NCBI GenBank assembly: GCA_900315065.1 | Contig: OMXQ01000022.1 | Coordinates: 1 to 32,291 of the forward strand | DNA length: 32,291 nucleotides | Direction: 5' to 3' | Origin: an uncultured Erysipelotrichaceae bacterium | GTDB lineage: Bacteria > Bacillota_I > Bacilli_A > Erysipelotrichales > Erysipelotrichaceae | Shown here: positions 1 to 32,291 of the stretch, piece by piece | Layout: each line of letters starts with the position of its first letter | Position numbering within the stretch: the first letter of the stretch is position 1 | Translations under genes and position numbers: made by a program | Notes under the pieces: generated by a model | Seen by the model: only the letters and a program-made list of their open reading frames with translations | What the model was told of the DNA's origin: nothing | Databases searched by the model: none

Positions 1-169
1 GTATTTTTATTCCCTGTTCTTCAAAATAAGCTTTTGTATATTCCTTAAGGCGTTCTTCAAGCTGTCCCGTTATTACCGGTTTTCTGTATTTTGTGACTAA
101 TACAAGCTGGTACTGAAGAAGAAAACAGCTGTGTCTGTTTACATAATATCCTTCTTTATTCTGCCTCAT
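1..169 (-). CDS. tnpA: IS200/IS605 Y1 transposase TnpA, N-terminal fragment cut by window edge
   Basis: The minus strand reads in frame from an ATG at 169 to the window edge, giving about 56 residues starting MRQNKEGYYVNRHSCF and continuing through QYQLVLVTKYRKP. The segment 'H-S-C-F-L-L-Q-Y-x-L-V-L-V-T-K-Y-R-K-P-V-I' is the conserved beginning of IS200-like HUH/Y1 transposases, which cut and rejoin single-stranded DNA at hairpin ends. The HUH motif and catalytic tyrosine lie downstream, outside the window, so whether the gene is intact cannot be judged. It is divergent from tnpB with about 110 AT-rich bases between the two starts. Confidence 0.85.
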   Translation of the reverse strand, partial: MRQNKEGYYVNRHSCFLLQYQLVLVTKYRKPVITGQLEERLKEYTKAYFEEQGIKI

Positions 170-279
170 AAATTGCCTCTCAGGATTGATGCAACTGATT
201 ACTTATAGTATAATATAAATAGCAATAAATAAAGCATAATAATGAACATAATATTAATTTTTTATAGGAGTACAACTGA

Positions 280-1539
280 ATGTATTATACCCGCAATGTC
301 AGTATAAAACAGAATAGTCCCCTTTATCCGTATCTGGACAGGATTGCGCATCTTTCCCTCAACCTGTACAATGCGGGTCTTTTCCGTGAGAGACAGCTGA
401 TGACTTCTTCAAAGAAAGCTGAATGTGACTGGTATGATCACGAAAGAGAAATCCGGAAGGAAGCAGCAGGAGTCAGTGACCTCAAAGTGAAACATGTTGT
501 CAGAGACCTGAAATCTTTTTTTGAAGCAATGAAGCAATACAAGACTAATCCCAAGATGTTTACCGGAAAGCCGAAATTACCGGGATACAAGCATAAGGGA
601 GGAACTTCATCCTTTGATATTTCTAACCAGGACTGTGCGATTTATCAGAATAAGAAAGGTTCCTATTCAGCCAAGCTCCCTCTGATCAGAGAACGTGTAA
701 GTCTTGGAAAGAAAATTCCCGGAAGATTGAAAGAAGTCCATGTCTGCAGGAAACACGATACATATGTTATTTCGTTTGTTTTTGATGACGGGAAAGGAAT
801 ACCTGCAGTTAAGGAAGAAAGCTGCAGAATTGCCTCGATTGATCTGGGCGTAAACAATCTGATGGCAGTGACAAACAACTGCGGACTGGAGTGCATTCTG
901 TTTAACGGGAAACCGCTGAAAGCAGTGAATCAGCTGTACAGTAAAAAATGTGCGAAACTTGCGAGCGCAATGACAAAAGGAAGTGATAAAAAACTTGAAT
1001 CGACAAAGCAATACAGGAGCGTATGTCTGAAAAGAAACAACCGGATTCATGATTATCTGCTGAAAAGTGCAAAGCTGTTCATTACATGGTGCGTAGAAAA
1101 TCGTATCGACACTGTAGTAATCGGAGCCAATGCATTCTGGAAGCAGGAAGTGGATATGGGCAGTCAGAACAATCAGACCTTTGTACAGATTCCTTATGAT
1201 CAGCTGAAAAGAATGATCCAATGGCAATGTGAAAGAAACGGAATACGATATGAGGAGCAGGAAGAATCTTATACATCAAAGGCATCCTTTCCGGATCGGG
1301 ATGATATCCCGCTGTATGAAGAAACGGATGACGAAGATGAAAAGAAAGAAAAGCCTGTATTCAAAGGCACTCGTATCAGAAGAGGCATATATCAGTCCTG
1401 GAATGGAACAAAGATCAATGCCGATCTGAATGGAAGTGCAAACATATTACGGAAAAAGTTTGGAGAAGTATTTGTAACAGAGCCGGATTTCAGTAATGTC
1501 AGATACATACTGCATCCGGATATTGCATTAAACAGGTAA
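280..1539 (+). CDS. tnpB: TnpB (IS605 OrfB), RNA-guided nuclease family, with altered RuvC-II and no zinc finger
   Basis: The product has 419 residues, a normal TnpB length. The start follows an AGGAG site 9 bases upstream. An N-terminal helical region (about 1-180) precedes a split RuvC nuclease. RuvC-I is IASIDLGVNNL with D188. RuvC-III is NADLNGSANI with D382. At the usual RuvC-II position the sequence is TVVIGANAFWKQ (279-289), without the expected glutamate. A glutamate pair follows in EEQEESYTSKASF (E328/E329), and a rearranged glutamate is known in some TnpB groups. The usual CxxC...CxxC zinc finger between RuvC-II and RuvC-III is absent, replaced by an acidic stretch at about 347-357. 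Family members use an RNA from the element's right end to cut DNA at the donor site. Whether this one is active is an inference. Confidence 0.92.
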   Translation: MYYTRNVSIKQNSPLYPYLDRIAHLSLNLYNAGLFRERQLMTSSKKAECDWYDHEREIRKEAAGVSDLKVKHVVRDLKSFFEAMKQYKTNPKMFTGKPKLPGYKHKGGTSSFDISNQDCAIYQNKKGSYSAKLPLIRERVSLGKKIPGRLKEVHVCRKHDTYVISFVFDDGKGIPAVKEESCRIASIDLGVNNLMAVTNNCGLECILFNGKPLKAVNQLYSKKCAKLASAMTKGSDKKLESTKQYRSVCLKRNNRIHDYLLKSAKLFITWCVENRIDTVVIGANAFWKQEVDMGSQNNQTFVQIPYDQLKRMIQWQCERNGIRYEEQEESYTSKASFPDRDDIPLYEETDDEDEKKEKPVFKGTRIRRGIYQSWNGTKINADLNGSANILRKKFGEVFVTEPDFSNVRYILHPDIALNR

Positions 1540-1650
1540 CTCAACCTTGAGTAGAGGGGGTGTGGATCTCCCTGGCAGATGCAGTTTGTCTGTCGAAACC
1601 ACGCCTGATATTTTTTCAGACGTGGTAATTCATCATGAACCTTACGGGAA
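1480..1650 (+). ncRNA. Probable TnpB guide RNA (omegaRNA/reRNA) region at the IS right end
   Basis: TnpB guide RNAs normally cover the 3' end of tnpB plus the element's right end, with the guide taken from flanking DNA. Here the tnpB stop is followed by a short self-complementary CTCAA/TTGAG pair near 1540-1551 and then the right-end hairpin. A GGTGTGG segment near 1559-1565 can pair with CCACGCC at 1599-1605, competing with that hairpin, a pseudoknot-like option. The 5' and 3' boundaries are estimates. The placement rests on family knowledge and visible pairing only. Confidence 0.4.
1599..1625 (+). repeat. IS605 right-end subterminal hairpin
   Basis: CCACGCCTGA (1599-1608) pairs with TCAGACGTGG (1616-1625) around a 7-base T-rich loop, giving ten positions with one C-A mismatch. 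It lies 60 bases after the tnpB stop. An imperfect hairpin here is what the TnpA dimer recognises at the element's right end. With its internal T-run it might also pass for a terminator, but no U-tract follows the stem. Confidence 0.7.
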
Positions 1651-1660
1651 AATCTGTCCA

Positions 1661-1872
1661 ATCAGCTGCAGGAATATGAACTTCTTTGAATATTTTAATA
1701 GCATCTTGCCAGAAGAAAGTACTCCCCGAACGGGTAGTTGTCTCTGATAAAAAAGAAAGCAGCAAAATCGGGCTTTTATACAATCTTATATTCAGAAACT
1801 ACCTGATTGAGTAGTGGAAACGCAATCTCTTTTGTGTTATGAAAATGCAGATAGGGAGAGGGGTGGTTCAAA
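1661..1872. other. Intergenic region between IS605 right end and HD-GYP gene
   Basis: About 210 bases follow the insertion sequence. I see no gene of convincing quality. The region should hold the promoter of the HD-GYP gene, but no -35/-10 pair stands out. A purine-rich ribosome-binding stretch (GGGAGAGGGG) lies about 10 bases before the ATG at 1873. I looked for a c-di-GMP riboswitch because of the downstream gene and did not find its conserved core. Confidence 0.5.
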
Positions 1873-4083
1873 ATGGAAAAATCAGACTGGAAAAACAAAA
1901 TCATCACAGGATGCAAAATCAGCTTTGCCATCATATTTGCCATCTACCTCTGTCTCATTGTGGTCTCCCTCATTTTCCCCCAGGAACACTTTTCCTTCTT
2001 CAACGGCCAGGCTGCGATGCTTCATGACGGCTTTGTCATCAAAGACTCAGGCGAAGAGATCACAATCCCGCGTGACAACGATTCGCGCTATCCTGACGGC
2101 ATAACCATTGCCGGCACTTTGCCTGACAACATCAATGATAAAGATTATCTTCTGGTCCGCCTGGCTCATCAGGACTGCACTGTAACCATTGACGGCAAGG
2201 TTGTTTATGATCAGGACTATACAAAAGAAAGAGCAGGCAACCATTCCATCTTTGCCTCTCACGGCGGCTATACTGCCCTGATTTCCCTGCAGGAAGAAGA
2301 TGCAGGCAAACCGATTGAAATCACCTATATCGGCAGTCTTCCCGGCTATGCCTCCACCATCGGCATGATGGCAATCGGCACCTACAGCCAGATCATGTCT
2401 ACGCTTCTGCACTACGCCGGCGTCAGTGTCTTCTTTGCCACCTGCGGACTGATTCTCGGCATTCTGATGACCATTGCCGGTCTTGACCAGCTCCACCGCT
2501 CAAAACAGGACATCGTCTTTCATGCCGGTGTCTTCTCCATCTTCATTTCCATCTGGGCATTATGTGACAACGTGATGCGTCAGGCCTATCTCAATGACCT
2601 GAGCATGGGCTTCTATCTGACTTTCCTTTCCTTGTCATTAGCAGTGACGCCGATTGCTTTATTCCTGAATGTCATGCAGCGGAAAAGATACCAGAAATTC
2701 TATTACTTTGTTGCTTTCGGCAATCTGTTCATGGCAATGATCCTCTTCCTGCTGCAGATTCTTCATATCGTCAATTACAACTACTCAATTCCGCTCATCT
2801 GGACGGGTATCGGCATTCTTGTCATCGGGCTGCTGTGTACTGTTATCCTTGACAAGAAAAAAGGTTTCCCTTCCTATCTTGGCGGCGTGTTCCATCTCGG
2901 CACTGCTGTCATGGTCATCTGTGTCATCATCGAAATTCTCCGTGTCAACAAGAGCATCAACTACCAGCGCGGCGGCTATGTCGGCGTCGGTCTCTTCGTC
3001 TTCCAGCTGTCCCTGGCTTTCTCGGGCTGGCGGGCAATCGGCATCAAGAATAAGGAACAAAAAGAGGAAATCATCGCTTCCCGTGAAAAAACAGCTGCCA
3101 TGGGCGTCCAGCTGGTAACGGCTCTGGTCAATGCCGTCGAAGCAAAAGACCCTTATACCAGCGGCCACTCCAACCGGGTTGCCATGTATGCAAGAGAAAT
3201 TGCCAGAAGAGATGGCAAAGACAAGGAATACCTCAAGCGCCTCTTCTATATGGGCATCGTACATGATATCGGCAAGATCAGTATTCCTGACTATATTCTG
3301 CAGAAACCCGGCAGACTGACAGATGAAGAATATGCCATCATCAAGCACCACCCTGAAAAAGGAGAAGAAATTCTCGCCGATGTATCAGAAATGCCGTGGA
3401 TCAACGTCGGTGTCAGATCCCATCACGAAAGATATGACGGCAAAGGCTATCCGGACGGCCTTGCCGGTACTTCCATTCCGGAAGAAGCCCGCATTATTGC
3501 AGTAGCGGATGCCTATGATGCGATGACCAGTGACCGTGCCTATCGATCCCATATGGACCAGGCAAAAGTCAGAAAGATCATAGAAGAAGGAAAAGGAAGC
3601 CAGTTCGATCCTCACTTTGCGGATATCATGATTCAGATGATAGATGAAGATACTGCCTATTCCATGCACGGCAGCACCGGTTCCGATCTGCTCGGCATTG
3701 TCTCTCTGACCCTGCATCTGGAAAAAGCTGCCCGGGAAGCAGGTGCTTTCTACACAAGTGAAGACAGTTTCCAGGAAATCTACAACTTCCTGAAAAAATA
3801 TGCCCGCCGCAATCACACGCATATCCAGCTGATCTTACTGACCATGCAGGAAGGAAAAGGCGACCAGGCTGCAGCCTGTATAAAACTCACAGATGCCATC
3901 CGCAATACAATCCGGTCTTCTGATATCATGGCTGCTGTCAATGAATCCCAGTACATGGTAATTCTGATGGATTCCACTTCTGAAAATACGCGCACAGTCA
4001 TCGAAAGAATCAGAAGCGCATACGGGGCTGAATATATGCACAGCTTCCCGTTCTCTTATGAAATAAAACAGGTCGAAGGATAA
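1873..4083 (+). CDS. Membrane HD-GYP c-di-GMP phosphodiesterase with degenerate C-terminal GGDEF-like domain
   Basis: The 736-residue product has an N-terminal membrane helix (about 16-37), an extracytoplasmic segment (about 45-165) and seven hydrophobic helices between about 175 and 388, an arrangement like 7TM sensor proteins. A short linker leads to an HD-GYP domain (about 405-595) with H464-D465 in VHDIGK and HHERYDGKGYPDGL at 517-530. All expected metal and GYP residues are visible, so c-di-GMP hydrolysis is likely. The last 120 residues (about 610-736) resemble a GGDEF domain fold: LTDAIRNTIRSSDIMAAV then NESQY where GGDEF would be. It is therefore probably catalytically dead. The gene converges on a GGDEF-EAL gene and shares a terminator with it. 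The sensed signal is unknown. Confidence 0.9.
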   Translation: MEKSDWKNKIITGCKISFAIIFAIYLCLIVVSLIFPQEHFSFFNGQAAMLHDGFVIKDSGEEITIPRDNDSRYPDGITIAGTLPDNINDKDYLLVRLAHQDCTVTIDGKVVYDQDYTKERAGNHSIFASHGGYTALISLQEEDAGKPIEITYIGSLPGYASTIGMMAIGTYSQIMSTLLHYAGVSVFFATCGLILGILMTIAGLDQLHRSKQDIVFHAGVFSIFISIWALCDNVMRQAYLNDLSMGFYLTFLSLSLAVTPIALFLNVMQRKRYQKFYYFVAFGNLFMAMILFLLQILHIVNYNYSIPLIWTGIGILVIGLLCTVILDKKKGFPSYLGGVFHLGTAVMVICVIIEILRVNKSINYQRGGYVGVGLFVFQLSLAFSGWRAIGIKNKEQKEEIIASREKTAAMGVQLVTALVNAVEAKDPYTSGHSNRVAMYAREIARRDGKDKEYLKRLFYMGIVHDIGKISIPDYILQKPGRLTDEEYAIIKHHPEKGEEILADVSEMPWINVGVRSHHERYDGKGYPDGLAGTSIPEEARIIAVADAYDAMTSDRAYRSHMDQAKVRKIIEEGKGSQFDPHFADIMIQMIDEDTAYSMHGSTGSDLLGIVSLTLHLEKAAREAGAFYTSEDSFQEIYNFLKKYARRNHTHIQLILLTMQEGKGDQAAACIKLTDAIRNTIRSSDIMAAVNESQYMVILMDSTSENTRTVIERIRSAYGAEYMHSFPFSYEIKQVEG

Positions 4084-4098
4084 TCCCTCCGGCCTTTT
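4067..4098. terminator. Bidirectional rho-independent terminator between the two c-di-GMP genes
   Basis: GGTCGAAGGA (4071-4080) pairs imperfectly with CCCTCCGGCC (4085-4094) around a 4-base loop. TTTT follows on the plus strand, and a T-rich tract (TGTTTTATTT) follows on the minus strand. It spans the HD-GYP stop and lies just beyond the stop of the convergent GGDEF-EAL gene, so it can serve both. Confidence 0.7.
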
Positions 4099-4101
4099 CG
4101 C

Positions 4102-5451
4102 TTATTTTGCATCAAATCTTTTGGAATTCAGCTGGCTGGTGATTTCATTCATCGAAACCGGCTTGGAAAAGTAATAGCCCTGAACAGTCGTGAAGCCGAT
4201 GTCTTTCAGAAACTGATACTGCTCCCTGGTTTCAACACCCTCAATGACAGTATCGATGCCAAGCTGCTTGTCCATATTGACAATGGAAGAAAGAATAATC
4301 TTTGTACTAGGGTTGCTTGCGTAATCACTGGCAAAGTTCATATTGATCTTCAAAGTATCGAAATCATAGTCTTTCAGATCACGCAGGGACGCATAGCTGG
4401 AGCCGAAATTATCCACCCAGATGCCATAGCCTGCCTGATGGAACTTATAGATGGTATCCCGGATATGATGAGAAACATCACCCATGACAAATTCCTTGAT
4501 TTCCAATTTCAGATACCTGGTCGGAATCTCATAGGACTGACGAATCTTTTCAATTTCCCCATAGGCATCACAGAACTGGAAATCATCAACAGACATATTG
4601 AAAGAAACCGGCAGAATATTTCTGCCTTCCTGCATCATCTGATGCATCTCTTCACAAGTCGCCCGGATAATTTCAAGATCCACCAGATAACTCTTGTGCT
4701 GCATCTCCAGAGCAGAGATAAACTGAGCCGGACTTATTATGCCAAGCTTTGGATCCTGCCACCTTGCAAGGGCTTCTGAACCGCAGATCTGTCCTGTTTC
4801 AGAATCTACCATCGGCTGGTAGTAAGGCTGAATCCACTTCTTATCAATCGCTTCCTGGATATGATTGACGATATAGTCACGCATGTCAAAATAGCGGTTG
4901 ACTTCCGTTGCATTGGTATCGTCTTTGCCGCAGCCGATAATGGTATTGCGGCCTTCTTTCTTGGCTCTGTATAAATTCTGATCAGCGAGATGTATCATCT
5001 GTCTGAGTTCATCCGCATTTTCTGCTTTTCCAAATACATAGCCGCATGAAATCCTAATCGTGGTTTCCTTGTCCGTGATCATAAACTTGGACAGGTCACG
5101 GCGGACTCTGGCATCTTTTTCCAATAAAGTTTCTTTATCTGTAAACGGAGCAATCACAATAAATTCATCGCCGCCGTAACGATAACCTGCTTCGGAACCA
5201 TATCTGTTCTGCAGAGCGGCACCCAGCTTGGTCAGTACTGCATCCCCGCATTCATGTCCGTATTTATCGTTGTAATCCTTGAACTCATCGACATCCACCA
5301 TCATGACGAAAAGCAGATGACCAACCAGATGATCAAAATCATTTCTGAGCGCTTCCCGGTTTTTCAATCCGGTCAGGACATCTCTGTCATTGTTATTATT
5401 TTCCGGTCTTTCTGAAGAGAAGAAGAACCGAACCTTCTGTATCAGATTCAT
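4102..5451 (-). CDS. GGDEF-EAL protein: probable diguanylate cyclase with impaired EAL domain
   Basis: The product has 449 residues, no membrane segment and no recognisable sensor domain. The GGDEF domain (about 20-175) has an intact YRYGGDEF signature at about 90-97, so c-di-GMP synthesis is plausible. No RxxD inhibitory site is visible just before it. The EAL domain (about 205-440) keeps SEALARW, the asparagine in FNMS, the glutamates in LEIKEF and IEGVET, and VQGYYF. However, the DDFG motif reads DNFG (347-350) and the KID motif reads KIN (368-370). Both changes replace metal-site aspartates, so hydrolase activity is probably lost. The start at 5451 has AGGA 8 bases upstream. An in-frame TTG at 5481 would add ten residues but lacks a good site. 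Confidence 0.88.
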   Translation of the reverse strand: MNLIQKVRFFFSSERPENNNNDRDVLTGLKNREALRNDFDHLVGHLLFVMMVDVDEFKDYNDKYGHECGDAVLTKLGAALQNRYGSEAGYRYGGDEFIVIAPFTDKETLLEKDARVRRDLSKFMITDKETTIRISCGYVFGKAENADELRQMIHLADQNLYRAKKEGRNTIIGCGKDDTNATEVNRYFDMRDYIVNHIQEAIDKKWIQPYYQPMVDSETGQICGSEALARWQDPKLGIISPAQFISALEMQHKSYLVDLEIIRATCEEMHQMMQEGRNILPVSFNMSVDDFQFCDAYGEIEKIRQSYEIPTRYLKLEIKEFVMGDVSHHIRDTIYKFHQAGYGIWVDNFGSSYASLRDLKDYDFDTLKINMNFASDYASNPSTKIILSSIVNMDKQLGIDTVIEGVETREQYQFLKDIGFTTVQGYYFSKPVSMNEITSQLNSKRFDAK

Positions 5452-5752
5452 AATCTTGTCCTGAAATGCGCTCCTTTCCAACAGATTTGAATTCTATATC
5501 CCTGTCTTTCATAATTTTTACATATATTTGAGAATTTGCAACCAAAGGAAACAGATTATCAGGCAATGTTCACACACTGCATAATTATTGGAAAATATTA
5601 ACTATTATCAGAAAGCCTTCTGCAACAGTATTTTTTGTCCTTCCATTCCGTTTTCATTTTCTATGAACTGCTCCATAAGAAAATTTAAAACTTTATACAT
5701 GGAAGATACACTCCCCGAACAGGTAAAGAAGCAAATGAAAAAGAAGAGAAAG
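5452..5752. other. Intergenic region between hypA and the GGDEF-EAL gene
   Basis: About 300 bases lie between the hypA stop and the GGDEF-EAL start, both minus strand. The half next to the GGDEF-EAL gene is AT-rich and should carry its promoter. The half next to hypA is purine-rich on the plus strand. I see no convincing terminator hairpin after hypA and no gene with a ribosome-binding site, so some readthrough from the hyp operon is possible. Confidence 0.4.
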
Positions 5753-6148
5753 TTACAGCTTCTCCACTGAAACCAGCTCTTCTTCATTTTTATTTTCATC
5801 ATCTGTCTCTGCTTCGACTTCCTTGATGATGCACTCATTTCCGGTAAGCAGCCAGGTATTGCCGCCATGGCAATAAGGACACTCCCGGCCGTATTTAACG
5901 GTCGGGTATTCCTTTTCGCAATCGCCGCAATAAGAGATCGCCGGCAATGTTTCCAGCTTCAGATCACAATCCTTCAGCAAAGGATGACGGTCACGGAAAT
6001 AATTCCAGCAATCCACAAACAAATCGGTAATGATGCCGGAAACTTCACCTACCTGCAAAGTTACGGAACCATATTTGGTGATGTGCTGTTCGGGTGCCAT
6101 TTCATCGAGGGTTTTGGCAAGATGCGTTACAATCCCCATTTCATGCAT
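5753..6148 (-). CDS. hypA: Hydrogenase/nickel enzyme maturation protein HypA
   Basis: The 131-residue product begins MHEMG, the conserved N-terminus in which His2 and Glu3 bind nickel in HypA/HybF. A zinc-finger pair follows: CGDC at about 74-77 and CPYC at about 91-94. The C-terminal tail (about 112-131) is acidic and longer than in typical HypA (about 115 residues). HypA passes nickel to target enzymes together with the GTPase HypB. The gene is last in the operon, 5 bases after the oxidoreductase stop, with no strong ribosome-binding site of its own, so translational coupling is likely. No hypC-F or hydrogenase genes are in the window. Confidence 0.93.
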   Translation of the reverse strand: MHEMGIVTHLAKTLDEMAPEQHITKYGSVTLQVGEVSGIITDLFVDCWNYFRDRHPLLKDCDLKLETLPAISYCGDCEKEYPTVKYGRECPYCHGGNTWLLTGNECIIKEVEAETDDENKNEEELVSVEKL

Positions 6149-6153
6149 AAGCT

Positions 6154-8934
6154 TTACTTGTTCTTATGATTGAAGAGAATCCGCATTTCACGCTTGGCAG
6201 CATATGGGGCAATGAGCTTCATCTTGTCTTCTGCCTTGATCATACGGGAAGCATCCGGCAGGTCTCTTTGCAGATGGATGGCATCGAATTCACATCTGGT
6301 TGTACACAAGCCGCAGCCGATGCATCTGTTCAGATCTACGGTTGTAGCACCACAGCCAAGGCATCTCTTTGCTTCGGTTCTGACCTGTTCTTCTGTCAAC
6401 GGCAGTCTTGGATCTGTAAACGGATCATCAACCTTTCTCATGCCTGAGGCCTGACGCTTTGCACTGTCATAAGAATCGATTTCGATATTGTTTTTATCGA
6501 GTTCAATGAAGTGACGCAGATCTCTGGCAATGGTCAGAGACTGACCAGGATGGACATATCTGTGCATGGATTCGGCAATCAGCTTGCCTTCCGCAATCGC
6601 ATCAATCGCAAACCTTGCGCCATGATAAATATCACCGCCCGCAAAGACATCCGGCTGGCCTGTTTGGAAGGTAACACCATCCGCAATGATGCCGCCGTTT
6701 CTTCTCAATTCTGCCTTGGAGTCCTTTAAGAGATCTCCCCATTCAGCTGACTGACCAATGGCAAGCAGAACATTCTCACAAGGAATGGTAATGGTTTCAC
6801 TTTCATCATATTGAGGATTGAACTTACCTTCTGCATCTTTGACCTGGGTGCACTTTTTGAAGACAATACCGGTTACAGTCCCGTCTTCATTCAATATTTC
6901 CTGCGGACCCCAGCCGTTCTTCACATCAATGCCTTCTTCAACAGCTTCGGATACTTCATCTGCTGCTGCCGGCATTTCCTGTGCACTTTCAAGACAAAGC
7001 ATCGTCACTTTGCCGTCGGTAATTCTTTCGGCAGTTCTGGCAACATCGACTGCTACGTTGCCGCCGCCGATCACAACAACATCACCCTTTAACCGGATGG
7101 AATGATCCTGGTTGACTCTCTTCAGGAAGGAAATACCGGACTCAACACCCTTGGAATCCTCTCCGGAAACACCAGCTTTGCGGCCTCCCTGCAGACCAAT
7201 GGCAAGACAGAATGCCTTGTACCCTTCTGCTCGAAGATCTGCCAAAGTTACGTCTCTGCCGACTTCTACGCCGCACTTAAACTCAACGCCCATCTGGCGC
7301 AGAACATCAATTTCAGCTTCGACCACATTCTTTTCAAGACGGAAAGAAGGAATGCCGTTCATCAACATGCCGCCCGGTCTCTTTTCCTTTTCAAAGACGG
7401 TGACATCATAGCCTCTTTCTCTCAGATAATACGCTGTAGAAAGACCACATGGGCCTGCCCCGATGACAGCCATCTTGTAGTCTTTGCCCCACATGCCGCC
7501 GTGATCTGTTTCGCAAAGCGGAATATATCTCTTGTCAGCGTCCAGTTCCTGGGCTGCAACAAACTTCTTGATTTCATCAATGGCAATCGGCGCATCAATG
7601 GTTCCTCTTGTGCAGGCATCTTCACACTTCCGGTTACAGATGGCACCGCACACAGCCGGGAACGGATTATCCTGCTTGATCAGCTTCAAAGCTTCCAGAT
7701 ACTTTCCTTCACCAGCCATATGAACATAGCCCTGGACAGCAATATGCGCCGGGCAGGCTGTCTTGCATGGGGCAGTACCGGTATCATAGCAATTGATCTT
7801 GGCATCTTCTCTGTAATTCGGATTCCAGTCATCAACTGTTATTTTTCTGTTATCCGGCAGCGGAGACAAAGGATAGGTCATCGGTCCGTTCTTCGTGCAC
7901 AGCTTCTGTCCCAGCTTGGCAGCCCCAACCGGACAAACTTCTACGCACTTGCCGCAGGCAACGCACTTTGTATGATCCACATGCGCTCTGTAGGCAGAAC
8001 GGGACATATTCGGGGTGTTATATAACTGGGAAGTACGGATCGCATTGCACACACCCGGTGCGCAATTGCAAAGACCTACAATCTTATCTTCCCCGTCGAT
8101 ATTGGTTGTCTGATGAACAAAGCCGTGACGCTCACTGCGTTCCACAATTTCAATAGCTTCTTCTTTGGTAATGGCGTGTCCTCTGCCGGTATTGATGCAC
8201 CACTCAGCCAGGTCGCCGAGACCGATGCAGCATTCCTGTTCAATCTCGCCGTCGCCTTCGCCTCTCATCCGCTGCTGCTTTCTGCATGTACAAAGGCCGA
8301 CGGATAACTTGCCGTCATACTTGGCAAGCCAATGTGAAATATGTTCCACCGGAATCGATTCGGAAGAAGTCTCAATTGCCTTTTCAACCGGAATGACATG
8401 CATGCCGACGCCGGCACCGCCTAGTGGAACCATAGGGGTAATGCCTTCCAGCGGCATCTGGGTCATCAGATTGAAGAAAGTTGCGATATTCGGATACTGG
8501 TTTGTCAATTCATCATTCATCATCATGAATTCAGCAATACCAGGTACAAAGATCGGTACATCATACTGGATGTGATGATCCGGATTCTCACGATTGGTTT
8601 CAATACAGCCGATCCAGCAAAGATGATCCAGCATCTTCTTTGTATCTTCAACGCTCATTTTGTTCATCTCAGCCAGCTTTTCCAGATCATAATTGGTTCT
8701 GGTCTTTTTGAAACTGAGCATGAACTTCACTTCATTTTTCGTCAGAACTTCATCCAGGCACCATACTTCCGGATCATCCGGTGCAATGGTATGCGTATAC
8801 TTTGCGACATAGCGGTCAGTAATCATGCCTGCAAGCTTGATCAGAAGTTTCTGCTTCTCCTGATCCGGAGCAACATAATTCGGATCCAGGCGGAAATCGC
8901 GCGGATTGGTCATTCTGTTTTTAACGTCTTTCAT
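6154..8934 (-). CDS. Large Fe-S/FAD oxidoreductase: N-terminal Cys-rich and ferredoxin modules fused to GltD-like flavoprotein
   Basis: The 926-residue product has several modules. Residues about 60-130 look like a small helical, possibly winged-helix, unit. Residues 205-300 hold unusual cysteine clusters: GLCTCR (214-218), ECC (234-236) and GLCNCAPGVC (288-296). A 4Fe-4S ferredoxin motif CVACGKCVEVCP follows at 324-335. The region from about 370 to 860 is like the small subunit of glutamate synthase and related NAD(P)H dehydrogenases: further cysteines at 382-441, an FAD site VIGAGPCGLS (490-499) and an NAD(P) site VIGGGNVAVD (621-630). The C-terminus has more Fe-S motifs, CLGCG and CIGCGLCTTRC, at about 868-889. 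It probably moves electrons between NAD(P)H and an iron-sulfur partner. The start has GAGGG 5-9 bases upstream. Its place between hypB and hypA suggests a redox role tied to nickel enzyme assembly, but the substrate is unknown. Confidence 0.85.
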   Translation of the reverse strand: MKDVKNRMTNPRDFRLDPNYVAPDQEKQKLLIKLAGMITDRYVAKYTHTIAPDDPEVWCLDEVLTKNEVKFMLSFKKTRTNYDLEKLAEMNKMSVEDTKKMLDHLCWIGCIETNRENPDHHIQYDVPIFVPGIAEFMMMNDELTNQYPNIATFFNLMTQMPLEGITPMVPLGGAGVGMHVIPVEKAIETSSESIPVEHISHWLAKYDGKLSVGLCTCRKQQRMRGEGDGEIEQECCIGLGDLAEWCINTGRGHAITKEEAIEIVERSERHGFVHQTTNIDGEDKIVGLCNCAPGVCNAIRTSQLYNTPNMSRSAYRAHVDHTKCVACGKCVEVCPVGAAKLGQKLCTKNGPMTYPLSPLPDNRKITVDDWNPNYREDAKINCYDTGTAPCKTACPAHIAVQGYVHMAGEGKYLEALKLIKQDNPFPAVCGAICNRKCEDACTRGTIDAPIAIDEIKKFVAAQELDADKRYIPLCETDHGGMWGKDYKMAVIGAGPCGLSTAYYLRERGYDVTVFEKEKRPGGMLMNGIPSFRLEKNVVEAEIDVLRQMGVEFKCGVEVGRDVTLADLRAEGYKAFCLAIGLQGGRKAGVSGEDSKGVESGISFLKRVNQDHSIRLKGDVVVIGGGNVAVDVARTAERITDGKVTMLCLESAQEMPAAADEVSEAVEEGIDVKNGWGPQEILNEDGTVTGIVFKKCTQVKDAEGKFNPQYDESETITIPCENVLLAIGQSAEWGDLLKDSKAELRRNGGIIADGVTFQTGQPDVFAGGDIYHGARFAIDAIAEGKLIAESMHRYVHPGQSLTIARDLRHFIELDKNNIEIDSYDSAKRQASGMRKVDDPFTDPRLPLTEEQVRTEAKRCLGCGATTVDLNRCIGCGLCTTRCEFDAIHLQRDLPDASRMIKAEDKMKLIAPYAAKREMRILFNHKNK

Positions 8935-8981
8935 CTTTTTCCCTCAGTTATTATTCTTTATTTCGTTGTTTCTTTGTTTCT
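8935..8981 (-). other. Purine-rich spacer between hypB and the oxidoreductase gene
   Basis: On the coding strand this 47-base spacer is almost all A and G, with repeated AAAGAAA-like units, before the GAGGG ribosome-binding site. It has no hairpin or terminator, so the two genes are probably on one transcript. It may simply be unstructured leader sequence. Confidence 0.4.
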
Positions 8982-9644
8982 TTATTTCTTTTTCCACTCG
9001 CTTACTGATGCCAGCAGATAATCAGTCCATGCCTGCATGCCTTCGCCGCTCTTTGCGGAAACCGGGAAGATGTGAATATCCGGATTCAGTTCACGCGCAT
9101 ACTTTTCGCACTTTTTCATATCGAAATTGAAATACGGAAGCGTATCAATCTTGGAAATCACCAAGGCATCGGATTCTCTGAACATCAGCGGATACTTTAA
9201 CGGCTTGTCATCTCCTTCCGGTACGGAAAGAATCATGACTTTTTTACCGGCACCAGTATCAAACTCAGCCGGACAGATCAGATTGCCGACATTTTCCAGA
9301 AAGATCAGATCCGTGTCTTTGACATCCATGGACCGCAATCCTTCTGCCGTCATGCCTGCATCCATGTGGCACATGCCGTCGGTATGAACCTGAATGCTTT
9401 CCGCACCCAGTTTTCCAATTCTTTCGGCATCCACTGCAGAAGCAATATCTGCTTCCATAACAGCGATCTTCAGCCTGCCTTTCAGCATCTCAATTGTTTT
9501 TGAAAGAAGAGTTGTCTTGCCGGAACCCGGGGAAGACATCAGATTGATTAACAAAGTTCCTTCTTCCTTCATCCAAAGACGAAGGGCATCCGCATCCCGA
9601 TCATTGGAAGCGGTAACGCTCTCATGCAATTCTATGACTTTCAT
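8982..9644 (-). CDS. hypB: Nickel-dependent GTPase HypB, second tandem copy
   Basis: HypB is a SIMIBI GTPase that drives nickel insertion with HypA. This 220-residue copy has the P-loop SSPGSGKTT, the metal-site GMCHMD and CPAEFD motifs, and SKID in the base-recognition position, where canonical G proteins have NKxD. There is no histidine-rich N-terminal extension and no CxxCGC high-affinity site. The start chosen is the ATG at 9644: GGAGG lies 8 bases upstream and the ATG overlaps the stop of the preceding hypB (ATGA), so translation is coupled. A start 15 bases further upstream (9659) has no ribosome-binding site. The two copies are clearly paralogues, sharing VPEGDDKPLKYPLMF. Confidence 0.93.
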   Translation of the reverse strand: MKVIELHESVTASNDRDADALRLWMKEEGTLLINLMSSPGSGKTTLLSKTIEMLKGRLKIAVMEADIASAVDAERIGKLGAESIQVHTDGMCHMDAGMTAEGLRSMDVKDTDLIFLENVGNLICPAEFDTGAGKKVMILSVPEGDDKPLKYPLMFRESDALVISKIDTLPYFNFDMKKCEKYARELNPDIHIFPVSAKSGEGMQAWTDYLLASVSEWKKK

Positions 9645-10315
9645 ACCTGCTTCCTCCATTCTTCAATGCTGTTCTTCAGCCAGGCAATCCAGGCATCAAA
9701 CCCGTCTCCCTTTAAGGAAGAAAGCGGGAATACCTGAATTTCCGGATTCAATTCTTTTGCCCTCTTTTCAGCAAGTTCAAAATTGAAATCAAAGACCGGG
9801 GCAACATCAATCTTGTTGATTAACATGACATCTGAAACCGAGAACATTAACGGATACTTCAGAGGCTTGTCATCTCCTTCCGGTACGGAAAGAATCATGA
9901 CTCTCTTTGCGGCACCGACATCGCACTCTGCCGGACACACCAGATTGCCCACATTCTCCAGGAAAATCACATCCAGGCCATCGGTTCCCATCTCATCAAG
10001 GCCCCGTTTTGTCATATCGGCATCCATGTGGCAGGACCCGCCGGTATGAAGCTGGATCACTCTGACACCGGTATCCGCAATCGTTCTGGCATCCACGTCA
10101 GAATCGACATCTGCTTCCATGACACCGATCCTGTAAGTATCCTTCAGGGCAGCAATCGTTCTTAACAAAGTTGTTGTCTTGCCGGCACCAGGCGAAGACA
10201 TCAGATTGACCAGAAAAACCTTTTTCTTTTCCAAAGAGGAACGTACTTCAGCCGCAGCTGCATCATTATCGGCCAGCACTCTCTCCTTTGTTTCATAGAC
10301 TTCAAAATTTCTCAT
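9641..10315 (-). CDS. hypB: Nickel-dependent GTPase HypB, first tandem copy
   Basis: The 224-residue product has the P-loop SSPGAGKTT at 40-48, metal-site residues C95 and H96 in GSCHMD, and CPAECD with C127 and an extra C131. It has NKID at 167-170. As in its partner, the N-terminus lacks a His-rich or CxxCGC nickel-storage segment. It is first in a four-gene operon (hypB, hypB, Fe-S/FAD oxidoreductase, hypA). HypB works as a dimer with nickel at the interface, so two co-translated paralogues could form a heterodimer; that is inference. GGAAGAG lies just upstream of the ATG. Confidence 0.93.
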   Translation of the reverse strand: MRNFEVYETKERVLADNDAAAAEVRSSLEKKKVFLVNLMSSPGAGKTTTLLRTIAALKDTYRIGVMEADVDSDVDARTIADTGVRVIQLHTGGSCHMDADMTKRGLDEMGTDGLDVIFLENVGNLVCPAECDVGAAKRVMILSVPEGDDKPLKYPLMFSVSDVMLINKIDVAPVFDFNFELAEKRAKELNPEIQVFPLSSLKGDGFDAWIAWLKNSIEEWRKQV

Positions 10316-10359
10316 ATCTCTTCCTTATTTTTAAACAAAGTTCTTAACTCAGTATGTAT

Positions 10360-10388
10360 ATTCTATCGGAATGTGAATACATGGACAA
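10360..10388 (-). promoter_or_regulatory. Candidate promoter of the hypB-hypB-oxidoreductase-hypA operon
   Basis: On the minus strand TTGTCC (10383-10388) and TAGAAT (10360-10365) are separated by 17 bases, about 45 bases before the first hypB ATG. The match to a sigma-A promoter is fair. No clear nickel-regulator palindrome was seen beside it. Confidence 0.45.
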
Positions 10389-10442
10389 GCTTCCATTGCC
10401 AGTTTCAAGACGAAATTTATACATTGTCGCAATAAGACAGAC

Positions 10443-10476
10443 AAAAAAAATACCGACATCAAAACGACATCGGTAT
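10443..10476 (-). terminator. Rho-independent terminator of the aldo/keto reductase gene
   Basis: On the minus strand ATACCGATGTC and GATGTCGGTAT form an 11-pair stem with two G-U pairs and a GTTTT loop, followed by a run of eight T. It starts 18 bases after the reductase stop and insulates the hyp operon. Confidence 0.9.
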
Positions 10477-10494
10477 TCTCTGATCTATTCAGAA

Positions 10495-11484
10495 TTATTT
10501 TGACTTGTGACCGCCGAACACATCAAAGGATATGGTATCGAGCAGAGCATCAATCTGTGCAATGGTCTCCTTCGGCAGAATGATTTTGCCGGCATCGAAG
10601 TTTTCCTGCAGACGGCTCAGTTTACGGGAACCTGGAATCGGAATAATATACGGCTTTTTATTCTGCATCCACGCCAGGGAAATCTGTGCATCTGTTGCAT
10701 GATATTCTGCTGACAATTCCTGCAGCAGCTTCAGCAGCGGCAAAGCCTTTTCATATCCTTCCTCTGTATATTGCGGCATATTTGCCCGGTAGTCCTGTTT
10801 TCCTTCAAACTTTGTGGACGGAGAATATTTGCCAGTCAGGAAACCATTAGCCATTGGTGAGAAAGCAACATAGGCAACATTCAATTCTTCGCACAACGGC
10901 CAGATGTCCTCATGCCACCTTGCCATCATGGAATAGCGGTTTTCAATAGCAGTTACCGGACACACAGCATTTGCCCTGCGGAGATACTCCGGGGTTGCTT
11001 CGGAAATGCCCCAATAGCGGATTTTGCCTTCCTGAATGAGTTCCTTCATTGTTTCCGCAACAACTTCCGGTTCGACATTCGGATCAATGCGATGCTGATA
11101 GTACAGATCAACGTAATCCGTGCCAAGTCTTTTCAAGCTTCCTTCAAGACTGCGGCGGATTGTTTCAGGCCGGGAATCAAGTTTCAATGACCGGTCCGGA
11201 TTATGGCTGACACCCATTTTGGTAGCGATGACAACTTTGTCACGAACATCTTTCAATGCTTTTCCAACAAGCTCCTCATTATAGGAAATAGAACCATCCG
11301 GATAAACACCTGTGTAAGCTTCCGCTGTATCGAAGAAATCATAGCCGATATCATATGCCTGCCGAATGGTTTTAACGGCTGTGTCGTGATCAACCGGATC
11401 GCCGGAAGCGTGGCTGAATCCCATGCATCCAAGTCCTACCGGATTTACGTATAATTCACTGTTTCCAAGCCTTCTCTTTTCCAT
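10495..11484 (-). CDS. Aldo/keto reductase
   Basis: The 329-residue product is an NAD(P)H-dependent oxidoreductase with the aldo/keto reductase barrel. The catalytic set is visible: D52 and Y57 in FDTAEAY, K89 in ATKMG, and H131 in LYYQHRID. A cofactor-binding IPIPGSRK segment lies near the C-terminus. It resembles the group that reduces small carbonyl compounds, but the substrate cannot be read from sequence. The start at 11484 has AAGGAG about 8 bases upstream. A longer frame from 11514 lacks such a site. The gene is divergent from a LysR regulator, a common regulator-target layout, and is monocistronic with its own terminator. Confidence 0.92.
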   Translation of the reverse strand: MEKRRLGNSELYVNPVGLGCMGFSHASGDPVDHDTAVKTIRQAYDIGYDFFDTAEAYTGVYPDGSISYNEELVGKALKDVRDKVVIATKMGVSHNPDRSLKLDSRPETIRRSLEGSLKRLGTDYVDLYYQHRIDPNVEPEVVAETMKELIQEGKIRYWGISEATPEYLRRANAVCPVTAIENRYSMMARWHEDIWPLCEELNVAYVAFSPMANGFLTGKYSPSTKFEGKQDYRANMPQYTEEGYEKALPLLKLLQELSAEYHATDAQISLAWMQNKKPYIIPIPGSRKLSRLQENFDAGKIILPKETIAQIDALLDTISFDVFGGHKSK

Positions 11485-11559
11485 ATGTTTGTTCTCCTTT
11501 TTCCTTACATCCACATGATAAATAGAAATTCTGATTGAAACAATTCGTATTTCTGAATG

Positions 11560-11582
11560 ATTGATTAGTTTTATTAATCAAT
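11560..11582. promoter_or_regulatory. Candidate LysR operator between the aldo/keto reductase and LysR genes
   Basis: A perfect inverted repeat, ATTGATTA then 7 bases then TAATCAAT, lies 28 bases before the LysR ATG and 76 bases from the reductase ATG. LysR regulators bind dyads of the T-N11-A kind in the shared region and usually repress themselves. The fit is by position and symmetry only. Confidence 0.55.
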
Positions 11583-11609
11583 ATATGATGTAAGCAGGAG
11601 ATATGACTT

Positions 11610-12509
11610 ATGGAATTACGGCAGATCCGATATTTTCAGGCAGTGGTTCAGACCGGCAGCTTTTATAAGGCAGCCGAACAATGTTATGTATCGCAATCAG
11701 CTGTTTCCCAGCAGATCAGACTGCTGGAAGAGGAACTCGGCCTTTCCCTGCTGGAACGCCACAACCGGACCTTTTCACTGACACCGGCAGGAAAAAAATT
11801 TTACGAAAAAAGCCTGATCGTCACTTCTGATGTAGATCAGCTGATCCTGGAAACAAAACGGACAGCAGGTGAAGGCAATGAATTGCGGATCGGCTGTTCC
11901 CTGAATTTTCCAGCTTCCGTTTTTGCGGAAGCAGTCGGACTTTTTGCCAATGCATTTCCACAGATCCATCTGCGTCCTGTTTTCGGAAATCATGAAACTC
12001 TGCATCATATGATCCGCACTCAGGAACTGGACCTGATCATCAATGATCAGCGCCGCATGTTTTCGGATGCATACGAAAACCGGATTCTTGCTGAAAGCGA
12101 AGTATGGATTCTGCTTTCAAAGAGTTCACCTTTGGCGAATCTGAAAGAAATCGAAGTACAAGCTCTGCAGAACATTCCTTGTGTTCTGATTGCTTCCCCG
12201 GACCAGTTCAAAAATGAAAAACTATATTATGAAGACTATCTGCACCTGTCTGGTGAATTTCTTGCCGCAAAAGACAGAAAAGAAGCAGAACTGACAATTC
12301 TGCAGGAACACGCCTATCTGCCCCTGGACGTCTTCAGCCATACGGAAGAAACAGGAACTTCATTGGCAATTTTGCCTCTTGTCATAAACGGCAGGCGGAT
12401 TCACAGGAACTTCTGTGCTTTCAACCAGCTGGATATCAAAACAGGCGGCATGGAAGAATTTGTCTCCATATTAAAGAAAGTCCTGACAAAGAAAGAAAAC
12501 AGAGAATAA
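11610..12509 (+). CDS. LysR-family transcriptional regulator
   Basis: The 299-residue product has the classic N-terminal winged helix: MELRQIRYFQAVVQTGSF, then VSQSAVSQQIRLLEEELG and FSLTPAG (about 1-60). A linker helix and an effector-binding domain (about 90-295) follow. The start has AGGAG about 9 bases upstream. It is divergent from the aldo/keto reductase, the most likely target, with a dyad between them. The inducer is unknown; a carbonyl or electrophile stress signal would fit the target but is not shown by the sequence. Confidence 0.93.
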   Translation: MELRQIRYFQAVVQTGSFYKAAEQCYVSQSAVSQQIRLLEEELGLSLLERHNRTFSLTPAGKKFYEKSLIVTSDVDQLILETKRTAGEGNELRIGCSLNFPASVFAEAVGLFANAFPQIHLRPVFGNHETLHHMIRTQELDLIINDQRRMFSDAYENRILAESEVWILLSKSSPLANLKEIEVQALQNIPCVLIASPDQFKNEKLYYEDYLHLSGEFLAAKDRKEAELTILQEHAYLPLDVFSHTEETGTSLAILPLVINGRRIHRNFCAFNQLDIKTGGMEEFVSILKKVLTKKENRE

Positions 12510-12521
12510 ACACTCTGAATA

Positions 12522-12665
12522 TCATGTTATCTGCTTCTGTTCTCTTATGTCAGAGTTGGAATTTTCCATGGCTGTATAATGAGGATCTGCAGCAAAAGGA
12601 ATCGTCTTCGCATCAGACGGCATGACCTTTACATGAAGATAATCCTTATTTTCTTTCTTCTGCAT
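12522..12665 (-). CDS. Possible 47-residue small protein
   Basis: A short minus-strand frame starts at ATG 12665, has a GAGAGGAAA ribosome-binding stretch about 6 bases upstream and ends with TGA at 12522. The product begins MQKKENKDYLHVKVMP and ends EQKQIT. It is charged, has no membrane helix and no motif I recognise. It lies just downstream, on the same strand, of the aminotransferase and its terminator-like hairpin, so it would be read by readthrough or its own promoter. The clean ribosome-binding site and ordinary codon content favour a real gene. Chance remains possible. Confidence 0.4.
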   Translation of the reverse strand: MQKKENKDYLHVKVMPSDAKTIPFAADPHYTAMENSNSDIREQKQIT

Positions 12666-12681
12666 GCGTATTTCCTCTCTG

Positions 12682-12713
12682 AAATGTGCCGATCAATTCT
12701 GACCGGCACATTT
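12682..12713. terminator. Terminator-like hairpin after the HisC-like gene, possibly bidirectional
   Basis: AAATGTGCCG (12682-12691) pairs perfectly with CGGCACATTT (12704-12713) around a 12-base loop. It lies 7 bases past the aminotransferase stop. The U-tract is better on the plus strand (TTTTT) than on the minus strand (ATTT), so it may stop LysR readthrough as well as end the aminotransferase operon, or be leaky on the minus strand. Confidence 0.7.
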
Positions 12714-12720
12714 TTGTATT

Positions 12721-13806
12721 TCAATTCTTAAGTTCTTTTATTACTTCACTCAGGATTCTGATGAAAAGCCCGTTATTTTCCGGTGTAGATACACTGACGC
12801 GGTCAAGCCCCGGTGCAGAAATATGAATGCCTTTTTCATACAATCTGTTCTTCACTTCAGCACAATCGACATGCGGATCAAAAAGAATGAAGTTGGTCTG
12901 GGTAGGCCATACCTTACATCCAAGTTTCTTCATTTCTGCTTCGAGATATCTGGCTCCGGCAATGATTTTCTGCCGGCTTTCTTCATAGAATTCCGTTTCA
13001 TGCAAAGCCGCATTCGCAGCTGCTTGCCCTTCCCTGGAAACAAAGCTCTCCGGCAGTTTTTCAATCCCAGCAATGAGATCTTCCTGCGCAGCAATCCAGC
13101 CGACTCTGACACCGGCCATGCCATAGTATTTGGAGAAAGTACGGGAAACAATAATCGGTCTGTCCGGCATTTCTCTGATCAGCGGCATCGCTGTCTGACA
13201 ATCTTCAGCTGTTGCAAATTCAATATATGCTTCATCGATAAAGACAACGATGTCTTTAGGCAAAGATACAATGAAATCACGCAAGGTATCATATGGAATA
13301 TACTGACCGGTCGGATTATTGGGATTGGTGATGACAATCATTTTTGTATGATCTGTGACTGCCTTCTTCAATCCTTCCAGGTCATAGCCCATGTCTTCTT
13401 TCAGCGGCACCATGACGAGTTTTGCCAGATAAGTCTGGGCCATGTCATAAAAAGCAGCGAATGTCGGACACAGCAATACTTCATCGCCAGGATTCAGGAA
13501 AGCTTCCCCGGCAAGCTGGATCAAAGGACTGGAACCGGCCCCGGTAATGATATTCTGAATTTTCAGATCGTATTTATCAGCCAGTTCCTGTTTGAGATCA
13601 GTAGCAAAAAAGTTTTCATACCAGGCACTGTGTTCAGCCGCACATTCCAGAGCTTTCAAGGCACCTGGTGCCATGCCGTAGGGATTTTCATTCCAGCCCA
13701 TGCGGATTCTGGAATCAAATTGTTCATTGGTAAGGAAAGTAGTCGAAGCACTTCGTTTTGATTCCGGCTTTTCCAGAACAGCTTTGCTGAAAATGGATTC
13801 ACTCAT
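12721..13806 (-). CDS. Class I/II PLP aminotransferase, histidinol-phosphate aminotransferase-like
   Basis: The 361-residue product is a fold-type I aminotransferase close to HisC in length and motifs: NPNNPTG at 161-167, DEAYIEF from 191, and the PLP lysine K226 in SRTFSKYYGMAGVRVGW. HisC-like enzymes transfer amino groups to histidinol phosphate, aromatic keto acids or other substrates. No other histidine genes are nearby. The gene follows a D-2-hydroxyacid dehydrogenase by 17 bases in the same operon, which suggests a shared 2-keto acid intermediate rather than histidine synthesis. A GGGG-containing ribosome-binding site precedes the ATG. Confidence 0.88.
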   Translation of the reverse strand: MSESIFSKAVLEKPESKRSASTTFLTNEQFDSRIRMGWNENPYGMAPGALKALECAAEHSAWYENFFATDLKQELADKYDLKIQNIITGAGSSPLIQLAGEAFLNPGDEVLLCPTFAAFYDMAQTYLAKLVMVPLKEDMGYDLEGLKKAVTDHTKMIVITNPNNPTGQYIPYDTLRDFIVSLPKDIVVFIDEAYIEFATAEDCQTAMPLIREMPDRPIIVSRTFSKYYGMAGVRVGWIAAQEDLIAGIEKLPESFVSREGQAAANAALHETEFYEESRQKIIAGARYLEAEMKKLGCKVWPTQTNFILFDPHVDCAEVKNRLYEKGIHISAPGLDRVSVSTPENNGLFIRILSEVIKELKN

Positions 13807-13823
13807 AAGATATATTCCCCTTT

Positions 13824-14807
13824 CTATATGGTACTGGTCGGATGATGATTCATCCAGTTTATGAAATTCTCATATGCAATGCGGACAGAACGGAAACTGG
13901 CTTCCGGAGGTGTCCAGGCAATATGTCCGGTAATAAGAGCGTTGTCACACGCAAAGACCGGCGAAAGATCATGACGAGGTTCCCCATCAACGACATCAAG
14001 ACCTGCTGCATAGACTTTTCCGCTGTGCAAAGCCTCAACCAGAGCAGATCCATCAATGATGCCTCCCCTGGCCGTATTAATGAGAATGACGCCGTCTTTC
14101 ATACGGGAAATCGTATCTGCATTGATCATGCGGCGGGTGCCCTCATTCAAAGGCACATGGATGGAAATTACATCACTTGTGGAAAGAAGCTCATCAAAAC
14201 TGACCTGCTTAACAATGTCATATGCAGGACCTTTTTTCTCATGATGATTGTATGCAATAACATTCATGCCGAAGGCATGGGCCATTTCTGCCATCCTGAG
14301 ACCAATTCTGCCCAGACCTATGATCCCCATGGTCTTTTCATATAATTCAATCTGTCTTGTTTTCAATGATTGAAGCGTTCTTCCCTTGGCAAGTTCGTCA
14401 TGATAATAAGCAGCTTCCATTTCAGGATGATGACAGATACTCAGCAATAATGACATGGCAAATTCCGCAATGGTCTCATCCCCATAGACTGTATTCGTGA
14501 AAGTGACACCATGTGCAGCCGCAGCTTCATGATCAAATCTTCCGAAACCATGGGCATAGGTTGAAACATACTTCAGATTCGGATGACGATCGAAGAAAGA
14601 TGCAGTAAACACGTCATCCCCAATCCAGGCCCCGATCAAAGCTTCATTATCACCAGCAATTTCATCCGCCTGAGCTGAATTGAAACCGCCCCGCATGGTG
14701 ATCTGAAGATCCGGCACACCGGCAAGAAGTTCTTTCCAATATGTCTGCAGTTGTTCTTCAGACGGATATCCGCCGAATGCACTGCCGCGGCAGATGACAA
14801 TCTTCAT
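13824..14807 (-). CDS. D-isomer-specific 2-hydroxyacid dehydrogenase
   Basis: The 327-residue product has the family's split catalytic and Rossmann domains. The nucleotide site GIIGLGRIG is at 161-169. The catalytic residues are visible: R247 in NTARGG, E276 in DGEP and H295 in GHIAW. After the second strand the sequence is YNHHEKK, where NAD-specific enzymes usually have an aspartate, so NADP use is possible. The GHIAW end resembles glycerate dehydrogenase/hydroxypyruvate reductase-like members. The start at 14807 has AAGGAGG 8 bases upstream. ATGs at 14813 and 14882 are worse placed. It leads an operon with a HisC-like aminotransferase. Confidence 0.9.
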   Translation of the reverse strand: MKIVICRGSAFGGYPSEEQLQTYWKELLAGVPDLQITMRGGFNSAQADEIAGDNEALIGAWIGDDVFTASFFDRHPNLKYVSTYAHGFGRFDHEAAAAHGVTFTNTVYGDETIAEFAMSLLLSICHHPEMEAAYYHDELAKGRTLQSLKTRQIELYEKTMGIIGLGRIGLRMAEMAHAFGMNVIAYNHHEKKGPAYDIVKQVSFDELLSTSDVISIHVPLNEGTRRMINADTISRMKDGVILINTARGGIIDGSALVEALHSGKVYAAGLDVVDGEPRHDLSPVFACDNALITGHIAWTPPEASFRSVRIAYENFINWMNHHPTSTI

Positions 14808-14843
14808 TGACATACCCTCCTTCCTGCTGAAACCTACGGCATC

Positions 14844-14871
14844 ATTATAAATCCGGATCCGGCTTTGAAAA
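14844..14871 (-). promoter_or_regulatory. Promoter of the dehydrogenase-aminotransferase operon with palindromic spacer
   Basis: On the minus strand a consensus TATAAT (14844-14849) lies 16 bases after a TTTTCA -35-like hexamer (14866-14871), about 36 bases before the dehydrogenase ATG. The spacer holds the perfect palindrome CCGGATCCGG (14853-14862), a possible repressor site, although short palindromes also occur by chance. Confidence 0.5.
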
Positions 14872-14974
14872 CTTTGTTTCAATGTTTTCTGTAAATATTT
14901 ATTATCTATTTTCTGAAAATATATATCATTTTACATTTTAAATGACCTGCAGTACGGGAATAACCGGCTGAACA

Positions 14975-15003
14975 TAAAAAATGCAGGGGACTGATCCTCT
15001 GCA
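14975..15003 (-). terminator. Rho-independent terminator of the acetolactate synthase gene
   Basis: On the minus strand TGCAGAGGA pairs with TCCCCTGCA (one mismatch) around a 4-base loop and is followed by TTTTTT. It lies about 30 bases after the synthase stop. Confidence 0.85.
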
Positions 15004-15034
15004 AATTCTGAATATGATGTTGGAAAATGATCTG

Positions 15035-16696
15035 TTATTTTTTCAAAGCTTCGCGCAGATGAGCGGAAAGCTTCATGTTTTCGGAATAATCGACCTTTAC
15101 GGTAATGACGGAAGGAACATCCTGCTGGAAAGCATCTTTCAAAGAGGCAATCAATTCTTCTTCACTGCCTGCATGATAGCCCTTGCAGCCCATAGCTTCC
15201 GCATACTTTTTGAAATCAGGATTGGAGAAAGATACGTAGCAGGATTCCCCGTATCTTTCTTTTTCTTTCCAGTCAATGAGTCCATACTGGTCATCCTGCC
15301 AGATGAGAATGACAATCGGCAGATGTTCACGCAAAGCTGTTTCGAGTTCCTGGGAATTCATCATGAAACCGCCGTCACCGCATACTGCTACAACTTTCTG
15401 CTCCGGGTGCAGAAGCTTGGCACTGATAGCACCTGGAATGGAAAAGCCCATGCTGGCAAAGCCGTTGGAAATCAGGCATGTATTCGGTTCTTCCGGATGG
15501 TAATGTCTGGCAACCCACATCTTATGGGCACCGACATCGGAAAGCACAATATCATTTTTATCGAGCAGGTTCTTAAGGTCTCTGAGAATGCGGGCAGGTT
15601 TCATCGGATAGGAAGAATCGGACGCAAGTTCATCCTCTTCATTGCGCATCTGCTGCCTGATCGGCTCGATCCAATGCGGCTCAGGCTTGGCATCGATGAT
15701 ATCCATGATGTGATCCAGAGAATAGGAAATGTCACCGATGACTTCCGTTTCAGGCTGGAAATTGCGGTTGATATCTGCCGGTCGGACGCCGATGTTGATA
15801 ATCTTTGTTTCGGGATTGGAATGCCATTTGAGCGGTGCACATTCGACAAGATCATAACCGACTGCAATCACAAGATCTGCCTGGTCAAAAGCTTCATTGA
15901 CATAATCACGCTGCGGAATCCCGAGCGTCCAGAGATTATATGGACTATCGCTTGGCAAAATGCCTTTTGCCATCATGGTATTGGCACACGGAATGTGCAG
16001 ACCATCCACAAAACGACGCAATGCATTCACTGCATGGGCACGCACAACTACATTGCCTGCCAGAATGACAGGTCTTTGAGCCGTTCTGATTAATTCAGCT
16101 GCTTCGAGAATAGAACGCGCCGGTGCATATTCCGGATCCGCATGGTGCTGCTTCAAAGGACGGGCACTTGTCTTTGTATGTGCAATGTCCTTCGGCACAT
16201 CGATATGGGTGGAACCAGGCTTTTCACTCTGAGCATACTTGAAAGCAAGGCGGATAATCTCACCTGTTGTATCCGGGGTAATGATCTGCTTGGATCTTTT
16301 AGTAATCGGGGCAAACATGCTGGTAAGGTCAAGATACTGATGGCTTGTCAGCTGCATGCGTTCTGTCTCAACCTGGCCGGTAATGGCGACAAGCGGTGCC
16401 CCGTCAAGGAAGGCATCAGCAACCCCGGTCATCAGATTGGTAGCACCCGGCCCAAGCGTTGACAGACAAACGCCTGCCTTGCCTGTGAGTCTGCCGTAGA
16501 CATCTGCCATAAAGGCAGCTCCTTGTTCGTGTCTTGTAAGAATGAAACGGATGCCGCTGTCGCGGATGGCAAACATCAGATCGATTGTTTCTTCACCAGG
16601 AATGCCGAAAATGGCTTTGACCCCTTCCTGTTTCAGGCCTTCTACCAGAACCTGAGCAACCGTTTTTTCATCGTCGTTAGTAATAGGTTTCTCCAT
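15035..16696 (-). CDS. alsS: Acetolactate synthase, catabolic AlsS type (thiamine-diphosphate enzyme)
   Basis: The 553-residue product joins two pyruvates to acetolactate with release of CO2. It has the catalytic glutamate E35 in FGIPGEE, RHEQGAAFMADVYGR, TLGPGATNL, and the thiamine-diphosphate motif beginning GDGGFMMNSQELETA near the C-terminal third. Length and motifs fit the FAD-independent fermentative AlsS group rather than biosynthetic IlvB. No regulatory subunit gene (ilvN) and no acetolactate decarboxylase (alsD/budA) is in the window. The start at 16696 has AAGGAG 5-6 bases upstream. An in-frame extension to 16735 lacks such a site. It ends in its own terminator. Confidence 0.88.
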   Translation of the reverse strand: MEKPITNDDEKTVAQVLVEGLKQEGVKAIFGIPGEETIDLMFAIRDSGIRFILTRHEQGAAFMADVYGRLTGKAGVCLSTLGPGATNLMTGVADAFLDGAPLVAITGQVETERMQLTSHQYLDLTSMFAPITKRSKQIITPDTTGEIIRLAFKYAQSEKPGSTHIDVPKDIAHTKTSARPLKQHHADPEYAPARSILEAAELIRTAQRPVILAGNVVVRAHAVNALRRFVDGLHIPCANTMMAKGILPSDSPYNLWTLGIPQRDYVNEAFDQADLVIAVGYDLVECAPLKWHSNPETKIINIGVRPADINRNFQPETEVIGDISYSLDHIMDIIDAKPEPHWIEPIRQQMRNEEDELASDSSYPMKPARILRDLKNLLDKNDIVLSDVGAHKMWVARHYHPEEPNTCLISNGFASMGFSIPGAISAKLLHPEQKVVAVCGDGGFMMNSQELETALREHLPIVILIWQDDQYGLIDWKEKERYGESCYVSFSNPDFKKYAEAMGCKGYHAGSEEELIASLKDAFQQDVPSVITVKVDYSENMKLSAHLREALKK

Positions 16697-16773
16697 GTTT
16701 TCTCCTTTTGTCGTCAGCGCCGGCAATAACTGCATAAGATATTACTGCAGATTACCTCAAAGAGGAAATTTTC

Positions 16774-17883
16774 TTATTTTTCTAAGTTTCCAAACCACTC
16801 CATGTAGGTATCATTACCCGGAAAATCCACTGAAAAACCGCATGATTCATAAAGATGCTTTGCCTGCGGAGAAGCCATCAGCCACAGATTACCCAGTTTT
16901 TTCTCTTCAGCATCACGGATGATTTCCTTTAACAATGCGGATGCGATTCCCTGATGACGATATTGAGGCCTGGTATACACACTAGTCACATAACCCCTGT
17001 GAGCCCCGTTCCAGTCAATGGACGGCGGATACTCCTGATACAGAACAGCCGCGGCAGATACTGCTTCCCCATTGATTTCTGCAATCCAGGCCCGATATGT
17101 ACCGTCGGAAAGATGTTTGCGGAAATATGTGCGCATTTCTGCCCGTGTATCATAAAGAAGCACATTACCTTCTGCCTGCAGCTGAGCAAAACGTAATTCA
17201 GTAAGTAAATCAGCATCTTCACCAGATGCGTTTCGGATGGTATATTTCACAGCTGTTTCTGTCTTTTTCTTTTCTTCCATATTCTTTCCAAATTTCTGCG
17301 TCAGCCACGGATTATCCTCAAATTGAATGTTGTCTTTGTCCATGTCTTTGACAATTGCCAGGGATTCTACTTTATAGCCTGATTCACGCAAAGCTTTACC
17401 GCCGGTCTGGAAGCCTTTTTCTATCCCGATGCCGATACCGGCAGGAACTGCACCTGCATCCTGGACAATCTTTAATAAAGCTTCGCAGGCTCTGCCGTTA
17501 GCGAGGAAGTCATCAATCAGTAAGACATGTTCTCCCTGGTTCAGAAGACGCTTGGAAACCATGAGGGTATTGACACCGCCATGGGTGAAGGATTCAGCTT
17601 CCGCCGTATACACATCACCGACCAGATTAATGGAAACTGTCTTCTTGGCAAAGACACACGGGACCTGGAATACTTCTGCGGCCACGATGGCAAGACCTAT
17701 ACCGGAAGCTTCCACTGTCAGAATCTTATCTACCTGTACGCCTTTGAAACGAGTCTTCCATTCTTCTGCCATCTGATGGAATAAAACCGGATCCATCTGC
17801 TGGTTGAGAAACTTGTCCACAATCAGGACATCTTTGCTTTTGACAATTCCTTCTTTACGGATTCTTTCTTCCAGAATATTCAT
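16774..17883 (-). CDS. xpt: Xanthine phosphoribosyltransferase fused to a GNAT N-acetyltransferase
   Basis: The single 369-residue frame holds two domains. Residues 1-190 match Xpt, which makes XMP from xanthine and PRPP: MNILEERIRKEG at the start, VEASGIGLA (58-66) and the PRPP loop LLIDDFLANGRA (121-132). Residues about 212-369 form a GNAT acetyltransferase with the acetyl-CoA motif QYRHQGIASALL (307-318) and an HLYESCGF segment near the end. The linker begins with an ATG (17280, residue 202) preceded by GGAAAG, so a separate acetyltransferase might also be made. Xpt proteins are normally about 190 residues, so the fusion is unusual. The first ATG has GGGAG upstream. The acetylation target is unknown. 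Confidence 0.9.
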   Translation of the reverse strand: MNILEERIRKEGIVKSKDVLIVDKFLNQQMDPVLFHQMAEEWKTRFKGVQVDKILTVEASGIGLAIVAAEVFQVPCVFAKKTVSINLVGDVYTAEAESFTHGGVNTLMVSKRLLNQGEHVLLIDDFLANGRACEALLKIVQDAGAVPAGIGIGIEKGFQTGGKALRESGYKVESLAIVKDMDKDNIQFEDNPWLTQKFGKNMEEKKKTETAVKYTIRNASGEDADLLTELRFAQLQAEGNVLLYDTRAEMRTYFRKHLSDGTYRAWIAEINGEAVSAAAVLYQEYPPSIDWNGAHRGYVTSVYTRPQYRHQGIASALLKEIIRDAEEKKLGNLWLMASPQAKHLYESCGFSVDFPGNDTYMEWFGNLEK

Positions 17884-17921
17884 TTTTTCTTTCTCCCTTC
17901 TTTTCTCATATCTTACTACAC

Positions 17922-17954
17922 AGAAAAGAAAGGAGTTCCTTTTCAGAACCCCTT
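17922..17954 (-). terminator. Rho-independent terminator of the copper operon
   Basis: On the minus strand AAGGGGTTC pairs with GAACTCCTT (one G-U) around a 7-base loop, followed by TTCTTTTC. The stem begins inside the stop codon of the small HMA gene, and the xpt fusion starts about 40 bases later. Confidence 0.8.
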
Positions 17955-18201
17955 AGAAGCCGAACAAGCCTTTTTTTACATACTCGTGACAATCATATGA
18001 TGTAACTGTGTATCCGGTTGGATCAATTGCTGCTTTCAACTGTGTTTCCGGAATTTCTTCTTCCGTGATGATGACAGCGTTTTTCTTCTTACGATCAGCC
18101 TTGACTTTCTTTACTTTGAAATGGGAACGGACGGTATCCGCAACATGTGCTTCACACATGCCGCATGCCATGCCGTCAATGCCAAGCACAATTTCTTTCA
18201 T
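17953..18201 (-). CDS. Small heavy-metal-associated (HMA) domain protein, CopZ-like
   Basis: The 82-residue product has the metal-binding loop GMACGMCEAHV (C17 and C20 region) at the start of an HMA ferredoxin-like fold. Such proteins carry Cu(I) to CopA-type pumps. The C-terminal end (YDCHEYVKKGLFGF) is longer than in simple CopZ and adds a Cys-His pair that could take part in metal binding. It is the last gene of the csoR-copA operon, 5 bases after copA. The family call is firm. Its chaperone role is inferred from context. Confidence 0.82.
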   Translation of the reverse strand: MKEIVLGIDGMACGMCEAHVADTVRSHFKVKKVKADRKKKNAVIITEEEIPETQLKAAIDPTGYTVTSYDCHEYVKKGLFGF

Positions 18202-18206
18202 CCTGC

Positions 18207-18419
18207 TTACGCTTCGATGCCCTTGAATGTGTAGTCCTTGTCTTCAACAGCTTTCTTAATATCAGCTTCAGCGACAGTCTTGTTCAGAGTTAATACTGCT
18301 GTTCCCTTTTCATGGGAAACCTCAGCACTTTCAACACCGTCCAGTGCTTCCAGAGCCTTCCTGACAGTTGCTTCGCAATGAGAACACATCATACCTTCAA
18401 TTTTTACTGTTTCCTTCAT
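18207..18419 (-). CDS. Possible internal-start CopZ-like product within copA
   Basis: Within the copA frame an ATG at 18419 is preceded by AGAGGAAAACAAA, a plausible ribosome-binding site, and would give a 70-residue HMA protein starting [15 protein letters not shown]. This has the length of a complete CopZ copper chaperone. In E. coli, copA makes a short chaperone by ribosomal frameshifting, so a second way to obtain one from the same gene has a precedent in outcome. Production here is an inference from the start site alone. Confidence 0.35.
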
Positions 18420-21008
18420 TTTGTTTTCCTCTTTTCTTCCTTCATATTCATAGCCTGCTTCTTCAATTGCAGTGCTTATGACCTCATCTTCCGGCAGATT
18501 CCGGTAAGAAACTTCTACCGCTCCATTTGTATGATCTGCCTTTGCATAGACGATTCCATCCAGTCCTTCCAGAGCCTTTTTTACCCGCATCTCACAATGT
18601 TCGCACATCATGCCTTTGACGGATAAAGTGACTTCTTTTGTATCTACCGGACACGGATTGTTTTCAACACTCATATCAATAACACTTACCTGTTTGTCAT
18701 CTTTCAATGCCGGTTTTCCTGCCTTGTCATGTTTTGCATCATGAACCTTGAAGAGATTCAGACGCAGTGCATTCATGCATACTGTAAAGCTGGAGATGGA
18801 CATAGCAGCTGCACCCCACATCGGATTCATCTGGATACCAGGATACAGACCAGCAGCCATCGGAATCAGGATCACATTGTAGGCAAATGCCCAGAAGAGA
18901 TTTTCATAGATATTCCGTAAAGTTGCTCTGGATAAGCGGATGCCTGCACTGACATCACTCAATTTGGAATTCATCAGAACAATATCTGCTGAATCAATCG
19001 CAACATCTGTACCGGCACCGATGGCAATACCGATATCAGCTCTGGTCAAAGCCGGTGCATCATTGATGCCGTCGCCGACCATGGCAGTTTTTCCACGTTT
19101 CTGAAGCTGGCGGATGATTTCTTCTTTGCCTGCCGGCATGACACCTGCATAGACTTTATCAACACCCGCCTGTTTCCCGATTGCTTTGGCAGTCCGGACA
19201 TTGTCACCGGTAATCATGACAACCTCTATGCCCATCTTCTGCAATTCCTTAATAGCCTGGGCAGAGTCTTCCTTGATGACATCCGCAACTGCGATCATTC
19301 CGGCTAATTTTCCGCCTTGTACAAAGAACAAAGGGGTCTTTCCCTGTCCTGCCAATTCGTCACTTTTCTTTCTGACTTCTTCACTGACCGGAACAAGCGA
19401 AGAAACAAACTTCATAGAACCGCCGTAAATTTCTTTTCCACCGATGATTGCTTTGACACCATTGCCCTGCAGGGCTTCAAAGGAATCACTTTCTTCCATA
19501 TGAATCTGGTGTTCATTGCCGTAATTGACAATAGCTTTAGCCAGGGGGTGTTCACTCTTGGCTTCCAGACTGACTGCTAAGGCCAGGAGTTCTTCTTCCT
19601 TCATGGATACTGGTACAATATCTGTCACCTCAGGCTTGCCGGCCGTAATTGTTCCTGTCTTGTCCAATGCCGCGATCTGAATCCTGCCCGCATTTTCCAG
19701 AGATTCACTGGTCTTGAAGAGGATGCCGTTTTTGGCACCCATGCCGTTGCCGACCATAATGGCAACCGGAGTCGCAAGACCTAGTGCACATGGGCAGGAG
19801 ATGACAAGCACAGAGATTGCTTTTTCCAAAGCATAAGCCATGGACTGACCTGCCAGTAACCAGATGATCCATACAAGGAGCGCAATCAGGATAACTCCTG
19901 GCACAAAGACACCGGAAACCTTATCTGCGATTCTTGCAATCGGCGCTTTGGTACCAGCCGCATCAGAAACCATCTGAATGATCTGGGAGAAGGTGGTATC
20001 CTGACCGACTCTGGTCGCTCTTGCCTTGATGAAACCAGACTGGTTCATAGTAGCAGCAGAGACAACATCATCGATTGTTTTATCAACCGGTATGGATTCT
20101 CCTGTCAATGCAGATTCATCAACAGAAGAAGAACCTTCCACAATGATCCCATCCACCGGAATGGATTCACCCGGCTTTACCGCAAAAATATCACCGGCTT
20201 TGACCTGATCAATATCGACTTCCACAAACTGACCGTCTTTTTCAATTCTGGCCTTCTTCGGTGCCATCTTTAACAGATTCTTCAAAGCATCAGTCGTTCT
20301 TCCCTTGGAAAGAGATTCCAGAGTTTTCCCAACCGTGATCAATGCCGGAATCATCGCAGCCGATTCAAAATACAACTGGGTATGATACAAAGGCATCAGT
20401 TCCATATTCATGGCACCGTTTGTAACAAGAATACTCATCCTGAAATACACAAACAAAGACCAGCCGAAGGATACGGAAGACCCTAAGGCAACCAGGGCAT
20501 CCATGTTCGGCGACAGGTGGAACAGGCTCTTGAAACCAGAGATAAAGAAAGCACGATTGATATACATGACAATCAATGCGATCAGCATCTGTACAACAGC
20601 TAAGCCCATGTAGTTTTCATGCAGGAATGGCGGTAAAGGCCAGCCAAGCATGTTGTGTCCCATGGTGATATACATCAGAAGCAGCAGAAAACCAAGAGAC
20701 CAGGCAAGCCGCTTCTTCAGCTTTGGGGTTTCATGATCTGCCAGGGCATCTTCATCTGCTGCAAGTTTTGCGGAATAACCGTTCTCTGTTTTATTCTGAT
20801 TAACTTCATTACCTTTGACCCTGGCCCCGTAGCCGGCTTTTTCAACTGCCGCAATGACATCCTTGTCTGCAACATTGCCGTCCATCGTCAACGTATTTGT
20901 TAACAAAGATACCGAAACATTCTCTGCACCAGGCAGCTTATTGACTGCTTTTTCAACATGCGCCTGGCAGGAGGCACAGGTCATGCCGGAAATAATATAT
21001 TGCTTCAT
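18207..21008 (-). CDS. copA: Cu(I)-exporting P-type ATPase CopA with one N-terminal and two C-terminal HMA domains
   Basis: The 933-residue pump expels Cu(I) using ATP. An N-terminal HMA domain has MTCASC (C11, C14). The membrane and ATPase core has CPC at 405-407, the phosphorylation motif DKTGT from D449, SEHPLA (485-490), MVGDGIND (643-650) and the Cu(I)-selectivity segments YNVILIP (710-716) and MSISS (736-740). After the last helix come two further HMA domains with MMCEHC (C802, C805) and MMCSHC (C875, C878). Copper pumps usually carry these domains at the N-terminus only. The last domain starts at an internal ATG (18419, residue 864) with GAGG 8 bases upstream, so a free 70-residue chaperone may also be made. 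It follows csoR by 11 bases. Confidence 0.95.
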
Positions 21009-21019
21009 ACTTCACCTTC

Positions 21020-21325
21020 TTACTTCATCAGCTTCTGCATGATCTTCACAAGCTCATCAACGCTTTCTTCATTTCCTGCCTTGATATCATTGGTCACGCA
21101 GCTTTTGATATGACATGCAAGCAGGACTTTGTTGAAGCTGTTAAGAGCACTGGTGGCAGCAGAAACCTGCATCAGTATATCAGGACAATACATATCATCA
21201 TCGACCATCTTTTCAATGCCGCGGATCTGTCCTTCAATTTTCTTTAATCTTGTTAAAAGAGCCTTTTTTTCTTCAGGAGAGCGCATCTTGTGTTTTCCAG
21301 TGTGATAAATTTCTTCTTCACTCAT
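21020..21325 (-). CDS. csoR: Copper-sensing transcriptional repressor CsoR
   Basis: The 101-residue all-helical repressor has the Cu(I) ligands C47, H72 and C76. Their spacing (25 and 4) equals that of the well-known CsoR Cys-His-Cys site. The segments LLTRLKKIEGQIRGIEKM and LLACHIKSCV are typical. CsoR binds GC-flanked operators without copper and leaves when Cu(I) binds. A matching operator lies 30 bases upstream of its start, inside its promoter, so the operon is self-regulated. A GAGAGGAA site precedes the ATG. Confidence 0.95.
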   Translation of the reverse strand: MSEEEIYHTGKHKMRSPEEKKALLTRLKKIEGQIRGIEKMVDDDMYCPDILMQVSAATSALNSFNKVLLACHIKSCVTNDIKAGNEESVDELVKIMQKLMK

Positions 21326-21351
21326 AAGGATTCCTCTCTTTTTACGTTGTT

Positions 21352-21380
21352 ACTATATACCCCCTGGGGGTATATGTCAA
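21352..21380 (-). promoter_or_regulatory. csoR-copA promoter with CsoR operator filling the -35/-10 spacer
   Basis: On the minus strand TTGACA (21375-21380) and TATAGT (21352-21357) are exactly 17 bases apart. Spanning them is a perfect inverted repeat with 10-base arms (ATATACCCCC and its complement, 21355-21364 and 21366-21375) around one T. The TACCCC/GGGGTA core is the known CsoR operator type. Bound CsoR would cover the whole promoter. Confidence 0.93.
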
Positions 21381-21487
21381 AAAGAATGACTGCCTGATTC
21401 AAACAAAGTCACAAAAAGAAAGAACTTTGTTAACTTCATGAGAAAACATCCCCAATCCTTCTTCAAAATTAATGTGATGATAGGATA

Positions 21488-21518
21488 TTTACATTTTTAT
21501 ATCATTCATTATAATGAT
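21488..21518 (+). promoter_or_regulatory. Promoter of the Panacea-type gene with overlapping dyad
   Basis: TTTACA (21488-21493) and a perfect TATAAT (21510-21515) are 16 bases apart, about 68 bases before the chosen start. An inverted repeat ATCATT (21501-21506)/AATGAT (21513-21518) overlaps the -10. An HTH antitoxin binding here would repress itself, as antitoxins commonly do. Confidence 0.6.
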
Positions 21519-21582
21519 GATACGAATTTCAAAAAAACACATCATGATATAAAAATTGATGGAGGATAAGATAGGAATCAGT

Positions 21583-22581
21583 ATGTTTGAAACCATGCAT
21601 CATTACTGCATTGAATGCAGAAAAGAAACCCCGTATGTTCTGAAGAAAAAGGAAATTACGAAGGTCATCAGAGAAGAAGAATGCACCTTCACAATTACAA
21701 TTGCACAATGTGCAGAATGCGGAAGTGAGATGAACGTTCCGGGTCTGATCGATCTGAATGTAAAGGAGATTGATGCACAATATCGGAAGGATAAAAATCT
21801 TGTCACAATGGAAGACATTGAGAAATTGATGAAGATTTATCACATTGGCAAAGCTCCTTTATCTCTGGCGCTGGGTTTTGGTGAAATTACGATTAACAGA
21901 TATCTTGCCGGCCAGCTTCCTTCTGAAGAATATTCAGATGTGATCCGGAAAGCACTGACTTGCCCAGCCTTTATGAAAGGCAGGCTCATGAAAAACAAAG
22001 AAAAGATTGCCGGAGCTGCTTACCACAAAGCCATGGATGCGATTTCCAGTCTTGAGAGCTTGTTTTGTCTTTCTGACAAAATGTTGATGGTTATTTCGTG
22101 TTTGTTTGATGAAGTAGAAGAAGTAACACCGCTGATGCTGCAAAAGCTCTTGTATTTTACTCAGGGCCTTTCCTTTGTGGTATTAAAGCGTCCTTTGTTC
22201 GAAGAAGATTGTCAGGCCTGGGTTCATGGTCCTGTGTATCCAAAGGCATATCAATTGTTCAAGAACTTCTCCTATAATCCGATTGATGATGCCAGGTTTT
22301 CCCTGCTTGAAAATGCCGGCAATGGATTGACGAAGAAAGAAAAAGAAGTTGTTCATCTTGTGTCAGAAACATTCGGCTTGTATAGCGGAAAAGTATTGGA
22401 ACAGATTACCCATAATGAAAGGCCATGGAAAAAGGCAAGAAGCGGATTAACAGATGATCTGTCTTCAGATGCAGTAATCCCTCAGTCGGAAATCAGGTCT
22501 TATTTTGAGAAGGTCAATCAGAAATACAGTATCCATACCAGGGAAGGCGTATTGAAGTATATCGATGCCATGCGGTTCTGA
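21583..22581 (+). CDS. Zinc-finger/HTH protein with Panacea (SocA-like, DUF4065) domain; orphan antitoxin-like
   Basis: The 332-residue product has three parts. A MqsA-like zinc finger has C9-C12 (YCIEC) and C43-C46 (QCAEC). A helix-turn-helix follows at about 90-112 (APLSLALGFGEITINRYLAG). Residues about 165-305 match the Panacea/SocA-like domain: TPLMLQKLLYFTQGL (182-196) and AWVHGPVYPKAY (212-223). Proteins of this layout are antitoxins that neutralise varied toxins. No toxin gene sits beside it. The next gene is a convergent kinase-like gene and the upstream side is the copper promoter. The start at 21583 has AGGA about 6 bases upstream. Longer options at 21556 (TTG) and 21559 are less likely. 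Some such proteins may act as plain regulators. Confidence 0.85.
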   Translation: MFETMHHYCIECRKETPYVLKKKEITKVIREEECTFTITIAQCAECGSEMNVPGLIDLNVKEIDAQYRKDKNLVTMEDIEKLMKIYHIGKAPLSLALGFGEITINRYLAGQLPSEEYSDVIRKALTCPAFMKGRLMKNKEKIAGAAYHKAMDAISSLESLFCLSDKMLMVISCLFDEVEEVTPLMLQKLLYFTQGLSFVVLKRPLFEEDCQAWVHGPVYPKAYQLFKNFSYNPIDDARFSLLENAGNGLTKKEKEVVHLVSETFGLYSGKVLEQITHNERPWKKARSGLTDDLSSDAVIPQSEIRSYFEKVNQKYSIHTREGVLKYIDAMRF

Positions 22582-22715
22582 TCATACATAAATTGAGCAT
22601 AGTTGTTATGCATGCAAATATTTCAGTTACAGCACAAACAAAAAAGCTGAATCCAGCATTGGGCATCCCCAAAATTGTAGACTGTAAGCAAAATGAATTG
22701 AGCTGCAATTGCAAG

Positions 22716-23366
22716 TCACTTCATCAGATCCGTTAAGATTTTAATGGACATATCCCTGCCCAGGATGTCTGTATTCAGGATCAGATCATAGGTATTTCTT
22801 TGTCCCCATTCATTGCGGTCAAAAATCGCATGATGATTGCGGCGGATCATATTCTCTGCTTTGATAGCTTCCAGAATGACTCTGTCGTCTTCTTCATTCA
22901 TGTAACGAGGTGAAACTCTCGCTCTTTTGATCTGGTTCATCTGATCTGAACTATATGTAAAGACTGAAACACAGGAATACCCCAGTCTTTCCACAACAGA
23001 CTTTGCAGTATGATCATGGATCAGACACGGTCCCTTATGCAAAGCTTCAACAACAGCAGCTGCATACGTATCCCAGATTCTTTCTGTTAACATGTCTTCC
23101 AGAATTTCTTCCTTTGTCATAGGATGATCTTTCAGTCTTACGTCTGTTTTCTCGACATCTTCATCATTGAAATTATGATCAAAGCTTTCCAATAATGTGG
23201 CCCCGTCATAATAGGTATAGCCGGTATTTTTACAAGCTCCCAGGCCGATCATTCTGCCCATAGAACTATACGCACTGTCCAGAACGATGCAATGCGGCTT
23301 TTCCAGTTTATATTCAAATTCTTTTCTGCCTTGTGTTGATAGTGTTTGTCTGATGTCTTCTTTCAT
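22716..23366 (-). CDS. Cytidylate kinase-like family protein with degenerate P-loop
   Basis: The 216-residue product resembles the cytidylate-kinase-like group: a first strand and loop (CIVLDSAYSSMGRMIGLGAC, 26-45), then TGYTYYDGATLLE where relatives have a conserved fYD. The usual GSGG nucleotide-binding loop reads SSMG, so phosphate binding may be weak or lost. The end has NTDILGRDMSIKILTDLM, typical of the family's last strand and helix. The substrate is unknown. An AGAGGA site precedes the ATG. It converges on the Panacea-type gene with about 135 bases between, where I see no strong terminator. Confidence 0.75.
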   Translation of the reverse strand: MKEDIRQTLSTQGRKEFEYKLEKPHCIVLDSAYSSMGRMIGLGACKNTGYTYYDGATLLESFDHNFNDEDVEKTDVRLKDHPMTKEEILEDMLTERIWDTYAAAVVEALHKGPCLIHDHTAKSVVERLGYSCVSVFTYSSDQMNQIKRARVSPRYMNEEDDRVILEAIKAENMIRRNHHAIFDRNEWGQRNTYDLILNTDILGRDMSIKILTDLMK

Positions 23367-23427
23367 AGGTATCCTCTTTCAAATTACATTCTAGCAAGCA
23401 GTGTCTGAAACGCAAGGAAGACAATTG

Positions 23428-23454
23428 AAAAAAGGTGCTCCTGAGAACACCTTT
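23428..23454 (-). terminator. Rho-independent terminator of the first MATE gene
   Basis: On the minus strand AAAGGTGTTC pairs with GAGCACCTTT (one G-U) around a 4-base loop, and the stem runs into TTTTTT. It overlaps the last bases of the MATE stop codon. Confidence 0.88.
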
Positions 23455-24793
23455 ACCCATTGCAGACCTTCTTATACTCTTTCCTGAAATAGATGATTTC
23501 AAACAAAGCAGTCAAAGACCAGGAAGCGATATACAGATCATACAAAGCCGGGATGGTATGAAAATATGCAAAGATGGTATAAATCCATAAAATCCGGAAT
23601 AAGCACGAACCGAGAATGACGATAATCATCGGCACCGTTGTCCTGCCGATGCCTCTTGAAGCAGCGATAGTACCGTCCATAAAGGCAGAAACGCAATAAG
23701 AATAAGACATAATTCTGAGTCTTAACATACCGGCTTCAATAACCTGAGGATCATTGGTAAACAAGTGCAGGAATTGCGGTCCGAACAGGAAAAGGCATAA
23801 ACCCATTGCAACTGCTGCAATAAAGGCCATAACTACAGAAATATGATAGCTGTCCAGGATTCTCTTCTTATTTCCCGCCCCGTAATTCTGGGCAATGAAA
23901 GTTGTACCGCCGGCATAGAAAGCTGCCATCACGTCATAGACAAGTGCATCTGAATTGGCAGCAGCGGAATTTCCTTCGACAATCAATGTATCAAAGGAAT
24001 TGACTGCTCCCTGGATAAAGAGATTGGCAATCGCAAAGATAGAATTCTGCAGACCGGTAGGAATGCCTAATGCCAGGATACTCTTTGCCATATCTTTGTC
24101 CATATGCATGTCTTCTTTCCGCAGATATACATCCTGGCTTTCATTCATATGAAAGAGACTTTTCAGAATGACAAAAGCAGAGAAATATTGGGAAATTGCA
24201 CTGGCAAGTGCTACCCCTGCTGCATCCAGATGAAAACCGATGACAAAGAAAAGATTCAGAATAATATTCAGCAAGCCGGCTGCTGCCATGATCCGCAGAG
24301 GTCTTTTTGTATCCCCGGCTGCACTCATGACCCCGTTGCCGAAATTATACATGGCAAGTGCAGGCGTTCCGCATAAATAAATCCACATATAAGTGCAGGC
24401 CCCGGAAAGCAGTTCTTCTTTGGTTCCCATCAACACAAGAACTGACCGGATCAGTAAAAGACCGCCGGTCATGATCACTAGTCCGTAGATAATGGAAAGC
24501 AGAAAAGCGGTATGAACACAATGATTTGTTTCCTTTTTCTTACCGGCACCGATGTATCGTGCGGTTAATGCATTGATACCTGTCCCCATGCCGATTAACA
24601 AACCGGCAAACAAACTGACTGCCGTTGCGCAGGAGCCGACAGATCCTAATGCAATAGATCCTGCAAACTGACCAACCACGGCAATATCAGACATATTGAA
24701 TAAAACCTGGAGTAAATTGGAGGCCATCAGAGGAAGCGCAAACTTAAACAAATTTGAAGCCAATGGTCCCTGTGTCATCTGATTCTTCTGCAT
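23453..24793 (-). CDS. MATE-family efflux transporter
   Basis: The 446-residue product has about 12 membrane helices in two similar halves, the normal MATE size. Typical segments are FKFALPLMASNLLQVLFNMSDIAVVGQ near the start (two helices with the conserved Asp) and the matching mid-protein IPTGLQNSIFAIANLFIQ. MATE proteins export drugs or metabolites using Na+ or H+. AGGAGG lies 5 bases before the ATG. It is a single-gene unit with its own terminator. The substrate cannot be predicted. Confidence 0.93.
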   Translation of the reverse strand: MQKNQMTQGPLASNLFKFALPLMASNLLQVLFNMSDIAVVGQFAGSIALGSVGSCATAVSLFAGLLIGMGTGINALTARYIGAGKKKETNHCVHTAFLLSIIYGLVIMTGGLLLIRSVLVLMGTKEELLSGACTYMWIYLCGTPALAMYNFGNGVMSAAGDTKRPLRIMAAAGLLNIILNLFFVIGFHLDAAGVALASAISQYFSAFVILKSLFHMNESQDVYLRKEDMHMDKDMAKSILALGIPTGLQNSIFAIANLFIQGAVNSFDTLIVEGNSAAANSDALVYDVMAAFYAGGTTFIAQNYGAGNKKRILDSYHISVVMAFIAAVAMGLCLFLFGPQFLHLFTNDPQVIEAGMLRLRIMSYSYCVSAFMDGTIAASRGIGRTTVPMIIVILGSCLFRILWIYTIFAYFHTIPALYDLYIASWSLTALFEIIYFRKEYKKVCNG

Positions 24794-24852
24794 ACTTTCC
24801 TCCTTCTGTAACCAATGCGTATTGTACCACCTGGCTGAAATTCGTCGGTAAC

Positions 24853-24889
24853 AAAAAAAGAATACCCGTTTTCGGATCCGGATATTCTT
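24853..24889 (-). terminator. Rho-independent terminator of the cstA-ilvE operon
   Basis: On the minus strand AAGAATATCCG pairs with CGGGTATTCTT (one G-U) around a 10-base loop, followed by TTTTTTTG. It starts 17 bases after the ilvE stop. Confidence 0.9.
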
Positions 24890-24906
24890 CTTCAGATGAT
24901 TATCAA

Positions 24907-25929
24907 TTAAGCAATGTGACGGATCCAGCCTTCCGGTGCTTCAATCCGGCCGTTCTGGATGCCTGTAATTGTATTATACAATTCTGTAATAACTGGTCCA
25001 GCGTGATCCATGCCGGATGGGAAGTTGATTTCTTCATCATGATCAACAATCTTGCCGACTGGGGAAATAACAGCTGCGGTTCCGCAGCACCCTGCTTCAT
25101 CAAAGCCCTTTACTTCCTCAAACTTTACCGGTCTTTCTTCTACCTTCAGTTTCAGATAATGCTCAGCGATATATACAATGGAACGTCTTGTGATAGACGG
25201 CAGAATGGAATCTGACTTCGGTACAATCACTGTCTTATCCTTGACGAAGATCACATTGGATCCCCCTGTTTCTTCCACGAATGTACGTGTGCCAGGATCC
25301 AGATACAGGTTCTCATTATATCCTGCCTGATGGCACAGGACGGACGCATGAAGAGACATTGCATAGTTCAGGCCTGCCTTGACTGCCCCGGTGCCGTGAG
25401 GTGCTGCTCTGTCATAATCGGATACCTGCAGAACAATCGGGGTAACCCCACCTTTATAATAAGGACCAACCGGTGTGGTGAATACACGGAACTGATATGT
25501 ATCTGCCGGCTTGACACCGATGACGACGCCTGTCGCAAATTCATACGGACGGATATACAGGGAAGCTCCGGATCCATACGGAGGAACCCAGTCAAGATTG
25601 CCTTTGACAACCTGATCAATTGCGTCCAGGAACTTCTCCTTCGGTACCGGCGGCATCTCAATCCGCTGGGCACTATTGTAGATTCTTTCCGCATTCAGAT
25701 CAGGACGGAAGCACACAACTTCTCCATTCTCCCATGTATATGCCTTCATGCCTTCAAATACCTGCTGGCAATACTGCAGAATGCCGGCACTTTCATTGAT
25801 CGTTACATTCGGATCATCCACCAGTCTGCCTTCATCCCAGGCGCCGTCCTTATAATTGGATACATAGCGCTTGTCTGTCTGATGATAATTGAATCCGATT
25901 GAATCCCATTTCAGATCTTTTTTTGCCAT
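24907..25929 (-). CDS. ilvE: Branched-chain amino acid aminotransferase IlvE
   Basis: The 340-residue fold-type IV PLP enzyme interconverts leucine, isoleucine and valine with their keto acids. It has the PLP lysine K184 in AVKAGLNYAMSL, YIRPYEFATG near 125-134, the EETGGSNVIFV segment and the GCCGTAAVISPV segment near the C-terminus. Length and motifs fit the eukaryote-like/Firmicutes BCAT group. AAGGAG lies 10 bases before the ATG. It follows the CstA-family gene by 40 bases with no terminator between, so it falls under the same T-box control, which agrees with a branched-chain amino acid role. Confidence 0.95.
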   Translation of the reverse strand: MAKKDLKWDSIGFNYHQTDKRYVSNYKDGAWDEGRLVDDPNVTINESAGILQYCQQVFEGMKAYTWENGEVVCFRPDLNAERIYNSAQRIEMPPVPKEKFLDAIDQVVKGNLDWVPPYGSGASLYIRPYEFATGVVIGVKPADTYQFRVFTTPVGPYYKGGVTPIVLQVSDYDRAAPHGTGAVKAGLNYAMSLHASVLCHQAGYNENLYLDPGTRTFVEETGGSNVIFVKDKTVIVPKSDSILPSITRRSIVYIAEHYLKLKVEERPVKFEEVKGFDEAGCCGTAAVISPVGKIVDHDEEINFPSGMDHAGPVITELYNTITGIQNGRIEAPEGWIRHIA

Positions 25930-25969
25930 AGAAACTAATCTCCTTTTCCTTTTCTTACTAAGATACTAT

Positions 25970-27736
25970 TCAGAATCCTTTCTGTGAAGCTGTGGAAGAA
26001 GGAAATTCAGGTGTTTTTTCTTCATCTGCTGCAAGTTTTCCATTCTTTACATCGATCAGTCTTCTGATGCATGTATAAGCTACCTTGACACCGAGGGCAA
26101 GCAGACCGACTGCGATGATCAGCTGCAGGCCGTTCTTAAGGAAAGTGCCTTTGCCTGCCATAAAGGCCGTGACATTGCCGTACACATTCATCAGAATTGC
26201 AGTGAAGGTTACACAGAGCATGATGATCATCGGTACATACAGCATTGCGCTCTTTCTTCTCGTTGCCTTCAGGAAGATCGCTACACCGACAAGTACCAGG
26301 GCTGCCAGCATCTGATTGGCTGCACCGAACAATGCCCACACATTCTGATATCCGCCTAAAGCTAACAGATAACCTGGAAGCAGAGTTACAACTGTTGCAA
26401 AATACTGATTGGTAAAGAGTCTCTGCCAAGCCGGCATCTTTGCAGGATCTGTTGTATCACCCGTGAATAATTCCTGAAAGCTCATTCTGCCGATACGGGC
26501 TACAGAATCAAGGGATGTAAGAGCCAGGGCAGATACACACATGGTCATGAACACGGCTGCAACAGTATTAGGAACACCCATGCTTTCCAGGAAACCCGCA
26601 ACACCTGCTGAGAAGATCTGGAAAGGCGTCATATTGGCCGGTGCAAATCCTCCCTTGGCAACTGCACCGACAACAATCAGTGATACTACGCCGAGCAATG
26701 TTTCAAACAACATAGCGCCATAGGAGCAGAACAACATATCCTTTTCATTGGAAACGGTCTTGGAACTTGTACCGGAAGATACCAGAGAATGGAAGCCGGA
26801 AACAGCACCGCAGGCAATGGTGACAAACAATGTCGGGAACAAATAAGACTTATTGCCGGTGGCACTGGTCACGACAAATCCGTTGAAGGCATTCAGCTGC
26901 ATATCAGGTCTGGCCAGAACAACACCAACGACACCGCCCAGGATCATGCCCAGTAACATGAAGGTTGTCAGATAATCTCTTGGTTCCATCAACATCCACA
27001 TCGGCATAACGCTTGCCATGAACAGATAGATCATGATGACATAGTTCCACTGACCGGCTGTCAGATATACCGGTAATTTCATACCGACGGCAAACATGAC
27101 AACCAGAAGCACCAGGGCAACTACTACATTCTGCCATTCCTTGCGGTTTCTGAATTTTCTCATATAGAAACCGAAGCCGATCGCTACAACAATGAACAGC
27201 ATGGAAATTGTTGCGGCAGCAGCACCATTGAAGTTCTTTACAACTGCACCAGTGGAATCTGTTGTGAAACCATTGAATGTGGAACTGTCCATGGAAGTAA
27301 AAGCCGCAATAACAAGCAAAGTGAACAACCAGCAGAACAAGGAGAAACACCTTCTGCCTGTCTTGCCGATATACTTTTCAATGACCATGCCTATCGACTT
27401 GCCTTCATTCTTTACGGAAGCATACATGGCACCGAAGTCCTGAACAGCACCGAAGAATACGCCGCCGACTAACAGCCACAGCAATACCGGAACCCATCCG
27501 AAAGCAGCAGCCAGAATCGGTCCCTGTACCGGACCGGCACCGGCAATGGAAGAAAACTGATGCGCAAAGACAGTTAATTTGGAAGATGGAACAAAGTCCT
27601 TTCCGTCATTGTTTCTGACGGCCGGCGTTTCAGCCTTGGGATCAACACCCCAGGTTTTCGCCAGCCAGCGTCCGTAAAGCAGATAGCCGCAGAGCAGCAC
27701 AACAGCAGCAAATACCAGAATCACAAGTCCATTCAT
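25970..27736 (-). CDS. cstA: CstA-family (carbon starvation protein) membrane transporter
   Basis: The 588-residue product has many membrane helices through most of its length. It shows the family's N-terminal pattern: LLYGRWLAKTWGVD, VPSSKLTVFAHQFSSIAGAGPVQGPILAAAFGW, and VQDFGAMYASVKNEGKSIG. CstA relatives import peptides or pyruvate in enterobacteria. Control by a T-box and co-transcription with ilvE suggest that this one takes up amino acids, peptides or branched-chain keto acids; that is inference. A GGAGAGAG stretch precedes the ATG. The sequence appears full length. Confidence 0.92.
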   Translation of the reverse strand: MNGLVILVFAAVVLLCGYLLYGRWLAKTWGVDPKAETPAVRNNDGKDFVPSSKLTVFAHQFSSIAGAGPVQGPILAAAFGWVPVLLWLLVGGVFFGAVQDFGAMYASVKNEGKSIGMVIEKYIGKTGRRCFSLFCWLFTLLVIAAFTSMDSSTFNGFTTDSTGAVVKNFNGAAAATISMLFIVVAIGFGFYMRKFRNRKEWQNVVVALVLLVVMFAVGMKLPVYLTAGQWNYVIMIYLFMASVMPMWMLMEPRDYLTTFMLLGMILGGVVGVVLARPDMQLNAFNGFVVTSATGNKSYLFPTLFVTIACGAVSGFHSLVSSGTSSKTVSNEKDMLFCSYGAMLFETLLGVVSLIVVGAVAKGGFAPANMTPFQIFSAGVAGFLESMGVPNTVAAVFMTMCVSALALTSLDSVARIGRMSFQELFTGDTTDPAKMPAWQRLFTNQYFATVVTLLPGYLLALGGYQNVWALFGAANQMLAALVLVGVAIFLKATRRKSAMLYVPMIIMLCVTFTAILMNVYGNVTAFMAGKGTFLKNGLQLIIAVGLLALGVKVAYTCIRRLIDVKNGKLAADEEKTPEFPSSTASQKGF

Positions 27737-27780
27737 AATCTTTTCTCTCTCCTTTTCATGAATGTCTGTTTCAGTAAATA

Positions 27781-27831
27781 AAAACTTCCGTCCTGAACCA
27801 GTGCAGATGCACTGAGGCTCAAAGACGGAAG
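27781..27831 (-). terminator. Regulated terminator of the T-box leader
   Basis: On the minus strand CTTCCGTC and GACGGAAG form the base, with inner GAGCC/GGTTC and CAGTGC/GCACTG pairing and a 4-base loop, followed by TTTTTATTT. Its left side overlaps sequence needed for the antiterminator. Confidence 0.93.
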
Positions 27832-28090
27832 CAATTTCCGCGGTACCACTTTGATTGCACGTATTTACTTATACTTACGTGCCACTTTACTCCCGACGTT
27901 TTTACACAGCAGGATGCCCTGTAACGGAGGCTTTCCGGCGAAATCTACTCACCTTGCGGCTTTCGACCAGCTGCTGGCAGAGGATACCTTGTTTCCCTTC
28001 GTGCGCTGTCTTTCACCATACGACAGCTCTCTGAAGCAGATCCAGGAACAGGACTATTCTGCGTCATAGCAGTATTTATTTCTGAAACTA
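27785..28090 (-). promoter_or_regulatory. T-box riboswitch leader upstream of cstA-ilvE, tentative isoleucine specifier
   Basis: On the minus strand the conserved T-box core AAAGTGGTACCGCGG (27838-27852) is present; its variable T would pair with an A discriminator base. Stem I has AGAGAG followed by a GCTGTC/GACAGC hairpin whose loop contains GGTGAAA (about 28007-28032). Stem III is GCACGTA/TACGTGC (27857-27882). A manual fold places GCAGA against TCTGC beside the specifier loop and puts ATC (27983-27985) as the specifier codon, which is isoleucine. That reading is tentative because a C, not a purine, follows it. Uncharged tRNA would stabilise the antiterminator and allow transcription. Confidence 0.95.
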
Positions 28091-28096
28091 TGAAAA

Positions 28097-28125
28097 AATA
28101 TACAGATGCGCTTTCAAATTGTCAA
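28097..28125 (-). promoter_or_regulatory. Promoter of the T-box-cstA-ilvE transcript
   Basis: On the minus strand a perfect TTGACA (28120-28125) and TATATT (28097-28102) are 17 bases apart, ending just upstream of the T-box stem I. This is a strong sigma-A promoter, as expected for attenuation control. Confidence 0.85.
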
Positions 28126-28212
28126 CGCAATTTTGCAATATTTTACAATGAAAATATTTTCACGTGAAAGCAATGATCCGCTCATGTACCAGAAAAGAGA
28201 AAAATGGAAAAG

Positions 28213-28241
28213 AAAAAAAGAGAGACTGATCAATGTCTCTC
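28213..28241 (-). terminator. Rho-independent terminator of the SDR gene
   Basis: On the minus strand GAGAGAC pairs perfectly with GTCTCTC around an 8-base loop that contains the SDR stop codon, followed by TTTTTTT. Confidence 0.88.
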
Positions 28242-29243
28242 AGAGAAAATCTTCATAAATGCATGATAATCACGAATGACAGAATCACACCATGCATCAT
28301 ATTCAGGATCCTCAACCTTTTCTTCAGGATGCGCTTCCATGTAGGAAAGATACATTTCAATTCCTTCCTTCAAGCCGATTTCACAGCGGAAATCCGGAAT
28401 CAGATCCGTCAGGTTCTTTTTAGCGTACATGTTGCTGTACTGCTTGTCGCCTAACAATACTTCGATGTTGTTGTACTTGCCTGCGCAGGCCAATGTATCA
28501 GAGGCAATATGGCAGAATCTGACTTCTGTACCAAGCTGTCTGCCGATTTCGTTGTAGATCATATCCCATGTAACAATTGCCGGATTGACCAGGTTGACAG
28601 ACTGATGAACAGCTGCCGGATTGCCGATCATCTGTACAAAGTTATACGCAAAGTCACGGGCATGCATCATATGCCAGATGGACTTGCCGTCGCCATGAAC
28701 GATCACAGACTTATGATTGGCAATTCTGTTAACAACAGACCAGCAGGAATTTCCCTTGACGCTCAAAGGAATTCTGTTTCCGCTGTAAGTCTGGGAAGGA
28801 CGGACAATGACCCATGGGAAGGAATCATTGGCCCGGAAAGCTTCTTCTGCTTCCCACTTGTTCTTGCCATAGCGGGAATACTTATTGCCCTGCACGGAAT
28901 TTTCATTCAGCCATACTTTATCTTCATGATCGAAAGTTACAACCGTGGAGATGAAGAAATACTGGCTGCACTTGTCCGCAAATACTTCCATTCTCTGCTT
29001 TGCAGCAGCGGCATCATAAACAAGAAAATCGACAACGGCATCGAACTTTTCGTCACCGATGGCTCTTGCAAGAGCACCCTCCTCATTGACATCGCATACA
29101 ATCTGACGGACATAGGAAGGAACTTCCTTACTGCCGCGGTTGAGAACGACAACCTGATTGGCTGCGTTTTCGCTCAGTTTTTGCATGACAGCAGTGGAAA
29201 TAGTTCCGGTACCGCCGACAAGCAGAATTTTCTTGCTATTCAT
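28230..29243 (-). CDS. Extended short-chain dehydrogenase / NAD-dependent epimerase-like protein
   Basis: The 337-residue product has an N-terminal dinucleotide-binding loop LLVGGTGTIS (about 7-16), where the last glycine of the usual GxxGxxG is serine. It has the YGKNK pair (Y-x3-K) in the active-site helix near 125-130 and a VIVRPSQTYSGNR segment like sugar epimerases and isoflavone-reductase-like proteins. The C-terminal half varies in the family and probably binds a sugar nucleotide or small substrate. The ATG at 29243 has GAGG 7 bases upstream. An in-frame TTG at 29249 is less likely. It is monocistronic. No sugar-nucleotide genes are nearby to point to a substrate. Confidence 0.85.
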   Translation of the reverse strand: MNSKKILLVGGTGTISTAVMQKLSENAANQVVVLNRGSKEVPSYVRQIVCDVNEEGALARAIGDEKFDAVVDFLVYDAAAAKQRMEVFADKCSQYFFISTVVTFDHEDKVWLNENSVQGNKYSRYGKNKWEAEEAFRANDSFPWVIVRPSQTYSGNRIPLSVKGNSCWSVVNRIANHKSVIVHGDGKSIWHMMHARDFAYNFVQMIGNPAAVHQSVNLVNPAIVTWDMIYNEIGRQLGTEVRFCHIASDTLACAGKYNNIEVLLGDKQYSNMYAKKNLTDLIPDFRCEIGLKEGIEMYLSYMEAHPEEKVEDPEYDAWCDSVIRDYHAFMKIFSERH

Positions 29244-29375
29244 AATCAAACCTCTTTATTTTTCTGAATTTTTCTGACTTTTCTATTATAAAGCAAAAAT
29301 GAAAATTTTCACACAAAAGGTCTGAAATATGCGCTGTTTATCCACTATTCTGAAGATTTCAGGACACAAAACAAA

Positions 29376-30707
29376 TTAATCACCCACTTCAGAAAGCACA
29401 TGCTTCTTCAGCAGGAACAAAGCAACAATCGATGTGAAAATATCAGAAACCGGCTGTCCCATCAGAACCCCATAGTAATGAAACAAAGAAGAAGTAATAA
29501 ACAGGATCACAATATAGAATATCCCTTGTCTTCCGGCAGAAAGAACTAAAGCAGGCAAAGCCTTGCCGCAGGACTGGAAAACACAGGTGATGACCATGGT
29601 CAGACCGATAAAAGGCATGCCGATCAGGACAATCCGCAGCATGGTGCTGCCCATGGAAATAATAGAAGGATCCTTCATGAAGAAAGAAATAAAAGCAGGC
29701 GCAAACACTGCAATCACAACTGACATGGCGGCAGCCAAGCCGACAATCAGAGAGATCGCAAACTTCAATACACCGCGGAATCTCTTATTCAACTTAGCTC
29801 CATAAAGATACCCGTATAAAGGCTGGCCGCCGAAAGAAAAACCGACCATAACCATGATGACAATCATTGTTACCTTGGAGACAATTCCCATTGCCGCAAC
29901 ACTCTCATTTCCATATGCCAGCAAAGCATGATTCAATACGATGACGCCGATACTCTGCATGATGTTGGTGATGGAAGAAGGAATCCCGATGCCTAATACA
30001 TTCTTTACTTCCTGAGAGGAAATATGGAAGTTCTTTACCTTGAACGCCAATAAGGAAGACTTCCTGATAATGTACCAGACAAAGAAACAGTCAGAGACAA
30101 TATTACCGATAACCGTAGCAGCTGCGGCGCCGCCTGCTCCCATGTTCAATCCGAAAATGAATACCGGATCCAGAATGATATTTGTGATGGAACCAAGCAC
30201 GGAACCAATCATAGATGCTGTAGCAGCTCCTTCTGTACGCAGAAGATTGGTCGGTGACAAAGCCAGAATCACAAACGGAGAACCCAGGGCAATCCAGAAA
30301 TAGTAAGCAGACGCATGCGGCAGAGTTGCGGCATCTGCGCCTAACAAAGCCAGAATCGGGTTTCTGAATATCAGGAACAGGCAAGCCATAAACACACCGA
30401 GAATAAAAGAACCATCCAGACAGAATACAGAAAGTCTTCTTCCATCATCCTTCTTTCCCTGTCCTAACAGACGGGAAATAACGGAAGAACCGCCAAGTCC
30501 CATAATGTCACCCAAAGCAATCAGCAGCGTAAACATCGGGGCACACAAAGCAACGCCGGCAACCAGATCCGTATCTCCTGTTTTGGCAATAAAATACATG
30601 TCCACCATGTTGTAGACAAGCGTTAATACACCCGAAAACACAACCGGGAGAGAAAGTTTCAGATACGCTCTGGCAATAGGTGTTCTTTCAAATAAATCGT
30701 TTTCCAT
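29376..30707 (-). CDS. MATE-family efflux transporter, second copy
   Basis: The 443-residue product has about 12 membrane helices in two repeats. It begins with the conserved IARAYLKLSLPVVFSGVLTLVYNMVDMYFIAKTGD, followed by GLGGSSVISRLLGQGKKDDG. It differs widely from the MATE protein at 23453-24793, so this is not a recent duplication. The start at 30707 has AAGGAG 6 bases upstream. The ATG at 30728 has none. It is divergent from a Crp/Fnr-type regulator 83 bases away, which may control it. Confidence 0.93.
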   Translation of the reverse strand: MENDLFERTPIARAYLKLSLPVVFSGVLTLVYNMVDMYFIAKTGDTDLVAGVALCAPMFTLLIALGDIMGLGGSSVISRLLGQGKKDDGRRLSVFCLDGSFILGVFMACLFLIFRNPILALLGADAATLPHASAYYFWIALGSPFVILALSPTNLLRTEGAATASMIGSVLGSITNIILDPVFIFGLNMGAGGAAAATVIGNIVSDCFFVWYIIRKSSLLAFKVKNFHISSQEVKNVLGIGIPSSITNIMQSIGVIVLNHALLAYGNESVAAMGIVSKVTMIVIMVMVGFSFGGQPLYGYLYGAKLNKRFRGVLKFAISLIVGLAAAMSVVIAVFAPAFISFFMKDPSIISMGSTMLRIVLIGMPFIGLTMVITCVFQSCGKALPALVLSAGRQGIFYIVILFITSSLFHYYGVLMGQPVSDIFTSIVALFLLKKHVLSEVGD

Positions 30708-30766
30708 GAAATACTCCTTTCTTTTCAATCAGCTCATTTATTTTATAAAAAGTCATTTTCAAATAA

Positions 30767-30782
30767 TGTGTCACATGTCACA
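30767..30782. promoter_or_regulatory. Candidate Crp/Fnr-type operator in the divergent promoter region
   Basis: TGTGTCACATGTCACA is an imperfect palindrome of the form TGTG-N-CA-NN-TG-N-CACA, close to the known Crp/Fnr site pattern TGTGA-N6-TCACA. It ends 8 bases before the regulator ATG and lies about 60 bases from the MATE start, so it could control both. It is close enough to the regulator start to block its expression. Confidence 0.5.
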
Positions 30783-30790
30783 ATAGAGAC

Positions 30791-31402
30791 ATGAAAACAA
30801 GCACAAATCCGGAAAAAATTCAGGATGCTATAGTGAAACATAACATTGCCTTGTATTTCTCTACCCTGCCTGAAAATATGTATCTGGTTTCTTATCAGAA
30901 AGGCGAAGACATCTTCTTCCGGCTGAAACCTGATGAGCAGTTTCTATTTCTTCTGGAAGGAACGATCCGGATTCTGGATATTCACGAAGACGGATCCGTT
31001 TCCCAGTTAATTGAAAGCAATCATTTTGCCATACTGGGGGATATGGAATTTATCATGCCGGACAGACAGACACTCGAAGTTCAGGCAGTCACCGCCGTCC
31101 GCTTCCTGGCAGTGCCTTTTGACCGTAAAAAAATGGAAAAAGACCCGGTTCTCCTTTACCACATTGCTTATTCGATTGCAGAAAAGCTCAATCTTTCTGC
31201 CGAAGCAGAAATGAAACCAGCTTCTTTACAGGAACGCCTGTTATTTTACATGAAGGAAAGATGGAGCGGCAGACTGATCGGCGTTGAAAAAGCCGCCATG
31301 CAGCTGCACTGTTCCAGAAGACAACTGCAGAGAATTCTGAAAGAAATGACTGAAAAACAGATGATTATGAAAGAATCAAAAGGAGTATACAGACTGCTAT
31401 GA
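30791..31402 (+). CDS. Crp/Fnr-family transcriptional regulator
   Basis: The 203-residue product has an N-terminal cyclic-nucleotide-binding-type barrel (about 25-115: GEDIFFRLKPDEQFLFLLEGTIRIL) and a C-terminal helix-turn-helix (about 160-203: VEKAAMQLHCSRRQLQRILKEM). It lacks the cysteine set of Fnr and the full cAMP pocket is not evident, so its signal is unknown; it resembles the YeiL-like branch. Only a weak AGAG precedes the start. The last four bases overlap the next gene (ATGA), so the two are co-translated. It is divergent from a MATE gene. Confidence 0.88.
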   Translation: MKTSTNPEKIQDAIVKHNIALYFSTLPENMYLVSYQKGEDIFFRLKPDEQFLFLLEGTIRILDIHEDGSVSQLIESNHFAILGDMEFIMPDRQTLEVQAVTAVRFLAVPFDRKKMEKDPVLLYHIAYSIAEKLNLSAEAEMKPASLQERLLFYMKERWSGRLIGVEKAAMQLHCSRRQLQRILKEMTEKQMIMKESKGVYRLL

Positions 31403-32142
31403 AAATCATGACTTTGAACCTGATGACTGATTCACTGGACTTACTGGAAAAAGTGCCTTTTTCCACACGATCAAAGGCAATTCTGAAGATGATTCATCAA
31501 TATGATCCTGATCTGATCGGCGTCCAGGAACTCACTGAAAACATGTTTTCATATCTGCAGCAGCTGCAGAAAGATTATGTCTTCTTCGGTGATTCCCGGC
31601 ATTCCATGTACAACAACGAATATACTTCTATTCTGTACAAGAAAGACAAATTCGAGCAGATTGACGGCAGCACAAGCTGGCTTTCCCCTCATCCCGATAA
31701 ACCTGGTTCCCGTTTTCTTCTGTCACAATTCCCCCGTATTGTTACGCAAGCTCATCTGAAAGAAAAAGAAACCGGAAAGATTCTGACCTTTGCCAATACC
31801 CACCTGGATGCCAATCTTCCCTATATGAGAACCAGGCAGGCAAAGGTACTCTTATCTCTGTTACCAGAAGAGCATGTCATTCTGACTGGCGACTTCAATA
31901 CCGTGTCTGACTCTCCAGCCCTTCAGATTCTTCAGAAAAGGTTAAAAGATGCAGTGAGTGATGATATGGGCTCTACTCTGCGCGGGAGATTTGGTTCCCT
32001 GTCTCACCGCTATCATCCGATTGATCATATTTTCTATACCAATGACATTCTGGTATCAGAGACTCAGAAGATCAAAGATACATATGACGGTGTTATGCCT
32101 TCTGATCACTATCCTGTCATCATGTATGCATGCATATTATAA
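31399..32142 (+). CDS. Endonuclease/exonuclease/phosphatase-superfamily hydrolase
   Basis: The 247-residue product shows the family's metal-dependent phosphodiesterase motifs in order: MTLNL (N7), DLIGVQEL (E44), FANTHLD, LTGDFNT, the DH of HPIDHIFY, and SDHYPVIM at the end. All catalytic positions look intact. There is no signal peptide, so it acts inside the cell. Family members cut DNA, RNA, phosphoinositides, sphingomyelin or cyclic nucleotides; the substrate here cannot be assigned. It overlaps the Crp/Fnr-type regulator by 4 bases and is followed by a strong terminator. Confidence 0.87.
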   Translation: MKIMTLNLMTDSLDLLEKVPFSTRSKAILKMIHQYDPDLIGVQELTENMFSYLQQLQKDYVFFGDSRHSMYNNEYTSILYKKDKFEQIDGSTSWLSPHPDKPGSRFLLSQFPRIVTQAHLKEKETGKILTFANTHLDANLPYMRTRQAKVLLSLLPEEHVILTGDFNTVSDSPALQILQKRLKDAVSDDMGSTLRGRFGSLSHRYHPIDHIFYTNDILVSETQKIKDTYDGVMPSDHYPVIMYACIL

Positions 32143-32151
32143 ACATGCATG

Positions 32152-32191
32152 AAAAAGAACGGTTTCGTGATTCATCACACCGTTCTTTTTT
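32152..32191. terminator. Bidirectional rho-independent terminator
   Basis: AAAAAGAACGGT (32152-32163) pairs with ACCGTTCTTTTT (32179-32190) over 12 positions, with an inner GTGA/TCAC stem. A/T runs flank both sides, so it ends the plus-strand hydrolase gene and the convergent minus-strand frame at 32208-32291. Confidence 0.92.
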
Positions 32192-32207
32192 CTACGCTAT
32201 GTTCGAG

Positions 32208-32291
32208 CTAAGTGTTGGTCCCGGTATCTGAATTAGTCTCCGCAAATATGCCATAGTGGTATTCCTCGTAGGCCGTGCGGAGATCTATCGG
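32208..32291 (-). CDS. C-terminal end of an unidentified minus-strand gene, cut by window edge
   Basis: The minus strand is open from the window edge to a TAG at 32208, giving 27 residues: PIDLRTAYEEYHYGIFAETN then SDTGTNT. It sits behind a bidirectional terminator, as a gene end would. A near-terminal TAYEEYHYGIF segment looks like ordered protein, but I do not recognise the family. A chance open frame of this length cannot be excluded. Confidence 0.35.
   Translation of the reverse strand, partial: PIDLRTAYEEYHYGIFAETNSDTGTNT

Follow-up and report, generated by a model that had tools for sequence, protein, structure and literature searches.

An isoleucine T-box upstream of a CstA-family carrier gene and ilvE suggests a branched-chain-related substrate in an uncultured Erysipelotrichaceae bacterium

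We analysed a 32,291-nucleotide stretch of DNA from an uncultured Erysipelotrichaceae bacterium (contig OMXQ01000022.1; "the window"), in which a gene for a CstA-family membrane transporter is preceded by a T-box leader and followed by ilvE. Regulation by an isoleucine T-box is well supported by the sequence, and it is a reasonable inference that this CstA moves an isoleucine-related solute. An initial annotation had placed the T-box, cstA and ilvE at 24907-28125, and these coordinates proved correct.

In a T-box leader of this kind, RNA polymerase reads past the terminator when charged tRNA-Ile is scarce. In the mechanism we propose, a T-box attenuator reading uncharged tRNA-Ile(GAT) would govern cstA and ilvE as a single unit. 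When isoleucine is plentiful, charged tRNA could not stabilise the antiterminator and transcription would stop at the leader terminator; when it is short, the anticodon would pair with the ATC codon and the NCCA end with UGGU, and both genes would be expressed. CstA would then import larger relatives of pyruvate, namely branched-chain 2-oxo acids (3-methyl-2-oxopentanoate, for example), which IlvE would aminate to isoleucine, leucine and valine. Such import would suit a cell unable to build the carbon skeletons itself. We consider it very likely that the leader responds to tRNA-Ile and fairly likely that the CstA substrate is related to branched-chain amino acids, while branched-chain 2-oxo acids as that substrate have somewhat less than an even chance.

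Features of the cstA-ilvE unit and its surroundings in the window
Feature	Position	Strand	Basis
Terminator-like hairpin at the end of the gene preceding the promoter	28241-28220		Site scan
Promoter TTGACA-17-TATATT, sigma-70-type	28125-28097	-	Consensus matches 11/12
T-box leader, Stem I to antiterminator	28076-27818	-	Rfam RF00230
Helix below specifier bulge, 5' strand GCAGA	28058-28062	-	Pairs with 27981-27977
Specifier codon ATC (isoleucine)	27985-27983	-	Register rule and own-genome controls
Helix below specifier bulge, 3' strand TCTGC	27977-27981	-	Pairs with 28058-28062
T-box sequence TGGTACCGCG	27839-27848	-	UGGU complements discriminator A, tRNA-Ile(GAT)
Intrinsic terminator competing with antiterminator	27830-27779	-	Fold and T-rich tail
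cstA, CstA-family membrane transporter, 588 aa	27736-25970	-	PF02554
ilvE, branched-chain aminotransferase type II, 340 aa	25929-24907	-	TIGR01123, NF009897 above cut-off
Terminator-like hairpin 3' of ilvE, unit end	24892-24855	-	-16 kcal/mol, z -3.25; site scan placed it at 24877-24864

The leader matched RF00230 over the full length of the model (positions 1-219 of 219) with 93.2 bits (gathering score 93; E 2.2e-19). It contains both an antiterminator and a competing terminator, whose hairpin (27830-27786) and T-rich tail fold at -26.1 kcal/mol (z -5.6), a value equalled by none of 200 shuffled sequences. Together with the specifier and UGGU, these results bear out the earlier claim that all main T-box parts are present. 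The promoter, described there as perfect, is one base short of consensus; it was the top-scoring of seven promoter-like sites in the 3.5 kb scanned.

To read the specifier, we used a register script that locates the helix below the specifier bulge and applies the TBDB definition (PMC7778990, available text): counting back from the 3' end of the Stem I bulge, the codon takes up positions 2-4. Minimum-free-energy folding of the whole Stem I gave sensible bulges in some leaders only and was replaced by this register rule. The script returned ATC for the window leader. The second-best reading, TCC, lies one frame on (score 16 versus 18) and was rejected, since relatives differ in that frame (TCC, TCA). 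As controls, we ran the script on 17 leaders from the same genome, with targets named by eye rather than by family search. It was correct in frame for nine (tyrS, thrS, valS, serS, ileS, asnB, hisZ and two metQ-like genes), one frame off for three (leuS, lysS and metG), gave unexpected codons for hisS (GAC) and cysS (GCA), and found no helix in the alaS, pheS and metE-like leaders. The window specifier loop is not quite canonical, with GGT replacing the usual GAA and a C rather than a purine following the codon. The ATC codon fits the amino acid of its target, and the same genome encodes tRNA-Ile(GAT), whose discriminator base, A, matches the leader UGGU.

We then compared cstA loci among relatives. 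Family and order searches gave 31 genomes from two families with a full-length, orthologue-like cstA locus, whose proteins share 41.6 to 88% identity with the window CstA by BLASTP, although G011, at the lower end, is possibly not a true orthologue; L038, one of the first 15 loci, is a fragment and was left out of the 31. A T-box was found upstream of cstA in 16 of the 31 loci (9 of 15 in the first set, 5 of 14 in the second, plus G130 and G128, the latter recognised by reading). No T-box was detected upstream of the other 15, for 14 of which 1500 bases were available and for G070 only 204. The 16 leaders hold 17 Stem I units, which the script read as 13 ATC (isoleucine) and three CTC (leucine), with one uncalled; the Stem I of G001, which it missed, reads ATC by eye. 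Two of the CTC units are those of G191 and G006; the third is the upstream unit of a tandem leader in G102, where an extra Stem I (33.3 bits, E 0.0012) with a leucine codon is followed directly by the isoleucine unit and a single terminator.

When 15 of the 16 leaders were aligned independently with MAFFT, every one carried A or C followed by an invariant TC at the codon position, while the flanking bases varied. The helix below the bulge alternates between CAGA/TCTG and CAAG/CTTG with pairing retained, and C takes the place of a purine 3' of the codon in all ATC units except those of G040, G135, G130 and G128. The counts of ATC and CTC units suggest that the codon has switched only among branched-chain amino acids. 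Isoleucine, with leucine as the sole alternative seen, is thus the best reading of the specifier, and would link the leader with both branched-chain amino acids and cstA itself. The isoleucine specifier and branched-chain link proposed in the initial annotation are therefore upheld, both by the own-genome controls and by orthologous leaders that carry only ATC or CTC.

On the CstA tree, the distribution of the T-box requires three changes, either a single gain with two losses or multiple gains. In a wider set of 45 loci that included Brevibacillus, Gottfriedia, Campylobacter, Helicobacter and others, the 19 scanned (within L054-L097) had no T-box at the gathering score, a threshold that misses weak leaders, as L054, judging by length and match position, apparently lies on the same contig as the 79-bit T-box of G225 (G225:C76).

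T-box control itself is known, and cstA is an unusual target with one earlier report. Bacillus methanolicus MGA3 likewise has a T-box upstream of its cstA1, where the authors, seeing a gap in RNA coverage between the start site and the gene, judged it a probable remnant; unlike in the window, neither an amino-acid specificity nor an ilvE is mentioned in the part of that report available to us (PMC4342826). This was the sole relevant report in our literature search on T-boxes and CstA; the term "csta" is absent from the main text of Wels 2008, and a mention in Vitreschak 2008 or Gutierrez-Preciado 2009 is possible. That the window T-box is a similar remnant no longer controlling cstA is very improbable, since a T-box lies directly upstream of cstA in 16 of 31 loci and the window terminator is intact. 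Moreover, a coverage break after the leader would be expected from a T-box terminator whenever the amino acid is present.

The window ilvE scored 355.3 bits against TIGR01123 (cut-off 250.05). Its start lies 40 bases from the cstA stop, and a site scan found no terminator-like site between the two genes on the minus strand. Most simply, cstA and ilvE form one transcription unit. Among the genomes searched, ilvE was found in 31 of 32, the exception being G182, which had no match despite its isoleucine T-box and cstA. Within the genus, it adjoins cstA in the window genome, G102 and G191, with gaps of 37-56 bp. In G006, an ilvE lies divergent from cstA at 602 bp and is distant in sequence (37.5% identical). 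In G225, the closest relative, ilvE is on a different contig from cstA, with no T-box near it in the 11 kb taken. Because 12 of the 16 T-box-cstA units have no adjoining ilvE, the leader appears to follow cstA itself, which strengthens the inference that CstA moves an isoleucine-related solute. The separate ilvE in G225, its absence from the matches in G182 and these 12 units all weigh against 2-oxo acids in particular.

The window CstA matched PF02554 with 492.6 bits (gathering 27; E 2.2e-147) and is 31% identical to E. coli CstA. It belongs to the same Pfam family as the E. coli pyruvate carriers CstA-YbdD and BtsT-YjiX (31-33% identity), but differs from them in its control, in having no YbdD-type partner, and in missing the long insertion that precedes the DAGTR motif of E. 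coli CstA. A search of 24 genomes detected no YbdD-type partner (PF04328), with the E. coli positive control recovered. The window CstA scored 253.9 bits against the equivalog model for the E. coli-type pyruvate/proton symporter (NF011590), below its cut-off of 1188. Its predicted model (pLDDT 75.8) adopts an APC/LeuT-type fold, and its top structural matches include amino-acid carriers such as SLC7A10 (Z 24.3, rmsd 4.2 over 398 residues). This predicted fold carries no substrate information, and no sequence relatives of CstA were found in the PDB.

Pyruvate is the proven substrate of the E. coli family members CstA and BtsT (PMC7730263, PMC5847655), and the window CstA might import it as a precursor for branched-chain amino acid synthesis, induced when these amino acids run short. 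Consistent with this idea, ilvC is retained in 10 of the 16 T-box genomes, an acetolactate synthase-like gene adjoins cstA in G225, and a similar gene was recognised by eye at 15035-16735 of the window. We consider pyruvate quite unlikely, given the missing partner and the low symporter score described above. In addition, the window genome and its four congeners with this cstA have no ilvC above cut-off, and acetolactate could not reach branched-chain amino acids by that path.

The window genome is 96.5% complete. We detected no ilvC match in it or in three of the four congeners, with all 14 control genomes positive; in the fourth congener, the only match had an E value of 1e-4, far below cut-off. 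The only ilvD match in the window genome was likewise below cut-off, which also speaks against pyruvate as a precursor. The window bacterium, from gut or rumen, apparently cannot make branched-chain amino acids. Among all T-box genomes, ilvC was missing from 6 of 16, versus 1 of 16 others (Fisher p 0.08, or 0.018 without G070, whose upstream region is cut); five of the six belong to one genus, and ilvC loss is only loosely linked to the T-box. We looked for an internal source of branched 2-oxo acids through the POR domain (PF01558), which matched once in each of 8 genomes among the 9 searched and not at all in G006. The window genome has a single such protein, with an open frame of 1199 residues, which we take to be the size of a pyruvate:ferredoxin oxidoreductase. 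A single protein of this size suggests that there is no second 2-oxoacid:ferredoxin oxidoreductase to serve as an internal source.

The loss of ilvC with retention of ilvE favours branched-chain 2-oxo acids over the peptides that the initial annotation had also allowed. An aminotransferase induced by isoleucine shortage in a genome without ilvC should work towards isoleucine, and would therefore need an external 2-oxo acid. Import of small isoleucine-containing peptides by a peptide-scavenging auxotroph would also fit the absence of ilvC, and peptide use is impaired in E. coli, Campylobacter and Salmonella strains mutated in cstA (cited in PMC7730263). This explanation is improbable, as the unit has no peptidase, ilvE would be superfluous for peptides, and such regular control by one amino acid (only ATC or CTC occurs) is not required of a peptide carrier.

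Since pyruvate, the cargo of E. coli CstA and BtsT, is the smallest 2-oxo acid, import of branched-chain 2-oxo acids is the simplest joint reading of the regulation, gene content and family. The initial annotation had predicted a role different from that in enterobacteria; the branched-chain link stands, and the putative role may extend the enterobacterial one rather than break from it. In E. coli K-12 (RefSeq), hcxA (annotated as hydroxycarboxylate dehydrogenase) and ybdL (annotated as methionine transaminase) lie just past cstA-ybdD, which hints at 2-oxo acids on weak grounds. Against this substrate, E. coli CstA is described as very narrow, with only pyruvate and bromopyruvate reported as competitors in the available text of PMC7730263, and most T-box genomes keep ilvC. 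Our search for literature on bacterial use of branched keto acids found nothing useful.

The main rival, close behind, is that CstA imports branched-chain amino acids themselves, as BrnQ does, with IlvE a passenger balancing the pools of amino acids and 2-oxo acids. The window leader resembles the T-boxes of brnQ-type branched-chain carriers (RF00230) in its full leader, branched-chain specifier, UGGU, attenuator terminator and downstream carrier; it differs in its target, a CstA-family carrier with ilvE, in its loop without the usual GAA, and in that one relative has tandem leucine and isoleucine Stem I units. In earlier work, the amino acid sensed by a T-box served to predict the substrate of the carrier under its control (PMC2494555, available text). 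The APC/LeuT-like predicted fold would suit direct amino-acid uptake equally well, BrnQ was not found in the window genome, and most T-box-cstA units are without an adjoining ilvE. However, BrnQ and this CstA coexist in four congeners, the literature we found, seen in part, gives pyruvate for the E. coli members and no CstA-family carrier of free amino acids, and a starvation-induced ilvE in a genome without ilvC would be left with no clear task. We regard direct uptake of the amino acids as possible but rather doubtful, and continue to prefer 2-oxo acid import.

We tentatively propose a salvage route in which a CstA carrier induced by an isoleucine or leucine T-box feeds a co-induced IlvE. 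The hosts of this route would be Erysipelotrichaceae-like gut or rumen bacteria that have lost branched-chain amino acid synthesis.

T-box specifiers are rare sequence clues to the substrate of a carrier. The conserved isoleucine or leucine T-box links to branched-chain metabolism a poorly understood family for which peptides and pyruvate are disputed, and the T-box-cstA of B. methanolicus was perhaps dismissed too early. If 2-oxo acid import is correct, the CstA family, known mainly for pyruvate, may have a new job that would extend it to branched 2-oxo acids. Some gut or rumen bacteria may then live on the keto acids of others, and branched 2-oxo acids would be an added cross-feeding currency in these communities.

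The leader of cstA-ilvE in one relative (G102) is tandem, with a Leu (CTC) Stem I followed by an Ile (ATC) Stem I and a single antiterminator and terminator. A second relative (G130) carries a class I/II aminotransferase gene two genes downstream of its T-box cstA, with a gene that by eye is short-chain dehydrogenase-like lying between them on the opposite strand; gene order around the T-box cstA of G128 is identical. The acetolactate synthase-like gene of the window has a similar gene in G225, where it is convergent to cstA. Elsewhere in the window, a 419-aa protein (280-1539, +) resembles, by eye, a TnpB-type transposon protein.

Features of the leaders and neighboring genes
Feature	Location	Strand	Remarks
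Second transport unit behind an ATC T-box	L202:3454-6056 (G000:C30)	-	
T-box leader of that unit	L022:1501-1754 (G000:C30)		73.4 bits, below gathering score
Class I/II aminotransferase, G130	L197:9714-10907	+	
Tandem Stem I units upstream of cstA-ilvE, G102	L025:3278-3638	-	
cysS T-box	L023:157-333	+	register rule, GCA
hisS T-box	L009:1501-1708	-	register rule, GAC
Acetolactate synthase-like protein	window 15035-16735	-	566 aa, by eye
Similar gene, G225	L185:3463-5103		NF006187 above cut-off

Two control leaders gave unexpected readings under the register rule, which takes the codon from a fixed position in the Stem I specifier bulge. Neither TGC nor TGT was found by this rule at the specifier position of the cysS T-box, and its UGGA is compatible with a U discriminator, the base found in tRNA-Cys. 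For hisS, CAC overlaps the called codon, two bases further on. PMC4342826 mentions a hisS-aspS leader proposed to sense both tRNAs.

In the window's own genome (G000), a second transport unit lies behind a T-box leader with an ATC (Ile) specifier by the same rule. Elsewhere in the same locus, recurring peptide motifs in spurious frames (L202:382-2451) resemble, by eye, a CRISPR array read through. The transport unit encodes a 391-aa membrane-like protein, then an M20 amidohydrolase. Searches of Pfam and NCBIfam returned zero matches for the 391-aa protein, which is possibly a new carrier for an isoleucine conjugate.
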